DNA of 64,000 nucleotides from Methanotrichaceae archaeon (GTDB taxonomy: Archaea > Halobacteriota > Methanosarcinia > Methanotrichales > Methanotrichaceae). The translations under genes were made by a program, and so were the position numbers. Under the pieces are notes generated by a model. It worked only from the letters and a program-made list of their open reading frames with translations. It did no database searches and was not told the origin of the DNA. This document shows positions 1-64,000 of the stretch, in pieces. The DNA lies in contig JABLXE010000004.1 in NCBI GenBank assembly GCA_013178225.1, positions 1 through 64,000 of the forward strand. The letters run 5' to 3'. Numbering within the stretch: the first letter of the stretch is position 1; every line of letters begins with the position of its first letter.

Positions 1-35
1 ATAAGGTAATCTTCTAGCAGTTCTAAGGGTATCAT
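1..35 (-). CDS. 5' end of an unidentified gene leaving the window
   Basis: An ATG on the minus strand at 35 is followed by eleven open codons (MIPLELLEDYL) up to the window edge. It is preceded by a strong GGAGG ribosome binding site about ten bases upstream. Too little is visible to name a product. It reads in the same direction as the transport genes to its right, so it could belong to that island, but this is inference. Confidence 0.45.
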   Translation of the reverse strand, partial: MIPLELLEDYL

Positions 36-142
36 GGTCCTGTTTCCTCCTTTGTGCCAAATACAGGATAGGATGCAGGGCCTATATCTTCCTTATTATC
101 AAATTACAGACAAATAGTTACACTGCCCAGCAAACCGAAGAT

Positions 143-433
143 ATGTGTCCGGGAACCGCAGATTTTAAAGTGGCATGCGAGGGAAAAATGGCCTTTGCAG
201 AAACCGGCCCGGTGGAGATTGTAGGGTTCGTATCCTGCGGAGGCTGTCCGGGAAAGAGGGCGGTGTCCAGGGCGGCGATGATGGTTGAGCGCGGAGCTGA
301 AGCCATTGTCCTGGCCTCGTGTATCAGCCGGGGAAATCCCGTCAACTTTCCCTGCCCTCATTACCAGGAAATAAAAGGCAGCATAGCCAATAAGATCGGA
401 CCCGGCATAAAGATTATTGAGTGGACGCACTGA
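143..433 (+). CDS. CGGC-domain putative metal-binding protein, N-terminus uncertain
   Basis: The protein carries the signature of the small archaeal/bacterial CGGC family: CPGT near the start, then GFVSCGGCPGKRAV, a second Cys in LASCISRGNP, CPHY, and the usual ending KIIEWTH. The family is predicted to bind metal through its cysteines; its function is unknown. The ATG used here has no visible ribosome binding site. Family-like residues (QQTED) continue in frame upstream of it, and the frame is open back to base 5 without another ATG, GTG or TTG. The normal first 10-15 residues, with one further Cys, are therefore either started at a rare codon or lost. The gene runs against the flow of its neighbours, and its last 20 bases overlap the end of the convergent methyltransferase gene. 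Confidence 0.65.
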   Translation: MCPGTADFKVACEGKMAFAETGPVEIVGFVSCGGCPGKRAVSRAAMMVERGAEAIVLASCISRGNPVNFPCPHYQEIKGSIANKIGPGIKIIEWTH

Positions 434-1085
434 GTCCGCCCCAGTTTTCGCCGGCTCTTTTTCTGGCAGCAATGGCCACGAAAGCTCCTTTGCCGTGTCC
501 TGCTTCAAAGGGCTCAATTGAATCGATCTCGTTTCTGCGCCCAAATACGGTCTGACGGGCTTCAGTGCAATTGAAATCCAGCCCTTTTAGCCAGCTCAAA
601 ACCTGCTCTGCGGACCGAAAGCGAGCATTCCTGTAAAACTTGCTGGTCAACTTCTTTCTTTCATATTCCTGGCCGAGAGGGCTGTCGGAATCAATCATCC
701 CGATGATTATGAGCCCGCCGGGCTTCAAGACCCTCCTCGCCTCCAGCAGGGCTGCTAGAGGATCCTCCAGGAAGCAGAGAACAGTCATAATGAGCACGAA
801 ATCGAAGGATTCATCACCAAAGGGAAGGGCATCAGCACTGGCCTCGTGGACTTTGATGCCTCTTTTTCTAGCCATCTTGGCCATCGATTTTGCAGGCTCC
901 ACACCAGCTCTGATGCCAAGGGGAAGTGCAAATCTTCCCGTTCCCACGCCGACCTCCAGGCCGACACCTTCCTGCGGGATGAGGTCTTTTAGGGCCTGGA
1001 TCTCCGATTTATAGACCCCCTCGTTCTGGTCAAACCACTCGTCGTATTCTGCGGCGTGCTTTTCGAATACATCGATAGTACTCAT
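414..1085 (-). CDS. class I SAM-dependent methyltransferase
   Basis: This 223-residue protein has the Rossmann-fold motif I (EVGVGTGR, residues 44-51), an acidic post-I residue (GVEPA) and the type-11 block DFVLIMTVLCFLEDP, as in UbiE-like small-molecule methyltransferases. The opening VFEKHAAEYDEWFDQ is typical of the group. The substrate cannot be read from the sequence. The start at 1085 has a GGTGA ribosome binding site, and a TATA-like element lies about 30 bases further up. It is the last of a series of methyltransferases interspersed with metal/peptide-type ABC transport genes, so it probably shares their pathway. Its 3' end overlaps the convergent CGGC gene. Confidence 0.85.
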   Translation of the reverse strand: MSTIDVFEKHAAEYDEWFDQNEGVYKSEIQALKDLIPQEGVGLEVGVGTGRFALPLGIRAGVEPAKSMAKMARKRGIKVHEASADALPFGDESFDFVLIMTVLCFLEDPLAALLEARRVLKPGGLIIIGMIDSDSPLGQEYERKKLTSKFYRNARFRSAEQVLSWLKGLDFNCTEARQTVFGRRNEIDSIEPFEAGHGKGAFVAIAARKRAGENWGGLSASTQ

Positions 1086-1111
1086 GTCTTCACCATAACC
1101 GGATGCCTGAA

Positions 1112-1122
1112 TTTATAAAAAA
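1112..1122 (-). promoter_or_regulatory. TATA box for the methyltransferase at 414-1085
   Basis: The minus strand reads TTTTTATAAAT about 30 bases upstream of the start codon at 1085, the normal archaeal TATA distance for a short leader. It is followed by a GGTGA ribosome binding site. Confidence 0.5.
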
Positions 1123-1398
1123 TTTGGCCGCCCGATCCCAGGCCCCGGCCTCAGGCTGCAGCCTTTCCCAAATTCATGCCGGGAGCAAATCTACAGCCTG
1201 AGCACCGTTAAACATCGACTGAGCGCGCAGGACGAAGAACATATTAGCTTTAGATGCCCGGAGCAAAGATGAAGGCGATGGCCTCTAACTTTCTGAGATT
1301 GGGAGAAGGATCGGAGAGCTTCGATCTGAGCTGGCAGGCGGACCAGTGCCTGGAAAAGATATTCGACGGCAGAGGAAAGCCGTCCCCCACCAGACAGC
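1123..1398. other. intergenic region between two methyltransferase genes
   Basis: About 280 bases separate the methyltransferase promoter from the end of the next minus-strand gene. I see GC-rich, partly self-complementary sequence around 1140-1200 that could act as a terminator for the upstream operon, but no convincing stem followed by T. A plus-strand open frame at 1254-1439 has no ribosome binding site and runs antisense into the neighbouring gene; I do not call it. Confidence 0.4.
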
Positions 1399-2250
1399 CT
1401 AAGATAGCTGATCTTTCTCCCACCACATCTTTACCCTGATCGAGGACGCGGGCAGGACCAGCGATCCGTTCTCCTCCTTCAGGGTGTGCTGCAGATATTC
1501 CTGCAGAACAGCAGCCTGCTCTGCGGTCTCAATCTGGGCCTGCGGCCTCAAAGCCTTGAGGGCGTCTTCCAGGGAGCCATAACGCTGGCTGTGCTGCAGG
1601 CGAAATGTCTTGACGTTAGGATAGATGCCCATCTGGTAGAGAACGTTGTAGAGCACGTCGCTCTTTGGGCCCGGCTGGTACTCTTTGCCATGCAGCTTCT
1701 GCCAGAGGTCCTTCCACTGCAGGTCCCAGGATGTGGGTCCTGCAAAATGGTAGAGATAGATGTACTTTGAAGACGCCATCATCATCTTCTCAATCGCCGA
1801 CCGTATGTCCGGCATGCCCAGTGAAAAGGAGGCGATTACCACATCGTAGGGCGGCTGCAGATCTTCTTTCACGCTCACCTCCTCCCAGCGCTTCTGCACC
1901 ACATCGATATTCTTCACGCTGTACTCGTCCATCTTCTCCTTGAGGACGGAGACCATGCCATCTGCCGGCTCAACGGCCGTGACGTGGGCCGCTTTTTGAG
2001 CAAAGGGAATGGCCAGCGTTCCCGGCCCGGCACCGATATCCAGCACTCTGGATTCAGGGGTTACATCCGTGCTCCAGATCGTCTTGTCCACTCGATTCCT
2101 GTTCTCCTGCGACATATTCCAGAACCGGAGAGCGCTTTCCCGGCTCTCCCAGATCCTCGAACAGTCACGGCCAGGGCTGGAGTCCTTATTCCTTTGCATC
2201 TGACTCCTCCAGACCTCGTTCCAATCGATTGCCTCGTAGATAGATTGCAT
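1399..2250 (-). CDS. SAM-dependent methyltransferase, paralogue of 11620-12459
   Basis: This 283-residue protein has motif I VLDIGAGPGT (69-78), post-I TAVEPA (91-96), and motif II/III around PPYDVVIASFSLGMPDI. It is clearly paralogous to the methyltransferase at 11620-12459. Both start with DWNEVW, carry VVIASFSLG or VVASFSLG, share the phrase YQMGIYPN, and end with a WWEK tail. The substrate is unknown. It lies 43 bases downstream of the NikC-type permease, so it is probably the distal gene of that operon, although a TATA-like AT-rich stretch also precedes it. That two copies of one methyltransferase type sit in two different ABC transporter operons suggests a function tied to the transported compound. 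Confidence 0.85.
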   Translation of the reverse strand: MQSIYEAIDWNEVWRSQMQRNKDSSPGRDCSRIWESRESALRFWNMSQENRNRVDKTIWSTDVTPESRVLDIGAGPGTLAIPFAQKAAHVTAVEPADGMVSVLKEKMDEYSVKNIDVVQKRWEEVSVKEDLQPPYDVVIASFSLGMPDIRSAIEKMMMASSKYIYLYHFAGPTSWDLQWKDLWQKLHGKEYQPGPKSDVLYNVLYQMGIYPNVKTFRLQHSQRYGSLEDALKALRPQAQIETAEQAAVLQEYLQHTLKEENGSLVLPASSIRVKMWWEKDQLS

Positions 2251-2293
2251 CTTTGCTCTCGCCTCTTATTAATAATAAAACGCAATTATATAA

Positions 2294-3121
2294 TCATCTA
2301 ACGCTCTCTGGTCTTTTCAATCTCGGATCCAGTTCGTCTTCCAGGCTGTATCCGATCATGGCCAAGACCATCGACAGCAAGACTACCGCTAAGGCAGGGG
2401 GGATAAGCCACCACCACATTCCCAGGGCAAAACCGCCATTCGAATACGCCCTATTTATCATCTGGCCCCAATCAATCACGGCTGGATCTCCCAAACCTAG
2501 GAATCCCAAACCTACGCCCATTAGCATAAACCTTTGTGCTGCAAAGACAAAGTTGACCGTTGCCAGTGTGAGAATGTTAGGCAGGATGTGCCTGATAATG
2601 ATATAGTAGTCGCTGGCTCCGAGCACCCTAGCAGCTTGGACAAACTCTGCCTCCGCTAAAGACAGAACCTGCGAACGGATTATTCTGATTCCCTGCACCC
2701 CTCCTAAGAGGCCCATCAGTCCCGCTATGACGAAAATGCTGGGAGAAAAGAAGATCGCCAGCACCAGCAGAAGTGGGAATCCAGGCACGGTCATCAAGAT
2801 ATCCACTCCCCTAGAGATCATCTCGTCCAGCCAGCCCCCGTAATATGCTGAGATCATGCCCAAAGCCGTTGAAAGAGAGACCGAAAAGAGAGCACCCAAT
2901 AACCCCAGAGCCAGTGTTGCCCGGGTACCATATACTAGTCGGCTGAATATATCCTGACCCAAATCGTTTGTACCCAGCAGATGGTCCTTGCAGGGCCCTT
3001 CCAAGGGACGTCCGGCAAGCTCTGACGGATAAAATGGTGCCAGTAACGGGCAAGATATCGCCACTAAAACACAAATCCCGAGCAGGACGAGCGATGCAAT
3101 CAGGGTACCTTTTCTGGCCAC
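2294..3121 (-). CDS. NikC/DppC-type ABC transporter permease
   Basis: This inner-membrane permease of the peptide/nickel (DppC/NikC) family has 275 residues. An N-terminal membrane segment is followed by the family block LLGTNDLGQDIFSRLVYGTR, and then by four to five more membrane segments. The cytoplasmic EAA loop, which contacts the ATPase, reads QAARVLGASDYYIIIRHILP. The start is GTG at 3121, one base after the stop of the NikB-type gene, with AAGGTGGG as ribosome binding site; coupling is therefore translational. It pairs with the permease at 3123-4091 and the binding protein at 5951-7561. The substrate could be nickel, a metal chelate or peptides; the CooC-like gene in the operon favours nickel (inference). 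Confidence 0.88.
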   Translation of the reverse strand: MARKGTLIASLVLLGICVLVAISCPLLAPFYPSELAGRPLEGPCKDHLLGTNDLGQDIFSRLVYGTRATLALGLLGALFSVSLSTALGMISAYYGGWLDEMISRGVDILMTVPGFPLLLVLAIFFSPSIFVIAGLMGLLGGVQGIRIIRSQVLSLAEAEFVQAARVLGASDYYIIIRHILPNILTLATVNFVFAAQRFMLMGVGLGFLGLGDPAVIDWGQMINRAYSNGGFALGMWWWLIPPALAVVLLSMVLAMIGYSLEDELDPRLKRPESVR

Positions 3122-3122
3122 C

Positions 3123-4091
3123 TCAGCCCACCTTAACCCTCGGGTCTACTAGAGGATAGCTGAAATCAGCTGCCACATTGACTATGATGATTATCAATGT
3201 GTCCATCAGAAAAATTCCCTGCAAGAGCGGAATATCCCTGACTCGAAGCGCGTCGTAGGTCAGAAGCCCCATCCCCGGCCAGGAGAATATGGTTTCTATA
3301 AAGACGCTGCCCATTATCATGTGAGCCATCTCCATAGCCAGCACCGTTAACATGGGAAGCATGGCATTTCTCAGGGCATGATGCCTGAGTATATACGTCT
3401 CAGAAAATCCCTTCGACCTGGCGCTCAGGATATAGTCCTCTCCAATCGTCGATATCATGGAATTTCTCATTAGGTAGTATATTCCTGGAATGGAAACGAT
3501 CGTTAGGGCAACGGTAGGAAGAACCGCATGGTGTACAATGTCGAGAGGGTTCATTCCCGTGTCCAGCGTCTCAATCCCCACGTAGCCGCCCAGCGGAAAG
3601 AGGTTCAAATAATAACCCAGGACCAGGACGAGAAATAACGCCCACCAGTAAGAAGGAACCGCTCCAAGAAATATCATCAGCTTGAATGTGGTAGAATCAA
3701 GGTTTGACCCGCAGGTCCAGCCCGAATAAGATCCAATCGCCATTCCAAGTAATATAGAGAGAAGCGTTGCTGGAATGAAGATCAGCATGGTCCAGAAAAG
3801 CTTCTCGGAGATTAACGATACAACCGGCAGTCCGTAATGAATCGAATATCCCCAGTTGCCCTGAAGTACATTGCGCATGTAGAGTGTATACTGCTCCATC
3901 AGAGGCTTGTTCAGGCCGAACTGCTCTTGAAAGAGCAGAGTGGCCTGGGGATTCTTCTCAGCCAGATATGGCAGGATGGTATGCAGATAGTCCCCGGGCA
4001 TCAGATGGAGCAGCACGAAGGTGATGGTCATGCTGATCAGGAAGGCGAAAATGCTGTATGCCATCCGCCAACCCAGATATCCAATTCTCAT
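3123..4091 (-). CDS. NikB/DppB-type ABC transporter permease
   Basis: This 322-residue permease belongs to the DppB/NikB family. Its N-terminal membrane segment is followed by HLMPGDY, then the typical QFGLNKPLMEQYTLYMRNVL block and the EAA loop SARSKGFSETYILRHHALRN. It ends in the family phrase YPLVDPRVKVG. About six membrane segments are visible. It forms the membrane pore with the NikC-type partner directly downstream, and lies 38 bases after the O-methyltransferase gene. No DppD/DppF or NikD/NikE ATPase is encoded anywhere in this window, so the energising subunits must come from elsewhere. Confidence 0.9.
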   Translation of the reverse strand: MRIGYLGWRMAYSIFAFLISMTITFVLLHLMPGDYLHTILPYLAEKNPQATLLFQEQFGLNKPLMEQYTLYMRNVLQGNWGYSIHYGLPVVSLISEKLFWTMLIFIPATLLSILLGMAIGSYSGWTCGSNLDSTTFKLMIFLGAVPSYWWALFLVLVLGYYLNLFPLGGYVGIETLDTGMNPLDIVHHAVLPTVALTIVSIPGIYYLMRNSMISTIGEDYILSARSKGFSETYILRHHALRNAMLPMLTVLAMEMAHMIMGSVFIETIFSWPGMGLLTYDALRVRDIPLLQGIFLMDTLIIIIVNVAADFSYPLVDPRVKVG

Positions 4092-4129
4092 CAGCAGGTC
4101 CCTTTCACCCTCGTTTTTCTAAAGCTCTT

Positions 4130-5182
4130 TCAGACCTTGCGAGCTACCACAAGTCTCATGGGCATGGCCATCTTCTCGGACAGATCGATTACGCTTTCGC
4201 CCCGGAGACCGACTTTTTCAAACATACTGAAAATCTCAGAGTTGGTGCGCAGATGCATGTGACCATCACCCGAGATCTGCTCTTTTAAGTCCCAGATAAG
4301 AGATCTGAGAGGTGCTTTTCTGTTGTCGTCCAGGGTGAAAGTCTCGGCAATGAAAAGCCCGCCCGCATTCAGAGATTCAGCAACTCTACTGTAGAACGAC
4401 CTAGCCTGATCGGCATTTCCCCCAAAAGAACAGGCCTCAAAGGCGATATCGTAGTCGGAGCCGATTTGATCCTTAGTGTAATCCCCCTTGACCGCTTTGA
4501 CGCGTTCCGCCAATCCATATCTTTCGATGTATTCTTGGGCGATCTCGGCTACCCCTGGCTGGTCGTAGATCACAACTTCGAGGTCCGGATTTTCCTGGGC
4601 AAATCCGATGCCAAACAGACCGTGTCCTCCACCCAGGTCGACCATTTTCCTGGCGGCCTGGAACTCGGGATACTCCCGGATTATCTGGATGGTTGCCTGA
4701 AGCCTTCCCAGCATTGTGCCCCTGGCTATCCAATCTATAGTCTCTCGATCGTATTTGTGCTCGTGCTTATGCTCTGAGGATGCCGGGCCGTTCTTTAGAA
4801 CCTTATTGAGATCGGCCCATTGATTGCGGGATTCTTTGGCGAAGTTCAGGTAGCGGGCGAAATAGGGCTCGCCCTCTACCAAAAAGGGAGCCATTTTGGG
4901 AGCGGTTACATAGCTGTCGCCCTCATTGCAGAGAACGCCCATTGAAACCAGGACGTCGAGAAGCTTTCCTGTTACAGACGGATCGGCTTCGAGCTCTGCG
5001 GCTAGCTGATCAACAGTCTTAGGCTCTTTTGCGATGTTAAATATTCCCATTTCCAGGGCGCTGAGGAAGATCTGGCCCTTTTCGTATCCTGCCACCAAAT
5101 CCCACAAGAAGGGGGCCTGGTCCTCAAGAGGTGGCTTTATCTCGGCCAGCCTTTGTGCTCCAGAATCAACATCAATGGTCAT
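4130..5182 (-). CDS. O-methyltransferase-family protein with winged-helix dimerisation domain and His-rich loop
   Basis: This 350-residue protein has the layout of plant/bacterial O-methyltransferases (Pfam Methyltransf_2 type). A winged-helix dimerisation domain occupies residues 25-105 (FLWDLVAGYEKGQIFLSALE). The SAM domain has motif I MVDLGGGHGLFG (180-191) and a later FEACSFGGNADQA segment. A His-rich stretch, SSEHKHEHKYD (136-145), sits in the linker and could bind metal (inference). The substrate is unknown. The gene overlaps the CooC-like gene by 4 bases, so the two are translated together. Its placement between a nickel-chaperone-like ATPase and a nickel/peptide-type permease suggests it modifies the transported ligand or a metal-binding cofactor. 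Confidence 0.85.
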   Translation of the reverse strand: MTIDVDSGAQRLAEIKPPLEDQAPFLWDLVAGYEKGQIFLSALEMGIFNIAKEPKTVDQLAAELEADPSVTGKLLDVLVSMGVLCNEGDSYVTAPKMAPFLVEGEPYFARYLNFAKESRNQWADLNKVLKNGPASSEHKHEHKYDRETIDWIARGTMLGRLQATIQIIREYPEFQAARKMVDLGGGHGLFGIGFAQENPDLEVVIYDQPGVAEIAQEYIERYGLAERVKAVKGDYTKDQIGSDYDIAFEACSFGGNADQARSFYSRVAESLNAGGLFIAETFTLDDNRKAPLRSLIWDLKEQISGDGHMHLRTNSEIFSMFEKVGLRGESVIDLSEKMAMPMRLVVARKV

Positions 5183-5937
5183 GCTTTTGCCTCAAGCAGA
5201 TCGACCAGGTTCTCAATCTCCTGGATATGCTCGTCGATATCCTCTCCAGCAAGCCCGGCCATGAAGATGCTCTTGTTCTCGGGAACGGCTACTGCTATTC
5301 GATCCTTATCCCGCGTCCTCAGCATTGCCTCCTTGCTGTCATCATCTACTCGGTTCAGGACGAAGTACAGGTCTTTGTTGATCTTCTGAGAGATCTCCAG
5401 GATCTTCTTCGAGAGCTGCAGCGATTCATGAGTGGGATCGAGAACGGCAAGTATGATGTCGCATCCTTGCTCAACCCCCCGGCCGAAGTGTTCGATTCCT
5501 GCCTCGGTATCGACGATCACCGCCTCCTTCTCCTTCACCTCCAAATTATCGAGAAACATCTTGGCCAGAGCACCCATGGGGCAGGCACAGCCCTCACCGA
5601 AGTCTTGAATCTTGCCTATGGCCAGTAGGCTGATGCTGTTTTTCTGGCCGAGATACTCCTCTGGAATGTCGTCCAGACCCCATTTTCGTTCAAAGAGCTT
5701 TATCTGTTCTCCTTTAGGGAAGGCCTTCATCATCTTGCTGATCATCTCCTTCTTTCCCCCAAAAAAGTTCATGAGAGTGTCGGGAAGCTCCATCCCCAGC
5801 TGGCGGTGCAGACCGTAATTGGATTCATCACTGTCCACCACCAGCACTCTGTACCCTCTGCGAGCCATGCTCTTAGCTAGGAGAGCAGCTATTGTGCTCT
5901 TGCCGCTCCCACCTTTTCCGCACACAAGCGTCTTCAT
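5179..5937 (-). CDS. CooC-like nickel-insertion ATPase
   Basis: This 252-residue cytoplasmic ATPase belongs to the MinD/CooC branch of SIMIBI NTPases. It has the deviant Walker A GKGGSGKST (7-15), a switch region DSDESNYGLHRQLG, and a CAC motif (Cys117, Cys119). The spacing matches the CxC with which characterised CooC dimers bind nickel before inserting it into carbon monoxide dehydrogenase. IVDTEAGIEHFGRG is the switch II region of the family. Methanogens that use acetate depend on the nickel enzyme CODH/ACS, so a nickel role is plausible. Here it is not beside a CODH operon but inside a transport operon: 13 bases after the NikA-type binding protein and overlapping the O-methyltransferase. 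Confidence 0.85.
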   Translation of the reverse strand: MKTLVCGKGGSGKSTIAALLAKSMARRGYRVLVVDSDESNYGLHRQLGMELPDTLMNFFGGKKEMISKMMKAFPKGEQIKLFERKWGLDDIPEEYLGQKNSISLLAIGKIQDFGEGCACPMGALAKMFLDNLEVKEKEAVIVDTEAGIEHFGRGVEQGCDIILAVLDPTHESLQLSKKILEISQKINKDLYFVLNRVDDDSKEAMLRTRDKDRIAVAVPENKSIFMAGLAGEDIDEHIQEIENLVDLLEAKA

Positions 5938-5950
5938 TTCACCATATCCG

Positions 5951-7561
5951 TTATGCTTCTTTCACATTGAGCAGCATTTTGGTATCCACTCCCCACATGA
6001 TAGGCTCCACATCCTCCCATCCTGTGAATCTATCAGACCTGTAGGCGAAGATTACATCGGCACCGCATATGGGAACTGAGGGAACGTCCTCGGCAAGGAT
6101 CTCCTGCATCCGGTACCCAATCTTCTTTCTCTCATCCCCATCGGCAGTATTCCTTAATTCTTCAGCTAGAGTGTTGTAATCGGAATCATTGTAATCGTAC
6201 CAGTTGGCTTTGCCGAAGTGGGAATCTACCTCGAAATGGGTCAGGTCATCCACATCGTCGTGCATCAAATAAGGCATGCCCACAACGAAAAAGTTGCTAT
6301 TGTGATACTCATTCTGCTTCTGGCTGGAATCAACCTGTTTCAACACGACCTTTATTCCCAGGCTTTTCCAGTCCTCTTTCAAGATCTCAGCGATTCGTGA
6401 TTCGTAGCTGCCGGTTCCACTGATGGGCATGGTCATGGCCAGATCTTCGCCATCCGGACCTTCTCTGTACCCGTCACCATCTCGGTCCGTATAACCCAAA
6501 GAGTTCAGCATTTCCTTTGTCCTCTCAGGATCGTATTCGTAGTCGCTTCCGGGGACACTTGGGTTCACGAAATCGTATGCAACGTTCGGCATCAGAAACG
6601 TCGTGTCTGTTGGTGTTGCGTATCCATCAAATACTATGTCGCAGATCTGTTGTCTATTAACGGCGTGGGCCATTGCCTTCCTGAAATCCAGGTTGTCAGT
6701 GGGGGAATTGTTGAGGTTAAATCCTAACTCATACCCCCTCGTCGCTGGAGCAGTGAATATCTTTAGGTCATCTTCACCCTGCAGGCTTCGGGCTATAGCC
6801 GGGCCCAAGTCGCTCACAACATCGACTGACCCTGATTTCAGGGACAGTACCTGGGAGTCTTTATTGGGTATTACTTTGATGATTACCTGGTTAACCAGCG
6901 GCTTCTTGCCGTGGTAATTTTCATTGGCCACCAGTCGAACATACTGATCCGGGATCATGGAGTCGAACTTAAAGGGACCGGTGCCGATCCACTCTTCGTC
7001 CACGTAATGAGTGGGGTCTCCAATATCCTTCCAGAAATGCTTGGGTATGATGTAAATTCCTGGACAGTGAGAGAGATCATCTAAAAATGCAGGAGATGGC
7101 GACTTCATATGGAATACTGCGGTTCTTTCATCATGACATTCAACATAGTCCACATTGGAGAGAACAGAAGAGAGCCACAGCTTATTCTCTTTTATATATT
7201 CATAGGTAAACTGCACGTCTTCAGAAGAAAAAGGCTGACCATCATGCCATTTGGCATCCACCAGATTAAATGTCCACTGAGTTGCATCGTCGTTACAATC
7301 CCAGTGCTCTGCCAGTTCGCCATCATATCCGCCTTCTCTGTTTTTGGTGAGCAGATGCTCATAAACGTATGTCCCTGTAGATCCGCTGGAACCGATGCCG
7401 AACAACATATTGCCCTGCATGATGAATGAACCGTCGGTGGCAATGATCAATGCATCTTCAGGCACGTCCTCTCCGGCCGCCATAGCAAAAGCGGCAAGAA
7501 CAAAAAAGGTCAGGAAAAGCGCCTTAAGCATGCCTGCTTTAATTGACAAACCGTTTATCAT
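5951..7561 (-). CDS. NikA/DppA/OppA-type ABC transporter substrate-binding protein
   Basis: This 536-residue extracellular binding protein is of the SBP_bac_5 family (peptide/nickel/opine ligands). A signal peptide ends near AAFAMAAGED. The family blocks follow: WTFNLVDAKWHDGQPFSSEDV, then WIGTGPFKFD, then YELGFNLNNSPTDNLDFRKA with MAHAVNRQQI, and the Asp-rich GYTDRDGDGYREGPDGED. The length is normal. Its ATG directly follows the TGA of the upstream binding-protein gene, with GGAGATAA as ribosome binding site. It is followed by CooC, the O-methyltransferase and the two permeases, so it is very likely the receptor for those permeases. The ligand cannot be read from the sequence. Confidence 0.88.
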   Translation of the reverse strand: MINGLSIKAGMLKALFLTFFVLAAFAMAAGEDVPEDALIIATDGSFIMQGNMLFGIGSSGSTGTYVYEHLLTKNREGGYDGELAEHWDCNDDATQWTFNLVDAKWHDGQPFSSEDVQFTYEYIKENKLWLSSVLSNVDYVECHDERTAVFHMKSPSPAFLDDLSHCPGIYIIPKHFWKDIGDPTHYVDEEWIGTGPFKFDSMIPDQYVRLVANENYHGKKPLVNQVIIKVIPNKDSQVLSLKSGSVDVVSDLGPAIARSLQGEDDLKIFTAPATRGYELGFNLNNSPTDNLDFRKAMAHAVNRQQICDIVFDGYATPTDTTFLMPNVAYDFVNPSVPGSDYEYDPERTKEMLNSLGYTDRDGDGYREGPDGEDLAMTMPISGTGSYESRIAEILKEDWKSLGIKVVLKQVDSSQKQNEYHNSNFFVVGMPYLMHDDVDDLTHFEVDSHFGKANWYDYNDSDYNTLAEELRNTADGDERKKIGYRMQEILAEDVPSVPICGADVIFAYRSDRFTGWEDVEPIMWGVDTKMLLNVKEA

Positions 7562-8731
7562 TCAGATTATCTCCAGATAGCGCAGAAGCAGCGAATTCAT
7601 GAGCTCGTTTGCTTTCTCATCATCTACGCCGTAAAGTTCTTTGAAATAATCTCTGATCCAATCTTCGAGTTCTATATCCTCAAACCGCTCTGGGTAGATC
7701 GCTTTAGCTTCGATCATCAGGTTTATTGGAAACTCCAGTCGTTCATCCTTGCAGGGGGTGGCAGCTAGGGAATGGACTCTTCCATCCTGCAGGGCTCTTA
7801 GCTCCTTAACTGCCTCAAACCTCTGGTCGTCATACATCTCTCTTGGTGGATGATATCCCGAGTAGGTCGATAAAATAACGACATCTGGATCTATAGACAG
7901 AAGCCGCTCGGCAGATACGATCTCTGTATTGGAGCCATCATAAGCATTCTTGGCGTTGAGGATATCCTCCAGGAAAGCAGATTCGATGGTGCTGGTGCCA
8001 AAGGCATAACCTGCACCTCCTTTATCCTTTGCCGATGATGCAGCACCAAAGTACAGCACACGGGGCCGGTCCTCATCAGAAATGTCATCGGTTCTATCTT
8101 CGATCAGCTGCACCTGTTCGTCCATCAGGTCAACGATCTCTTCTGCTTTCTCTTGCTGGCCAAACACATCTCCCAGGAGCCTGACCTCCTCGTAAATGGT
8201 GCTGACATTGATCTCCTCATAGCAATCCGGGTATTTCAGAACGACCACGGGAATATTCAGCCGCTCTAATGCTTCCAGGAACTTGGCCGTATTTTCGTCA
8301 TCTGTGCCCAGATCTCTGAGTATTAGCAAATCCGGATCAAGCGATGCGATGGTCTCCACGTTCGGCGTCCCATAAGGTCCGCCAAAGCCACCAACGTTGG
8401 TGAGATTGCGGTACTCAGGATTCAAGACAAAGGAGATCCAAGGGCACACGTGGTAGGTATCACTGCCGTATGTGTAGTTTACATATCCATCGTCTCTACT
8501 GTATACGCTGCCGCCGATCAGTTTATCCTGCACACCGAAGATGTACATGGTGGTGTCGATCAACGAGCGGCTCATGGCCACAACTCGTTGCGGATCTTCA
8601 GGAATTGATACCTGAACTCCGCGCATATCAGTAACTGTCTTGTATTCCTCGGCAGCGATCGGTGCTATTAATAAAATACCTATTGCCAACAGAAGATATA
8701 AAAGAATTTGAGCGTTTCCCGTTTTCATCAT
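7562..8731 (-). CDS. FecB/BtuF-type substrate-binding protein (first gene of the nickel/peptide-type operon)
   Basis: This 389-residue exported binding protein of the periplasmic-binding-protein 2 superfamily (iron-siderophore, cobalamin or haem ligands) has a signal peptide ending IAPIAAEE. The fold landmarks are VTDMRGVQVSIPEDPQRVVA, IASLDPDLLILRD, ILNAKNAYDG with AERLLSIDPDVVIL, and a C-terminal LEFPINLMIEAKAIYPERF. At the position where two paralogues have a CNC motif it has CKD. It ends directly against the NikA-type gene, so an FecB-type and a NikA-type receptor are co-transcribed, which is unusual. The gene has its own long AT-rich upstream region. Confidence 0.88.
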   Translation of the reverse strand: MMKTGNAQILLYLLLAIGILLIAPIAAEEYKTVTDMRGVQVSIPEDPQRVVAMSRSLIDTTMYIFGVQDKLIGGSVYSRDDGYVNYTYGSDTYHVCPWISFVLNPEYRNLTNVGGFGGPYGTPNVETIASLDPDLLILRDLGTDDENTAKFLEALERLNIPVVVLKYPDCYEEINVSTIYEEVRLLGDVFGQQEKAEEIVDLMDEQVQLIEDRTDDISDEDRPRVLYFGAASSAKDKGGAGYAFGTSTIESAFLEDILNAKNAYDGSNTEIVSAERLLSIDPDVVILSTYSGYHPPREMYDDQRFEAVKELRALQDGRVHSLAATPCKDERLEFPINLMIEAKAIYPERFEDIELEDWIRDYFKELYGVDDEKANELMNSLLLRYLEII

Positions 8732-9101
8732 ATTTTTTTCATCCTTTTTATTACGAATTACAATTTCATTCCTTATTTAAGTCTTTTGATGTTAACTTTG
8801 TGAATTTAATGTTAATACAATTATTTGATAAATAAAAGGTTATTTTATTACATGAACTTATTAATATTCATGTGACCTGACATCAAAAGCTCAGATCATT
8901 GTGGAGATATACAGGCATCCTGCAACGGAAGGCCAAGGACCAAACTTTAGCCCACCGCAATACTTCGAATAATTTTGCTGATTTTAGTTCAGTTTATAAA
9001 TTATTAGGAATATACGTAGTCTCGGTCGTCACTGCAGCAATTGCGTTCGCTATAAAATGAAGCGACCTTATGTTGCATCTCCATAGAAATTGGCGCTTAC
9101 G
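8732..9101. promoter_or_regulatory. AT-rich control region upstream of the 7562-8731 operon
   Basis: This region of roughly 370 bases separates two minus-strand operons. Close to the start codon the minus strand carries a TTAAATAA TATA-like element (about 8772-8780). Further up, 8851-8872 is an inverted repeat CATGAA-N10-TTCATG, a candidate operator for a metal regulator. The 13 bases 8858-8870 (TTATTAATATTCA) recur exactly upstream of the plus-strand binding protein at 16060. No gene is visible. Confidence 0.4.
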
Positions 9102-9124
9102 CGCGTGGGAATTGCACCCACGCG
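9102..9124 (-). terminator. stem-loop after the binding-protein operon
   Basis: A perfect 8-bp stem, CGCGTGGG against CCCACGCG with a 7-base loop, begins 19 bases beyond the stop codon of the 9143-10342 gene. It is a likely transcription end for the minus-strand operon, although no T-run follows. Confidence 0.55.
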
Positions 9125-9142
9125 ACGTCAGCATGCCTTGAG

Positions 9143-10342
9143 CTAAAAGTTTTCTTCTTCCATCCAGTCGAGCCACTGAACCGACCGGAGCTCTCTGGCG
9201 GTCTCCTCATCGACTCCGTAAACCTGCTGATAGAAGTCCAGGGTCCATTCAGCAACGTTGATATCTGCAAATCGATCCGGATAGGCGGCCTTAGCCATGA
9301 TCATAGCCTCGATCGGATATTCCAGGCGTTTCGCCCAATTGTAGGGAGTCCAGGGCAGCGCATAGACACGCCCGTTCTTCACAGCCGATAGCTCCTGCAG
9401 ATTCTGATAGTATGGAGCCGTATAGAGTTCGCTTGCAGGATGGTAGCCCTGGGCTGTCGGGAGAACTATGACATCCGGGTCCATTGTCAGAATTTGCTCC
9501 GTGGAGACTACAACGAAGGCACCGGTACCCTCGTATACATTCTTGGCATTCGCTATATCCTCGATGAAGTACGATTCGATGGTATCGAGGCCCCAGGCCA
9601 TGCCGGCACCTCCGCCCTCCCTAGCCCTTGGCGAGAGCCCCAGCTGCATCATACGAGCCTTATCGTCCTCGGGGACATCCTTGGTGCGACTGCGTATCTC
9701 GTCGATTTGCGATTCCAGGTAAGAGGCAAGACGATCGGTATCCTCCTCGCGGGAAAACACTTCGCCCACCAGGCGGATCTCATCTCCAATGCGATCCACA
9801 CTTGGCTGCTCTTGAAATGGCGGGCCAACCAGGATTACCAGCGGAATTCCGAGAGATTCGATCGATGCAATGGTCTTCTCGATCTTCTCATCAGATCCTG
9901 CAGAAAACGCCCACGACCCCTCCCGGAGGAAAACAACATCTGGATCCAGGGAGGCGAGCGTCTCGTAATTGACAGCTGTCGCGCCTTCGACGAGAACCGG
10001 GAGGTCGTCCAGACCTGGTATGAGGTATTTGACAGGATTCATGCCGTTCTTGAACTCGTAGCTGCTGCCGTCTAGGGTCTCAAAGCTGTAATTATATTCT
10101 TTATTACAGCACGGAGCACCCAGAGCCACAATTTTATCCTGCAATCCGAGCCGGTACATGATGCCCTCGACGAAACCATCGTCGATGGCCACTACTCGTT
10201 CGATATTCGATGGAACGTCAACCGTCCGCCCGAGCATGTCGGTTATGGTCTTTTGCTCTTCCGCTGAAATGGGCACCGCCAATGAAAAGCCCATTATCAA
10301 CAGAAGAAGCAAAATTGACTGTTCTTTTCTATTCTTTGTCAT
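9143..10342 (-). CDS. FecB/BtuF-type substrate-binding protein, aromatic-substituted paralogue
   Basis: This 399-residue exported binding protein has a signal peptide ending AVPISAEE. It has the same architecture as its neighbours: VVAIDDGFVEGIMYRLGL, YETLASLDPDVVFLREG, DIANAKNVYEG, GYHPASELYTAPYYQNLQEL, and a C-terminal KRLEYPIEAMIMAKAAYPDRF. It differs from the paralogues at 10407 and 12501 at the cysteine positions. Their GDC is GSW here and their CNC is YNW, although a CC pair (78-79) is kept. It therefore probably prefers a different ligand. It is the last gene of the operon that begins with the FecCD-type permease at 15674 and has no permease of its own, so it probably feeds the shared one. 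Confidence 0.87.
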   Translation of the reverse strand: MTKNRKEQSILLLLLIMGFSLAVPISAEEQKTITDMLGRTVDVPSNIERVVAIDDGFVEGIMYRLGLQDKIVALGAPCCNKEYNYSFETLDGSSYEFKNGMNPVKYLIPGLDDLPVLVEGATAVNYETLASLDPDVVFLREGSWAFSAGSDEKIEKTIASIESLGIPLVILVGPPFQEQPSVDRIGDEIRLVGEVFSREEDTDRLASYLESQIDEIRSRTKDVPEDDKARMMQLGLSPRAREGGGAGMAWGLDTIESYFIEDIANAKNVYEGTGAFVVVSTEQILTMDPDVIVLPTAQGYHPASELYTAPYYQNLQELSAVKNGRVYALPWTPYNWAKRLEYPIEAMIMAKAAYPDRFADINVAEWTLDFYQQVYGVDEETARELRSVQWLDWMEEENF

Positions 10343-10406
10343 ATTTCTACCTTTATGTTACAAATTTAGCCTATTTCTTATTTGAAATGTTCCTAATTGG
10401 CACAAC

Positions 10407-11597
10407 TCAATTCGTCTCTTCCGTCCAGTCCATCCACTGGGCTGATCGCAACTCTTCGGCAGTCTCCCGGTCAACTCCATAGACGTTCTGATAGAAGTCC
10501 AAGAGCCACTCACCAAGATCGATGTCCTGGAATCGGTCAGGATAGGCAGCCTTTGCGATCACCATTACGTCGATGGGATACTCCAGCCGCTTGGCGCAGT
10601 TGCACGGCGACCAGGGAAGTGCTGTCACGTTTTTGCCCTTTACAGCTCTCATCTCCTGCAGATTCTGGTAGTAGGGAGCCTCATAGAGCTCTTTCGGCGG
10701 ATGATATCCTGCTGCAGTGCAGAGCACAATGGAATCCGGGTCCAGGGCTAGAAGTTGCTCGGCATTTAGGGTTTTGAAGTAACCAGGGTCCTGGAAAGCA
10801 TTCTCAGCATGGACCAAATCCTCTATGAAGTAAGACTCTATTGTATCGAGGCCGAAAACCTGTCCCGCGCCGCCCTCTTTGCGGGCGGAAGGAGACAGCC
10901 CCAGGATGAGTACTCCAGGCTTTTGCGCGTCCGGGACATCTTTTGTCCTCTCATTTATCAGATCCACCTGGCCGCTCAGATATTCTGCCAGATCATCTGC
11001 CTCGGCCTCCTTGCCAAACACGCTGCCAATGATTCTTATTTCGTCGGATATGGTCGAGATGTCCTTGTGCTGCTCCTCATTGAAGTTGTGAGCGTACAGC
11101 ACCACCAGAGGTATTCCCAGGGACTCGAAGCTGGATATGGTCTTTGCGGCTGCCTCATCGTTATACCTGAGTGAGCAGTCGCCGGCTCTCAAGATGACCA
11201 CATCCGGGTCCAGCTCAGCGATGGCCTCGAAGTTGGGGGCTGTATCTCCGTTGGCGACGATTGGGAGATCCTTCAATCGGGGATAGAGGAAGCTGACCGG
11301 ATTGGCTCCATCCTGATAAACGATGGGCTCTCCTTTCACGCTCTCGTACGTGTAGTTCCAGACCTTCGGAAGACAGGTAGAGCCTATCCCTACGATAGTG
11401 TCCTCTTCTCCCAGGACAAGCATTGTTCCTTCGATCAGGCCGTCGCTGATGCTCACCACGCGGTCAATCTCGGCCGGGACGGCAACTGCCACGCCTCGAC
11501 CGTCTATCACCTCTCTCGTTTCGTCCGCTGCCCCCTGTAAACAGAAGGCAATCATCAAGAGAGCTAATGCCCAAATGCTGTGCTTACGCAATTTCAA
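10407..11597 (-). CDS. FecB/BtuF-type substrate-binding protein with conserved cysteine set
   Basis: This 396-residue exported binding protein has a signal peptide ending LQGAADE. It is closely related to 12501-13682 and shares the phrases ETREVIDGRGVAV, RAGDC, APYYQNLQE, LPWSPCNC, KRLEYPIDVMV and DFYQNVYGVDRETAEELRSAQW. Cys75, Cys141, Cys332 and Cys334 are at positions shared with that paralogue and could form a soft-metal or thiol-ligand site (inference). It follows the methyltransferase 11620-12459 by about 20 bases and precedes the 9143 paralogue by 64 bases. No separate permease accompanies it. Confidence 0.87.
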   Translation of the reverse strand: MKLRKHSIWALALLMIAFCLQGAADETREVIDGRGVAVAVPAEIDRVVSISDGLIEGTMLVLGEEDTIVGIGSTCLPKVWNYTYESVKGEPIVYQDGANPVSFLYPRLKDLPIVANGDTAPNFEAIAELDPDVVILRAGDCSLRYNDEAAAKTISSFESLGIPLVVLYAHNFNEEQHKDISTISDEIRIIGSVFGKEAEADDLAEYLSGQVDLINERTKDVPDAQKPGVLILGLSPSARKEGGAGQVFGLDTIESYFIEDLVHAENAFQDPGYFKTLNAEQLLALDPDSIVLCTAAGYHPPKELYEAPYYQNLQEMRAVKGKNVTALPWSPCNCAKRLEYPIDVMVIAKAAYPDRFQDIDLGEWLLDFYQNVYGVDRETAEELRSAQWMDWTEETN

Positions 11598-11619
11598 TCA
11601 CCACCAAGAAATAGGATTG

Positions 11620-12459
11620 TTAACCCTTCTCCCACCAAAACATCATATTGCTGGCACGGTACGGCAAAATCCATTGGCCGCTGCGCTCTTCCAGGATCTG
11701 TGGAAGAACCTCTTCCAGTACCGATCGTTGAGTCGAGGACAGAGCACTGAACTTTTCAGCGAAGTAATCTGCCGCCTCATCCAGGGAACCGAAGCGGTGG
11801 AGCATCTCAAAGTTGAAGACCCGGATATTGGGATAGATTCCCATTTGGTAAAGCACATTGAATATTACGTCGCTGTTAGGCATGGTTTGATGATCGCTAT
11901 CTCCGAACAGAGCAGAGCTGATCTTTCTATAATCGGCATTCCACGAAGGCTCACCAGCAAACCACATCAGACAAATGTACCTCGATGAGGCTGCAATCAT
12001 CTTTGAAACGGCCTCTCGCAGATCGGGAAATCCCAAAGAGAAAGACGCCACGACCAGATCGTATTTTTCTGGCAGATCGGCCGGGATTTCTATATCTTCC
12101 CAGCGCTTCTTAATGCAATCGATGTTCTCGATTTTATGCCTCTTGACTTGTTCATTTAAAATTTCGAGCATCTGTGCTGACGGCTCCACCGCTGTGACCC
12201 TGGAGGCCATCCGGGAGAACGGAACAGCAAGCCTGCCGGTGCCTGCTCCAATATCGAGAACTGTAAAAGGAGAAGATAGAGCCATGCTGTCTCTGAAGAG
12301 TGCGACCGATTGCAGATCATCTCCTTCAAGCATTCGGCCGTAATTGCTGGCTTCCCCTTCATTGCTCCAGTGTCCGACACAGTCCCTTCCTCCACTTGAT
12401 TCGATGGACCTCGCCATCCTCTCCTTCCATACTTCATTCCAATCCAGAGATGATATCAT
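11620..12459 (-). CDS. SAM-dependent methyltransferase, paralogue of 1399-2250
   Basis: Motif I VLDIGAGTGR lies at residues 67-76, post-I is TAVEPS, and VVASFSLGFPDLREAVSKM and YQMGIYPNIRVF are shared with the 1399-2250 protein. The frame is open up to 12525, but I prefer the ATG at 12459. It has a GGGAG ribosome binding site about 9 bases upstream, gives a start close to that of the paralogue (DWNEVW almost at the N-terminus), and avoids overlap with the upstream gene. That gives 279 residues. It sits between two FecB-type binding-protein genes, so methylation is built into this uptake operon. The substrate is unknown. Confidence 0.85.
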   Translation of the reverse strand: MISSLDWNEVWKERMARSIESSGGRDCVGHWSNEGEASNYGRMLEGDDLQSVALFRDSMALSSPFTVLDIGAGTGRLAVPFSRMASRVTAVEPSAQMLEILNEQVKRHKIENIDCIKKRWEDIEIPADLPEKYDLVVASFSLGFPDLREAVSKMIAASSRYICLMWFAGEPSWNADYRKISSALFGDSDHQTMPNSDVIFNVLYQMGIYPNIRVFNFEMLHRFGSLDEAADYFAEKFSALSSTQRSVLEEVLPQILEERSGQWILPYRASNMMFWWEKG

Positions 12460-12500
12460 GCGAATCTTCTCCCAGATCATATGAGTCGAGAATTGGGGCT

Positions 12501-13682
12501 CTACTCCACCGTCCAGTCCATCCATTGAGCCGAGCGCAGACCTTCAGCCGTCTTTCGATCAACGCCGTAAACATTCTGATAGAACTCCAGCAGCCACTCT
12601 CCTAAATCGATATCCTCAAAGCGATCCGGGTATGCGGCTTTGGCCATGACCATCACATCGATGGGGTATTCCAGACGCTTGTCGCAGTTGCAGGGAGACC
12701 AGGGAAGGGCTGATATCCTCTTATTCTTGATCGCATCCAGCTCCTGCAGATTCTGATAGTAGGGAGCTTCATAGAGCTCTCTTGGCGGGTGATAACCAAA
12801 ATCCGTGGGCAGCACAATTACATCAGGATTGATGGCCAGCACACGCTCTGCGCTCACCACGCCGGTCGAGACCGGCTCCTGGAATGCGTTGCGGGCGTTG
12901 ACGATATTCTCCAGGAAATGCGATTCAATGGTGCTCAACCCCCATGCGTCTCCAGCAGCTCCCTGACCTCTGGTTTGAGGAGAAAGCCCGAATAGGAGCA
13001 CGCTCGGCTTTTCGCCCTCAGGGATATCTTCCGTCCTTTCCCTCACGCTATCGACTTCGCTTTCAAGATATTTTGCAAGTTTGTCTGCTCGCTCTTCCTC
13101 GTCGAATACCTGGCCTACGATCCTGATCTCTTCGGACAGCTTATCAAGGCTGGGCGTCTCGCAGGTATTTGGACCGAAAGTAACTACCAGGGGAAATCCG
13201 AGTGACTCTATGGAATCGATGGCCTTGTTCATGCTATCTTCATCCTTCCAGAAGGTGCAATCTCCGGCCCGGATGATGATGACGTCCGGTTTCAGGCCGG
13301 CAAGAACCTCATAGTTGGGAGCCACATTGTATTTAGCGACTAAGGGCAGGTCCTCGATGGCGGGATTCAGATAATTCGCCACATTCATTCCATCATGGTA
13401 GCTGAAGTTGCCACCATCTGTGGTGGGATAGTCAATCTGCCAGACTCTGGGCAAACACTCGGACCCCAGGCCTACCAGTTTGTCTTGCACGCCCAGGACC
13501 GTCATTATCTCCTCTACCAGACCGTCGCTGATGGTCACTACCCGATTTATCTCTGCAGGCACCTGGACGGATTCTCCCCTGCCATCAACAACCGTTCTCG
13601 TATCCTCAGACGCAAACGCCGTCGCTAATATGAAAAAAAAGCATATTGAGACGAACATACTAAACTTCTTAGATTTTAACAT
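12501..13682 (-). CDS. FecB/BtuF-type substrate-binding protein with conserved cysteine set
   Basis: This 393-residue exported binding protein starts at the ATG at 13682, which has GGTGA four bases upstream and opens a clean signal peptide ending ATAFASED. An earlier ATG at 13718 would overlap the ATPase gene. Cys76 (SECLPR), Cys142 (RAGDC), Cys331 and Cys333 (SPCNC) match the cysteines of the 10407 paralogue; Cys174 is an extra one. It directly follows the FecE-type ATPase by 11 bases, so it is the primary receptor for the FecCD/FecE pair. The ligand is unknown; siderophore-, corrinoid- or metal-chelate-type compounds are what the family usually takes. Confidence 0.88.
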   Translation of the reverse strand: MLKSKKFSMFVSICFFFILATAFASEDTRTVVDGRGESVQVPAEINRVVTISDGLVEEIMTVLGVQDKLVGLGSECLPRVWQIDYPTTDGGNFSYHDGMNVANYLNPAIEDLPLVAKYNVAPNYEVLAGLKPDVIIIRAGDCTFWKDEDSMNKAIDSIESLGFPLVVTFGPNTCETPSLDKLSEEIRIVGQVFDEEERADKLAKYLESEVDSVRERTEDIPEGEKPSVLLFGLSPQTRGQGAAGDAWGLSTIESHFLENIVNARNAFQEPVSTGVVSAERVLAINPDVIVLPTDFGYHPPRELYEAPYYQNLQELDAIKNKRISALPWSPCNCDKRLEYPIDVMVMAKAAYPDRFEDIDLGEWLLEFYQNVYGVDRKTAEGLRSAQWMDWTVE

Positions 13683-13693
13683 AAATTCACCAA

Positions 13694-14596
13694 TCAATTC
13701 TGCTGAATAACTCTCCATCTCTTTGCATGCTCATCAGAGCCCTGCTCCAACCGAATTTCTTCAGCTCTGCGAGCATCTCCTGCCCGAGGTCCCCAGTCTC
13801 GTTCAACCTCCTCGTTTCTGAGCGCCACTTCTCTGGGAAGCACCATTCGGGATTCTCCGATGCTGCGTACCGAGCACATATCCCGGTAGATCTCGTCCAA
13901 AGTGGGCTCGGTGATTACGTTGTGAGGTGAACCCTCCTTGAGAATGCGGTTGCTCTTCATCACCACCACTTTATCGCAGAACCAGCTCACGTGGTTGGGA
14001 TCGTGGCTGCAGGCCAGAATTGTTACCCCGCTCTCCGCAACCAGGCGCATTATCCTCCAGATGCGGATCTGGTTGCTGAAGTCCAGAGCTGATGTGGGCT
14101 CATCTAAAAACATGAGAGGTGTCTCCTGGGCGATGGCCCGGGCCATGAGAACCATCTGGCGCTGTCCTCCTGATAGCTGGTTGTAGGGACGATCGCCGAT
14201 ATCAGACAGCCCCAGCAGATCGAGGGCGTCAGATGCCTTCTTTTTATCAGCCTTGCTGATTCCGAAGATTCCCTTGAGGCGGGGAGTCCTGCCCATGAGC
14301 ACCACCTCTTTTGTCAGGTAGGGAAATGGTGGCTTGTGCTCCTGAGGAACATAGGCCACGACCTTGGCCATGTCCTCCACCCGCATTTTCGCCACGCTCC
14401 TGCCGTCCATTTGAACCGATCCCTTATGGAACTTCAGGAAGTTCAGGCAGCACTTGAAGAGCGTCGTTTTTCCGCAGCCGTTGGGGCCGAAAAGTCCGCA
14501 AAGTTCCCCATCTTCCACCTCGAAGGAAACCCCCTGCAGGATGGGAGTACGATCGTAATTGAAATGAAGGCCTTTGACCTGCAGCATTGGAGTCAT
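13694..14596 (-). CDS. FecE/BtuD-type ABC transporter ATPase
   Basis: This 300-residue ATPase has Walker A GPNGCGKTT (37-45), Q-loop VPQEH (83-87), signature LSGGQRQ (141-147), Walker B LMFLDEP (161-167) and the switch His in LACSHDPNH. These place it with iron-siderophore/cobalamin importers. It carries an extra charged tail of about 40 residues after the normal end. Its start codon overlaps the stop of the FecCD-type permease gene by 4 bases, so the two are translationally coupled. It is the only importer-type ATPase in the window, so all five FecB-type receptors may depend on it; the Dpp/Nik-type permeases need a different ATPase pair not seen here. Confidence 0.9.
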   Translation of the reverse strand: MTPMLQVKGLHFNYDRTPILQGVSFEVEDGELCGLFGPNGCGKTTLFKCCLNFLKFHKGSVQMDGRSVAKMRVEDMAKVVAYVPQEHKPPFPYLTKEVVLMGRTPRLKGIFGISKADKKKASDALDLLGLSDIGDRPYNQLSGGQRQMVLMARAIAQETPLMFLDEPTSALDFSNQIRIWRIMRLVAESGVTILACSHDPNHVSWFCDKVVVMKSNRILKEGSPHNVITEPTLDEIYRDMCSVRSIGESRMVLPREVALRNEEVERDWGPRAGDARRAEEIRLEQGSDEHAKRWRVIQQN

Positions 14597-15674
14597 CCGA
14601 GGATCGCGCTCCCTCTGGTTCTCAGAAGATAGAACAGGTATGGTGCTCCCAGAATTGAGGTGATGATTCCCACCGGTATCTCTGCGCTGGTGAGGGTGCG
14701 GGCCAGCGTATCGCAGACCAGCAGATAGGAGCCGCCCAGCATGGCCGCAGCCGGAATCACGTAACGGTGGTCGGGCCCCAGCATCATGCGGGTGGCGTGA
14801 GGCATCATCAGGCCAACCCAGGCGATGATCCCGAAGTGGACACGGCCAGGGATGTGACCAGCGTGGCTAGCGTGACCAGGACCAGCTTGTACTTCTCTGG
14901 GTTGACTCCGAGAGCTCGGGCCTCGTCGTCTCCCATCGAGAGTATATTCAGCTTCCAGCCCAGAGCCCACATGATTAAAAAGCTGGGAACGATTATCGGC
15001 ACCAGCAGGAATACATCGTTCCAGGTGGCGTAGTAAAAGCCGCCCATCAGCCAGAAGACGATCTCGCGCAATGCAGCATCCGAGGCAGTGTATTTTAGAA
15101 TCGAGACCAGAGCCTCAAAGATCGATCCGATTATCACGCCTGCCAGTATGAGGGTCACGATGGGCGTCTCCTTTCGGACCCTGGCCAGAAAATAGGCCAT
15201 GGCGACGGCAAGGGAACCGAAGATGAACGCCGAGAGCTGGATAGATAAGAAAAAGCTGGCGAAAACTATGCCTAGAGCTGCGCCGAAGGCTGCTCCCGAG
15301 GATACGCCGAGGATGAAGGGCTCAACCAGGGGATTTCTAAAGCACCCCTGGAATACTGCGCCCGCAGTGGCTAGAGCGGTTCCGACAATCACTGCCAGAA
15401 GAACGCGCGGGATTCGGAGTTCCCAGACGATGGTGTTGTGCAGCTTGGTGACGGAAGTGAGGTCTCCGAAGGGAGTGACATGAGCCATCACAATTCTATA
15501 GACGTCAAGGAAGGATATTTTGTAGGCTCCAAGGGTTATAGCTAACCCTACTGTGACAATTAGCAGCGCCAGCAGGCCCAGGAGTATAAGCATCTTGTGC
15601 ATCTCTGAAAAGCCGTATTCCTGGTCGAAGCCCAGCAGCTCTGCAAATTGCATCTTTCTCGTCAGCCCTGCCAC
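14593..15674 (-). pseudogene. FecCD/BtuC-type ABC permease interrupted by a one-base frameshift
   Basis: The first part (15674 down to about 14830) encodes the N-terminal two thirds of a FecCD permease: membrane segments, RIPRVLLAVIVGTALATAGAVFQ, NPLVEPFILGVSSGAAFGA, and LGVNPEKYKLVLVTLATLVTS. The frame then runs into an early stop. The C-terminal part continues in another frame (from about 14830 to 14593): IIAWVGLMMPHATRMMLGPDHR and AEIPVGIITSILGAPYLFYLL. The join is at 14828-14834, where one base is missing from a run coding for SGIIAW. Restoring one base gives a normal protein of about 360 residues. Either this is a sequencing error or the importer is newly broken. ATPase and receptor genes downstream are intact, which favours an error. 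Confidence 0.85.
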
Positions 15675-16059
15675 AAATCTTCACCAGCCGACAGCTCGGT
15701 ATTTCGTCATGTTCGGACCTGCCCATATTAACAATTGATATTACAACTTATTTGCAATTTAGCAAAAAAAGGTCATCAGCAATAAATACTTATCGCCCTG
15801 CAGACAATTGGCCAACGCCCAATAAGAGTAGAAAGGAATTTGACTATTTAAAATTCAATGCCGAATACTCGATGCATGTGTATTGCAGCCACTTGTTTTT
15901 TGAGAAAGAAACGCGTTTGATGGCCCGACCCAGCAAATCAAACTTTTTATTAATATTTAAAAAAATCATCATAACATTTATTAATATTCACGGCGCTGTT
16001 GAGCAGCAATGCCACTCAGATTTGAATGAATGGCCAGAGAATAATGGAGGAACTACAAT
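15675..16059. promoter_or_regulatory. divergent promoter region between two uptake units
   Basis: About 385 AT-rich bases lie between the minus-strand permease operon and the plus-strand binding protein. On the right, TTTATTAATATT near 15977-15988 is a TATA-like element for the 16060 gene, and GGAGG precedes its ATG. The 13 bases 15978-15990 are identical to 8858-8870 upstream of another binding-protein operon. No gene is visible. Confidence 0.45.
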
Positions 16060-17196
16060 ATGGCCCGATATTGCGGCATTGTATCATTACTGCTGCTAAG
16101 CGTGGTTCTAATTTCAGTGCCTGTTCAGGCTGCCGGTCACCCGCTGGTTGATATGAAAAACCGAAACGTCACCTTAGACCTGCCTGTGCAAAGGGTGATT
16201 ACGGCAGGATATTGTTTTTCGCCCTGCGCAATGGCTGCGCTTGGGGTTGAGGATAGAATTATTGCAACCGGAGGAGCTATTTCTGCGATAACCAATGAGA
16301 CCATTGCCACCTTCCTTATACCGGATACGAAAAGCCTTCCCGATCTAGGGAGGGGATATAAAATCAACTTGGAGGCAGCAGCTGCGCTGAAACCCGACCT
16401 GATTATCCTGGAGATGGATGGAGCCGGACAGGGTGACAGCCTGGTAGAGTACGGAAAGCTGATCGAGAAGCTAGACCTTTTCCAGGCCGACTTTCCCACA
16501 GTCGTCCTGACCAATCCCGCCTGCAGCAATCCTCCTGATATCACCTCCATTTATAAGGAGATAAGCCTGCTCGGAAAAATCTTCGAGAAGCAGGAAAGGG
16601 CGCAGGAGATCATCGATTTCCTGTCGCAAGAAGTGAGTATTGTCTCGGAGAGAACAGAGGGAATACCTGATGATCAGAAGCCCCGAGCCCTCTTCATGTG
16701 TCTGGCAGGAGGTGCCGATTTTGGAAAGGGGGCGCTGGCCATGGTCATGCCTGATGGCGATTGCGCAACGCTTTACCCTCATGTCTCCAATGTGAAAAAC
16801 GCATACGAAGGAGAGAGCAGGGCTCTTATGTCCGCTGAGCAGCTATTGGCTATCGATCCTGATCTGATCATCCTTGTTCGCAGCCCTGCCGGCTATGAAG
16901 TGAAAAAGCTGTACGATGAGGAGTATTATACCGGGATTAAGGACATGAAGGCCATCAGAGATCATAAAGTGTTTTCTACAGGACAGTTTGAACTGCACAG
17001 AAATCACGCCGGTCTGGAGTTTCCAATCGAACTTTTGATTGAGGCCAAGGCAACGTATCCGGAGAGATTCCAAGATATTTCTGTAGACGAGATGCTCAGC
17101 AACCACTACCGTACAGTTTACGGCCTTGATAGCGATCAAATAGAGGATCTGAAGGTGATGATGGGGGTGGATTGGATGGGCAAAACAGGATTTTAA
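16060..17196 (+). CDS. FecB/BtuF-type substrate-binding protein, divergent paralogue
   Basis: This 378-residue exported binding protein starts at an ATG with GGAGG about 10 bases upstream, and its signal peptide ends SVPVQAAGH. It has VDMKNRNVTLDLPVQRVIT, ALKPDLIILEMD, NVKNAYEGESRALMSAEQLLAIDPDLIIL, and LEFPIELLIEAKATYPERF. Where the two cysteine-rich paralogues carry CNC it has HRNH, and its N-terminal lobe has CFSPC, so the putative ligand-contacting residues differ. It is transcribed alone, divergently from the permease operon, and followed by the ABC-2 genes. It may supply the FecCD/FecE transporter across the promoter region (inference). Confidence 0.87.
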   Translation: MARYCGIVSLLLLSVVLISVPVQAAGHPLVDMKNRNVTLDLPVQRVITAGYCFSPCAMAALGVEDRIIATGGAISAITNETIATFLIPDTKSLPDLGRGYKINLEAAAALKPDLIILEMDGAGQGDSLVEYGKLIEKLDLFQADFPTVVLTNPACSNPPDITSIYKEISLLGKIFEKQERAQEIIDFLSQEVSIVSERTEGIPDDQKPRALFMCLAGGADFGKGALAMVMPDGDCATLYPHVSNVKNAYEGESRALMSAEQLLAIDPDLIILVRSPAGYEVKKLYDEEYYTGIKDMKAIRDHKVFSTGQFELHRNHAGLEFPIELLIEAKATYPERFQDISVDEMLSNHYRTVYGLDSDQIEDLKVMMGVDWMGKTGF

Positions 17197-17207
17197 GGTG
17201 CCAAGAA

Positions 17208-17228
17208 AGCTTTCCGACTTTGGAAGCT
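17208..17228 (+). terminator. stem-loop after the 16060-17196 gene
   Basis: AGCTT and CC pair with GG and AAGCT around a short loop, with one bulged base, 12 bases after the stop codon. A T-rich tract follows. It is a likely transcription end. Confidence 0.4.
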
Positions 17229-17389
17229 AAATATTTTTATATATTGATTCGGGTCTTGGCTGCACCGTATGAAGGCTTCCCTGTATTATGAGCAGATGAT
17301 CGCAGATTTCTTATACAAAATCCAGATAAGCGTAGTACGATGTACATACTTGGATGCAGCACTTGTGATGACATAGATGCCGGGAAGAC

Positions 17390-18358
17390 ATGACGCTGGC
17401 AATTGATGTCCAGCAGCTCACCAAGGTTTACAACGGCCGGATAAGAGCTCTGGATGGGATCGACCTGGAGGTCAAGGCCGGTCATATCTTCGCCTTCTTG
17501 GGCCCCAACGGATCTGGCAAGACCACACTGATGAGGATACTGACCACGCAGTTCCGCCCGACTTCGGGTCAGGCGTCAAGCTTTGGTCTCGATGTCGTAC
17601 GAGACTCTGCGGAGGTCCGAAAGATCATCGGCTATGTGCCTCAGGAGACCAGCGTCTGGGCGGACATCAGCGGCTTTGAGAATCTGCTCATCTATTCCAA
17701 GATCTACGGCGTCCCCTCGGGCCGGAGAAAGAAGGCCGTCCGTCAAGCCCTGCAGAGAATGGGCCTGGAGGAAGTGGCCACCAACATGGTCAAGACCTAT
17801 TCCGGAGGCATGGTGCGGAGGCTTGAGATAGCCTGTGCCCTGCTGGTAGAGCCCAGGATTCTTTTCCTGGATGAGCCGACCATCGGCCTGGACCCATCGG
17901 CCAGAAAGGCGGTCTGGCAGAACCTGACCTCTTTTAAGAAGGAACACGGCACAACGGTATTTTTCAATACCCATTACATGGATGAGGCCGACCTTTATTC
18001 CGATGAGATTGCCATCATCAACAGGGGAAAGATTGTAAAATCCGGGACCGCCAGCGAGCTCAAGCAATCCCTGAGGAGCGAAATTCTGCGGTTCTATTCA
18101 GAGGACGGCAATAACGTTGACGAGAGGACCCTAAACGATATTCGAGATCTTTCCATGGTCAGCAATGCGACACTTCATGGTCCGCGGCTGGATGTTGCGG
18201 TCGAGGATGGAGAGAGGGCGCTTCCTCTCATTATTGGAGTCCTAAGCCGGGCAGGATTCACATTTAGCAGGATTTCTTCGGCCAAACCCTCTCTTGATGA
18301 CGTCTTCCTGAGATATGCCGGCCAGATCAATTTTAAAGAGGGTGGCGATGATTTATGA
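17390..18358 (+). CDS. DrrA/NatA-type ABC-2 transporter ATPase
   Basis: This 322-residue ATPase has Walker A GPNGSGKTT (38-46), Q-loop VPQET, signature YSGGMVRRL (137-145), Walker B ILFLDEP (157-163), and the family phrase TIGLDPSARKAVW. It also has the C-terminal domain found in drug/antibiotic-resistance ABC-2 exporters (DVFLRYAG at the end). It works with the membrane protein encoded 38 bases downstream. Such pairs export hydrophobic compounds or act in resistance. Next to a metal-chelate uptake island it could export a small molecule made by the methyltransferases, but this is only a contextual guess. Confidence 0.88.
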   Translation: MTLAIDVQQLTKVYNGRIRALDGIDLEVKAGHIFAFLGPNGSGKTTLMRILTTQFRPTSGQASSFGLDVVRDSAEVRKIIGYVPQETSVWADISGFENLLIYSKIYGVPSGRRKKAVRQALQRMGLEEVATNMVKTYSGGMVRRLEIACALLVEPRILFLDEPTIGLDPSARKAVWQNLTSFKKEHGTTVFFNTHYMDEADLYSDEIAIINRGKIVKSGTASELKQSLRSEILRFYSEDGNNVDERTLNDIRDLSMVSNATLHGPRLDVAVEDGERALPLIIGVLSRAGFTFSRISSAKPSLDDVFLRYAGQINFKEGGDDL

Positions 18359-18395
18359 ATCGAGCGGACCGAACTAAAGTAATCACTGGAAAACT

Positions 18396-19166
18396 ATGAC
18401 CGTAAACGACTCTTTCAGAGAAATGTTCGCCATGATCGAGCTGGAGATGAGAAGGCTTCGACACGATCGGACTGAGATCTACACCAGGGCCATTCAGCCG
18501 ATCTTGTGGTTAGGCGTCTTCGGATCGGTCATGAGCCAGGTTAATGCCATTCCCACTGGCGGCATACCCTATATCGATTTCATCACCCCAGGAGTGCTCC
18601 TGCAATCCACCATATTCGTGTCGGTCTTCTACGGCTTGACCATCGTTTGGGAGAGGGAAACAGGCATCCTAAAGAGGCTCCTGGTGGCGCCGGCGTCCAG
18701 ATATGCGACCGTGATTGGCCGGTCGATAGCTTCTGGGGTCAGAGCGGTAGTTCAGGCCCTGATAATCTTTCCAGTGGCCCTCCTCCTGGGAGTCAGGTTC
18801 ATCCCCAATCCATTTTACATTCTGGCCGCATTTCTGGTTTTGTTCTTGGTTTCAGGCGGGTTTGCCGCCATCTCCATATTTGTAGCGTCGGTCATGAAGA
18901 CCAGAGAGCGCTTCATGGGGCTAGGGCAGGCCTTGATCATGCCGCTCTTCTTCGCCAGCAACGCCCTGTATCCGATCAAAATGATGCCTCCGGCCCTGCA
19001 GTATATCGCCGTAATGAATCCCCTGACCTACGCTGTGGATGCGGTGAGGGGGTTGATGATCAGTGGCGATGTGAGCCGCCTGGCAATCGACATGACGGCT
19101 ATAATCATCTTCGATATTGTGGTGTTCACCGTGGCCTCCCTGAACTTTAGAAAAATTATAGAATGA
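18396..19166 (+). CDS. ABC-2 type permease (DrrB-like)
   Basis: This 256-residue membrane protein has about six membrane segments and the ABC-2 family phrases: QPILWLGVFGSVMSQV, a YIDFITPGVLLQ block, VWERETGILKRLLVAPASR, and, in the last third, FFASNALYPIKMMPPALQY followed by NPLTYAVDAVR. The start ATG is 38 bases after the ATPase stop. Together they form a two-gene exporter unit; no binding protein of the ABC-2 type is expected. Confidence 0.87.
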   Translation: MTVNDSFREMFAMIELEMRRLRHDRTEIYTRAIQPILWLGVFGSVMSQVNAIPTGGIPYIDFITPGVLLQSTIFVSVFYGLTIVWERETGILKRLLVAPASRYATVIGRSIASGVRAVVQALIIFPVALLLGVRFIPNPFYILAAFLVLFLVSGGFAAISIFVASVMKTRERFMGLGQALIMPLFFASNALYPIKMMPPALQYIAVMNPLTYAVDAVRGLMISGDVSRLAIDMTAIIIFDIVVFTVASLNFRKIIE

Positions 19167-19281
19167 AATAGCTCCCATGCCATAGTCAACAGAAATGGCC
19201 AACAGAACTCCTAAAAAAATGGGGCAAGATGGCGGATCTTTCCCATTCTTGCCTCTTCCGATCGCGCTTCTCGATCACACG

Positions 19282-20850
19282 CTACTTGAAGAAGGACAGC
19301 TTGTTCTGTGCTATCGGAGTCCCCATAGCAATCCCCCGCTTGGTGTAGTACATATCGATCAGTCCATCGTACGCCCAGAAGGAATCGGCATAGTAAAGTG
19401 GCAGCGCCGGCAGATCCTGAGCATGGATCACCTGGATCTCATCGACGAGCTGCTCACGCTGGTCGGGGTCCATCTCTGCTACCTGCTCGTTCATGAGATC
19501 GTTTAGATCCTGGTCCTCAGTATAGCGAGCGCTGTTGAAGGAGAATCCTTCTCCTATGAGCCTGTTGAGAATCTCAGGGTCCCCTCCCATTCCACCGTGG
19601 CTGTTCAAAGCCAGATCAAAGCTCCATTTAGAAACAAGGCTGTCTTTGGTTTTGGAGTCAACACTTCTTAAAGCGACCTTGAACCCGGCCTCTTCTAGCT
19701 GGTGCTTTATCATCTCTGCCGCCCGCTCGTCTGTTGACGTTGATAAAAGCTCTATCTCCAGTGGTTGACCATCCTTGGTGAAATACTGGCCGTCTTTGGC
19801 ATAGCCTATGTCCTCTAATAGCTCCTCGGTCTTGGCCGGATCGTAGGCGTACTCCTCCACATCGGGATTGCATAAATCGTTGTCCGGGGCAAGCAAACCT
19901 GGGCTGGCGATGATGCCGTATCCGCGCAAGACCGTATCCACCAGAGCCTGGCGGTCGATTGCGTAGTAGAGGGCCTGCCTGAACCTGACGTCCGAGAAGG
20001 GCTCCTTTTGGTGGTTGATCATGATCTTGGTGATGCCGTCATGTGAACCTTTCAGGACCTCGAAACCCTTCTCCTCCAGCTCTTCAATCTTCTCGGGAGG
20101 AACGGTTGCAGCATCCACGTCCCCTTTCTCCAGGGCAGCAGCCGCCATCTCGTTGCTGACCTTCACATATCTGAGCTGCCTTACCTTAGGAGCCCCCAGA
20201 TAGTAATCATCATAGACCTGGTAGAGATACGTCCCTTGTGACTTATCATAATCCAGCAGCTCATAAGGTCCAGTGCCGATCAAGGCCTCATCGTCCTGAA
20301 ACTCCTCGGGATTATCTACGTCTTTGTAGATGTGTTCCGGAAGGATGGGAAGTGCTCCTGCAACCATCTCCAGGAAGGGAGCATAATGGCCATTCAGATA
20401 GAGCTTAACTGTATAATCATCCAAGGCCTCGGCAGACTTCACCAGTTTTGAGCTGACCAGCGGGTAAGGGTGTTCCTTGATGTAGTCGATTGTAAAAACC
20501 ACATCTTTCGCGGTGAAGGGCTCTTTATCCTGCCAGGTCACATCCTTCCTCAAGTTGAAGACATAAGCATCGCCATCCATCTGCCAGCTTTCTGCCAGAG
20601 CGGGCACGTAGCCGCTCTGATCCTTCCAGATCAATGTGTCGAAGATCATGCTCATTCTAATGTAGCCTGGACCTCGCGGGTAATGGCCGTAAGGCGAAGG
20701 AAATCCCCAGTCACCTGTCGGATCGGCTATGGTGAATGTTTCAACAGTGTCGTCAGAAGCCGTGGCCGGGCTGCAGAAAATTAAAAGCATTAGCCCTGCA
20801 ATTGCAAATCCGAGGTAAAGGGGGACGATCGAGCACAAGGTCCCATCCAT
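19282..20850 (-). CDS. NikA/DppA/OppA-type substrate-binding protein, second copy
   Basis: This 522-residue exported protein of the SBP_bac_5 family has a signal peptide ending CSPATASDD. The blocks are PALAESWQMDGDAYVFNLR with DVTWQDKEPFTAKDVVF, ALIGTGPYELLDYD, FRQALYYAIDRQALV, GIIASPGLL, and KDGQPLEIELLSTS. It is not very similar to 5951-7561 beyond family level, so it is a distinct receptor. It has no permease next to it; it lies 102 bases downstream of the PadR/FmdE/methyltransferase operon and may be read from it. It probably feeds the NikBC-type permeases at 2.3-4.1 kb or a system outside the window. Confidence 0.87.
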   Translation of the reverse strand: MDGTLCSIVPLYLGFAIAGLMLLIFCSPATASDDTVETFTIADPTGDWGFPSPYGHYPRGPGYIRMSMIFDTLIWKDQSGYVPALAESWQMDGDAYVFNLRKDVTWQDKEPFTAKDVVFTIDYIKEHPYPLVSSKLVKSAEALDDYTVKLYLNGHYAPFLEMVAGALPILPEHIYKDVDNPEEFQDDEALIGTGPYELLDYDKSQGTYLYQVYDDYYLGAPKVRQLRYVKVSNEMAAAALEKGDVDAATVPPEKIEELEEKGFEVLKGSHDGITKIMINHQKEPFSDVRFRQALYYAIDRQALVDTVLRGYGIIASPGLLAPDNDLCNPDVEEYAYDPAKTEELLEDIGYAKDGQYFTKDGQPLEIELLSTSTDERAAEMIKHQLEEAGFKVALRSVDSKTKDSLVSKWSFDLALNSHGGMGGDPEILNRLIGEGFSFNSARYTEDQDLNDLMNEQVAEMDPDQREQLVDEIQVIHAQDLPALPLYYADSFWAYDGLIDMYYTKRGIAMGTPIAQNKLSFFK

Positions 20851-20952
20851 CCTTTTAATTGGTCCGATTTTTTCAATCTCTCCTATTTCGACTCCTCCTG
20901 CAAGTTTGGATAAATTATAAAAAAATATTATTTTTTAAATAAAGTATTTCCA

Positions 20953-22113
20953 TTAATTGTCTCTGGCGACTTCCTCTTGAAGCTGCTGCATCCACTCGGG
21001 GATGTGCACTCCCTCCTGTGGGTAAAAGTCCTTAACATACGGCTTGATATCGACAACAGGGCTTCCATCCACCGCATCGAGACCGGAGACCTCCAGCACG
21101 TTTCCTTTTCGTCCCTTCAGACGGACAACGGTTGTAAGCACCGGATTGGGCCGGGCGGGACTGCAGGTCGAGAAAATTCCCGTCTGCGGAATATCTATTC
21201 GTCCCATGGGATGCACTCGGGTCAGCGAGCGGCCATCTTCAGGAACCCTGTGAGCCCAGTACAAAATTAGAAGATGGGAGTACTCTTCGATGCCATCAAG
21301 AATGCCTGCAAGGCTCTCATCGATTACTATATTTGAGGCCGCCTCAGAATTCTCATGGATCGTTTCCAGGGTGTCTTCAAGGCTCTCCCGCATTTTGAGC
21401 CCGTCTTCACCCGCAACAAGGAATGGTCTCTCGATCTTGTTTTTGATGACTCCCACCGGTCTCAGCTCGATGCTCCCGGATATTTGCCTGACCGGATTGG
21501 ACGGACTATCCGGGACTCTTCTAAACTGAATCAAGTAATTGTATCCTAGATCACGCAAGCCTATTTTATTGAAAACGTATTTAGTTATCGTGGTTTCCAG
21601 CTCTTCAGGTGACAGACGCATATCAATTGGCGGACCGCATGGCTGGGCTTCTTTCTTGCATTCGATAATCGCCAGCCTCCCCTCAGGTTTTAAAACCCGC
21701 CGGATTTCGCCAAACAGGGCGTTCTCTACATCGGCCAGATTCAGGGAGTGGAGCACGGTAGATATGAAACAGATGTCTACACTGCTATCCTTGACCGGCA
21801 GAGAACCAACAATATCACATACCTCCGCCCTGATATTTTTATTTCCACCAGAGACTATTCTGTTCCTCAAATCGACAATTGAATCCCGGTTTTTATCCAG
21901 TGAGTACACTTTACCGGAATCACCCACAAGCCTCGAAGCTCGAATGGAGTAATCTCCCGGACCACAGCCCAAATCTAGAAAGCAGTCCCCTTCCTGGAGA
22001 TCAAGCTCGCTGAAAACGAGATCCGGGTCCTGCATCCAGAAGCTGCTCTTGCCCTTCTTATGTCTATTGTGTCTATCACATTTATGCTCGCAGGTCGTAT
22101 CTGTCGTATCCAC
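20953..22113 (-). CDS. fusion: SAM methyltransferase plus TsaA/TrmO domain, Cys/His N-terminus
   Basis: The 386 residues hold two domains. Residues 27-200 are a class I methyltransferase: motif I LDLGCGPGD (47-55), FISTVLHSLNL, and VLKPEGRLAIIECKK. Residues 213-355 are a TsaA/TrmO-like (UPF0066) domain: IELRPVGVIKNKIERPF, then the family signature GIFSTCSPARPNPV (313-326), and SGLDAVDGSPVVDIKPY. Characterised TrmO proteins methylate tRNA t6A37 using SAM, and the domain alone binds SAM. Fusion to a second methyltransferase is unusual, and the signature STRSP is STCSP here. The first 20 residues (CEHKCDRHNRHKK) look metal-binding. It lies between FmdE-type and NikA-type genes, so a tRNA role is doubtful. 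Confidence 0.85.
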   Translation of the reverse strand: MDTTDTTCEHKCDRHNRHKKGKSSFWMQDPDLVFSELDLQEGDCFLDLGCGPGDYSIRASRLVGDSGKVYSLDKNRDSIVDLRNRIVSGGNKNIRAEVCDIVGSLPVKDSSVDICFISTVLHSLNLADVENALFGEIRRVLKPEGRLAIIECKKEAQPCGPPIDMRLSPEELETTITKYVFNKIGLRDLGYNYLIQFRRVPDSPSNPVRQISGSIELRPVGVIKNKIERPFLVAGEDGLKMRESLEDTLETIHENSEAASNIVIDESLAGILDGIEEYSHLLILYWAHRVPEDGRSLTRVHPMGRIDIPQTGIFSTCSPARPNPVLTTVVRLKGRKGNVLEVSGLDAVDGSPVVDIKPYVKDFYPQEGVHIPEWMQQLQEEVARDN

Positions 22114-22132
22114 TTCTTTCCCACCAGGATAT

Positions 22133-22921
22133 TCAGGTCAGCTCTTGGTCGGAAGCAGACTGCCTTTCAGCTTTTTTGACAACTATGCCTTTTCCCTCGA
22201 CCTGACGGTAAACTACCCCCGCACACATGAGACAGAGACCACTCACAGATTTCGGTGCCATTATCATCTCGCCGCAATTGGAGCAGACAATGCTCTCCGT
22301 AATTGGAGCGTATTCAGGCAGAAGTGGCTCTACAGTCTCGACCGCAAACAGTTCATCAAAGGGAAGATGGATGATACCAAAGGCCGCTTGCCTCCCCGCG
22401 TTCCGGAAGGCTGCTTTTTCCTTTGCGCCGCCCTCCCGATTCTTGATGACCTTTTCCATCAGGGGGTAGAACTCAGGTGCGGCTTTGGCCACACTCGAGC
22501 TGAAATCGGGCCGAACCCTGATGCGGACTCCACTCCCTTTACCGCGAATGGCGAAAGTCACTGCCAGCCGTCCCAGATCGCGGTACACCAGAGCATTGTT
22601 TCCCAGGGTGCAGCCGGATACAGCCTGCACCCCGTCGGCAAAGCAGGCGTTAATCTCTACCACGGCCATGAGGTCCTCCAGGCCGTCGGAAGAGATCGAA
22701 TCCAGGCCCAGCAGATTCAGGCCGTAAACCGAAGCCATGACGCCAAGCGCACTTCCCGGGCAGAAGTGCCCGTGAATCTCCGCCGTCTTGACCAGGCAGC
22801 GGGCCAGATCTCTCTCACCTATGGCCTGAAGGAATTCCCCTCTGGGATTTTGCTTTAGGTCTTCAATTCTTCTATCTCCTGCGGAGATTTGTGTTGTTTC
22901 CGTTTCGCTTAATCCAATCAT
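22133..22921 (-). CDS. FmdE-domain protein with C-terminal zinc ribbon
   Basis: This 262-residue cytoplasmic protein has an FmdE domain: HGHFCPG (50-56), INACFADGVQAVSGCTLGNN (90-109), and DLGRLAVTFAIR. A treble-clef-like zinc site of four cysteines lies at 213, 216, 230 and 233 (CSNC and CLMC). The FmdE family takes its name from a gene of a molybdenum formylmethanofuran dehydrogenase operon and is not itself a subunit of the active enzyme; stand-alone members are thought to bind metal ions. It lies 20 bases after the PadR gene and 19 bases before the methyltransferase fusion. No fmd/fwd subunit genes are nearby, so a role in metal sensing, storage or delivery in this island is more likely. 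Confidence 0.87.
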   Translation of the reverse strand: MIGLSETETTQISAGDRRIEDLKQNPRGEFLQAIGERDLARCLVKTAEIHGHFCPGSALGVMASVYGLNLLGLDSISSDGLEDLMAVVEINACFADGVQAVSGCTLGNNALVYRDLGRLAVTFAIRGKGSGVRIRVRPDFSSSVAKAAPEFYPLMEKVIKNREGGAKEKAAFRNAGRQAAFGIIHLPFDELFAVETVEPLLPEYAPITESIVCSNCGEMIMAPKSVSGLCLMCAGVVYRQVEGKGIVVKKAERQSASDQELT

Positions 22922-22941
22922 CCTAATCCAACCGTATCTGA

Positions 22942-23511
22942 TTAGAGTTTCTTCAGCTCATCTATTGCTCTCTGAATTACAGCCCTGATCTTCTCCCGAT
23001 CGGTGTCAGTCTCCAAGAGATCTGCAACTTGGTGAATCAGCGGAGCGAGCAGCTCCATATGTTCTTTTACGGGAACTCTCATTCCTCGGTGAAGGTTATG
23101 CATATCTTTCATCAGATCCTGAACATCGCCCTCCTCGAATGTTTCGCTGGCCAGGGCTATGGATCGATGAAGCTTATTGATAAATTCACGTTTGACCTCA
23201 TTTATCTGAGCTACGTGTTCCCGGCCGGCATCCGTCAGGCTGTAGTAGGTCTTGCCATCCTCAATCCTTCCCGATATCCAGCCTTCCCGTTCCATCTTCT
23301 TCAATAAGGGATAGATCGACCCGGTGCTGGGTTTCTTGCCGGTAATCGCTTCCACTTTCTTTATTATATCGTAGCCGGATGCCTCACCATCCTTCATAAT
23401 GTGAAGCATAATCATCTTCAAGATGCCAGTTGCCATTATATCAGTATCGCTATATCGATGCATATATCTCTGTTGGTTATTTTTTCGATTATGACTGTTC
23501 ATTTGATCCAT
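22942..23511 (-). CDS. PadR-family transcriptional regulator
   Basis: This 189-residue DNA-binding protein has a winged helix at residues 28-90: ILHIM-type helix, GYDIIKKVEAITG, the PadR signature STGSIYPLLKKMEREGWI, and the wing GKTYYSLTDAGREHV. A helical dimerisation tail follows. The first 25 residues are polar and extended; the ATG at 23511 or the one three codons on may be used. It heads the operon PadR, FmdE, methyltransferase-TsaA. A palindrome lies directly upstream of its start, so autoregulation is likely. The inducer is not evident from the sequence. Confidence 0.88.
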   Translation of the reverse strand: MDQMNSHNRKNNQQRYMHRYSDTDIMATGILKMIMLHIMKDGEASGYDIIKKVEAITGKKPSTGSIYPLLKKMEREGWISGRIEDGKTYYSLTDAGREHVAQINEVKREFINKLHRSIALASETFEEGDVQDLMKDMHNLHRGMRVPVKEHMELLAPLIHQVADLLETDTDREKIRAVIQRAIDELKKL

Positions 23512-23535
23512 TCTCTCAGTTATATCGATTCAAAC

Positions 23536-23551
23536 ATATCTATGCAGATAT
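23536..23551 (-). promoter_or_regulatory. palindromic operator and TATA element of the PadR operon
   Basis: ATATCT-ATGC-AGATAT is an inverted repeat of two 6-base arms, 25 bases upstream of the PadR start codon. On the minus strand it overlaps a TATATATA element (about 23547-23557) that would place transcription start just downstream. A repressor bound here would block the promoter, which is the usual layout for PadR autoregulation. Confidence 0.55.
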
Positions 23552-23654
23552 ATATACTTTTTGAGCAACACGTGTTTATAAGGTATGAGTAATATCGATC
23601 GATTTCATAAAAAATTTAAGAGACGGAAACAAATTTCATCTAAGCCAATCGGTT

Positions 23655-24060
23655 TTAGGAGGATTCCATTCCCAGAACCTTCAAAGGATTGACGCCTGCT
23701 CCCTGAAGGAACTGGAGATCGTTCAAGTTCTCCAGATGTGACTCCTTGATGGCAGTGACGGAGTTCTGAGGATAGCTGGCTGAGTCCATTACAATCTCGT
23801 CTATCTTCACCTCCCACCGCCCAGCTGGGCAAGGTGTCGGAGTGGCTCATGTAAAAGCCCTTGTCGAGGTCGAATCCAGCAACAGGCCTTCACCTGAATT
23901 GGACGACGAATTCCAGCGGACAAATATTCTGGCCACGCTGGTATTGTATTTTTTTCTTCATAGTACAAAGTCTCGTCTGTGGTTGAGTATTTGGCGGATC
24001 GAAGACTCCGATTTCCAGGTGTTCATATTGGCCAGGTCATGGTCAATGTTTATTGCATAA
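23655..24060 (-). pseudogene. decayed gene remnant
   Basis: On the minus strand, protein-like sequence appears in pieces in different frames, broken by stops. One piece is AINIDHDLANMNTWKSES near 24010-24055. Another is GFDLDKGFYMSHSDTLPSW near 23825-23870. The last is a 50-residue tail that begins KIDEIVMDSASYPQNSVTAI and ends LKVLGMESS at 23655. I do not recognise the family. Next to it lie the IS-type stem-loops, so it was probably disrupted by mobile DNA. Each segment is short and could be fortuitous. Confidence 0.3.
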
Positions 24061-24081
24061 AGGAGCGGAAGGCCACGAATA

Positions 24082-24101
24082 CCCTGACCTTCAGGTCGGG
24101 G
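24082..24101. repeat. IS200/IS605-type stem-loop, copy 1
   Basis: Nine bases CCCTGACCT pair with AGGTCGGGG (one G-T wobble) around a two-base loop. This form, a CCT/AGG stem with a minimal loop next to GATGAAG, resembles the hairpins at the ends of IS200/IS605 and TnpB-only elements. No transposase gene is attached. Confidence 0.45.
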
Positions 24102-24266
24102 ATGAAGTGAACCCTCGCCCGAGTTCCATTTTTTTCCTCAGGTTGATGAACAAGAGATTTTTATGGACTCAAGCAAAGTGTTGGTGATTCTGATCATGAG
24201 ATCTGGTCAAGGAAGACTCAAAGATTTTCTGAACTCCGGCTAACCGAGGCGTGCGGCCTGAAACAT

Positions 24267-24288
24267 ACCCCATCCTTTAGGTTGGGGT
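24267..24288. repeat. IS200/IS605-type stem-loop, copy 2
   Basis: ACCCCATCCT pairs with AGGTTGGGGT around a TT loop, with one mismatch in ten pairs, preceded by GAAACAT. It has the same architecture as copy 1 and the form commonly seen at the right end of IS605/IS1341-type elements. Confidence 0.5.
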
Positions 24289-24319
24289 GGCCGCGCGCAG
24301 TTTGATTTTAAACGAATAT

Positions 24320-24337
24320 CCCGCAGCTTGCTGCGGG
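24320..24337. repeat. IS200/IS605-type stem-loop, copy 3
   Basis: CCCGCAGC and GCTGCGGG form a perfect 8-bp stem with a TT loop, preceded by GAATAT and followed by GGATAAAGGGCATATG. This is the third two-base-loop hairpin within 260 bases. It probably belongs to the same remnant of a mobile element. Confidence 0.45.
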
Positions 24338-24479
24338 GATAAAGGGCATATGTTTTCAACTTGGGAATGAATCAGGTCGATACAGTATCTGTCTTTTGTG
24401 GCGTTGCCTCACATGCCCCTTGCGTGCTTGCAGCGGGGTGCGCCGCCGTCGTTTAATTAAAAGTGCTCTTATGTTAGAT

Positions 24480-25510
24480 TCTCATAGCTTGTTTTCAAAC
24501 TTTATATATAAAATACATTTTAAAATTATTTTATTAAATTTGTTTTCCCCTTCAAACTCTAACTTTTCTCAAAACAAAGTTATATCCTATATTAAATATT
24601 CAAATAAATAAAGTTTTAAAAATTGATTTTTAGACTTTTAGTTAATTAACAATATTTTTTTATATTTTTTTATTATAGCGAGATGCATATTATCTATTAT
24701 AATCTTATTCGGGGAACTTCAGGAAACTTTTAAAAATTAAAATATATAATATCTATTAAAATTAATACTATTTCTTTTATACTATTTAGGCAAGCTGGCG
24801 ACCTCCTGTCTAAATCTATCTATTTTATTTTATATATTAATTTTTGGGCCAAAGAGAGTAGGATCGGTGCCTAATAAACTGTATTATAAAATCTATCTAA
24901 TGAACTGCTAAGGGCCGGTTAATTCTGGTATTGTGTAGGAATGATTATCTGCTCGGCCTGGAAAGATGCTTGGACGGGTGTTTTACGCCAGCAAGGATGG
25001 GGATGTGCGTAGATTGGGTAAAATTCATATAGTCTATGGAACAATGATGCTGCTAAAAACTGGACCAAAGATGAACGCAAAATTTCATACACATATATTA
25101 TGTGAACCGATTGAAACCTGGCAATCCTCTGAGTTCGCGGCCAAATCCTCTTAACTTCTGTCCTCAATCAAATAATATCTATGTATTTAGAAATTTAGTT
25201 TATTTTATGCTATATTCTAAAAATATATATTTTATTAAATAACTTTAAATTTTGTACAAAATTTTGTAATTTTACATTTTTGTACATAAATTAAAAAGTT
25301 ATGTTTTAATTAAAAATAAAAATAATAATTTTAAATCTAATTATGAATTTTAACTTAAAAATTATACTATCAATAAATTATTCTTTTTTCCTTGACCATT
25401 TAAACGCAGAAGTGAGGGTTCGAAAGGGAGATTATAAATAAACCTCTAATTATTAAAAAATTTTTTAAAATATTTAAACTAAATATGCATGAAACGATGA
25501 TGCGCATGCT
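24480..25510. other. AT-rich gene-free island
   Basis: About 1 kb of strongly AT-rich sequence shows no supportable gene. Runs of A and T dominate 24480-24780 and 25160-25500; a less biased stretch at 24900-25155 has short open frames on both strands but no recognisable product. Notable are the perfect 14-bp palindrome TACAAAATTTTGTA (25255-25268) and the motif TTTGTACA repeated at 25252 and 25279. Likely explanations are degenerated mobile DNA or a long regulatory/spacer region. There is no cdc6/orc1 gene beside it to argue for a replication origin. Confidence 0.5.
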
Positions 25511-25535
25511 ATGGAAGGCTTCTCGCTCGCGGATT

Positions 25536-26300
25536 CTAGCCAAATCCCTCAACGAAGCTTTTCACGCAACATCTCAAGTTGGGGTGATATCCGCCCTCCA
25601 GCAGGGCAAACCTCCGTCCGCCACAACGCTTTGATCCCTCGTGAATTATCCTTCCGATCTCGCGGTAATCTTCGATCTGCAGCAAGCCTCCCCAGTCCTC
25701 GATATAGGTATCAAAGCCTGCGGAGACGCCCACAATATCGTAATCGAAGCCCAAAAAGGCATCTTCAACCTGCTGCATGTAGGCGCTTTGATCCATGCTG
25801 AGATAATCGAAATTTCCATCCACCGACCAGGGATTGACGATCTTCACCTTATCGCCTCCCTGGAAGATGCTTACCGTGCCGTCGCCGAAATGAAGATCGA
25901 TATCGATAATCAGCGCTCTGGGTCCCCTTGGCCTTATTTTCTGTATCGCAATGGCCATGTTGTTGAAGAAGCACAGCCCCCAGGCCCGGTTGGCTGAGGC
26001 ATGATGCCCCGGCGGCCTGATCAGGGCGAAGGCGGGCTCGCCCTGCAGCGCCAGCTCGGCAGCACAGATGGCACCGCCGGCCGCAAGAGCGGCGGTATCA
26101 TAGAGACCCTTGGATTTGATGCGCTCGACATGTTCGTGGCCGTGGATTTTGTGGATATCTTCTGGGCTGGCCGGCAAGGGTTTTATGAACTGATATCCAG
26201 CTATTTCCAAATCATGTGCAGCCAGATTAACTCGATCTGGATTTTCTACAGGATTGGTGGGATAATTGATCCCGTATTCCGGTGAATATACTATTTTCAA
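25536..26300 (-). CDS. histone deacetylase-like amidohydrolase
   Basis: This 254-residue zinc amidohydrolase of the HDAC/acetoin-utilisation/acetylpolyamine family has RPPGHHA (95-101, tandem catalytic His), GLCFFNN (108-114), zinc ligands in DIDLHFGDGT (133-142), and SAGFDTY with the third zinc Asp. The closing LEGGYHP carries the catalytic-site GGY. It is at the short end for the family. Such archaeal enzymes may deacetylate polyamines or proteins; the substrate here is open. The start is TTG at 26300, chosen because the family begins KIVYSPEYG; AAGGT lies just upstream. Confidence 0.88.
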   Translation of the reverse strand: MKIVYSPEYGINYPTNPVENPDRVNLAAHDLEIAGYQFIKPLPASPEDIHKIHGHEHVERIKSKGLYDTAALAAGGAICAAELALQGEPAFALIRPPGHHASANRAWGLCFFNNMAIAIQKIRPRGPRALIIDIDLHFGDGTVSIFQGGDKVKIVNPWSVDGNFDYLSMDQSAYMQQVEDAFLGFDYDIVGVSAGFDTYIEDWGGLLQIEDYREIGRIIHEGSKRCGGRRFALLEGGYHPNLRCCVKSFVEGFG

Positions 26301-26595
26301 GTACCTTCTCGTCCCTTAGTATGATCTGCAAACGCCTACCCAATATTGCAGGCATTTTACAAGCAGCGAGTGTGTCATGGCTCTTATACCTATGCAATGG
26401 GTCAATATTCATTATCTCCTCACGGTATCCGCTAGATTTGGTTCAGCAGGCTGAAATATGAAAATCATCCCTGGTGTTAATCCGCTTCTGTGCACCGAAT
26501 TGATTGCCTTTAACCTATCATCGATTACAATATCGGAAGACTCCCATAATTCGCATCAATGCTTATGGACTTCGAGGGCTCAGGCTTAGGCTTCT
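26301..26595. other. intergenic region upstream of the deacetylase-like gene
   Basis: About 295 bases. A minus-strand ATG at 26412 with GGAGA upstream opens a 61-residue frame that overlaps the deacetylase start in another frame. It has no recognisable similarity and is not called. Otherwise I see nothing. Confidence 0.4.
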
Positions 26596-27387
26596 TCAAA
26601 GCATCTTCTCGATCTCTTCCAATCTCTCCTTGAGTTCGGAATTTGCCTTCTCCTGTTCTTCCAGCATGGCTTTGATCTCGGCGATTTTCGCCTTGGGATC
26701 ACTTGGCTCGCCAGTCGCCTTCTCTTTTTTCTTTGCTGGTGACAGAAATGAATTGGCTATAAAGCCCGTAAATACGCTGAATATGCCCACACCACAGATC
26801 ATGAGAGCAATACCTATCAGTCTGCCTCCTCCAGTGGTTGGATATCGGTCTCCGTAGCCGACAGTGGTAATGGTTACAAATGCCCACCACAGGGCATCGG
26901 ACCCGGTCTTTATGTTGGAATCAGGATTGAGGCTTTCAAACCTGAGCACCCAGGCCCCGCCTACCTGAAGAACGATAATGACCAGGACTACGACTATATA
27001 AATCGCCATTTGAGCGCGATTTTCGGTTATCTCGGCTATTATTCTCTTGTGGCCATATTTCTTCATCAACCGGTACACTTTTGCTAGACGGAATATGCGC
27101 AAAAATCGCAATCCGTAGCCGGGCCAGCATGACAGGAGATCGGCCCAGCCATAATCACGGAAAAAGTATTGGCGCTTTGATACAGCGGTGAAGAACCGGT
27201 AAAGAAAATCCATAAGGAAGAAGAAGGTTAGAAAAGCTTGAATAATGGACAGCACCTGCTTGGTGTTTGGAGTGACATCAGGCAGAGCCAGTATAACCAA
27301 ATCGACGATGGATATTATAGCCAACAAGCCTATGAATATCTCGTACCCTAAACCCTTCTCATTGCTGGTTTGCTCTGATAAATTCAT
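26596..27387 (-). CDS. voltage-gated-type potassium channel with C-terminal coiled coil
   Basis: This 263-residue membrane protein has the layout of small voltage-gated K+ channels. Segments S1-S3 lie in residues 15-90, followed by a positively charged S4-like helix (LRFLRIFRLAKVYRLMKKY, 93-111), then S5, the pore helix and selectivity filter TTVGYGD (174-180), and S6. The last 35 residues are a charged heptad region (EIKAMLEEQEKANSELKERL), a probable tetramerising coiled coil. No RCK domain is present. The ATG at 27387 has GAGAGG as ribosome binding site and is preferred over one 12 codons earlier. Confidence 0.9.
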   Translation of the reverse strand: MNLSEQTSNEKGLGYEIFIGLLAIISIVDLVILALPDVTPNTKQVLSIIQAFLTFFFLMDFLYRFFTAVSKRQYFFRDYGWADLLSCWPGYGLRFLRIFRLAKVYRLMKKYGHKRIIAEITENRAQMAIYIVVVLVIIVLQVGGAWVLRFESLNPDSNIKTGSDALWWAFVTITTVGYGDRYPTTGGGRLIGIALMICGVGIFSVFTGFIANSFLSPAKKKEKATGEPSDPKAKIAEIKAMLEEQEKANSELKERLEEIEKML

Positions 27388-27666
27388 TATTGGCCTCTCA
27401 AATAAAGATCGAGATACTGGCAAATGTGCGATCTCTCACATCTCTGAATGCTATGATGCTCAATCATCATTTTACAATTATTCTTATTGGATTTCTTTAG
27501 GCTATAGCACTTTTGGTTGTTGAATGTCGGTATTCAAATAGTGTTCCAATATTTTAATAAATATGGTGATTCGATCATTTAGTACAATGCCTGCAATCTG
27601 ATTTCAAAAGCATTAAATGGAAGAAACGAGAAGATATCTAAGAATTTAATCAAAAGGTGATGGTAG

Positions 27667-28134
27667 ATGGCTATTAAAGAGACTTTTATAGATGACGAAT
27701 GGAAGAACCTTCTGAGTTTGCCGTATGCAGTTTCGATGACCGTAATTGCTGCTGCTCCTTCATTTCTTGGGGTCTGGAGCGAATCGAAAGCCATGATGAC
27801 CGAGCCGGGCAAGCTGGCAGCGGAGAGCGGAAGCGGCTTGGTGGGAGTTGTATCGGCCGAGATTCAGGCCAGAGCAAAAGAATTGATTAAAGAGCAGGAG
27901 AATCTGATGAAACATGATCAGACAGGCTATAAAAATAAGACTGTTGAGGCCTGCAGGGAAGCGGCTAAAGCTCTTTCAAAAACCACGCCCGATGAAGCCA
28001 CGGCTTACAAGAAATGGGTGCTGGCAATAGGCCAGAAGGTGGCCGAAGCTGCCAAAGAGCATGGTGTTGCGGTTAGCGATCCGGAAAAGGCAGCTTTAAG
28101 TGAGATCTCCACGGCTCTTGGAACCGGCGCATAG
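27667..28134 (+). CDS. conserved protein of unknown function, Ala-rich helical
   Basis: This 155-residue protein has a strong ribosome binding site (AAAGGTGATGG) before the ATG. No signal peptide or membrane anchor is obvious, although VSMTVIAAAPSFLGVW (23-38) is a hydrophobic stretch. The rest is predicted mainly helical and rich in Ala, Lys and Glu (VSAEIQARAKELIKEQENL, EACREAAKALSKTT, GQKVAEAAKEHGVAV). It is transcribed alone. I do not recognise the family. A small cytoplasmic or membrane-associated stress-type protein is possible but unsupported. Confidence 0.75.
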   Translation: MAIKETFIDDEWKNLLSLPYAVSMTVIAAAPSFLGVWSESKAMMTEPGKLAAESGSGLVGVVSAEIQARAKELIKEQENLMKHDQTGYKNKTVEACREAAKALSKTTPDEATAYKKWVLAIGQKVAEAAKEHGVAVSDPEKAALSEISTALGTGA

Positions 28135-28527
28135 ACGAAGGCTGAACCGAATAAGGTTGACCTGAATATTCGAATGAATGAAGCCGCACTCCCGAACTTT
28201 GATGCCGGTTGGGGTGCAAATGAATTTTTGGGCAACGCGTCTAGCAGACCGCTTTGCGGTTAAGCATTTGCTTCTTCGCTGCATTATGTGGGCGAGTTCC
28301 GGCAAATATTATCGGCTCCACGCCCCTCTCATCTCCGTGGTTTAGGTTAGTGCATAGCGGTTCACTACAGAGGCGCGCAGGCGCAAAAGGATATGCGATT
28401 CATAGTTCGTCCGTGGCAAATAGAATAGAAGGGAGCCAGAAATCTTTAGCCTCTGCAGGTTCGGATCTGACAGCAAAAAGCATGAAAAGAGCGCGAGCGG
28501 CGTCTGTACCGCTATTGAAGGCCTCTC
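28135..28527. other. intergenic region with small stem-loops
   Basis: About 390 bases lie between convergent genes. It holds the hairpin ACCGC-TTT-GCGGT at 28248-28260 and a looser complementary pair around 28184-28216. Short open frames occur on both strands, but none has a convincing start or family. It may be the relic of a mobile or repeat element; nothing firmer can be said. Confidence 0.35.
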
Positions 28528-29364
28528 CTAAATGTTGCTGCCGCTGAGCATTTCGAAGTACCGCTTGATTATTTCCCTGTTCTGAGGCGGAAGGCTCTCT
28601 ATATAGAGCTCAGATGGCACGGCTGAGGCTTCGCCTGGAGGTGATTGTGAAAATAGCCGATCCAGGGGCTCGGATCGCTGGGACATGGAGCCGGCCCCCT
28701 GACCTGGGTAGAGCACCAGCTCCAGCTTGGCCTCATTGAGAATCGCCAGTGACGGATTGCCGTAGATGTTGCCTGAGAAGTTCGCCTGAGTGGTGGGCTG
28801 TGAGGGCTCGTTTTGCAGCAGGTCCAATGCCCGGTCTCTGATATCGGAAATGACCTGGAAGTCCGCCGGGGTGATATCTGCGCTGATCTGGCTTTGAGCG
28901 ATGAAGATGGTTGCCAGCGCCAGGAGGACCACTGCTCCTGCCCGGAACTTTATCTGGGCAAAATCGAGAACCTGAGCGGGTTTGATCTTCGAGAGCCTCG
29001 ATTTGAGGTCCTCTGCCAGGCTCTCCATGAGCACCGATCTCACTTCCCTGTTATCGTAAGCGGTTCTGGCCTTTTCCGATAGCTCGGGCCCCAGTATTTC
29101 GAAGAATCTGGCCTTCTTCCGCCTCCTCAACAGCGTGGCAACAATCAATCCAAACGCCAGCGAGATCGTGACTGGAAGGCTGGAGAGGAGAAGGCTATCC
29201 TGCCAGTAAAACGAGGCGAAGGCAGGGAGTCCGAGGAGCAGGAGTATCACATAGAATACTATGGCGATAATCAGGGCGTTGAGCACAGATACGGCAAGCC
29301 TGAAGCGGCTGTACGCCTGCTGGAGTATCCTTATGTAGATCAGGAACTCATAAGGTCCTTTCAC
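28528..29364 (-). CDS. conserved membrane protein of unknown function
   Basis: This 278-residue protein has two N-terminal membrane segments (about 22-48 and 55-78), a cytoplasmic charged segment (RRRKKARFFEILGPELSEKAR), a third membrane segment (141-160, VVLLALATIFIAQSQI) and a long extracytoplasmic tail. It ends with LPPQNREIIKRYFEMLSG, a motif reminiscent of membrane proteins encoded with MoxR ATPases and DUF58 proteins. No such partner is present here. It is transcribed alone; the function is unknown. Confidence 0.75.
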   Translation of the reverse strand: MKGPYEFLIYIRILQQAYSRFRLAVSVLNALIIAIVFYVILLLLGLPAFASFYWQDSLLLSSLPVTISLAFGLIVATLLRRRKKARFFEILGPELSEKARTAYDNREVRSVLMESLAEDLKSRLSKIKPAQVLDFAQIKFRAGAVVLLALATIFIAQSQISADITPADFQVISDIRDRALDLLQNEPSQPTTQANFSGNIYGNPSLAILNEAKLELVLYPGQGAGSMSQRSEPLDRLFSQSPPGEASAVPSELYIESLPPQNREIIKRYFEMLSGSNI

Positions 29365-29565
29365 AATATTTATCCAGAAGGTCCAAATAAATACTTTCCG
29401 GGTAGAATCAAAGCTTTAAGCCTGAAAGGGTTTCAACCAAAAAAATCTGCATCAATTTTGGTAGTTAATCGCGATTTGTTTGTATGCAATCTGTGCCAGA
29501 CAGTTCATAAAGGCTAAATACATTGCGATTAGAATTAATATGTTGCTGTTCTATCTGAGGCATAA

Positions 29566-30222
29566 ATGAAGCTATCTGATTATATCGGCAAGTACTGGGC
29601 TGGGGCGGAAGCAATTTACGCGGTGATAATAGCGATGACTTTTACCAGCACTTTTAGAAGCTTTGCAGCAGTTCCGGATGCTGCATATCTTCATGTCGTG
29701 TATTCAGCCTTGCTCTGTTGCATCGCCTGGGGAGTTGCAGATGGTTCATTCTATATCTGGGAAAGGAAGTATAATATTAAAACTGAAAATGATATTATCG
29801 ATCTCTCGAAATCTGAGCTGAAAAGAGATGCCGCGATACCTCTGGTTAAAGAACAGCTTGACGATACAATTCTCAGGAATATCGATGAAGAGAAGCGGAT
29901 ACAACTATATCAGGTTCTGCTGGAGTATCTATCGATATGTGGGCATAAGGAGACGGTATCTACCAGGGATTCGCTCAACATCGTGCTGGGCACGTCGCTG
30001 ATATCTACCGTCGCCGGTGTAATTGTGGTCTTTCCGTTCTACTTGATCGACGATTTGAGCTTTGCCCTGGATGTGTCCAACTTGCTGGGCATTTCCCTGC
30101 TCTTTATCATTGGATACTACAGAACAAATGAACGAAGCTTATTTGGCAGAGTCAGAACTGGACTGGGGACTGCCGTCATTGGAATTATAATTACCCTTAT
30201 AACCATCGCGCTGGGCGGCTGA
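29566..30222 (+). CDS. VIT1/CCC1-like membrane protein
   Basis: This 218-residue protein has about five membrane segments. The first reads YAVIIAMTFTSTFR, followed by HVVYSALLCCIAWGVADGSFYIWER, a helical cytoplasmic insertion (80-145, rich in Lys, Glu and Asp), and two to three C-terminal segments. This arrangement resembles the VIT1/CCC1 iron/manganese transporter family, in which the acidic loop binds metal, but the classical GATDG-type motif is not evident. Transport of Fe or Mn is possible; assignment is by topology and weak motif similarity. Confidence 0.6.
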   Translation: MKLSDYIGKYWAGAEAIYAVIIAMTFTSTFRSFAAVPDAAYLHVVYSALLCCIAWGVADGSFYIWERKYNIKTENDIIDLSKSELKRDAAIPLVKEQLDDTILRNIDEEKRIQLYQVLLEYLSICGHKETVSTRDSLNIVLGTSLISTVAGVIVVFPFYLIDDLSFALDVSNLLGISLLFIIGYYRTNERSLFGRVRTGLGTAVIGIIITLITIALGG

Positions 30223-30271
30223 TGAAAAATACTGCTGGGCCAATACCGCTGGGCCAAAGGCACTCAAATCA

Positions 30272-32317
30272 TCATTTCTCCGGCACCCACTGCTTAATGA
30301 CCTGATGCAGGTGGGCCGCACCAACGATAGGCTCTGGGCCGGAGTCTAATTCAGAAGGGTGAATCAAGATGGGCGAGGTCTGGTCGCCGCCCAGTCCTCC
30401 GTGTGAGCCCACCAGCTCTTCGAAGGCGGCCACTTCTCCCGTGTTTGGATCGTAGAAGCTGTTTACCAGCAGGTCCGGGGCATTGGAGAAACTGTCCTCT
30501 CTCTTCAGATGCAGGGCAGCATTAGATCCGAAGTCTGCCAGGGGATTGTTCCCCTCATACCGGTCTTCCTGAAGATAATATATTCCCTGCGATCCGATGG
30601 CCAGAGGGCCGTGCGCATCGGAGCGGACCAGCACGAAGCCGATCTGTGGATATTTGAGCAGGCCTGGGATGAGGTTGGGAAAAGAGGCATTGATCTGCTC
30701 CAGGGTCATGCGCCCTTTCCAGGCAGTGAAATAGATCAGACCCAGGTTTCCGGACGCCAGAACCACAGCCTTGTTCCGTTCCTCTGGCGTCTGATTTGTG
30801 GCAGGTTCAATCTTCCTGCCCTGGGGACCGAGTTCCACCGTCCCGTCGACGGTCTTGCTTCTTACAGCTCTCCCGAGAAGCCTTCCGCCTCTGGTCTCCT
30901 GGCGGGTGACATCTGTCAAGAGCGCATTGATCCGCAGCCAGGTCTCGTCTTCGGATGGAGGCGAATACGTTTCCAGATCCACCAGGTCTTTGACAGCCTG
31001 CTCCAGGCTCCGGCCGGTCCTCTGCAGGAACGTGGCTCCATTGCTCTGACCATGGTCGGAGAGGACCACGAAGCTATAGGGTCGAGCGGCATGCTCTGAT
31101 ATATCCACCAGCCAGCCGAACATCTTGTCCAGGCCGCTTAACACCCTCAGGGCATCCCTGCGAGCCACCCCGGAGTGATGAGCTACCTCGTCGTAGCCCA
31201 CGAAAGTTGCGTACATGCTCGGAAGCCCCCGCAGCATATCTCCGATCAGCGCAAAGACGCTCACCTCTCGCAAGATCGCTGTAGTGGTGGCACGGGTAAG
31301 GGGATAGGTGCCGGCACGGTACACTCGGGGCCTCTCGTTCTTGGCCAGCTGCAGCCAGCCCTCCAAAACCTCGATCATGAAATGCGATAGGAAAAGGCCG
31401 AAGGTGCGGGCGGCCATGTAGGGGTTGGCGTAGAAGAGAAAGTACTCCATGGTGTTGTGCCTGGTTGATCCTAGAGTGCTGATGGTGAGGATGCTCTCGG
31501 TGGCATCTCCTGAATACATATTGGCTCGGCTGGCACCGTTTTGTGAGAGAAGTCCCTGTCCGTTGGAGATTCGCCTCTCAACCTCGGCCACATCGCCCAT
31601 CTTCTCAGAAGATACCAGTCTGTCCAGGTCCTTCTCGTACCAGCGAAACGCAGGAATGTCGGAGTTGTTGCCGTGCAGAATGCCGGGCTGGCACCCTCCG
31701 GTCTGGCAGGATAAATCCGTCTCCCAGCCGGAGAGCTTATGGCTGCCGGAGTCTAGCCAGCTCTTCAAATTGGGCATATAGCCCTTCTGCAAGGCTTTTT
31801 GTAGCACAGTCTGCGACAGTCCATCAATCTCCAGGAATACGACACCAGGAGCCTCCGTCTTTTCGGATTTTCCGTACCTCCTGATCAGAGGCTGGACCAC
31901 AAAGCGCCGGTAGGACCGATAATCATCGGAGGCGAAAATGGTTCCGGAAATCATTCCGGTCATGGTAATGACCAGAGACACTCCAATTGCCGTCCAGATT
32001 GAGGAGATGGCGACACCTGAGACTATCTGGCTGACGATGATCACCAGAATGCCGTTCAACAGGAAGACCAGAAATGGAAATAGCAGCGGGTGGAAACGAA
32101 CCGAGTAATAAACCAGTACCGGAAAGAGGAGGCTATTGACCAGTGCCAGAAGGAGGATAAAGATCACTGCCCCTTCGAGACTTAATACCTCTAATCCTGA
32201 CATATAGATGTCCAGAAGTCCAAGTACGCTGACCTGAACGATCAGGCTCAGCAGGGATATTGCCAGATAGTTGATGAGCGTTCGTTTATTCTCCGCGGGG
32301 ATATTTGATGCCGTCAT
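30272..32317 (-). CDS. membrane-anchored alkaline-phosphatase-superfamily phosphodiesterase
   Basis: The 681-residue protein starts with four membrane segments (about 15-130). A large extracytoplasmic domain of the type I phosphodiesterase/nucleotide pyrophosphatase group follows. GVVFLEIDGLSQTVLQKAL carries the first metal Asp. YDEVAHHSGV (Asp, His) and VVLSDHGQSNG (Asp-His) provide the remaining metal ligands. The motif SDIPAFRWYEK is typical of the membrane-linked subgroup, which may act on lipids or surface phosphoesters. Its 3' end lies 50 bases from the convergent VIT-like gene. Confidence 0.82.
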   Translation of the reverse strand: MTASNIPAENKRTLINYLAISLLSLIVQVSVLGLLDIYMSGLEVLSLEGAVIFILLLALVNSLLFPVLVYYSVRFHPLLFPFLVFLLNGILVIIVSQIVSGVAISSIWTAIGVSLVITMTGMISGTIFASDDYRSYRRFVVQPLIRRYGKSEKTEAPGVVFLEIDGLSQTVLQKALQKGYMPNLKSWLDSGSHKLSGWETDLSCQTGGCQPGILHGNNSDIPAFRWYEKDLDRLVSSEKMGDVAEVERRISNGQGLLSQNGASRANMYSGDATESILTISTLGSTRHNTMEYFLFYANPYMAARTFGLFLSHFMIEVLEGWLQLAKNERPRVYRAGTYPLTRATTTAILREVSVFALIGDMLRGLPSMYATFVGYDEVAHHSGVARRDALRVLSGLDKMFGWLVDISEHAARPYSFVVLSDHGQSNGATFLQRTGRSLEQAVKDLVDLETYSPPSEDETWLRINALLTDVTRQETRGGRLLGRAVRSKTVDGTVELGPQGRKIEPATNQTPEERNKAVVLASGNLGLIYFTAWKGRMTLEQINASFPNLIPGLLKYPQIGFVLVRSDAHGPLAIGSQGIYYLQEDRYEGNNPLADFGSNAALHLKREDSFSNAPDLLVNSFYDPNTGEVAAFEELVGSHGGLGGDQTSPILIHPSELDSGPEPIVGAAHLHQVIKQWVPEK

Positions 32318-32914
32318 CGCCGGTCCTCAGGGATATGGACTGCCAAGACTAAAGGCCTTGAAACTATATATATATTTGTATCCTGATTCTATTTGATCTC
32401 CGGGGAAAATGGCCTGGTTCTATGAGCTTTCGAATACATCTCCATTATCCTTCTCCAAGGATGGCTGTGCTCATCTTTTCAATCCAAATCTCCATTTCTT
32501 TGTACGATCCCTCACAATCTGACATAATTCTACTAGATCTGCAGGGAATATATTATATTGAGATCGATTTTCCATCGAATCAAGAATGTATTCTATTTTA
32601 GATATCTATTTATTTCGCTATGGGGGGAACTGTGCCGGGGAGAAATACCGCATAATACCGCGCTGGCCCTGATGCTGTATTTCTTCTTGCGGTTTTTAAT
32701 TCGCGTCTCTCGAAAATTATCGACCAAATGGATGTCTGTCTGATGGGATCTTTCTGGTCTGCAGATCATGTACTTGGATTGTATCTTTAGATATCGACTT
32801 CGACATTTGGAAAATCTCGATCACCATATATTGACTGCGGCATCATCGATATGACTGGTAATGGAAAGGGTGTTATACTAAAAAGCTCAATTGTGGACCT
32901 TTGGAGGACATATT
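32318..32914. other. long intergenic region before the arylsulfatase
   Basis: About 600 bases lie between divergent genes. Near the left end, TATATATATTTG (about 32366-32378) could be the TATA box of the minus-strand phosphodiesterase gene. A plus-strand open frame at 32558-32743 has a TATA-like run before it but no ribosome binding site and no family. GGAGG at 32903-32907 is the arylsulfatase ribosome binding site. Nothing else is recognisable. Confidence 0.4.
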
Positions 32915-34528
32915 ATGAAGAGATTGTTATATAAATTGGCAATCGTATGCATTTTTTTAATCTCTATTGCCAGTTGCAGCCTCGATTCCAGCAACACTGG
33001 CCTGTCCCCCATACCGATGAACCTGAAAACCGGTTCAAACGACTATGGGGCAACAGCGCCGGTGGATGCTGGAGCAGATGTTGTGACCAACAGGAAAAAT
33101 GTTCTATCTAAAAATTCCAGCCTTCAGCAGGTTGTCTATGAGGACGTCGCGCCAGCCCCCCGGCCAAACATCGTAATTATGATGGCGGATAACATGGGCT
33201 ACATGGACCCCGGCTGCTATGGCGGCGGCGATGTATTCGGGGCACCGACTCCCAGGATGGACCAGATGGCCAAAGAGGGCATGAGGCTTACATCGTTCTA
33301 TTCGGAGACCCAGTGCAGCCCAACCCGGGCCGCAATGCTGACCGGACGGCTTCCAATAAGGACCGGCTATAACACGGCTACACCCCCTGGCGTCATGGCC
33401 GGTCTGTCTCCAAATGAGACCACCCTTGCAGAAGTCCTGTCCGATGCTGGCTACAAGACCGCAATGTTCGGCAAGTGGCATCTGGGAGACGTAAATGCAA
33501 GCGAGCCTCAAAATATGGGCTTCGACGAATGGTTCGGAGTGCTGTATCACCTGAACGCCTACAGCCAGCAGGAACGAATCGGGTACGATCCGGATTGGGA
33601 GCTGGGAAGTCCGATTTACGGCCTGGTGCAGGCCAACAAAGGCGAGAATCTGAGCGTTGTAGCGCCGCTGAACTTGTCCTCGATGGCTTTGGTCGATGAG
33701 CAATGCGTGGACAGAGCCATTGCTTATATTGAGAATCAGACGAACTCCACCGACCCCTTCTTCATATATCTGCCCTTCACCCGAACCCATTTCCCGAGCG
33801 TTCAGAATCCGAAATGGGCCGGGAAGTCCAGCAAAGGCCCGTATGGCGATGCCCTGATGGAGATGGATTATCATGTGGGAGAGGTTCTGGATGCGCTCAG
33901 AGAATCCGGGAAGGCCAATAATACCATCGTCGTATTGACGAGTGATAACGGACCGACGCTTGACCAGTGGCCGGACTGTGGCTACTCGCCTTTCAGGGGC
34001 GGAATAGGCACAGCCTATGAGGGCGCAGTGCGCGTTCCCTGTATAGTCTGGTGGCCAGAGAAGATTGAAGCCGGCAGGACATCCAACGGGATCATGTCGG
34101 TTCTTGACCTGTTCAGCACCTGTGCAGCTCTGGCTGGTGGAAAGGTCCCGACCGACAGGCCCATCGACGGCATAGACCAGTCGAACTTCCTGTTGGGAAG
34201 ACAGAATAACTCCGACCGGGAATGGGTGGTATGGTATCTGGGGTCCGATCACGCTGCTGAGACTATTCCTGCGGCAATACGCTGGCATCAGTTCAAGATT
34301 CACGGAAAGACCTACGACTCGTTCCAGGGACCCGAAAGCGATTACGGGCAAATTCCGGCCGTCTATAACATCGAGATGGACCCGAGGGAAGAGCACAACA
34401 TTGCCGGAGAGCAGGATTTCGTCAACAATGCCTTTATCAAGATCTACCGGCAGCTCGTTGCCAGCATGATCGAATATCCGAACACCCCTCCCAGGGCATT
34501 TCCGAATATGGCCAGAGTATCCGGGTGA
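32915..34528 (+). CDS. secreted arylsulfatase (formylglycine sulfatase)
   Basis: This 537-residue protein starts at the ATG at 32915, where GGAGG lies 7 bases upstream. A signal peptide with a lipobox-like SIASC suggests membrane anchoring by lipid or an N-terminal helix. The sulfatase core begins PNIVIMMADNMGYMDPGCYG (metal Asp92, Asn93). The catalytic motif CSPTRAAMLTGR has Cys134 as the residue to be converted to formylglycine. GKWHLGD and TSDNGPT supply further active-site residues. The Cys-type site needs a maturase, and a radical-SAM maturase gene follows 190 bases downstream. Sulfatases are uncommon in methanogens, so acquisition from bacteria is likely (inference). The substrate would be sulfate esters outside the cell. 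Confidence 0.92.
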   Translation: MKRLLYKLAIVCIFLISIASCSLDSSNTGLSPIPMNLKTGSNDYGATAPVDAGADVVTNRKNVLSKNSSLQQVVYEDVAPAPRPNIVIMMADNMGYMDPGCYGGGDVFGAPTPRMDQMAKEGMRLTSFYSETQCSPTRAAMLTGRLPIRTGYNTATPPGVMAGLSPNETTLAEVLSDAGYKTAMFGKWHLGDVNASEPQNMGFDEWFGVLYHLNAYSQQERIGYDPDWELGSPIYGLVQANKGENLSVVAPLNLSSMALVDEQCVDRAIAYIENQTNSTDPFFIYLPFTRTHFPSVQNPKWAGKSSKGPYGDALMEMDYHVGEVLDALRESGKANNTIVVLTSDNGPTLDQWPDCGYSPFRGGIGTAYEGAVRVPCIVWWPEKIEAGRTSNGIMSVLDLFSTCAALAGGKVPTDRPIDGIDQSNFLLGRQNNSDREWVVWYLGSDHAAETIPAAIRWHQFKIHGKTYDSFQGPESDYGQIPAVYNIEMDPREEHNIAGEQDFVNNAFIKIYRQLVASMIEYPNTPPRAFPNMARVSG

Positions 34529-34719
34529 TGACCTCCTGGCCTTCATTTTTTATTTGCAGAATATGATTATTCTATTGTAAACTAAATTATTAAATTATAT
34601 GGATTGAATTGTAATACTATCTGGACCTCATCTTATGGTCAACGGGTTGGCGATCAAGATCAAGGCCCGCTGGCATTAAAACAAAGGTTAATGAAGCACT
34701 AAGAAAAGACGGATATCTA

Positions 34720-35988
34720 ATGAGCAAGAAGGATACGCTTCCCGGATTTCATCTGATAGCCAAGCCCACGGGTGCGATCTGCAACCTGGGATGCAAATAC
34801 TGCTTCTTCCTCTCCAAGAAGGACCTTTATCCGGGAAGCACCTTTCGCATGTCCGACTCCCTTCTGGAGTCCTACATCAGCCAGTATATAGCGGCGCAGA
34901 AGGTTCCCCTGGCCACCATAGCCTGGCAGGGCGGCGAGCCCACCCTCATGGGCCTGGAATTCTTCAGAAAGGCGATGGCGATGGTCCTGAAGTACAGGCG
35001 ACCCGGCATGGTAATTCAGAACACTATTCAGACCAACGGCACGGTGATCGATGACGAATGGTGCCGGTTCTTCAAGCAGAACAATTTTCTGGTAGGGCTC
35101 TCTCTGGACGGGCCGCGTGATATCCACAATGCCTATCGGGTTGACAAATCCGGACGCCCCACCTTTGACCGGGTAATCCGCGCTGCCAAGGCCCTGCGGA
35201 GGCATAAGGTGGATTTCAACATTTTAACTACAGTCCACGCTGCAAACGGCGACCGCCCCCTCGAAGTTTACAGGTTCCTGAGGGACGAGGTCCGGACGGA
35301 GTTCATCCAGTTCATACCAATTGTCGAGAGGGATGAAGCCGGCCGGGTCATGGAGTGGTCGGTGGGACCCGAGCAGTACGGGCGTTTCCTCTTATCCGTC
35401 TTTGACGAATGGGTAAGAAGGGATGTGGGCCGGGTCTTCGTTCAGACCTTTGACGCCTCTCTGGCAGCCTGGGCCGGAGCTTTTCAGAGCATATGCATCT
35501 TTTCACAGACCTGCGGGACTGCTCTGGCTCTGGAGCACAATGGCGACCTTTATTCCTGCGACCATTTCGTAGACCGGAACCACCTTCTGGGAAACATCGA
35601 GAAAGAGAGCCTGGAAAAGCTCGCCTCATCAGAGAAGCAGAGGCGGTTTGGCCGGGACAAGCTTGATTTGCTCCCGCAATACTGCCTAAAGTGCGAGGTC
35701 AGGTTTGCCTGCAACGGCGAATGTCCCAAGAACCGTTTCCTGAAGACTCCGGATGGTGAGCCCGGATTGAACTACCTGTGTGCCGGCTACCGGGAGTTCT
35801 TCAGGCATATCGACGGTCCCATGAGGTTCATGGCCAACGAGCTTAGGCAGGGTAGGGCTCCTGCGAACATCATGAAGCATTGTGCCACGGGCTCAATATC
35901 TCAGGCGGTGTTCAAGCCCGGCAGAAACGATCCCTGCCCGTGCGGCAGCGGCCTGAAATACAAGAAATGCCACGGCCGGGCGGGCTGA
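34720..35988 (+). CDS. anaerobic sulfatase-maturating radical SAM enzyme with SEC-C tail
   Basis: This 422-residue enzyme is of the anSME group. The radical SAM cluster motif CNLGCKYC (Cys21, 25, 28) is preceded by the family start FHLIAKPTGAI. IAWQGGEPTLMG and TIQTNGTVID are core motifs. The SPASM-type C-terminal cysteines (SICIFSQTCG, LYSCDHFVDRN, YCLKCEVRFACNGECPKNRF) would hold two auxiliary clusters. Such enzymes oxidise Cys or Ser to formylglycine without oxygen. The last 22 residues are a SEC-C zinc motif (PGRNDPCPCGSGLKYKKCHG), which is not part of the core enzyme. Placement after the Cys-type sulfatase makes that protein its evident substrate. Confidence 0.93.
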   Translation: MSKKDTLPGFHLIAKPTGAICNLGCKYCFFLSKKDLYPGSTFRMSDSLLESYISQYIAAQKVPLATIAWQGGEPTLMGLEFFRKAMAMVLKYRRPGMVIQNTIQTNGTVIDDEWCRFFKQNNFLVGLSLDGPRDIHNAYRVDKSGRPTFDRVIRAAKALRRHKVDFNILTTVHAANGDRPLEVYRFLRDEVRTEFIQFIPIVERDEAGRVMEWSVGPEQYGRFLLSVFDEWVRRDVGRVFVQTFDASLAAWAGAFQSICIFSQTCGTALALEHNGDLYSCDHFVDRNHLLGNIEKESLEKLASSEKQRRFGRDKLDLLPQYCLKCEVRFACNGECPKNRFLKTPDGEPGLNYLCAGYREFFRHIDGPMRFMANELRQGRAPANIMKHCATGSISQAVFKPGRNDPCPCGSGLKYKKCHGRAG

Positions 35989-36129
35989 TTGCGAAGTCCT
36001 GCCGTCATATCCGGCTTCCTGGTCAAGGTCGAGACGCTGCAATTATCTGCAATTTCATCGACCGGGCCGCAAGCACCGATAAGCGTTAAATATTTGAGAT
36101 CTTTAATATCCGGCTAAAGGGGATTTTAA

Positions 36130-37797
36130 TTGCACAAGGTTAATAGACTGCTTTTCTCGTTTTTGCTCCTTCTAACCTTGTACAGCATCCTGTTTATGGT
36201 CCTGATGGACTACGAAGGCCAGATCGATAACGTAGACTCCGTCACTGCCATTTATTGGGTGGTTTCTACCATGACCACCCTGGGCTACGGCGATATTGTG
36301 TTTAGAAGTACAATCGGACACATCTTCAGCATCCTGGTGGCCCTATCAGGACTGGCCATTCTCTGGGCGCTGGTGATCCCGCTGGGAATCACTCCCGGAG
36401 TTGAGCGCATGATCAGGGCTCCTCCAACATCGGCACCGGCCAAGATCTCCGATCATATCGTGATCTCAGGGTACAACCCCATTGTGGAAACGTTGATTGA
36501 GAAGTTGACGCTGCTGAAGATTCCTTTCGTGATCATCGAGCGATCCGAGCAGGTGGCAAAGAGCATCTACAACAAGTACCCGGTGGTCTGGGGTGATCCT
36601 TCTGATAAGGAGGTGTTAAAGAGGTCGGGGATCGATTCGGCCAGGCTGTTCATCGCCAACGAGAAGGAGGAGCTTAATGCCGATGTCATCCTGACCTTGC
36701 GCGATATATCCGATGTTGAATTAATAGCCCTGGTGGACGACCTGAGCAGGTCCCGGTTTCTGAGCTACGCCGGAGCATCCAGGGTGATCTCACCCAAGAC
36801 CCTTCTGGGAACGTTCATCGCTCAGATCACCACACCGCCCAAGAAAAACATTTTTCCCGGCGCTTTGCACCTCTTTGGCGCGCTGTTGGTGGTCGAGCTT
36901 CCCATCTATCCCGGCAGCAACCTGATCGGGAAGAATCTGGGAGACAATTCGGTCAAAGATTCGGGGGCATCTGTGGTCGGATTGTGGCAGAGGGGCAAAT
37001 TCCTGCCCAATCCGGTTCCGGACGAGACTATCCAGTCCAACTCAGTTCTCCTGGCCGTAGGCGACATTGAACAGCTGTCGGAGCTGAGGAAGCTCACGCT
37101 GGGGGTGAGAAAAGAAGGGCCTATCGTGGTTCTGGGCTTTGGAGATGTAGGTCGGCGTGTTTCTCGGGTACTTTGCGAGGCGGGCTTCACCCCTACGGTG
37201 GTAGATCGAAGGGATCTGGATGTAGAGGATATTATGCACATCAAAGGGGATGCCACCCATGAGGCTTCGTTGATCTCTGCCGGAGTAAAAGATGCAGTAG
37301 GCATAATGGTTCTCCTGAACAATGATTCTGATGTAATTTATGCAACACTTCTGGCCAAGAACCTGAACCCAGGCGCGTTCATGGTAGCCAGGGCTAACCG
37401 AGCAGCATCGGCGGAGAAGATATACAAAGCCGGGGCCGATTATGTGGCCTCAGTTCCGATTGTGGCGAGCCACATGCTGGCCAGAATTGTAAAGAAAGAG
37501 GATGAAGAACTGACCATGCTCTACGAGGATCTGGAACTCAAGCTGTTTACAGTAAGCAAAAAATCAGATCTGGCAAATAAAGCTCTGGGAGAGATCGGCC
37601 TCGCAAACCGGTTCGGGTGCATTGCAGTGGCAATAGCCAGATCAGGGGAGTATATGGCTGATCTGAACCAGAGCACCATAATAAAGGCTGGCGACATCCT
37701 GGCTTTGCTGGGCAATCCATCGAAGATTGAGGCCTTCATCTCCCTGCATGATCACAAGCCTCTGGCCAGGAGGGTTTTCAGAAAAAGTCGAAAATAA
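36130..37797 (+). CDS. potassium channel with two RCK (TrkA-N/TrkA-C) units
   Basis: This 555-residue protein has two membrane segments (7-27 and 66-90) flanking the pore with selectivity filter TTLGYGD (49-55). Two cytosolic RCK units follow: TrkA-N (107-225, DHIVISGYNPIVETLIEKL), TrkA-C, a second TrkA-N (333-450, PIVVLGFGDVGRRVSRVLCE) and a second TrkA-C. This resembles MthK/GsuK-type ligand-gated K+ channels; the tandem RCK arrangement is like GsuK. The ligand could be Ca2+, ADP or NAD. The start is TTG at 36130, with AAAGGGGA just upstream. It is monocistronic. Confidence 0.92.
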   Translation: MHKVNRLLFSFLLLLTLYSILFMVLMDYEGQIDNVDSVTAIYWVVSTMTTLGYGDIVFRSTIGHIFSILVALSGLAILWALVIPLGITPGVERMIRAPPTSAPAKISDHIVISGYNPIVETLIEKLTLLKIPFVIIERSEQVAKSIYNKYPVVWGDPSDKEVLKRSGIDSARLFIANEKEELNADVILTLRDISDVELIALVDDLSRSRFLSYAGASRVISPKTLLGTFIAQITTPPKKNIFPGALHLFGALLVVELPIYPGSNLIGKNLGDNSVKDSGASVVGLWQRGKFLPNPVPDETIQSNSVLLAVGDIEQLSELRKLTLGVRKEGPIVVLGFGDVGRRVSRVLCEAGFTPTVVDRRDLDVEDIMHIKGDATHEASLISAGVKDAVGIMVLLNNDSDVIYATLLAKNLNPGAFMVARANRAASAEKIYKAGADYVASVPIVASHMLARIVKKEDEELTMLYEDLELKLFTVSKKSDLANKALGEIGLANRFGCIAVAIARSGEYMADLNQSTIIKAGDILALLGNPSKIEAFISLHDHKPLARRVFRKSRK

Positions 37798-37885
37798 ATG
37801 CCAAAGGACCTGATTGCCGTATTTCCTCTCTATATAGTTCCTGCCTATGGAAAAATGTCTTATTGATCGGCTTTTCATCCCTCGA

Positions 37886-37950
37886 CTTCAAAGATATTTC
37901 AAGGATACTTTAAGATGCTTCAAAGATACTTCAAAAATATTTTAAATATG
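37886..37950. repeat. six tandem copies of an 11-base unit
   Basis: Units run CTTCAAAGATA, TTTCAAGGATA, CTTTAAGATG, CTTCAAAGATA, CTTCAAAAATA, TTTTAAATATG. Five are 11 bases and one is 10; units 1 and 4 are identical. The array lies between the convergent channel and Hsp20 genes. The period is close to one DNA turn, so the A/T tracts fall on one face of the helix and the DNA may be curved. Confidence 0.7.
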
Positions 37951-37991
37951 ATTCCAAGCGTCCTGGTTAATTCTACAATCCGAAAGATAAA

Positions 37992-38015
37992 AAGGCTCAT
38001 TCAATCTTGAGCCTT
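37992..38015 (-). terminator. terminator overlapping the Hsp20 stop codon
   Basis: On the minus strand AAGGCTCA and TGAGCCTT form an 8-bp stem with an 8-base loop, followed directly by TTTTTATC. The stem includes the stop codon at 37997-37999, so transcription would end with almost no 3' untranslated region. Confidence 0.7.
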
Positions 38016-38329
38016 ATTCCCTCCTTGGCCATCTTCTTGTAAGGGACGTTGACGATCAAGAAGCCGTTGTCGAACCCGCCCAAAGCTTTTTCAGCCATAA
38101 CTGGTGCAGGGAGTGCAAAGGCTCCTTTGAAGGTCACATCCTCGGACCTGGCGATTATATAAAAGCCATCATCGAGGAAGGTGAAATTTATATCCTCCTT
38201 TTTTACTCCGGGAAGATCCACCTGGATATTGAGCGTTTCACATCTCTCATCATTGAACATGCACACGTCTGGAGCAACAACTCTCTCGGCCATAGAAAAT
38301 TCACCCAAATAATCTAGGGCTTCAATCAT
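37997..38329 (-). CDS. Hsp20/alpha-crystallin family small heat-shock protein
   Basis: This 110-residue chaperone has an alpha-crystallin core. LNIQVDLPGVKKEDINFTFL is the first conserved block, FKGAFALPAPVMAEKALGG the second, and NGFLIVNVPYKK the third. It is short, with an N-terminal arm of about 30 residues and practically no C-terminal IxI extension (only RLKIE). Its oligomerisation may therefore differ from that of classical sHsps. It is monocistronic, with a terminator overlapping its stop codon. Confidence 0.85.
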   Translation of the reverse strand: MIEALDYLGEFSMAERVVAPDVCMFNDERCETLNIQVDLPGVKKEDINFTFLDDGFYIIARSEDVTFKGAFALPAPVMAEKALGGFDNGFLIVNVPYKKMAKEGIRLKIE

Positions 38330-38681
38330 TTAAAACTTTTTTCCAATAAAATCGGCATTTGCGGCGACCCCATCCGGCATTCATTTTGTGATCTGTATAT
38401 GGTTAAATTATCCGTTCATTCAGGCTCATGACGCAAGATTCGCTCTAACTGGAACATTATATGTTCTGCAATGATATTTTGATACCTATTAATAGTATCG
38501 TGCACCTCTTATATATTTTAAAATTAAAGAACTAACAGTTTGAAAAGGCATCCGGAAATCGCGACCTGGACCCAATTGAAGTTCTTGTTTCTTCCTATTG
38601 GCGATCTTGAACCGTCTTTTTCAACTTTCCATGAAACATTGGCCGCAAACGGTAAATCTACCTCTTTAAAACATCTATGGC
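38330..38681. other. divergent intergenic region between Hsp20 and the GET3/ArsA gene
   Basis: About 350 bases. An AT-rich run TATATATTTTAAAATTAAAG at about 38509-38528 is a TATA-like element for rightward transcription, giving a long leader for the ATPase gene. For the minus-strand heat-shock gene, ATTTTATTGG near 38343-38352 may serve. No further gene is supported. Confidence 0.4.
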
Positions 38682-39584
38682 ATGAGACTCATCTATATGG
38701 CAGGAAAGGGCGGCGTGGGAAAGAGCGTCAGCTCTGCTGCAACCGGCATGTGGACCTCGGGGCAGGGCAAAGAGACCCTGGCTTTCTCCATGGACCCGGC
38801 TCATTCCCTGTCTGATATCCTTGATGTCGAAATAGGAAGCCAGCCCAGGAAGATCCGGGAACATTTCTACGCCTATGAGCCTGACCTGAAGGCTGAATCC
38901 CTGGGCTTTTATCGCAGGTACAAGAACATTCTCACTGCCCTGTTCGGCCTGTTTGAGGTGGAGATCAAGCCGGAAGACTTCGGCACCATGCCCGGAGTAA
39001 ACGAGCTGATCTTCATGGACAAGCTTTACGATATCTACATCGAGAACAAATATGATCTGGTGGTCATCGATTCTGCTCCCACGGCGATGGTTCTTCCGCT
39101 GTTGCAGCTTCCATCCATCACCACCGGTTTTGTGACCCGTGTCCTGGGGGTCAGAAACCGGTGGATGGGTGTCCTGAACTTGCTCGAAGCCGGCTTTGGC
39201 GACGCCATATTGAAGGAAGTGCGGAACATGAGGGCCAAGGCCGAGACCATGAGAAATGCCATCATCGACCCCAATGTCGCAACCATATCTGTGGTTACCA
39301 TTCCGGAGAAGGCGGCAGTGATGGAGAGCCGTCGCCTTATCGAAACCGTTGAGTCTCATGGAGTTCGGGTGGACTCCATTATCATCAACCATGTGTGGAA
39401 GGAATGCGAATGCGATTTCTGCAGGCGAAAGATGGCTTCTCAGGTCTCCTACATCGAGGAGTTGAAGACGTTATACGCTGATAAGAGCATCGCCATTTTG
39501 CCCGATTACGGCACTGAGGTTAAGGGAGACTTTCTGTGGCAGGTGGCTGAGGACCTCTACGGCAAAAAGCAGCTTACCATCTGA
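38682..39584 (+). CDS. GET3/ArsA-family ATPase
   Basis: This 300-residue ATPase has the deviant P-loop GKGGVGKS (8-15), the switch region MDPAHSLSDIL, DLVVIDSAPTAMVLPLLQLP (switch II region), and NHVWKECECDFCRRK, whose CxCxxC corresponds to the zinc-binding CxxC of GET3-type dimers. It lacks arsenite-binding triad context and an arsB partner, so a tail-anchored-protein or general chaperone-type role is more likely than arsenite efflux. It is monocistronic. Confidence 0.85.
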   Translation: MRLIYMAGKGGVGKSVSSAATGMWTSGQGKETLAFSMDPAHSLSDILDVEIGSQPRKIREHFYAYEPDLKAESLGFYRRYKNILTALFGLFEVEIKPEDFGTMPGVNELIFMDKLYDIYIENKYDLVVIDSAPTAMVLPLLQLPSITTGFVTRVLGVRNRWMGVLNLLEAGFGDAILKEVRNMRAKAETMRNAIIDPNVATISVVTIPEKAAVMESRRLIETVESHGVRVDSIIINHVWKECECDFCRRKMASQVSYIEELKTLYADKSIAILPDYGTEVKGDFLWQVAEDLYGKKQLTI

Positions 39585-39980
39585 GGGAGTCATCCAACTT
39601 ATCTAGTATTTTTTTAACAGCAAAATTTTGAGTGATTAGCAGCGTTGGCAGAACCTTGCGGATGAGGAAGGCCCTCTTCATCAGCAATAGAGGTGGGCTG
39701 GCAAATAGAAATGGAGGGCTCTTCGCTAAATTGTGTGGGTATCGTATTGCAAACAACATTCATGACTTAAGGTCACCCATGTGTATGAAAATGAGGAACA
39801 CCTGATCTCTCCTCAAACCATCATCCTCGATTGTGAGACGAGTGAATGTGGTCGTTCTTATTTGGCGGGTCGAGACCGACCTCGAAAGAAAAACTGATCC
39901 CGGCAACCTTATGCACCTATGATTGTTGCCCCAAGAGGGCACGTGTGCCAAATTTTCCAATCTTGCAGTTGCTTTCGCCT
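39585..39980. other. intergenic region with no supported gene
   Basis: About 400 bases precede the IS110 fragment. Open frames on both strands lack ribosome binding sites and coherent protein features. This is likely degenerated sequence flanking the mobile-element remnant. Confidence 0.4.
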
Positions 39981-40100
39981 CAAAAGGTTCTAGAGGATGC
40001 CAATATCAAGCTCGCTTCTGTTGTATCAAAGATAGATGGCATTTCATCGATGGACTTGATCCAAGCATTGCTAAATAAGGACAAACTCTCGAATATATAA
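39981..40100 (+). pseudogene. IS110-family transposase fragment
   Basis: The 39 residues starting QKVLEDANIKLASVVSKIDG and ending in ISSMDLIQALL match the conserved central helix of IS110 (DEDD/RuvC-type) transposases. In that family the phrase LEDANIKL precedes GVSG and the ALI segment. Both ends of the transposase are missing, so this is a dead relic. Confidence 0.6.
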
Positions 40101-40194
40101 AAATTAATACCAAGTTGAGGAGCTACAAACAGAATAATTTTTAGAACACGCAACTGTTAAATATAGAAATGACCAATAACAAATGGGTGGCTTT

Positions 40195-40872
40195 ATGAAT
40201 TTTAAAGCTATTTTGACTTTGCTGATACTGTCACTATTATCAGCACCTGCTCTTGGCTCAATCGGTGCAAATATTACCGAAGAGCTGGAGCCGGAAGTTA
40301 TCGGACAGCTTAACGAGACAGATGTAGTGATCACTCCTGCAGAAGGAAACTTCTGGCTGCAGATGAGGACACTGTGGCAAGAAAATGCGCTCTGGACCCG
40401 ACTGGCAATTGTTTCCGGAATACAGGAATCGGAAGATAGGGATGTCGTTCTCGAAAGACTAATGAGAAATTACGGGGATATGGCCGAGGCTATCAGTCCT
40501 TACTTTGGCAACGAGAGCGCTGACGAATACGGAGATCTGATTGAAGGGCACCTGCAAAAGGCAATCGATTTTGCGGCTGCTGCCAGGGAAAGGGATTCGC
40601 CGACCCAAGAGGAAGTCAGTGACGAATGGTATGAGAATGCTGATGAAACGGCCCACTTCGAGAATTCGACCATCCCCAAACTTAGCTTTAGTGAGAGGAG
40701 GGCCATGTGGTTTGAGCTTATTAATCTGACCAAGAACGAGACCGTTCAGGTTCTGGACAAGGATTATGCGGCATCCATCGACACCTTTGACAGGATCGAA
40801 GAGCAGGCCAGCATCATGGCGGATTCGCTGGCTGAGGGGATCATCCGGCAGTTTCCAGAGAGGTTCCAATAA
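40195..40872 (+). CDS. exported protein of unknown function
   Basis: This 225-residue protein starts at the ATG at 40195, which has GGTGG seven bases upstream. Its signal peptide (FKAILTLLILSLLSAPALG) is cleaved near residue 21. The mature protein is acidic and helical, with the block LWQENALWTRLAIVSGIQES followed by ERLMRNYGDMAEAISPYFG. Similar blocks occur in uncharacterised secreted proteins of archaea and bacilli in which Trp/Arg-rich helices recur (family memory, not checked). The next exported-protein gene follows after 37 bases, so the two probably form one surface-protein unit. Confidence 0.75.
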   Translation: MNFKAILTLLILSLLSAPALGSIGANITEELEPEVIGQLNETDVVITPAEGNFWLQMRTLWQENALWTRLAIVSGIQESEDRDVVLERLMRNYGDMAEAISPYFGNESADEYGDLIEGHLQKAIDFAAAARERDSPTQEEVSDEWYENADETAHFENSTIPKLSFSERRAMWFELINLTKNETVQVLDKDYAASIDTFDRIEEQASIMADSLAEGIIRQFPERFQ

Positions 40873-40909
40873 ATTCCAGGGAAATTAAACGATGTTATGA
40901 GGTGAAAAG

Positions 40910-41809
40910 ATGAAAAGGATTTTTATTTCGATAGTGCTCTTAATGCTCCTCAGTGCAGGTGCATGGGCACAGCCTACACCGTCTACCCCGCCCAGTGCAG
41001 AATCATTGGGACTGCAAACGCCGCAGCCGTCAGAAGGTGCTGGGGCACCGCCGGCCTCAGAGAGTGGACAGGCATTGGTGGCTACCTCAGAAGCTTCGGC
41101 CAAATCGGCCGCACCAATGGCCATGGCTGTCGCACCTGATACCAAGATGGTTGTGCCCCCAGGGGTTTCAACGCCAAACCTGTTTTACATCCCCTATTCT
41201 CCTTCGACCACAGCGGGCTGCAATCTGGGGCAGTGGTTGCCAATGTGGCTGGATGTCAGGGGCTCCGGACCGCTCTATAGCTACGAGTGGTATCCTAATG
41301 GAAGGCTGGTAAGTCAGCAATTGGCCTATGTGTCATATCCCGGCTGGCAGAAGATGTGGTTTTACGGAGATGCACCCGGATGGCATACTTTGCAGTACTA
41401 CTGTAATGGCTGGAGCAATTATGTGTACGCATATGTCTACGGAGGGGGTCCTGGTCCGGTTCCACCAACTCCCAGTTGTCAAGCTAGGATCGTGGTCTCC
41501 TCACCATATATGACCGGTTTCTCTGTCTATGTTGACGGAGCTTACGTTGGAGGAGATGGCCGCGGTGGCGATCCGTTGGATGGCTACTACAGCTTTAATG
41601 TAGCAGGAAACCAGGCTCACACCATAAAGGTAGTTTATAGCGGAGGAACCTACACCCAAACCAAGACCTATTATTGTGGAAATACCTACACTTTGACGAT
41701 TGGATCTCCATCCACTCCTTCTCCCTCACCGCCCATAGCTATACAACCGCTTCCGCCAGTGTCTATACAACCGCTTCCAGGTGATCAGCCTATAGCTACA
41801 CCCTATTGA
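40910..41809 (+). CDS. exported Pro- and aromatic-rich protein
   Basis: This 299-residue protein has a signal peptide ending SAGAWAQ. A Pro/Ala/Ser-rich linker (22-75) leads to a domain dense in Tyr and Trp (YSYEWYPNGRLVSQQLAYVS, WFYGDAPGWHTLQYYCNGWS). A second domain with PEGA-like features (GFSVYVDGAYVGGDGRGGD, QAHTIKVVYSGG) follows, then a Pro-rich tail with the repeat IQPLPPVSIQPLPG. It is probably a cell-surface or sheath-associated protein. The PEGA-like part is a carbohydrate/protein-binding beta fold in other proteins. A hairpin terminator follows the gene. Confidence 0.78.
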   Translation: MKRIFISIVLLMLLSAGAWAQPTPSTPPSAESLGLQTPQPSEGAGAPPASESGQALVATSEASAKSAAPMAMAVAPDTKMVVPPGVSTPNLFYIPYSPSTTAGCNLGQWLPMWLDVRGSGPLYSYEWYPNGRLVSQQLAYVSYPGWQKMWFYGDAPGWHTLQYYCNGWSNYVYAYVYGGGPGPVPPTPSCQARIVVSSPYMTGFSVYVDGAYVGGDGRGGDPLDGYYSFNVAGNQAHTIKVVYSGGTYTQTKTYYCGNTYTLTIGSPSTPSPSPPIAIQPLPPVSIQPLPGDQPIATPY

Positions 41810-41825
41810 GAAGAAAAAATGCGAA

Positions 41826-41850
41826 TGACCTTTACGGGTCACTCTTTTTT
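41826..41850 (+). terminator. intrinsic-type terminator after the 40910 gene
   Basis: TGACC and GGTCA form a short stem with a six-base loop, followed by ACTC and six T residues, 17 bases after the stop codon. Confidence 0.55.
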
Positions 41851-42004
41851 GTAGAGATAACTTGAGTTTTCAACCGATTATGAGATAGAACTCGCTTCCC
41901 TCGATGATCATCGTCGACATCAAATCCTTCCCTTAGTTGATGATACTGAAATGAGATATAGTTACTTCCAAGTCTACTTATCCGGCGGACAGCAGGCCGT
42001 GCCG

Positions 42005-43627
42005 CTAACCACCGAAAGCTTCTTCTTTCTGCTCGCTTTCAACCAGCTTGCGTTTGGGCAGCCACAGCGACAGAATTAGCGCTATCAGTGCAAAGAATGT
42101 CAAAAGTCCAACTGCGACCTTAAAGGCTCCGGTGCGGGCCAGATTGTAGATATCGAGCATCTCAATTGAAATGGTCTCCTGTGCGCCTGCGGCGGCCAGC
42201 GCTTCCCCAAGCTGGGTATCGGACATCAACTGCACGCTCTCCTCCACCCCATTGATAAGGGGTGCTTTGGCCTGGTCGGGGATGATCGCGCTGGCAGTAA
42301 TTCCTCCCTGCAGGCCGATGGTCAGGGCACCAAGCATCACCCCACCGATCAAGGCTACGCCGATGGCGTTGCCCATTTGTTCAAAGGTGCTGTTCAGGCC
42401 TGCGGTTTCTGCAGTTTGTTTTGGGGGGACTAACGACAGGATCAGGTTCAATAGCTGCGAAGCGATCAACCCCAGGCCCAATCCAAACAGACTGCCCATA
42501 GCCAATTCCTGGGGAGTGATGCTGGGCTGAATCGATGAGCCTATGGAAACCAGGCCGACAACGGCAATGATAAAGCCGACGATGATGAGGCGGTTGGCAT
42601 AAAAGCGCGACGACAGCCTGGCTCCGATCACTGCCATCACCAGGAGGCTCAAAGAGAAGGGCATTAAGGCCACTCCCGTTTGCATGGCGTTGTATTCAAA
42701 CGTCAGCTGCAGCATCAGGGGAAAGACATACAGAAAACCGGCAGTGATGGCCATCTGCACAAAGCGAACGGCAATGCCCGGCTTGAGGTATGGCGACTTT
42801 AAGATCGAAGGCTTAAACAAGCCGTCTTTGTTCTGTTCTTCCATCCGATGCTCCCAGCGGAACAAGAGCATAATCACCAGGGAGCCAAAACCGGCCATAA
42901 CCGGGCTGATAGACAGGCCTAAAGGCGCGATCTCCAGGCCTCCGATCACGAAGGGTTCCTTGGCCAGGAAGAAACCGTACTGCTGGGCCAGCAGAATGCC
43001 CAGCACAATGCTCGACCAGCCCACAATCGACAGCAATCCGCCAACATAATCAAACTTAGGCCGGGTGGCTGTTCTCTCATCCTGCTGAAGCGCGCGGGCT
43101 AGAATCAGCACGATGATGGCAATGATCAATTCGGCGCGAAAAGCCCAGCGCCAGCTGATATAGGTGGTGAAAAAACCACCCACAATGGGGCCTAACGCCG
43201 CCCCTACAGCGGCTACGGCGCTGATGATGCCGTATGAAAAGGCCAGATCAGCGCCGCTGTATTTCTTTCGAAGCAAGACCTGCACCGTGGGAATCATCAA
43301 TGCCGCGCCGACGCCTTCCAGCACCGACCAGCCCACGACCATAGCTGGCAAGCTGTAACTCAGCGAAGCTAAAGTGGTACCGACACTGTAGATGATCAAG
43401 CCAATCAAGAAAGTTCGCTTGCTGCCTATAACATCTGACAGCCGGCCGCCAATCAGCATCAAGGAGGCCATGACCATTGCATAGATTGAAATGGCCGCCT
43501 GAATCCCGGTGACGGTGGTGTTCAGATCGACCACCAGCACCGAAATTGAGACGTTCATGATGGTCGTGTCGATGACGATTATAAAATATGCCAGCGAAAG
43601 GGTGACCAATGCTCCCCAGCTTTTCAT
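42005..43627 (-). CDS. EmrB/QacA-type (DHA2) MFS drug exporter
   Basis: This 540-residue transporter has 14 membrane segments. It shows the DHA2 signatures: FIIVIDTTIMNVSISVLV in the first segment, the loop motif LIGGRLSDVIGSKRTFLIG between segments 2 and 3, and the motif C region LIPTVQVL and AVGAALGPIVGGFFTTYISW in segment 5. It exports drugs or lipophilic cations by proton antiport. It ends with a short acidic tail. The gene is monocistronic, with no EmrA partner. The closest relatives of such proteins are often bacterial, so lateral acquisition is possible. Confidence 0.9.
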   Translation of the reverse strand: MKSWGALVTLSLAYFIIVIDTTIMNVSISVLVVDLNTTVTGIQAAISIYAMVMASLMLIGGRLSDVIGSKRTFLIGLIIYSVGTTLASLSYSLPAMVVGWSVLEGVGAALMIPTVQVLLRKKYSGADLAFSYGIISAVAAVGAALGPIVGGFFTTYISWRWAFRAELIIAIIVLILARALQQDERTATRPKFDYVGGLLSIVGWSSIVLGILLAQQYGFFLAKEPFVIGGLEIAPLGLSISPVMAGFGSLVIMLLFRWEHRMEEQNKDGLFKPSILKSPYLKPGIAVRFVQMAITAGFLYVFPLMLQLTFEYNAMQTGVALMPFSLSLLVMAVIGARLSSRFYANRLIIVGFIIAVVGLVSIGSSIQPSITPQELAMGSLFGLGLGLIASQLLNLILSLVPPKQTAETAGLNSTFEQMGNAIGVALIGGVMLGALTIGLQGGITASAIIPDQAKAPLINGVEESVQLMSDTQLGEALAAAGAQETISIEMLDIYNLARTGAFKVAVGLLTFFALIALILSLWLPKRKLVESEQKEEAFGG

Positions 43628-43713
43628 AAGGTAATATCGTCCTTCATTGTTTGTAAGAGATTTGGTCTCTTCCAGAAAATTTTCGGTTGATTTAATTTAA
43701 ATCTAAAATAAGA

Positions 43714-44127
43714 TTAAAGAAGCGTTGATCCCCGGTCAGTTCCCGGATAGACTACAATCACCGGTTGGCCGGTGATCTGGGCCAGGAACCAGGGATCGGT
43801 CATAAATTCGGATGACATATAATTGACGGGATAAGCCGTTGTGCCATTGATAATTATGGGTGTGGCATTGCCGTCGATTAAGGGATAGTAGTATTCCGGC
43901 GCGGCCAGCATGGGATAAAGCTCGCCGTTAAAGATTTCATAGCCTCTAGGCTGTCCTCCCCAGCTCCAGAGATCCTGACTTTTATTTGCATCTGCCGACG
44001 GGAACTTGTTTCCATATTGGACAAGCCAGGCCTTGCCGAAGTCTTCGCCCACGTCCTGCATTTGAGCCGTGCCGATCCACGAGCTCTCAAAGACTACGAC
44101 TGCAATTATCAGCGCTAAAGGCACCAT
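43714..44127 (-). CDS. small exported protein of unknown function
   Basis: This 137-residue protein has a signal peptide ending WIGTAQM. The mature part is rich in Tyr, Pro and Asn (YEIFNGELYPMLAAPEYYYP) and has two NXS/T sequons (NATP is blocked by Pro, but NKS and NGT are good). It ends with a beta-like VIVVYPGTDRGSTLL. I recognise no domain. It is probably secreted or bound to the cell surface and is monocistronic. Confidence 0.65.
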   Translation of the reverse strand: MVPLALIIAVVVFESSWIGTAQMQDVGEDFGKAWLVQYGNKFPSADANKSQDLWSWGGQPRGYEIFNGELYPMLAAPEYYYPLIDGNATPIIINGTTAYPVNYMSSEFMTDPWFLAQITGQPVIVVYPGTDRGSTLL

Positions 44128-44198
44128 CGTACCAATCCCCCAATTATAATATCACTAGCTATTAAAAAACCTTTCTTCCTGGCATCATCAGGTTGATA

Positions 44199-44208
44199 TA
44201 TTTATAAA
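44199..44208 (+). promoter_or_regulatory. TATA box of the UspA-type gene
   Basis: TATTTATAAA lies about 30 bases upstream of the start codon at 44233 in an AT-rich stretch, the expected archaeal TATA distance. Confidence 0.55.
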
Positions 44209-44232
44209 ACATAGCAAAAGACGGGATGGTAA

Positions 44233-45162
44233 ATGTTCGAAAAGGTGCTGGTTCCGACGGACTTTTCAAAATATGCTCATAAAATGCTGGACTGCGTGGG
44301 CGAGATTCCGGGCCTAAAAGAGGTGGTGCTCCTCCATGTTGTGGACGCCTCCAACCCTCTGGACCTGGAGAAGCACGGCTGGAGCTACGACTCCATGATA
44401 AATGAGGCCCAAGCTCAGATGGAAAAAGAGTGCCGGCTCCTGGGAGGGCTGGGAAAAAAAATCGTGCCGCGGGTCAAGATCGTGGTTGATGACATAAGTG
44501 GACCTGATGGAGTGGATATTCCAAGGCTGGAGCCGCGAGACGACATTGAGATCATAGAGGGGGGATCTGTCGGCGATGCCATCCAGAAGACCGCTGATGA
44601 AGAAGGTATCAATTTCATCATAATGGGGGCTCAGGGAAAAGGCCTTATCAAGGGGCTCCTGCTCGGAAGCATATCTACGGATGTTCTGAGGCACGGCAAG
44701 GCCAATCTGATGATCGTTCGCCATAATTTGCTGGAGGATGCCGGCAGATTGGAATTTGCCAGGTACTGTTCGCACATCTTTTCCAGAATCCTTCTAGCCA
44801 CGGACTTTTCTCCTGTTGCACTAGATGCAGTTTCTTTCGTGAAGGGGCTGGATGGAATCGGCGAAGTGGCAATAGCAAACGTCGCCTCCAGGGGTGAAAA
44901 TGTGGAGGAAGCCCTAAAGAAGCTTCACGAGATTAGGGACAAGCTGGAGCAGGCGGGCATCAGAACCACCGTTCACGCGCCGGAGGGAAATCCTGCCAAG
45001 GAGATCGTTTCCCTGGCAGACAAGATCGATGCCTCCTTAATAGTCATGACCTACCAGGGAAAAGGCTGGCTAAAGCAGCTCAGGGTGGGAAGCGTAACCT
45101 TCGAAGTGGCACAGAAGACCAGCCGCCCCATGCTGATACTGAGATCGGAATCCAAAGACTAA
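44233..45162 (+). CDS. tandem universal stress protein (two UspA domains)
   Basis: The 309 residues contain two UspA domains. The first (1-155) begins FEKVLVPTDFSKYA and ends with the ATP-binding G-2X-G-9X-GS motif (GAQGKGLIKGLLLGS). The second (180-306) has RILLATDFSPVALDAV and a related but altered loop, TYQGKGWLKQLRVGS. The first domain has an insertion of about 20 residues before the ATP loop. Such proteins respond to starvation and stress; ATP binding is probable for domain 1. It is monocistronic with a clear TATA box. Confidence 0.9.
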   Translation: MFEKVLVPTDFSKYAHKMLDCVGEIPGLKEVVLLHVVDASNPLDLEKHGWSYDSMINEAQAQMEKECRLLGGLGKKIVPRVKIVVDDISGPDGVDIPRLEPRDDIEIIEGGSVGDAIQKTADEEGINFIIMGAQGKGLIKGLLLGSISTDVLRHGKANLMIVRHNLLEDAGRLEFARYCSHIFSRILLATDFSPVALDAVSFVKGLDGIGEVAIANVASRGENVEEALKKLHEIRDKLEQAGIRTTVHAPEGNPAKEIVSLADKIDASLIVMTYQGKGWLKQLRVGSVTFEVAQKTSRPMLILRSESKD

Positions 45163-45407
45163 AATGACAGTTCCATGCGAGAGTTGGATCATGTGCTCTT
45201 TATTTCGTACTGTGCAATCCAGCCCTAGGAAGTCGATCGAAAGCCGACCTGGGGGAGGCGTATTTCGGCCAAGTGCCTGACCCAAGTTCCTGAGGTCGAA
45301 CTTCGGACGGAAATGAAAGCCAGCAGGAGGGGCCGGAGGGTCTCTGAGGTGCATGAGACGATCCCGAGGAGGATCTGAAATGACGGTCTGCTGCGAAGAG
45401 GCCTCAA

Positions 45408-45857
45408 TTAATCTTTATTTTTTACGAGTTTTAAGATATTCTTTCCATCACGGTGTTGGTAATGTATTTCATCCACGCAATTCTTTATGAGATAGATGCC
45501 CAGGCCGCCAATGGGACGCTCTTCTGCTGGCGATTCGGTCACGGGAGCAATCCGTGATGTGGGATCGAATGGCGTCCCCCAGTCCTCCAAAGTCAGGTGC
45601 AGATCATCTTCTGCTGCGGCGGTGATGTGGATCTGCCCATTCCTTTCTTCATAGGCATAATTCGAGATGTTGGTGCATGCTTCCTCTGCTGCCAGCTGCA
45701 TCTCCATGATCTTCTTCGCGTCGAAACCGCAGGCGCTCATTACCTCGTAAATGAAGTCAGAGATGGCTGGAATCTCCCCCAATCTCGCCGGAACTGTAAT
45801 CTCTCTGTTAATTCCCATCATATCGTTATTCTTTGCTGCCCCTGGTTGCTTTACCAT
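45408..45857 (-). CDS. RsbW/SpoIIAB-type ATP-binding anti-sigma-factor-like kinase
   Basis: This 149-residue protein of the GHKL ATPase fold has N-box AAEEACTNISNYAYEE, G1 box LEDWGTPFDP, and G2 box GGLGIYLIKNCVDEI. In bacteria, RsbW kinases phosphorylate a STAS-domain antagonist and bind sigma factors. Archaea have no sigma factors, so the partner target here must be something else. The gene lies 36 bases downstream of the STAS gene at 45894-46235, clearly its cognate antagonist. The start may be the first ATG or one of two adjacent ATGs 12-13 codons further on; neither has a strong ribosome binding site. Confidence 0.88.
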   Translation of the reverse strand: MVKQPGAAKNNDMMGINREITVPARLGEIPAISDFIYEVMSACGFDAKKIMEMQLAAEEACTNISNYAYEERNGQIHITAAAEDDLHLTLEDWGTPFDPTSRIAPVTESPAEERPIGGLGIYLIKNCVDEIHYQHRDGKNILKLVKNKD

Positions 45858-45893
45858 ATGAAATTCAGAAATGTGCAGGACGCATAGGAAGAG

Positions 45894-46235
45894 CTATCCG
45901 GTTTTCATTTTACTGATCGCTTCTCGCTGATCGGGACAGATCAGGAATAGCTTTGTAAAGCCGGTGATCTCGAAGACCTCACGCACGAAAGGCTGAAGCG
46001 ATGCCAGCATCAGATCTCCCTGCTTTGGTCGAACTTTCTTCAGGGCGGCGAGCATTACCCTTAGCCCGACGCTGCTGATGTACTCGACTCCAGCTAGATC
46101 CACTATGATTCTGTTATTGTCCTCTTCAATTAGGCCGTTGAGGGCATTTTCCAGATCTCTGGAAGTAGTGGCATCGATCCTGCCGGAGACTGCCAGTATC
46201 GGAACGCTATCGATAACTGTATGATTTATTTCCAT
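45894..46235 (-). CDS. STAS-domain anti-anti-sigma-factor-like protein
   Basis: This 113-residue single STAS domain is of the SpoIIAA/RsbV type. It starts VPILAVSGRIDATTSRDLEN, followed by IIVDLAGVEYISSVGLRVML, where Ser54 or Ser55 aligns with the phosphorylated Ser of RsbV. Helix 4 ends in FEITGFTKLFLICPDQREA. It forms a two-gene operon with the RsbW-like kinase downstream. Phosphorylation by that kinase would control binding. No PP2C phosphatase gene is next to the pair. Confidence 0.9.
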   Translation of the reverse strand: MEINHTVIDSVPILAVSGRIDATTSRDLENALNGLIEEDNNRIIVDLAGVEYISSVGLRVMLAALKKVRPKQGDLMLASLQPFVREVFEITGFTKLFLICPDQREAISKMKTG

Positions 46236-46812
46236 TATATCACATCATAAACTCTATGACTTTGCTCGTACATTACTCTTTTGATCGCAGAATCGATGGC
46301 AGAATAGATGAGAAATGAAATAATACTGCACCAATATTTCGTTTATCGTGATAAATTTAATGGCCGAAGCGGAACAATCTTTTAAAGAGCTGCGCCCGGA
46401 AGCAGGGCCTTCTGAGCTTTTCAATACACCTCATGTAATGCAGTTTGCGCCGTCCTTTTGCATCTACAGACTTCGCAAATCCTTATCCTGCATCTTACTA
46501 TGAATCATCCTTTGTATGGCCTGATCGATCTGGAGTGACACGGCTCCCAGTAACGGAAATGATGACTTATGTCATCGCGAAAATTACGTACGGGATCGTG
46601 GGTCATCAGAGGGCGTCAGAGTCAATTATCCCTCTGTTGATGGAACAGAAATTGGAGCAAATATTAGAGCTATTAGCGCTATATTTCTTTGCCATCTGAA
46701 AGCTATACCTATATCAGGAAGCAATAATATTTATACTTTGAAGTGAAGAAATTTATAAAAGTTAATATGAGGGAGACCGAGTAAACGCCAGGAGTGGATC
46801 GTCATTCAAAAT
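46236..46812. other. intergenic region between the STAS gene and the cupredoxin-like gene
   Basis: About 575 bases. On the right, TTTATAAAA at 46752-46760 is a good TATA box for the 46813 gene. An 84-residue plus-strand open frame at 46445-46699 lacks a ribosome binding site and recognisable features. The rest holds nothing I can name. Confidence 0.4.
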
Positions 46813-48669
46813 ATGAATCTTACAGTGGTGGTGCTGTTTCTTTTAGCATGTCTTGCGTGCGTAAACGCAAGTGCGCAATCGTCCTATGTGATTGAGATCA
46901 GAGCTTCCTCTTTTTCTCCTCAGTCGATTACAGTGCCGGCAGAAGCCACAGTTGCCTGGGTCAACGAAGACTTCAGGGATCACTTTATATCCGGAGATAA
47001 TTGGCCTCTTTATTCCGGAGCTATGCCCTCAGGCCAGAGGATTCAATATCAATTCACCAATCCTGGCACTTATTATTATCGTTGCGACTCCAATCCTTCT
47101 GTTCGTGGCGTAATTGTGGTAACGGGAGGATCAGCAGGAGGATTGAATCAAGAGCGCAATTATGCTCCAAGCACCTATTCAGCTTCCTCAATTCCCTCCA
47201 TGATGGATGGCCGGAAAAGCTCCAAAGGTGGTGAGGCATCCACTCCTTCCGTCTCGGCTAAATCCGTCAGCTCTGAGAAATGCAGCGTGTGCAGCCAGGA
47301 GAGCGGCGCACTGGAGGAACTGTACTATAGCGATCGAGGAAGTAGCTTTCCCTTTTCGCAAGATTCGAAATATTCGAACTATGCCCGGGAGACAAACTCC
47401 TTATGGATAGATGGAGGGTCCGAGAAGATGCAATATGTTGCGGTCCCGAGAGGTGCCCAGCTGATGCTGATCGCCACCACCTCTGAAGAAGGAGACGGAT
47501 ACCTCTATGAGAGCAAACCGGATGGCAGAACGGCCAGAGAAGACTATTATTTCCTGCCCTACAACCAGATTGCATTCCTGGCGGAGGATGCTGGACGGCA
47601 CACGTTAGTATTTTCTGCTAACGGTCAGATGAGCGATTCGGTAACAATTGATGTGCTTGACTCTCAGGAGACTCCTGCTCAGCATGTCCCGGCAGAACCG
47701 CGATACCAGCGGCAAAGCTACCAGCAAGAAGAAATACAGAGCGATTGGCAAGAATACCAGTCGGCTTATCAGCAACAAAGTTATCAGACGAACTTCCAGA
47801 AACAAGACTACGGTCAGCAGAGCGGCTTCCAGCAGGACGATTTTGCTGGCACCGGATACTCCGGTTACCCTCAAGAGGATGCTGAACAATCGGGCTACCA
47901 AGATCAATTTTATTATCAGCAGAGCTATCCACAGCAGAGCTATGAACAGCAGAGCGTAGGGCAAGCGGATTACGGTTACGGGCAGATGGATGCCCGGCAT
48001 TCTGCCTATCAGCAACAAGATAACAGGCAACCATACAACCAGGAGCCGTATTACGGACAAGGAGATTATCAGCAGCAGAAAATCCAGCAAGGATACTCGC
48101 AGAAAAGCTATGCAACATCTCCGCAGGCCGCTGCGGAAAAGGAACTCTTGGCCCTGCAGAGATCCTTCTGGCAGAACTCGGTGGTGAAGCTTGACGAGAG
48201 CGGCCTCTTGACGATGGAAGGAGTTACTGGTACCGAATACTATCTTCAGGCATCGAGCACAGTGGTAATGACTCGGGGCCTGTTCTTCGATGGCGTCCTT
48301 TACATATTGGTGGCTAACCCGAGTACCGTGACCGCTCAGGTGACCGTCGATCCGCAGCTGGGTGACTGGAGCATGCAGGATATCGAAATCCTTTACGGAG
48401 ACCTGGCAGCATCCAAGACCCAAGACCAGGATCTGATGAGGATCGATGTTCCGGCCTTTGGGTCCGGTCTTATAATCGTGCAGCCGCCGAGAAAGAGATA
48501 CTCATTCTCGGTAGGGCCCAGGCCGCAGAGCAGCTTCTCCACCGGAGGACGGGCCGGCTACAGCACCGGGGCGGCACAAAGGCCGAGCTATGGCGTCACA
48601 ACCTGCAGACAAGGCTACAGCTTCAGCGCCGGACCAAAGCCTGCTTACAGCTTCAGGATCGGATATTGA
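46813..48669 (+). CDS. exported cupredoxin-like protein with Q/Y-rich low-complexity domain
   Basis: The 618 residues comprise a signal peptide (1-21, ending VNASAQ), a cupredoxin-like domain (24-104), a linker with CSVC (157-160), a middle domain (170-285), a Gln/Tyr-rich low-complexity region (about 289-435), a folded segment (436-550) and a Tyr/Ser/Gly tail with repeats YSFSVGPRP and YSFSAGPKP. In the cupredoxin part His57 and Cys91 are at copper-ligand positions, but the usual CxxHPxM reads CDSNPSV, so the second His and the Met are lost. Copper binding is therefore doubtful. The Q/Y-rich part resembles prion-like domains. A structural surface or sheath role is possible. Confidence 0.82.
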   Translation: MNLTVVVLFLLACLACVNASAQSSYVIEIRASSFSPQSITVPAEATVAWVNEDFRDHFISGDNWPLYSGAMPSGQRIQYQFTNPGTYYYRCDSNPSVRGVIVVTGGSAGGLNQERNYAPSTYSASSIPSMMDGRKSSKGGEASTPSVSAKSVSSEKCSVCSQESGALEELYYSDRGSSFPFSQDSKYSNYARETNSLWIDGGSEKMQYVAVPRGAQLMLIATTSEEGDGYLYESKPDGRTAREDYYFLPYNQIAFLAEDAGRHTLVFSANGQMSDSVTIDVLDSQETPAQHVPAEPRYQRQSYQQEEIQSDWQEYQSAYQQQSYQTNFQKQDYGQQSGFQQDDFAGTGYSGYPQEDAEQSGYQDQFYYQQSYPQQSYEQQSVGQADYGYGQMDARHSAYQQQDNRQPYNQEPYYGQGDYQQQKIQQGYSQKSYATSPQAAAEKELLALQRSFWQNSVVKLDESGLLTMEGVTGTEYYLQASSTVVMTRGLFFDGVLYILVANPSTVTAQVTVDPQLGDWSMQDIEILYGDLAASKTQDQDLMRIDVPAFGSGLIIVQPPRKRYSFSVGPRPQSSFSTGGRAGYSTGAAQRPSYGVTTCRQGYSFSAGPKPAYSFRIGY

Positions 48670-48779
48670 GATTGAGAGGACCTGAAAAAGAATCCGTGGC
48701 CCGGAAACAGCCGCAGAGGTGCACAGCAGAGGATGCTGTGCAAAAACTTTTTCTCAGTTCAGGGGCCCAATAGTAGATC

Positions 48780-49703
48780 ATGACGATTCGGATCAGAGGA
48801 GTTGTCCTTTGGACTGGAGCTTTGTTAATCATCTGCCTAATCTGCTGCCAGCCGGGCCTGGGACAGAAGGATACAGCGTCGTACTGGTTCGAAAAGGGAA
48901 ATTCGCTCTTGGAAAGCGGGTCCTATGAGCAGGCGGCAGATGCATACGAAGAAGCCCTGAAAATCGATGAAAGCTTTCCCGAAGCTTGGGCCGCCAGAGG
49001 AATCGCTCTGGTGGGAATGGATGAATATGAAGATGCCATTGGCTGTTTTGATCAGGCCCTCGATCTGAATCCCAGTTATGCCGAGGCCTGGAACAACAAG
49101 GGACTGGCCCTGGCCAGGGGCTTTGGCAGATATGATGAGGCACTGCAGGCCTGCGAGGAAGCAATCAAGATCCGCCCCAACGAGTCGGACTTCTGGAACG
49201 GAAAAGGCGTGGCTTCAATAGGTCTGGAGAGGTACGAAGAGGCGATCGAGGCTTTTGATCAGTCAATTCTGCTTAAATCCACCGACGCGCTTCCCTGGAA
49301 GAACAAGGGCAACGCTCTGGACGCTCTGCAAAGATACGATGAGGCCGTCCTGGCCTATGATGCAGCTTTAGGCATCGACCCTGAGGACGCTGAGTCCTGG
49401 TGTAATAAGGGCATCGACCTTCTGTACGGAGGAAAATGCGAGGAGGCCATTGAATGCTTTAATCGAGCGCTGGACCTAAATCCCAACTACATCGAGGCCA
49501 CTTTCAATAAAGGAAATGCTCTCGGGCTGCAGGGCAAGTACGGTCCGGCCCTGGAGGAGTTCGAAAAGGCAATTAAGCTCGATCCGGATTTTTCCGAGGC
49601 CTGGAACAACAAGGGTCTGGCGCTGAGAGAGCTTGGCCGGGAATCCGAGGCTGTTGACGCCCTCTCCAAAGCCCGTGAGCTGGGGAACAGGGAGGGCAAC
49701 TAG
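48780..49703 (+). CDS. exported TPR-repeat protein
   Basis: This 307-residue protein has a signal sequence ending in a Cys-containing segment (CLICCQPGLGQ), suggesting export or lipid anchoring. About eight tetratricopeptide repeats follow (ASYWFEKGNSLLESGSYEQA, EAWNNKGLALARGFGRYDEA, DALPWKNKGNALDALQRYDEA and similar, each about 34 residues). TPRs scaffold protein complexes. Many methanogens of this group encode similar secreted TPR proteins. It follows the cupredoxin-like gene by 110 bases and may be co-transcribed with it. Confidence 0.88.
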   Translation: MTIRIRGVVLWTGALLIICLICCQPGLGQKDTASYWFEKGNSLLESGSYEQAADAYEEALKIDESFPEAWAARGIALVGMDEYEDAIGCFDQALDLNPSYAEAWNNKGLALARGFGRYDEALQACEEAIKIRPNESDFWNGKGVASIGLERYEEAIEAFDQSILLKSTDALPWKNKGNALDALQRYDEAVLAYDAALGIDPEDAESWCNKGIDLLYGGKCEEAIECFNRALDLNPNYIEATFNKGNALGLQGKYGPALEEFEKAIKLDPDFSEAWNNKGLALRELGRESEAVDALSKARELGNREGN

Positions 49704-49797
49704 AGGCGACTTGAGAGAGAAGAGGAGGCTATCTGCTACTTCAAAAAGATAACAGAAGAGCAGCATCCTTATAATCGGTTTAGATCATAGTAAATGT

Positions 49798-50658
49798 ATG
49801 AAAAAATCAAAGAGAATCTTGCTCCTGGGGCTCTTATCGGCCATGTTTATGGCATCAGGGGCGATGGTCATTGTGTGTGCAGCAAGTGCGACCAATGACG
49901 CGACCTTCGGTCCGCAGACGACCGGCGGCGAGCCTTTATGGAGGCTTCTGTCTGCCGCTGACGCTGTGAACTCCAACCTATCCAGGATTGAAGATGCCCT
50001 TGTTGGCGCCAGCATTGGCCTCTCAGAAACAGGCCTTGAAGGGCGAAAAGCCCGCCAGGTTTTATCAAACCTCACCAACGCCGACCCTGCGGTGATTGAT
50101 TGTATTACCGTAGGGGCTGACGGCACAGTACTCGAGGTCGAGCCTGCATCGTTTGAGAGCATCAAAGGAGATAATTTGCTGTGGCAGAAGCACGTGAATG
50201 ACACCATCAATGCCAAACTCTATTCGGGATTTTACTTCATAAAGTCAGTTGAAGGCCCGTATGGAATCGATTCGGAGATGCCGGTCTTCGACGTCAACGG
50301 AACATTCCTTGGGACGGTCAGCTTGATGTTTAACGGCAGCCAGTTTTTCGAAAGGGTTCTTGCTCCTTTTCAGCCCCTGGGTGATTCCAAGATGTGGGTG
50401 AGCAAGGCGGATGACGGAACCATTCTGTACGAAACTGATCCATCTCAGATATTGCTGAATAAGAGCTCTTCACTGTACCGGGATTTCCCGACCCTTCTGG
50501 AGTTAATGGACCGGATGAGCGTTGAGCGAACGGGCTATGATACATACGAGTTTTTGGACCAATCTCATGATGAGATCATAAAAAAGGGCTGCTACTGGAC
50601 CACCATACCCAACCAGGGCACAGAGATGAGGCTGGCATTCACTCTGGCCATAGATTGA
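49798..50658 (+). CDS. stand-alone extracytoplasmic Cache-type sensor domain
   Basis: This 286-residue protein begins with a signal peptide (LLLGLLSAMFMASGAMVIVCAAS). The rest looks like a Cache (PAS-like extracellular) domain: a long N-terminal helix (AADAVNSNLSRIEDAL), LTNADPAVIDCITVGADGTV, SGFYFIKSVEGPYGIDSEMP, FDVNGTFLGTVSLMFNGSQF, and DDGTILYETDP. Such domains bind small ligands and normally sit on chemoreceptors or histidine kinases; here nothing follows. It may act as a soluble or surface ligand-binding protein, or hand over a signal to a partner encoded elsewhere. Confidence 0.78.
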   Translation: MKKSKRILLLGLLSAMFMASGAMVIVCAASATNDATFGPQTTGGEPLWRLLSAADAVNSNLSRIEDALVGASIGLSETGLEGRKARQVLSNLTNADPAVIDCITVGADGTVLEVEPASFESIKGDNLLWQKHVNDTINAKLYSGFYFIKSVEGPYGIDSEMPVFDVNGTFLGTVSLMFNGSQFFERVLAPFQPLGDSKMWVSKADDGTILYETDPSQILLNKSSSLYRDFPTLLELMDRMSVERTGYDTYEFLDQSHDEIIKKGCYWTTIPNQGTEMRLAFTLAID

Positions 50659-50680
50659 GCCTGAAATAATTTGCTCAGGC
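50659..50680 (+). terminator. stem-loop after the Cache-domain gene
   Basis: GCCTGA and TCAGGC pair around a ten-base loop; the stem begins with the last bases of the stop codon region. No long T-run follows, so assignment as terminator is tentative. Confidence 0.4.
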
Positions 50681-50807
50681 CGCGTCCACAGATCGAACCT
50701 GGGGTGGGCCTGGAAAAGTAGAGCCGCTGAAATTGTGCCTCCTCTTTTTTCGAGAAAAATATATCAAGCCTTGCGGGGCGCGAATCCTGCATCGACTCCG
50801 GCTTGAT

Positions 50808-51647
50808 TTAGGGTACCATGCATCCGGCCGGCCCGTTGAAGACGATTCCTAGAAGGTTGTAGCTGCCGGCCAGTTCTGAGGAATCGCTCCTGAGGGGAAA
50901 GAATCGACCGACATTCACCGCAAAGCCTCCTATGTTTCGGTTCGAGTTCTCCTTTCCGGCATTTTGTGCCGCCTCGATGGATTTATTGGCATCGGAAAGC
51001 TTAGCGCTGAGATATTCCGGGCTTGAATAATCGATATCTGAAAGCGTTTTCTGGATCTCGTCCTCCATATTCGAGGAGAGGCTGAAGTTCCCGTTGACTC
51101 GAGCTTCTGAGAGGACGGTTGGGTGCATATTTGTATCCCTTTCAGTGATCTTTTGTTTGAGCGCTCCCTGTCCGCCTATATCGTAATTCGTGATTACCTG
51201 GTAGGACCCATAATCGTTTCTCATTAATTCAATGGAGCTATCTGTATATATCTCCTCTATTCTATTGATCGATGCTACATATTGCAGTGAATTATCAGTA
51301 AGCCCCACTTGATAGCGATTATTCATTGTTACCGGCAGAGCATCCAGCTTTTTTTCCGAATCGCCCCCAGGTATGCTCGCCGGGCCCTGGTCTGATTTAT
51401 TGTTGCTGGCGCTTCTCAGTGCGTACTTTGACCGGAACGACCCGGAAAGGGCATTCTGAAAATCGAAAGCCAGCGAATAATTTTGGGCTCCAAGGCCTTG
51501 CGCCAGATCTTTGGCATATGGTATATCGGTTCGAGTGTACAGGTCTCCACTGCCGTCAACGGCAATGGTCTGGTCGAACTTCAGCGCCTCGGCTCCGGAT
51601 AGTGAAAATATTATACATGATATCATAATAATATATTTCGGCTCCAT
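50808..51647 (-). CDS. exported protein of unknown function
   Basis: This 279-residue protein has a signal peptide (YIIMISCIIFSLSGAEA). The mature protein is largely polar, rich in Ser, Asn and Asp, and predicted to be beta-rich (DQTIAVDGSGDLYTRTDIPY, NRYQVGLTDNSLQYVASINR, GSYQVITNYDIGGQGALKQK). Several NXS/T sequons occur (NYS, NKS, NFS). Repeating short strands suggest a surface protein. I recognise no family. It is monocistronic, followed by the convergent end of the Cache gene. Confidence 0.65.
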   Translation of the reverse strand: MEPKYIIMISCIIFSLSGAEALKFDQTIAVDGSGDLYTRTDIPYAKDLAQGLGAQNYSLAFDFQNALSGSFRSKYALRSASNNKSDQGPASIPGGDSEKKLDALPVTMNNRYQVGLTDNSLQYVASINRIEEIYTDSSIELMRNDYGSYQVITNYDIGGQGALKQKITERDTNMHPTVLSEARVNGNFSLSSNMEDEIQKTLSDIDYSSPEYLSAKLSDANKSIEAAQNAGKENSNRNIGGFAVNVGRFFPLRSDSSELAGSYNLLGIVFNGPAGCMVP

Positions 51648-52154
51648 ATAGACATCACCTGATAAAGGTTGACTCCTATTTTTTCCTGGATGGTGCGCAT
51701 ATATTTATAACTTCTTGAAGACTTAATGACAATCAATTAATAATTTGATATCTAATTTGACATAACATAGAATTGTCGATGATAGTTATCCCTTTCAAGA
51801 GGATTGCGGCTGGAATTCCTACCTATATTATTGCAAAAGATGTTTTTGGTATTCATCTTGATTGGAATTGAATTGAGCATTTATCAAAGCTTAGCATAAT
51901 GTCTGATTGTCTGATCCAGCCGCCTTCTGGAAGAAATTGAAGCGATCCGAGGAATCAGGACAAGGCATCGTGTTCCGATTTTTAAAGAGTCTCGCAGTCC
52001 TCGCCAGCTTTATAATACGGGAGGGCAGCCTTTCCTTTGCAGCAACAGTAAAAATGATAACAGCAATATTGACGGATCGTTGAATGAGACAACTGATTTA
52101 TGGTATGCCTGACCGGATACTTGTCCCCCAGCTGCCAGATTCGAGAGAGCGAAG
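51648..52154. other. intergenic region between divergent genes
   Basis: About 500 AT-rich bases. TATA-like runs occur at about 51700-51712 for the minus-strand gene (ATATATTTATAAC) and at about 52009-52016 (TTTATAATAC) for the plus-strand exporter. No gene or RNA is supported. Confidence 0.4.
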
Positions 52155-53390
52155 ATGAACGCGCCTTCTGCTGCCAGAAGACAGAGATATCTGGGAGAGG
52201 CCGGGCTAATTGCGCTCATAACGTTTTTAAGCGCCTTTGTTCCGCTATCAACAGACCTCTATCTTCCTGCGCTTCCCGGAATGGCTCTGTACTTCGACGT
52301 GTCGGCAGATCTGGCAAACCTGACTTTAATTCTGTTCTTCGTCTTCTTTGGTGCAGGCACACTTCTCTGGGGACCGCTGAGCGACAAATACGGCCGCAGG
52401 CCTGTGCTGCTGATCGGGCTGTCCATATATTCCGCAGCAAGCCTGGCCTGTGCAGGCTCCTGGGATATCTATCATCTGATAGCATTTCGCATTCTGCAGG
52501 CCGTCGGGGGAAGCGGTGCCTTTGCTGTGGCCACAGCCATGATCAAAGATGTTTATGACAGCCGGAGCAGGGAGCCGATCCTGGCCTTTGTCCAGTCCAT
52601 GGTCTTGATATCCCCGGTGGCCGCTCCGGTTCTGGGCGCTTTGCTGCTGAAGTTCATGTCCTGGAGGGGAATCTTCTGGACGCTGGCCCTGATAGGTGTG
52701 CTGGCGCTGGCAGGAGCCGTCGCCCTGCAGGAGACCATAGACCAGCGCTACACGGGCTCCTTGCTGCAGTCCCTGGGAAGGCTGCAGGTGACTGCCAAAA
52801 ATCCCGCCTTTTCGTCGCTATTGCTCCTGTTTTCTCTGCCGAGCTTATCCTCGATGGCGTTTATAGCCTCATCATCCTACATCTACATAAACGGTTTTGG
52901 GCTCAGCGAGCAGGTGTACAGCTACTATTTCGCCGTGAACGCTTTGGGATTGGTCTTCGGCCCGATGCTCTACATGCGAATGTCCCGCAAATACAGACGG
53001 AGGTCGATTATTATCACCTGTTTTGCGGCGATATCCGCTAGCGGCCTGATGGTTTCAATTTTCGGCGGCTTTTCTCCCTGGATGCTGGCAATCGTGCTCC
53101 TGCCGGCGACCATCTCAGCCAGCTGTGTGCGGACTCCTGGCGTAAATCTGATGCTGGAGCAGCAGAGAGAGGACACGGGATCTGCTGCCGCCCTCATGAG
53201 CTGCTTTGGCATCTTCATGGGAAGCATCGGCATGACCGTGATATCCCTGAACTGGGGAAACACTATTCTGATCCTGGGGGTGATGAACGCCCTGGTGGGC
53301 CTGGCCTGCGTGGCTAGGTGGCTTCGCATCTCCCAAAAGCCCTATGTGACTCAAGTTCCGGAGAGATGCTCCGCTTTGGCGAGCAGGTAG
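52155..53390 (+). CDS. Bcr/CflA-type MFS drug exporter
   Basis: This 411-residue transporter has 12 membrane segments. It has STDLYLPALPGMALYFDVSA in segment 1, typical of the Bcr/CflA group, then the MFS loop GPLSDKYGRRPVLLIGLSIY, RILQAVGGSGAFAVATAMIKD, and PVAAPVLGALLLKFMSWRGIFW. Members export chloramphenicol, bicyclomycin or sulfonamides by proton exchange; the actual substrate is unknown. It is the second drug-exporter gene in the window, alongside the DHA2-type one at 42005-43627. It is monocistronic. Confidence 0.9.
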   Translation: MNAPSAARRQRYLGEAGLIALITFLSAFVPLSTDLYLPALPGMALYFDVSADLANLTLILFFVFFGAGTLLWGPLSDKYGRRPVLLIGLSIYSAASLACAGSWDIYHLIAFRILQAVGGSGAFAVATAMIKDVYDSRSREPILAFVQSMVLISPVAAPVLGALLLKFMSWRGIFWTLALIGVLALAGAVALQETIDQRYTGSLLQSLGRLQVTAKNPAFSSLLLLFSLPSLSSMAFIASSSYIYINGFGLSEQVYSYYFAVNALGLVFGPMLYMRMSRKYRRRSIIITCFAAISASGLMVSIFGGFSPWMLAIVLLPATISASCVRTPGVNLMLEQQREDTGSAAALMSCFGIFMGSIGMTVISLNWGNTILILGVMNALVGLACVARWLRISQKPYVTQVPERCSALASR

Positions 53391-53476
53391 GAAACTCCTG
53401 AAAAAGGCTTTAGCTTCAATATAGTGTCCCTGAAAGACGACTTATTTAAGGCATTTGGAAAAAAATCGAGAGCTGC

Positions 53477-54088
53477 TCACGGGCAGGGCAGGTAGAGGAT
53501 CGATTGATCTCCAGCCTGAATCTCAAAGCGCAGGTCTGAGTAGCCGACATAGGTCCCGGTCATCAGATAGGATGCCTGGGTCTTGGCGCTCTTCCTGGCC
53601 ATGCTGCCGATAGTGGCCATTCCGCGCACCTCTGAGTCGATGTCGTAGATGGAGACGTTGTCGTCCTGATAGACGTAAGTGTCCTTGATCAGGTCGGTCA
53701 GGTTGGTGTACCGCTCGGAGTAAACCGAGCCTACCTCGTAGTTCTTAGCGCACAGCACGTTTCGCAGATCGCTCTGGGTGAAGGTCAGAGGCGGAGTGTA
53801 GGGCTGGTAATCGAATTCAGTAGATGTCTTGTAGTAGAGTTCGTCCATGCTTGAGTCGCTGTAAACGTAAGTATCGACGGTCTTGGTGGCAATGCCGCTA
53901 CCGCTGCTGCCGGCTACCAGCTTGGCCCCCTTGTAGCCCATCTGGGTCTGAAGAACTCTCGAGTCCTGCATGTATCCCACTACGAAGACCCTGGACTTCT
54001 CACTGACGTTCTGGGCAGTCACTTCTTTTCCGCAGCAATTAAGCGTGAGGCAGGCAGCACAGAACCCAATAAGCAGGAGCAGCAGCAT
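53477..54088 (-). CDS. exported protein of unknown function
   Basis: I place the start at the ATG at 54088, which opens directly into a signal peptide (LLLLLIGFCAACLTLNC, with a lipobox-like LNCC); the frame is open 34 codons further up without signal-like sequence. The mature part of about 180 residues is Tyr- and Ser-rich and beta-like (TVDTYVYSDSSMDELYYKTS, DTYVYQDDNVSIYDIDSEV, GTYVGYSDLRFEIQAGDQ). It resembles the 50808-51647 protein in composition but not clearly in sequence. It is probably surface-bound, with unknown function. Confidence 0.65.
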   Translation of the reverse strand: MLLLLLIGFCAACLTLNCCGKEVTAQNVSEKSRVFVVGYMQDSRVLQTQMGYKGAKLVAGSSGSGIATKTVDTYVYSDSSMDELYYKTSTEFDYQPYTPPLTFTQSDLRNVLCAKNYEVGSVYSERYTNLTDLIKDTYVYQDDNVSIYDIDSEVRGMATIGSMARKSAKTQASYLMTGTYVGYSDLRFEIQAGDQSILYLPCP

Positions 54089-54193
54089 TTTTCTCGTCAG
54101 GATGCCTCTTTCCCCCAATGCAACCAAAGTGAGGGTCCTACAGATATAAATCTGATCCTCCAGGCTTGCGGACCCCCAGGGTATTTCCATGAT

Positions 54194-54904
54194 CTACAGA
54201 AGCTCGGACAGCATCTGTCTCTTAGGCCCGGCTCTCTCCCGGATCAGGAATTTGGGACGGAGCCTTCCCCGTGTCCTGACCCGGGCGTAGATCATCATCA
54301 TGTCGCTCCTGCCCTTCAGCTGGTTCAAGAGCTCTTCCAGGTCCTCTCGTTCGTCCTGGTTCAGCTCAATCCAATCCTCCCGTCCTGTGAGCCAGTCGAA
54401 GACCAGAACCCGGAACAGCGTCTTGATGTGATGCATCTTCCCTGAAAAGCGGTCCTCTTCGCATCTGATGCCGGCTGCGTACTCAACCGGCCCCAGGAAT
54501 TGCGGGCATCTGTCGTCGGGACAGCACAGGCCCAAATCACCGATTCCGGGATCGGGATAGCCCCGGCTCTGTTTTTTCAGAGTTTCGCACTTGGGGCAGT
54601 GAAGTTTGGAGAACCATTCGTAAAATATCCGCTCCTCGACCGGGGTCACACTTTGCCACAGCTCTTTGGCCTGGGGCTCTTTCCAGCCAGCCTGGCCCAG
54701 AAAAGCGGCCAGAATGGCGGCCTTTCGATGCTGCCCGGCCTTCGTCTCCCCTTTCTGAATTATGTTTCTGATGCAGGGCGGAAAACGCTCCAAGCCTACT
54801 GGATCCGACGATATCCACAGCATCTCCTCTCGCTGCTCTATCTTCAGCACAGAGATCGGGGTCTCTGCTTCCTCCCCGGTCGTCGCCGCCCTGGCAGCAG
54901 GCAT
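54194..54904 (-). CDS. protein resembling the Fe-S domain of the primase large subunit (PriL-like)
   Basis: This 236-residue protein resembles the C-terminal iron-sulfur domain of archaeal/eukaryotic primase large subunits. LERFPPCIRNIIQKG carries Cys44, KCETLKK has Cys106, GDLGLC has Cys127 and DRC has Cys133. Order and context match the four 4Fe-4S cysteines of PriL (PPC, C-x2-MK, GLC, C). The helical segment AAILAAFLGQAGWK between the first two is also PriL-like. The N-terminal PriL domain is missing. The start at 54904 is chosen because it lies 5 bases after the MMP14 stop; longer frames would overlap it. It is co-transcribed with MMP14. Confidence 0.6.
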   Translation of the reverse strand: MPAARAATTGEEAETPISVLKIEQREEMLWISSDPVGLERFPPCIRNIIQKGETKAGQHRKAAILAAFLGQAGWKEPQAKELWQSVTPVEERIFYEWFSKLHCPKCETLKKQSRGYPDPGIGDLGLCCPDDRCPQFLGPVEYAAGIRCEEDRFSGKMHHIKTLFRVLVFDWLTGREDWIELNQDEREDLEELLNQLKGRSDMMMIYARVRTRGRLRPKFLIRERAGPKRQMLSELL

Positions 54905-54909
54905 CTTAG

Positions 54910-56427
54910 CTAGTCGTGCCCTCCCTTGAAGTAGTCGTGAGTATCCCGGTCGGGCTTGGCGGACTGTGGTATGGGCATTGCCCCCTTGCTGGATTCGAGG
55001 TTTATTCTCTCCCGGAGGATGCACTTTCCACCTCTTAATCCACCCAGCGGATTCTTGGGAGTTCCCATGGAGTTCATGCAGCGTGCCATCACCGCAGCGC
55101 CCCGCGCCAGGCCGTCGTCCACGAATACGACATGTTTTTCAGGCGAATCGTAGAGTCCGAGCTTTTCGATCTCTTCCAGAATCAGGGTTGGCTTGTTGCC
55201 GCTGATCCCGGCCCGGCCGGTCACGCCCAGTGCGGTCTTGCCGGTGACTATTCCCTCTTCCACACCCACCTGGACCAGCCTCCTGGCCATGCGGGCACAG
55301 ACCATATCCAGCACCGCAAACAGCGTCTTGAGGCCTTTGGAGCGGTTGATCTCGGCTCCGATCTCCGATAGTTTGCCGAGGTCGCTGCCGTTGACTCCCA
55401 CATCGCAGCCTATCAGCACCACGTTGTTCAGGCGGGCCGCCTCGGGACATACCGGCACCAGGCCGTATTTATTGCGGCTTGGGGGAACCTTTTCTATTAT
55501 TATGAGATCATCAATCCGGTCGGCATACTGCTTGGCATCCTTTCCATAATCGGGCTTGATCTTTGAATCGAAGATGTCGAGAGTGGCTCCGGTCTGTCTG
55601 TCCACCAGCCCGGTTCCCTGAACCACTGCATCCGGAATGGCGCCTGCGAGGCCCAGCAGGTTGCCGATGGTATGAGCATAGGGCAGCTCCTCGCTGGTCA
55701 CGCGTCCGTCCAGTGTGGTGCCGAAGTCCATGGAGAGACAGGGATTGCGATAGTCGACATCGGTCCAGCGGCTGCCCTCTTTGATTCCCGCTGTGGCCAG
55801 CTCGCCCTCCATCTCGTTGGCCACCACCTCGACACCGGTTGATCCCTGCGGAGGAAAACAAGATGCTACCGCCCCGTTAAATACGATCCGCTCGATCAGG
55901 GTGAAGCGTTTGAACTTGTCCTGGATGTTGTGGATGGACATGGCCGGGGTCATCAGCCGTGGAGGAACGCCGGCCATCAGACAGCCTTCGGCCAGGGCCT
56001 GAATGAATATGCCTACCTGCTCTGGGGATTCCAGCTCGGCCACCACTCCTGTGGATCGCACCACGAAGTGCAGGTCGGTCTTGATGTCCAGCCTGGCCTG
56101 GTCGTGGCTTTCGATCAGGGTATCTCTCACCAGCTCGGCCACCGATTCCTTGGTCAGAGCTGTTCCATTGATGGTATGGGCAAAGATCTCTTCGCCGGCC
56201 TTCGGCCGTCTCACCTCTCGGGTCATGCGGACTGTCTTGTTTACGATGTAGGTCCTGCCGGTGTTCATATCGGTAGCTGTGAGAATGCTCTTGGTGGTGG
56301 TGTTTCCCACTTCCACCGAGGCCACGATGTAATAGGGCTTGCTCCTCAAGTCGAGGTAGTTTACCGGAGGACTCTCCGCGATTCTGGGCTTGGGCTTGGA
56401 TTTAAAGAGACGACGGGCGAAGTTCAT
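54910..56427 (-). CDS. methanogenesis marker protein 14
   Basis: This 505-residue protein is of the MMP14 family, found essentially only in methanogens. The family hallmark ASKHA-like phosphate loop reads VEVGNTTTKSILTATD (38-53). SMDFGTTLDGRVTSEELPYA, IPDAVVQGTGLVDRQTGATLD and LGVTGRAGISGNKPTLILEE are further conserved blocks, and the ATPase-like fold resembles corrinoid-protein-reactivating enzymes. The function is unproven; a role in activating methanogenic enzymes is inferred from the fold and taxonomic distribution. It is followed directly by the PriL-like gene and preceded, 176 bases upstream, by mch. Confidence 0.93.
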   Translation of the reverse strand: MNFARRLFKSKPKPRIAESPPVNYLDLRSKPYYIVASVEVGNTTTKSILTATDMNTGRTYIVNKTVRMTREVRRPKAGEEIFAHTINGTALTKESVAELVRDTLIESHDQARLDIKTDLHFVVRSTGVVAELESPEQVGIFIQALAEGCLMAGVPPRLMTPAMSIHNIQDKFKRFTLIERIVFNGAVASCFPPQGSTGVEVVANEMEGELATAGIKEGSRWTDVDYRNPCLSMDFGTTLDGRVTSEELPYAHTIGNLLGLAGAIPDAVVQGTGLVDRQTGATLDIFDSKIKPDYGKDAKQYADRIDDLIIIEKVPPSRNKYGLVPVCPEAARLNNVVLIGCDVGVNGSDLGKLSEIGAEINRSKGLKTLFAVLDMVCARMARRLVQVGVEEGIVTGKTALGVTGRAGISGNKPTLILEEIEKLGLYDSPEKHVVFVDDGLARGAAVMARCMNSMGTPKNPLGGLRGGKCILRERINLESSKGAMPIPQSAKPDRDTHDYFKGGHD

Positions 56428-56603
56428 ATGGGTGAGGAGTTACATGGCAGAGGTTAAAACCTTTGGGTGCCTGAAAATGACCGTGATGAAAAATCTTCAA
56501 TGTCCGGGCCGAAGAAGAGACCGTGAAAAAGACTTTTAATTGATATGTTATGCAGCCGAGCACCAGAATTAGAGAAAGCGCCAGAATAAAGAAAATTGAA
56601 AGT

Positions 56604-57578
56604 TCAGTGCGTCTGATTCACGGCCTCGATGTTGAACGATTCCATCAGCACATCGGGGTTTATGCGGCCGCTTACAAACGTCCGCCGGGATTTGAGTTCG
56701 TTCATCACCACTCTGGCCGGTGCGAACATGTTGTGGTCCACTTTGAAGAAGTCGAATCCTGCAGCTTTGAACGTCTTATAGAATGGTGCGCCGTAGTCCC
56801 GTGAGGCCTCCGAGGGCATGCCTTTCAGGTACTGCTGCAGCTCCTCTGGATCCTCGTACTTGAGAGTGTAGTAGGTCTCGCCCCCGTAGATAATGGCATC
56901 GTTTGATGAGCCCATGCACATGGTGGCGTCTCCCATGATGGGCGAGATGGGCGCTTTTCCCCAGCCGCTCGTGATGGCGTTGATATCGAAGCCCATGGTA
57001 AAGAGCTTGTGAAGGCCCGTCTCCACCACCCGGGCCGAGACCTGGACCAGCCCGGCGATAGAGTCGGTAGGGGCAACCGCAAGCCTCAGGTCAGCGGGGT
57101 CGATGCCGCACTTTTCGGCGATGTGGGAGGCGACCTTGGAGTCGGGCAGCTTGTTGGACTCCAGAACCAGAACGCCCACATCCGAGAACTCCTCGAAGCC
57201 CAGCTTCTCGTAGAGGTCTTTGGTCTTTCTGGCCAGCACCCGTGCCGGCCCGCTGCCCATAGCGAAGTACTTGTCCACCTTAATCTGCCACATGGCACAT
57301 TGAGAGGCCATGCAGGAGATGGCCGGGTGGTCGGTTGTGACCTGGACTCCCGGAATGGATATGCCCTTGACATCGCAGGGTATGATCTGAATGTCGGCCA
57401 GATCGGCCATGCACAGGCGGCTGAGGTAAATTCCCGCCCAAAGCCCGCCTTCGGCTTCGACGCCGGCATCTACCACTACTGTTCCATTGTCGAGTTCGTG
57501 AACTTGAATCTTCAGATCCTCTTCGAAGTCCAGCATCTCTTCGAAGGCTTCGAATCCGGTTTCGTTAATTGCCATCAT
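56604..57578 (-). CDS. mch: methenyl-tetrahydromethanopterin cyclohydrolase
   Basis: This cytoplasmic enzyme converts 5,10-methenyl-H4MPT (or the sarcinapterin form) and 5-formyl-H4MPT in the C1 pathway. The 324-residue length is normal. Family blocks are GVEAEGGLWAGIYLSRLCMA, QVTTDHPAISCMASQCAMW, SGPARVLARKTKDLYEKLG, LAVAPTDSIAGLVQVSARVV, MGFDINAITSGWGKAPISPI, and DFFKVDHNMFAPARV. The reading frame extends to 57668, but the ATG at 57578 (or the adjacent 57575) follows a GGTGA ribosome binding site and matches the usual start of the family. In an aceticlastic methanogen the enzyme works in the oxidative or biosynthetic direction. Confidence 0.97.
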   Translation of the reverse strand: MMAINETGFEAFEEMLDFEEDLKIQVHELDNGTVVVDAGVEAEGGLWAGIYLSRLCMADLADIQIIPCDVKGISIPGVQVTTDHPAISCMASQCAMWQIKVDKYFAMGSGPARVLARKTKDLYEKLGFEEFSDVGVLVLESNKLPDSKVASHIAEKCGIDPADLRLAVAPTDSIAGLVQVSARVVETGLHKLFTMGFDINAITSGWGKAPISPIMGDATMCMGSSNDAIIYGGETYYTLKYEDPEELQQYLKGMPSEASRDYGAPFYKTFKAAGFDFFKVDHNMFAPARVVMNELKSRRTFVSGRINPDVLMESFNIEAVNQTH

Positions 57579-57698
57579 GCCCGTGGTCACCTGACCCAAT
57601 CCAGAAAAGCAAAAATCCATATAAATTTGGCGATGAAAGGGCACCGGAGATCCGGGCCTAAAGGACAAAAAGGATATTGCCGGCTTTTGTTGTCCGGC

Positions 57699-58190
57699 TC
57701 AGCAGGACTGATCTCTGGACCTGGTTTGATCCTGGGCCTGACTGCCCTGTCCGCTTCCCGAAGCCTGACCTGCACCTGTGCTTTGAGCGGCACCGGACTG
57801 AATGCCCGTGGGCTCAGCTGCGTTCTGTCCAGAGGCTCCCATGGCCTGTGTGGCAGCACCTGATGACGGTCCGATGCTCAGCTGGGTCTGGCTCATGGTT
57901 TGATTCATAGTCTGGTTCATAGTCTGATTCATGAGCTGCAGCATGGTCTGGTTCTGCTGGCAGATGCCGCCCTGACAGCAAGTTCCGTTGCCAAAGCAGC
58001 AGGTTTCATCGGCATAGCAGAGGCCGCCACTCCAGCATCCTCCTTCTGCGCAGCAGGTGCCATTGCCGTAGCACATGGCGCTTCCATTCGCCATCTGCAC
58101 GCCTTCTCCACAAGGTCCCATGCACTGTCCGAAAGCCAGTCCGACTCCGAAAAACATCAACGCTAAGGCTGCGACTAAATATTTGCTCAT
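57699..58190 (-). CDS. exported Cys-rich, sequon-rich protein
   Basis: This 163-residue protein has GGTGAC four bases before the ATG at 58190 and a signal peptide ending GLAFGQ. Residues 23-77 hold 12 cysteines in a repeating pattern (CYGNGTCCAEGGCWSGGLCY, then CCFGNGTCCQGGIC). This implies a disulfide-knotted or metal-binding module. Residues 79-103 are NQTM repeats, giving four N-glycosylation sequons in a row, plus three more in the Cys module. A Gln/Ser/Gly/Ala tail ends in a single Cys, which could link the chain to a partner. It is probably a surface glycoprotein of unknown function. It is close to mch but has its own promoter. Confidence 0.75.
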   Translation of the reverse strand: MSKYLVAALALMFFGVGLAFGQCMGPCGEGVQMANGSAMCYGNGTCCAEGGCWSGGLCYADETCCFGNGTCCQGGICQQNQTMLQLMNQTMNQTMNQTMSQTQLSIGPSSGAATQAMGASGQNAAEPTGIQSGAAQSTGAGQASGSGQGSQAQDQTRSRDQSC

Positions 58191-58472
58191 TTTTGTCACC
58201 CGATCTCCCCAATCCGGCCTTACCCTACCGCCTTTGTCGATATTTCTCATATTATAAATAATCTATCCTACGTCATCAGTCGAAAAGCAGGAGACAAAAC
58301 CATTCCTTGGAAAAATCATTCGATACCATGTGAGAGCTGCAAAAGCCTTCTGCGGCGGGCTATTCAGATGAGGACCCAAAGCCTATTTACATACATAGGA
58401 CTAATAAGCAAGATCAATAGACAAGACCTACCTATAACCCAGATCTTCAAGACTTCGTGGTGATGATTGGTT

Positions 58473-59159
58473 ATGATGCTTAAATTCACGACTCTTGCAG
58501 CCCTTCTGCTTCTTCTGATCTCCTGCAATTCGGTTGCGCAGGAGGCCGAATTGGCCCCGAAAAATGAGAGCGCTTTTGCTGATGTTCAGTTGGCGATAAA
58601 CGAGACCGCTTCAACTGCTGCGGCAGCGTCAGAATATGCAGCTCCGGCGAATCTGGCGGGCATATGGAAGGTTATGATGAATGGAGATGAGATCACCATG
58701 GCCGTCACCCAATCCGGAAGCGCGCTGCAGGGTCAGTGTAAATCGGAGGCGGGAACGCCATGGAACGGAGTCGTCTCCGGCCAGATCGCAGGAAACGGGG
58801 CCAGCATTGCTATAGCTGCAGCTCCAGGAGATCTGCTTACCTCGACGGTCCTTTCTGGCACCGTTAATGGAGACTTGATGGAGGGCGGGTTTGCAGCCGC
58901 TGATGGAGAAGGCCATCTCAGCCAGGGGGATTTCTCGGCTGAGAGGATCAACATCGATGTGGAACTGTACGTTCCGGCAAAGGTGGCGGAGACCGCTTCT
59001 CCTGCTCCTGTTGCGGTCACATCTGCAACCGAATACCAGCCTTCAAGTCAGGTCCAGAGCCAAGCCGCTGTCCAGAGCCAGGGAAGGACCTTCAACGATG
59101 TTAGAGTTCTGGCCAAGGGTATAGACCCCAATATCATGCCGCCCAGCGCCCCGCTTTGA
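58473..59159 (+). CDS. exported protein of unknown function
   Basis: This 228-residue protein starts at an ATG eight bases after GGTGAT. Its signal peptide ends ISCNSVAQE, with a Cys that might be lipidated. The mature domain resembles small beta-barrel proteins of secreted type (LAGIWKVMMNGDEITMAVTQ, GQCKSEAGTPWNGVVSGQIA, TSTVLSGTVNGDLMEGGF), with repeated Gly-containing strands. A Gln/Ser linker (QVQSQAAVQSQ) precedes a short tail. The function is unknown; it may be part of the cell surface, like the Cys-rich protein encoded divergently. Confidence 0.7.
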   Translation: MMLKFTTLAALLLLLISCNSVAQEAELAPKNESAFADVQLAINETASTAAAASEYAAPANLAGIWKVMMNGDEITMAVTQSGSALQGQCKSEAGTPWNGVVSGQIAGNGASIAIAAAPGDLLTSTVLSGTVNGDLMEGGFAAADGEGHLSQGDFSAERINIDVELYVPAKVAETASPAPVAVTSATEYQPSSQVQSQAAVQSQGRTFNDVRVLAKGIDPNIMPPSAPL

Positions 59160-59800
59160 TGGCCCTTCTTTTTGGAGGAAGGTGTGTTCAGCGAAAAAAG
59201 GCTTGGAGGACCCATCTGACCAATCATCTTTCGGGCCTCAAATAGGATAGCCCGGGACCGCAAGCCTTGAATATCCCTCCGGGACCGGTCTCGCTCAGCT
59301 GGCCCTGCTACGCTGGGCTGGAGCATTCAACCTGCAGCTCAATCAGATTTTGCGAAAGCTCTCCTGTCGATCTTTGCTCCATTCTTCTCAACGTTCATCT
59401 GATGAAGGCCCAGATCTGATTCATACATCCTGCCCCTTTTCTCCTCCAAGTAAAACCGCCCTTGGCTGTAGGTCCGGAGAGGTTTTGCCAGAAGGTTGTA
59501 GTAGCCATCCATGAGCGGCCTTTAATAGCGATTGATTCAGGATTCAGGAATATTCTCTGGAATCTCCCCCCGCGTTCGACATTTTTATATTTTAAGTTGA
59601 ATAGCATGCAACAAGCTGCAGGGCATTGAACTTAAAAATAAAAAAGGATTATTAATTTATTGGTCATGGATAAGATCAAGATGCGCGAGGTTCTTTTCAT
59701 ATTCTGCCTGAGGGTTGGACGGCCTCATAACTCCGAATTCCCAAAGTAATAACTTACTCAAAGCGATGCTCTTATCTCACATAAAAGCCAAGAAATCATT
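59160..59800. other. intergenic region before the PAC2 gene
   Basis: About 640 bases. A 70-residue minus-strand open frame at 59395-59607 has protein-like composition but no ribosome binding site, and I do not recognise it; it may be a relic. The AT-rich right end (59630-59800) holds the PAC2 promoter, with CACATAAAAG at 59779-59788. No other element is visible. Confidence 0.4.
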
Positions 59801-60550
59801 ATGGATACGGATAAGGATACTGAAGTGGTTCAGGTCATCCTGGAAAAAGAGCCTACCGTCAAGGACCCGCTGATTATAGAGGGATTTCCTGGAATAGGCT
59901 TGGTCGGCAATATCGCCAGCCAGTACATAGTTCACGAGCTGGATATGACCTATCTGGGGGCCATGAACTCCAAGTTCTTTCCGCCGCTGGCGGTCCTGCT
60001 GGGGGGCGTGGTGAACATGCCGGTCAGGATCTACGAAGACGCCGGAAAGAACCTGGTCGTCCTGACGGCAGACATACCCGTTCATCCTCTGGCTTCCTTC
60101 GACATCGGCCGGGAAGTGGTCTCCTGGGCTCGTTCCATCAAGGCACGGGAGATGGTATGCCTGGCAGGGATCACAGTTATGAGCGATCAGCACCGAGTGT
60201 TCGGAGCTGTGACCCAAAAGGATCTCCTCGACCGCATCAAAGACATGGCCGAGGTCTTCGAGCTGGGCACGATCACCGGAATTACCGGCAGCATCATGAA
60301 CGAATGCCGGATCAAGAACTTCCCGGCCATCTGCCTGTTGGGCGAGACGGCCAGCTCGGAGCCCGATCCCAGAGCAGCCATCGCCACCATCGAGACCCTG
60401 AATAAGATGTACGATCTGGGTGTCTCTACCAAGAAGCTGGAAGAGCAGGCCGAGCAGATTGAGGTGCAGATGGCCCAGCTGGCTCAGCAGCTGAAAGCAG
60501 CCACGCCTGAGGAGCAGCCCCTTCCCAAAGAGTTCCCCATGTACGGGTGA
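59801..60550 (+). CDS. PAC2-family protein (proteasome assembly chaperone-like)
   Basis: This 249-residue protein of the PAC2 family is typical of archaea. EGFPGIGLVGNIASQYIVHE is the family motif, then LGAMNSKFFPPLAVLLGGVV, PVRIYEDAGKNLVVLTADIP, and GITGSIMNECRIKNFPAICL. A C-terminal helix of Gln/Glu (EEQAEQIEVQMAQLAQQLK) is a likely coiled coil. Eukaryotic PAC2 helps assemble proteasomes; in archaea the role is unknown. Its stop codon overlaps the start of the DUF473 gene (TGATG). No clear ribosome binding site is seen, so the mRNA may have a short leader. Confidence 0.9.
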   Translation: MDTDKDTEVVQVILEKEPTVKDPLIIEGFPGIGLVGNIASQYIVHELDMTYLGAMNSKFFPPLAVLLGGVVNMPVRIYEDAGKNLVVLTADIPVHPLASFDIGREVVSWARSIKAREMVCLAGITVMSDQHRVFGAVTQKDLLDRIKDMAEVFELGTITGITGSIMNECRIKNFPAICLLGETASSEPDPRAAIATIETLNKMYDLGVSTKKLEEQAEQIEVQMAQLAQQLKAATPEEQPLPKEFPMYG

Positions 60551-60945
60551 TGAAGATGATCTACGTTGCGCTTACAGGAATTGCCAGGCATGTCATGAAA
60601 GAACTTTTAGCGGCAAGAGTTCGAACCGTCGAGATCAGAAGTCCTTACAACTTCTTCGCCCTGCAAAACGTGGCTCCGGGGGACCGGATATTTCTCACCG
60701 AATCCAGCGCCCCGGACATAACTTTAGGCACCAACGGGCTGATTGCCAACGTGCGGGCCCTCCAAACCATAACCCATCGTGTCATCCAGTCGAGAGAAGA
60801 CTACTACGAGGAACGTGAGGCTCAGGCCGCCAGAGCACAGCTGCAGCTGGAGGGTGTAGGAAGGGTTCGAAAGGTGGCAACAGGGGAACAGGGTCTGCCC
60901 CTGATGCTGGAGGTGGACGAGGTCCGCTATTGCGACGCGCGTTGA
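60550..60945 (+). CDS. DUF473-family protein
   Basis: This 131-residue protein, conserved in methanogens, belongs to the DUF473 family. It begins IYVALTGIARHVMKELLAA, has a beta-barrel-like PUA-type middle (FALQNVAPGDRIFLTESSAP, ITLGTNGLIANV) and ends PLMLEVDEVRYCDA. The function is unknown; the fold suggests nucleic-acid or small-ligand binding. The ATG at 60550 overlaps the PAC2 stop codon by one base, so the genes are translationally coupled. Confidence 0.85.
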   Translation: MKMIYVALTGIARHVMKELLAARVRTVEIRSPYNFFALQNVAPGDRIFLTESSAPDITLGTNGLIANVRALQTITHRVIQSREDYYEEREAQAARAQLQLEGVGRVRKVATGEQGLPLMLEVDEVRYCDAR

Positions 60946-60964
60946 TCCGGAGCCGCTTTTTTTA

Positions 60965-62425
60965 ATGGATATGAAAGTTCTCCTGGTCACAGGCCGAATG
61001 GCCCGGGATGTGGTTCAGCAGTCTGCAAAAGGCGCTGACGTGCTGGTGCTGCCGGTGGAGGTTGCGGCCTTCATCACCCCTCAGATGCTGATTGAGGCTG
61101 CGCCCCAGGGCTATGATTTGATCCTAATTCCCGGTGCCATCACCGCCGACTTCAGCCGGGCGGAGAGGGCACTCAACTCCCGAATCCGTCTTGGCCCCAA
61201 GCATGCTGCCGACCTCGGATCGGTCCTCAAGAACCTGGAAGAAATTGAGCTGTCCTCAACCGTTCCGGCCTGCGTGCTTATGGAGGACAGGCTCTCGTCG
61301 CTGGCCCGGTCAGACCTCCAGCGCCTGGAGACAGAGGCTTCCTTCGCCTTTGAGATCCGGGGCACAAAAATCGGCGGGACTTCACGCATGAAAGTCCTGG
61401 CCGAGATAGTGGATGCCAACCGCCTGGGAAAGGGAGAGCTGGAGAGGAAGATGGATCACTTCCGCGAGCAGGGCGCGGACATGATCGACCTGGGGTTTTC
61501 TCCGGATGCATCGGTCGGGGCGGCGAAGGCATCGCTTCGAGCCTCAAGGGCCAAAACCGACCTTCCACTGAGCATTGACACGGTCAGGGAAGATCTGATC
61601 CGGGTGGGCCTGGAGGGGGGTGCCGACCTGGTGCTGAGCCTTGACGCCCGCAACCTGCCCTCGATCGGCCAGGAGGTGGCAGCCGCTGGTGTTCCGGCAG
61701 TGGTGATTCCCGGACCGGGATCTGCCAGCCTGGAAGAAAATGTCCGGACAGCACAATCTTTTGGAATCAGAATAATTGCCGACCCCGTGCTTGATCCTCC
61801 CCTGCAGGGCCTGGTTCCCTCGCTGGAGAGGTACAGACGATTCCATCAGGCCTTTCCGGGGATTCCAACGTTCTTTGGTGCCGGCAACGTAACCGAGCTA
61901 CTGGATGCCGATTCGGTGGGGACAAACGCTCTTTTGGCGGCCCTGGCCGCAGAAACGGGAGCCGGCCTGCTCTTTACTCCGGAGTACAGCCCCAAGGCCA
62001 GGGGAAGCATCAGAGAGCTTCTCCGGGCCTCAGAGATGATGGCCCTGGCCAGGTGGCGAAAGACGCCCCCCAAAGACCTGGGAGTGGACCTGCTTCATTT
62101 AAAAGAGAAGAGACGCCTGCTCCGAGAAGGGCCGCTCAATTGCGCTGAAGAAGCGAGGTCCGGTCACCAGCTGCAACTGGACCCGGCCGGGAGCTTCAGG
62201 ATCAGCCTTTCTGAGGATCAAATCCAGGTAAGCCACAAGAGTTGCTGCGTGTCCGGCAGCAGTGCCCGGGATGTTCTGAACACTTTAATTGACTTGCAAC
62301 TGGTGAGCAGGCTCGACCATGCCGGATATCTGGGCCGCGAGCTGCAGAAGGCCGAGCTGGCCCTTCATCTGGAAAAGAACTACGTCCAGGATGAGCCTCT
62401 TTCATTCCTGAAAAAGGCTAAATAA
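60965..62425 (+). CDS. dihydropteroate-synthase-like pterin-binding protein
   Basis: The 486 residues comprise an N-terminal domain typical of archaeal DHPS-like proteins (1-130; VLLVTGRMARDVVQQSAKGA, DVLVLPVEVAAFITPQML), and then a TIM-barrel pterin-binding domain (about 140-350). MKVLAEIVDANRLGKGEL and GADMIDLGFSPDASV replace the classical DPFSDG and GGES motifs; DLPLSIDTVREDLI and PAVVIPGPGSASLEENV follow. A C-terminal domain of about 110 residues ends the protein. The family is found in H4MPT-using archaea and thought to act in methanopterin metabolism; the reaction is not established. It follows DUF473 by 19 bases. Confidence 0.85.
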   Translation: MDMKVLLVTGRMARDVVQQSAKGADVLVLPVEVAAFITPQMLIEAAPQGYDLILIPGAITADFSRAERALNSRIRLGPKHAADLGSVLKNLEEIELSSTVPACVLMEDRLSSLARSDLQRLETEASFAFEIRGTKIGGTSRMKVLAEIVDANRLGKGELERKMDHFREQGADMIDLGFSPDASVGAAKASLRASRAKTDLPLSIDTVREDLIRVGLEGGADLVLSLDARNLPSIGQEVAAAGVPAVVIPGPGSASLEENVRTAQSFGIRIIADPVLDPPLQGLVPSLERYRRFHQAFPGIPTFFGAGNVTELLDADSVGTNALLAALAAETGAGLLFTPEYSPKARGSIRELLRASEMMALARWRKTPPKDLGVDLLHLKEKRRLLREGPLNCAEEARSGHQLQLDPAGSFRISLSEDQIQVSHKSCCVSGSSARDVLNTLIDLQLVSRLDHAGYLGRELQKAELALHLEKNYVQDEPLSFLKKAK

Positions 62426-62447
62426 TAATACTCTGGTGGTAGAGCAG

Positions 62448-63317
62448 ATGAATCAGAAGACATTTGCAATCTTCGTTGGCGCTATTATGGTATTATCCGT
62501 ATTTTCGGGCATGATGATGCGAGGTGGCGACCAGAACGAGAAGCCTGCTGTGGTGACCTCGGACTCCGTGGACGCTTTCGGAGTACAGGGACGTCTGGTG
62601 GACTGGAACTTCGGAAGCCTCGCCGATGTCCTGGAGATGAGTCCCGAAAGCACGGTTGTTGCCTACTGGTTGAACATCAGCGCGTCGCAAAACCTGACCG
62701 ATGCGGCGCGAGAGGTGCTTCCTCAATCGTTCGCATTGAGCTACGGAAACAGCCTCTACCCAACCGCGATACAGCGACTGGGTGCGGCTTACTTCAATAA
62801 TACCCGGGCCGAGTTCCACTGGATCAGGCCTTTTCAGCTGGGCTATGATGGGATCGTAGTCCCCTACGATGATTACATGATGATCCCCACGGGCTCTGAT
62901 TACATGGCGGTCATGGGCAAGCCCACCATCTTCGGAACCGAGGGCGCTCTCCAGGGCGTCCTGGACGTGATCAGCGGCAGCAATTTCCCAAGCGACAAGT
63001 TCACTCTACCCCAGGATGAGGTTGCAGATCTGGAGGTCGCGGCCCTGGGATCGGCCTCAGGAATGGCCAATGCGGCCGATGGGGGCTATAGGGAGCTCTA
63101 CCTGAGCGTCCGCGAAACGGGTGATGGCGACGTGATCTCAGCCAAATACCTGAGTCCGGATGCGGCCACGCTCTCCCGGATCAGCCAGACCGCCAGCCAG
63201 TACGGCCTGGGCGAATCGAAGGAAGGCGATGTGACCGTGATCTCAGGAGGCGTCTCTCCCGATCAGCTCGCAACCGTCCTCCAGGGCCTGCTGCCGGGTC
63301 TAGCGCAACCTTTTTAG
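62448..63317 (+). CDS. membrane-anchored extracytoplasmic protein of unknown function
   Basis: This 289-residue protein starts at the ATG at 62448, which has GGTGG eight bases upstream; a GTG four codons earlier is less likely. A single N-terminal membrane helix (FAIFVGAIMVLSVFSGMM) is followed by an acidic mixed alpha/beta domain (VQGRLVDWNFGSLADVLEMS, WLNISASQNLTDAAREVLPQ, ELYLSVRETGDGDVISAKYL). No known domain is recognisable. The gene sits between pterin and ribosomal protein genes on the same strand and looks conserved in this lineage. Confidence 0.8.
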   Translation: MNQKTFAIFVGAIMVLSVFSGMMMRGGDQNEKPAVVTSDSVDAFGVQGRLVDWNFGSLADVLEMSPESTVVAYWLNISASQNLTDAAREVLPQSFALSYGNSLYPTAIQRLGAAYFNNTRAEFHWIRPFQLGYDGIVVPYDDYMMIPTGSDYMAVMGKPTIFGTEGALQGVLDVISGSNFPSDKFTLPQDEVADLEVAALGSASGMANAADGGYRELYLSVRETGDGDVISAKYLSPDAATLSRISQTASQYGLGESKEGDVTVISGGVSPDQLATVLQGLLPGLAQPF

Positions 63318-63411
63318 AGGAGGAGCATCAGCCTGATCTAGTCTAATAAGGCGCTTTTGCGATGAATGATGATGGGCGGATCCAGGTCCGCCCGGAAGGA
63401 GAATTACAGTT

Positions 63412-63780
63412 ATGGCTAAAGCAATATTCGTAAGGTTTGATGTTCCGGCTGAGCTGGCCTCAAAGTCTCTCGAGGCCCTTGAGCTGGCTCGTGATACTGG
63501 CAGGGTCAAGAAGGGAACAAACGAGGCCACCAAGGCCATTGAGCGCGGAGTAGCCCGTCTGGTTGTGATCGGTGAAGACGTCCAGCCTCCGGAGATCGTG
63601 GCTCACCTGCCTGCCCTTTGCGAAGAGAAGAAGACGCCCTACATCTACGTGAAGAAGCAGAGCGAGATCGGCGCAGCCGCCGGTTTAGGCGTCAAGAGTG
63701 CAGCTGCCGCAATCGTCGAGCCAGGCAAAGGAAAAGAGCTAGTCGATGAGATCGTCCAGAAGGTACAGTCCCTGAAGTAG
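63412..63780 (+). CDS. rpl7ae: 50S ribosomal protein L7Ae
   Basis: This 122-residue K-turn-binding protein is part of the 50S subunit and of archaeal box C/D and H/ACA RNPs and RNase P. It is recognised by [40 protein letters not shown], and [26 protein letters not shown] precedes the ATG. S28e follows after 10 bases in the normal archaeal gene order (L7Ae, S28e, L24e, Ndk). Confidence 0.97.
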
Positions 63781-63790
63781 GTGATATCCG

Positions 63791-64000
63791 ATGGAGGAAG
63801 AAAACGGAGTTCCAGCGGAAGTCATCGAGGTAATCGGCGTCACCGGGATGCACGGAGAGGCCACCCAGATCAAATGCAGGATTCTGGAGGGCAGCAATAA
63901 GGGCCGCATCATAACCAGGAATTGCATGGGCCCGATCAGGATGGGCGATGTTCTGATGCTGCTCGAGACGGCCAGAGAGGCCAAGAAGCTGACCAGCAGG
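63791..64000 (+). CDS. rps28e: 30S ribosomal protein S28e, 3' end at the window edge
   Basis: All 70 codons up to the window end are open; the stop lies beyond base 64000 and the protein is complete or nearly so. It is recognised by [40 protein letters not shown], and the end [22 protein letters not shown] lies six bases before the ATG. It binds the decoding region of the 30S subunit and is co-transcribed with L7Ae. Confidence 0.96.

Follow-up and report, generated by a model that had tools for sequence, protein, structure and literature searches.

A Predicted Multidomain Surface Protein From a Methanotrichaceae Archaeon With an Eroded Cupredoxin Copper Site, a Gln/Tyr-Rich Tether and a Conserved YSF Tail

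Gene Organization and Domain Layout

The gene described here occupies positions 46813-48669 (+) of the window, i.e., the whole 64,000-nucleotide stretch of a Methanotrichaceae contig that was analyzed, and encodes a protein of 618 aa in a reading frame that starts with ATG and contains no internal stops. A possible archaeal TATA box (TTTATAAA; 46752-46759, +), read from the sequence, lies 5' of the gene. Directly upstream and in divergent orientation are two genes (45408-45857 and 45894-46235, -) that, judged by sequence only, form a pair of an anti-sigma-type kinase and a STAS antagonist, and downstream lies the gene of a secreted TPR protein (48780-49703, +).

All parts of the protein are encoded on the plus strand. 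The N-terminus is a putative signal peptide (residues 1-21; 46813-46875), recognized from the sequence and modeled as a helix by AlphaFold2, with predicted cleavage at NASA/Q. It is followed by a cupredoxin domain (residues 25-104; 46885-47124), a low-complexity linker that contains a CxxC motif formed by C157 and C160 (residues 105-165; 47125-47307), and an Ig-like domain, here called mid (residues 166-289; 47308-47679), which belongs to no Pfam family and is supported by its relatives, AlphaFold2 and Foldseek. A disordered acidic Q/Y-rich tether (residues 290-435; 47680-48117), C-terminal to mid, precedes a C-terminal beta domain (CT; residues 443-560; 48139-48492) and a basic aromatic tail of YSFxxGPxP units (residues 561-618; 48493-48666) that includes C598 and ends in YSFRIGY. 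AlphaFold2, run with an input of 20 sequences, gives a folded/disordered/folded/disordered layout, in which a beta domain at about residues 458-556 has low confidence (pLDDT about 50-55) and the C-terminal tail is disordered apart from a last strand at residues 612-617. The sole domain that Pfam recognizes in the 618-aa protein is the N-terminal Cupredoxin_1 (E 4.6e-8, above cut-off); neither Pfam nor NCBIfam gives a name above cut-off for mid or CT, and a PDB sequence search with these two domains produced no credible match. The aromatic content of the whole protein is 12.9%, and the mature form has three extra cysteines (C157, C160 and C598) that its relatives do not have. A search for viral relatives found none.

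The hydrophobic N-terminal signal peptide suggests that the protein is secreted. The first-pass annotation had read it as a surface protein and linked it to Methanothrix; secretion to the cell surface in a relative of Methanothrix is supported by the AxA-type cleavage site, together with the predicted secretion of all close relatives.

A Cupredoxin Domain With an Eroded Copper Site

The first domain has the beta-sandwich fold of type-1 copper cupredoxins according to Pfam, AlphaFold2 (a confident fold, with pLDDT about 90) and Foldseek, which ranks amicyanin and plastocyanin as the top PDB matches, and it does not have the complete His, Cys, His, Met ligand set of these proteins. DNA and alignment agree that H57 (CAC, 46981-46983) and C91 (TGC, 47083-47085) are retained, while the second His is replaced by N94 (AAT, 47092-47094) and the Met by V97 (GTT, 47101-47103). 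The CDSNPSV loop with H94N and M97V thus removes two of the four type-1 copper ligands, just as had been noticed at first reading.

The order of a cupredoxin followed by mid is common to this protein and about 18 relatives that carry a PEGA-like C-terminal domain, whose place is taken here by the Q/Y segment, CT and the YSF tail. Most members of this cupredoxin-Ig-PEGA family retain the C-x-x-H-x-x-M ligands. Nevertheless, several relatives have also eroded them: the His ligand is changed to N in L081 and to Q in L085, L086, L087 and L100, and L099, the sole relative that has lost the Cys ligand, combines C to S with H to Q. Because of these cases, the loss of the copper site is a recurring trend of the family and not a single oddity; loss of the Met ligand is seen, among the family members compared, in the window protein only. 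Elsewhere in the same genome (C25, L037:782-2368), a cupredoxin with an intact CxxHPxM is fused to a sorbosone-dehydrogenase-like propeller, an arrangement common in Methanotrichaceae.

The mid domain is 36-48% identical to that of 17 relatives and is modeled by AlphaFold2 as a confident beta-sandwich at residues 196-282, for which Foldseek returns generic Ig-like matches. Secreted copies of it are numerous across Methanotrichaceae. In the window protein the conserved core is altered from SSWTQYA to SEKMQYV. A second secreted mid/PEGA-like member of the family (40910-41809, +; E 3e-19 to the family profile) is encoded about 5 kb upstream.

The Gln/Tyr-Rich Segment

Residues 289-435 (147 residues) contain 42 Gln (28.6%) and 22 Tyr (15.0%), so that Q and Y together make up 44% of the segment, and the aromatic content is 18.4%. 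There is no Leu and there are only 3 Asn (2%), and 18 acidic (12%) and 7 basic residues leave 17% of the segment charged, with a net charge of -11. The description of some 145 residues dominated by Gln and Tyr is borne out by the top 100-residue window, which holds 45 Q/Y where any other ORF reaches at most 26 among 1,788 ORFs, a set drawn from the window and the fetched loci only. Of the repeated YQQQSY-like units described earlier, the exact word YQQQSY is present once, YQQ five times and QQSY three times. The QQSY count is matched in 0.01% of composition-preserving shuffles (p about 0.0001), and tyrosines five residues apart are overrepresented (p about 0.003).

At the DNA level the segment contains a single 15-bp repeat of 2.6 copies, and with so little repetition the Q/Y stretch is no fresh microsatellite. 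It is taken to be coding because it lies in frame between two domains that each have independent homologues. AlphaFold2 finds no structure in residues 290-435 (pLDDT mostly <40), and the stretch has no match in its own genome or in 60 relatives among the matches listed. Prion-like domains are Q/N-rich, disordered and low in charge; the segment is Q-rich and disordered but acidic and Asn-poor, so the label "prion-like" appears to fit only in part.

The CT Domain and the Origin of the Two Halves

The C-terminal half, CT plus tail, is homologous to a separate secreted protein of 316-321 aa in the Methanothrix genomes G033 and G064. This protein, which carries two CT domains, is the sole source of CT homologues; among 393 genomes sampled from the phylum, G033 and G064 not included, CT was found in the window's own genome only. 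In the window as in G033 and G064, a CT domain with a terminal YSF tail is followed directly by an orthologous secreted TPR gene, and the TPR protein of G033, at 51% identity, ranks with the closest matches that the window TPR protein has in the family. TPR genes are plentiful in the genomes of the family (about 10-100 candidates each), and therefore the adjacency of a TPR gene to the tail gene in G007 may be due to chance. The simplest reading of these homologies would be that a fusion or domain swap, at a locus that is itself conserved, joined two secreted proteins, and that the Q/Y stretch lies where they meet.

The YSF Tail and a Candidate Partner

The last 58 residues run from YSFSVGPRP through degenerate copies and YSFSAGPKP to the terminal YSFRIGY. 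The YSFS(V/A)GP(R/K)P repeats reported at first reading are thus present, in exact form twice, with the degenerate copies between them. As a DNA pattern the YSF motif is no commoner than its reversed control, and for this reason profiles were used to trace the tail. Of 50 family genomes, 12, spanning six genera, have it at the end of exactly one protein each: the window's genome, G033, G064, G007, all six g6 species (G016 included), G010 and G008. Tails consist of 2-5 units that end in [P/A/G]YSF[R/K/H]xG (YSFHIW in G008), and every tail is basic and aromatic and has no more than one acidic residue, whereas the Q/Y tether is acidic. Ahead of the tail stands CT or, in other genera, an Ig domain, and homology between the two was rejected (hhalign 0.4%); the tail protein of G007 has Ig-type domains and that of G008 a beta-helix-like part plus Ig. 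A scan of 238 genomes of the class gave no convincing case outside the family, a match in G216 being a GYTFNNGSNP repeat protein that was judged unrelated. A general sorting signal with many substrates was rejected because no genome showed more than a single tail protein. From its conservation, this short tail probably fastens the protein to the cell envelope. Just upstream of the tail gene of G007 lies a gene (L222:4113-4550) for a small secreted protein that consists almost entirely of KPTYDVxSYVRT repeats.

A possible partner of the tail is a secreted protein whose N-terminus carries Y[ST][FILV]xxG repeats, here called the YS-repeat protein, found mostly once per genome in 33 of 50 Methanotrichaceae genomes. 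The tail profile matches these repeats with an hhalign probability of 90.9%, whereas 40 column shuffles reached at most 6.1% and reversal gave 0.5%. The link is partly circular, because it was with the tail profile that the YS-repeat family had been discovered. YS-repeat and YSF-tail genes are neighbors in G008 and close in G010; the YS-repeat gene, which in the window's own genome is L230:3476-4351 (C1:193475-194350), adjoins a radical-SAM-like gene.

Relation to the Methanothrix Sheath

The first-pass annotation had also suggested that the protein may belong to the sheath. MspA, the reported sheath protein of M. thermophila, was later seen as probably misidentified or secondary, and SH proteins, which are present in all Methanotrichales, have an amyloid-like beta-sheet core and in some cases bear Ig-like extensions, are now the proposed main sheath components (PMC11576556; PMC6242892). 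Sheath hoops are joined by disulfides, and no further proteins were found to associate with the sheath or plug (PMC11576556).

For the comparison, candidates in G016 were picked by position, signal peptides and tandem arrangement: L070 for the MspA pair and L066 for an SH-type cluster. The former, a 575-aa and a 506-aa protein at the expected position, we take to be Mthe_1069/1070, with Mthe_1069 corresponding to ABK14853.1. The window protein gave no phmmer match at E<=10 to either MspA candidate or to the candidate SH cluster of M. thermoacetophila, and its hhalign probability with the latter was below 1%. Sheath membership is thus not supported and, as far as sequence comparison goes, the protein is no recognizable sheath-building protein; attachment to the sheath is possible. 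The window does encode a candidate SH-type sheath protein (53477-54190, -; E 9e-14 to the SH-type ORF L066_703903), and its neighbor (50808-51647, -) is a secreted ORF of no known family.

Interpretation and Alternatives

We favor, with a probability of about one half, a modular surface protein without redox function that arose by fusion or domain swap. The cupredoxin would have kept its fold and lost its copper function, forming together with the Ig-like domain a structural or binding head; the acidic disordered Q/Y-rich tether would act as a long, possibly sticky spacer that displays this head; and CT with the basic aromatic YSF tail would be the attachment end, docking non-covalently on the cell envelope. 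The docking target might be the S-layer, the sheath or a conserved secreted partner (such as the YS-repeat protein or the adjacent TPR protein), and the role of the whole protein would be display or adhesion. We infer these roles of head and spacer, and docking by the tail is suggested by its conservation.

Self-assembly of the Q/Y domain into an amyloid-like or condensate state, with the protein as an integral or accessory, cysteine-crosslinked component of the sheath, would explain the extreme Q/Y content and the Tyr-Tyr spacing of 5, and could draw on the three extra cysteines, given that disulfides join sheath hoops (PMC11576556), and on the SH-like gene at 5 kb distance (53477-54190). We nevertheless consider it unlikely, since the protein shows no sequence relation to MspA or the candidate SH proteins, and the amyloid idea in particular appears weakened by a segment that is 17% charged, has 2% Asn and did not turn up in the other family genomes searched, although SH proteins occur in all Methanotrichales (PMC11576556). 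More elaborately, the acidic tether, rich in Gln and Tyr, and the basic tail with its Tyr, Phe and Arg could be complementary stickers, a situation comparable with that of FUS, which has Tyr-rich and Arg-rich parts. They would form an extracellular condensate or an amyloid-like layer on or in the sheath, and the YSF motif would be a module for homotypic assembly that the YS-repeat partner also has; this version strikes us as distinctly improbable. Similarly improbable is a residual metal site in which His57, Cys91 and Asn94 bind copper or another metal in a different manner for sensing or trafficking: His57 and Cys91 have been kept despite the other ligand changes, and the Cys is lost in one relative only (L099), but Met has become Val, and the relatives point to stepwise erosion and share no new conserved ligand set.

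Lineage-specific drift, by which a fused and fast-diverging surface protein would have acquired the Q/Y stretch as a neutral low-complexity spacer, fits the restriction of this stretch to one genome and the altered Ig-like core; 618 open codons, intact flanking domains and the conservation of tail and CT across genera make it a poor candidate. Least probable of all is a role as electron contact in interspecies electron transfer, in which electrons would hop from tyrosine to tyrosine. In its favor are aromatic contents of 12.9% for the whole protein and 18.4% for the Q/Y segment, next to the 10.7% and 11.3% cited for MspA and SqpA (PMC10470525), and the listing of copper-domain surface proteins among DIET candidates (PMC10470525); against it are a dead copper site with two of four ligands gone, no other cofactor motif, and a source that terms its analysis speculative and saw no clear induction specific to DIET (PMC10470525). 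The listing of such proteins for electron transfer invites a misreading that this case corrects, since in the family the copper site decays repeatedly.

The Methanothrix group dominates acetate-derived methane production, and it is poorly understood how non-SH proteins attach to the Methanothrix sheath and what builds the plugs (PMC11576556). The YSF tail, which sits on exactly one surface protein per genome behind outer domains that have been swapped, is a candidate attachment module that can be tested.

Comparison With Known Systems

The window protein shares with the SH proteins and MspA predicted secretion and an origin in sheathed Methanotrichales, but no detectable sequence or profile similarity. 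It resembles amicyanin and plastocyanin (PDB 1sfd, 1bxu) in how its first domain folds and in having His57 and Cys91, whereas at positions 94 and 97 the His and Met ligands of those proteins are Asn and Val. The cupredoxin-Ig-PEGA proteins (e.g., L083, JANYKI010000024.1, and L089, CAIQHB010000080.1), at about 30-35% overall identity, show the same succession of signal peptide, cupredoxin, linker rich in Ser/Thr/Gly and mid domain; unlike the window protein they have a PEGA-like end and mostly CxxHPxM, and they contain no Q/Y stretch, CT or YSF tail. Conversely, the CT-CT-YSF protein (L049 in G033, L080 in G064) resembles the window protein in CT (42-48% identity), in the basic YSFxAGPKP tail ending in YSFRIGY and in the secreted TPR gene next to it, and differs in having two CT domains and no cupredoxin, Ig-like or Q/Y parts. 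What is new here is accordingly not a kind of system, but the combination of these domains and a conserved tail that had no prior description.
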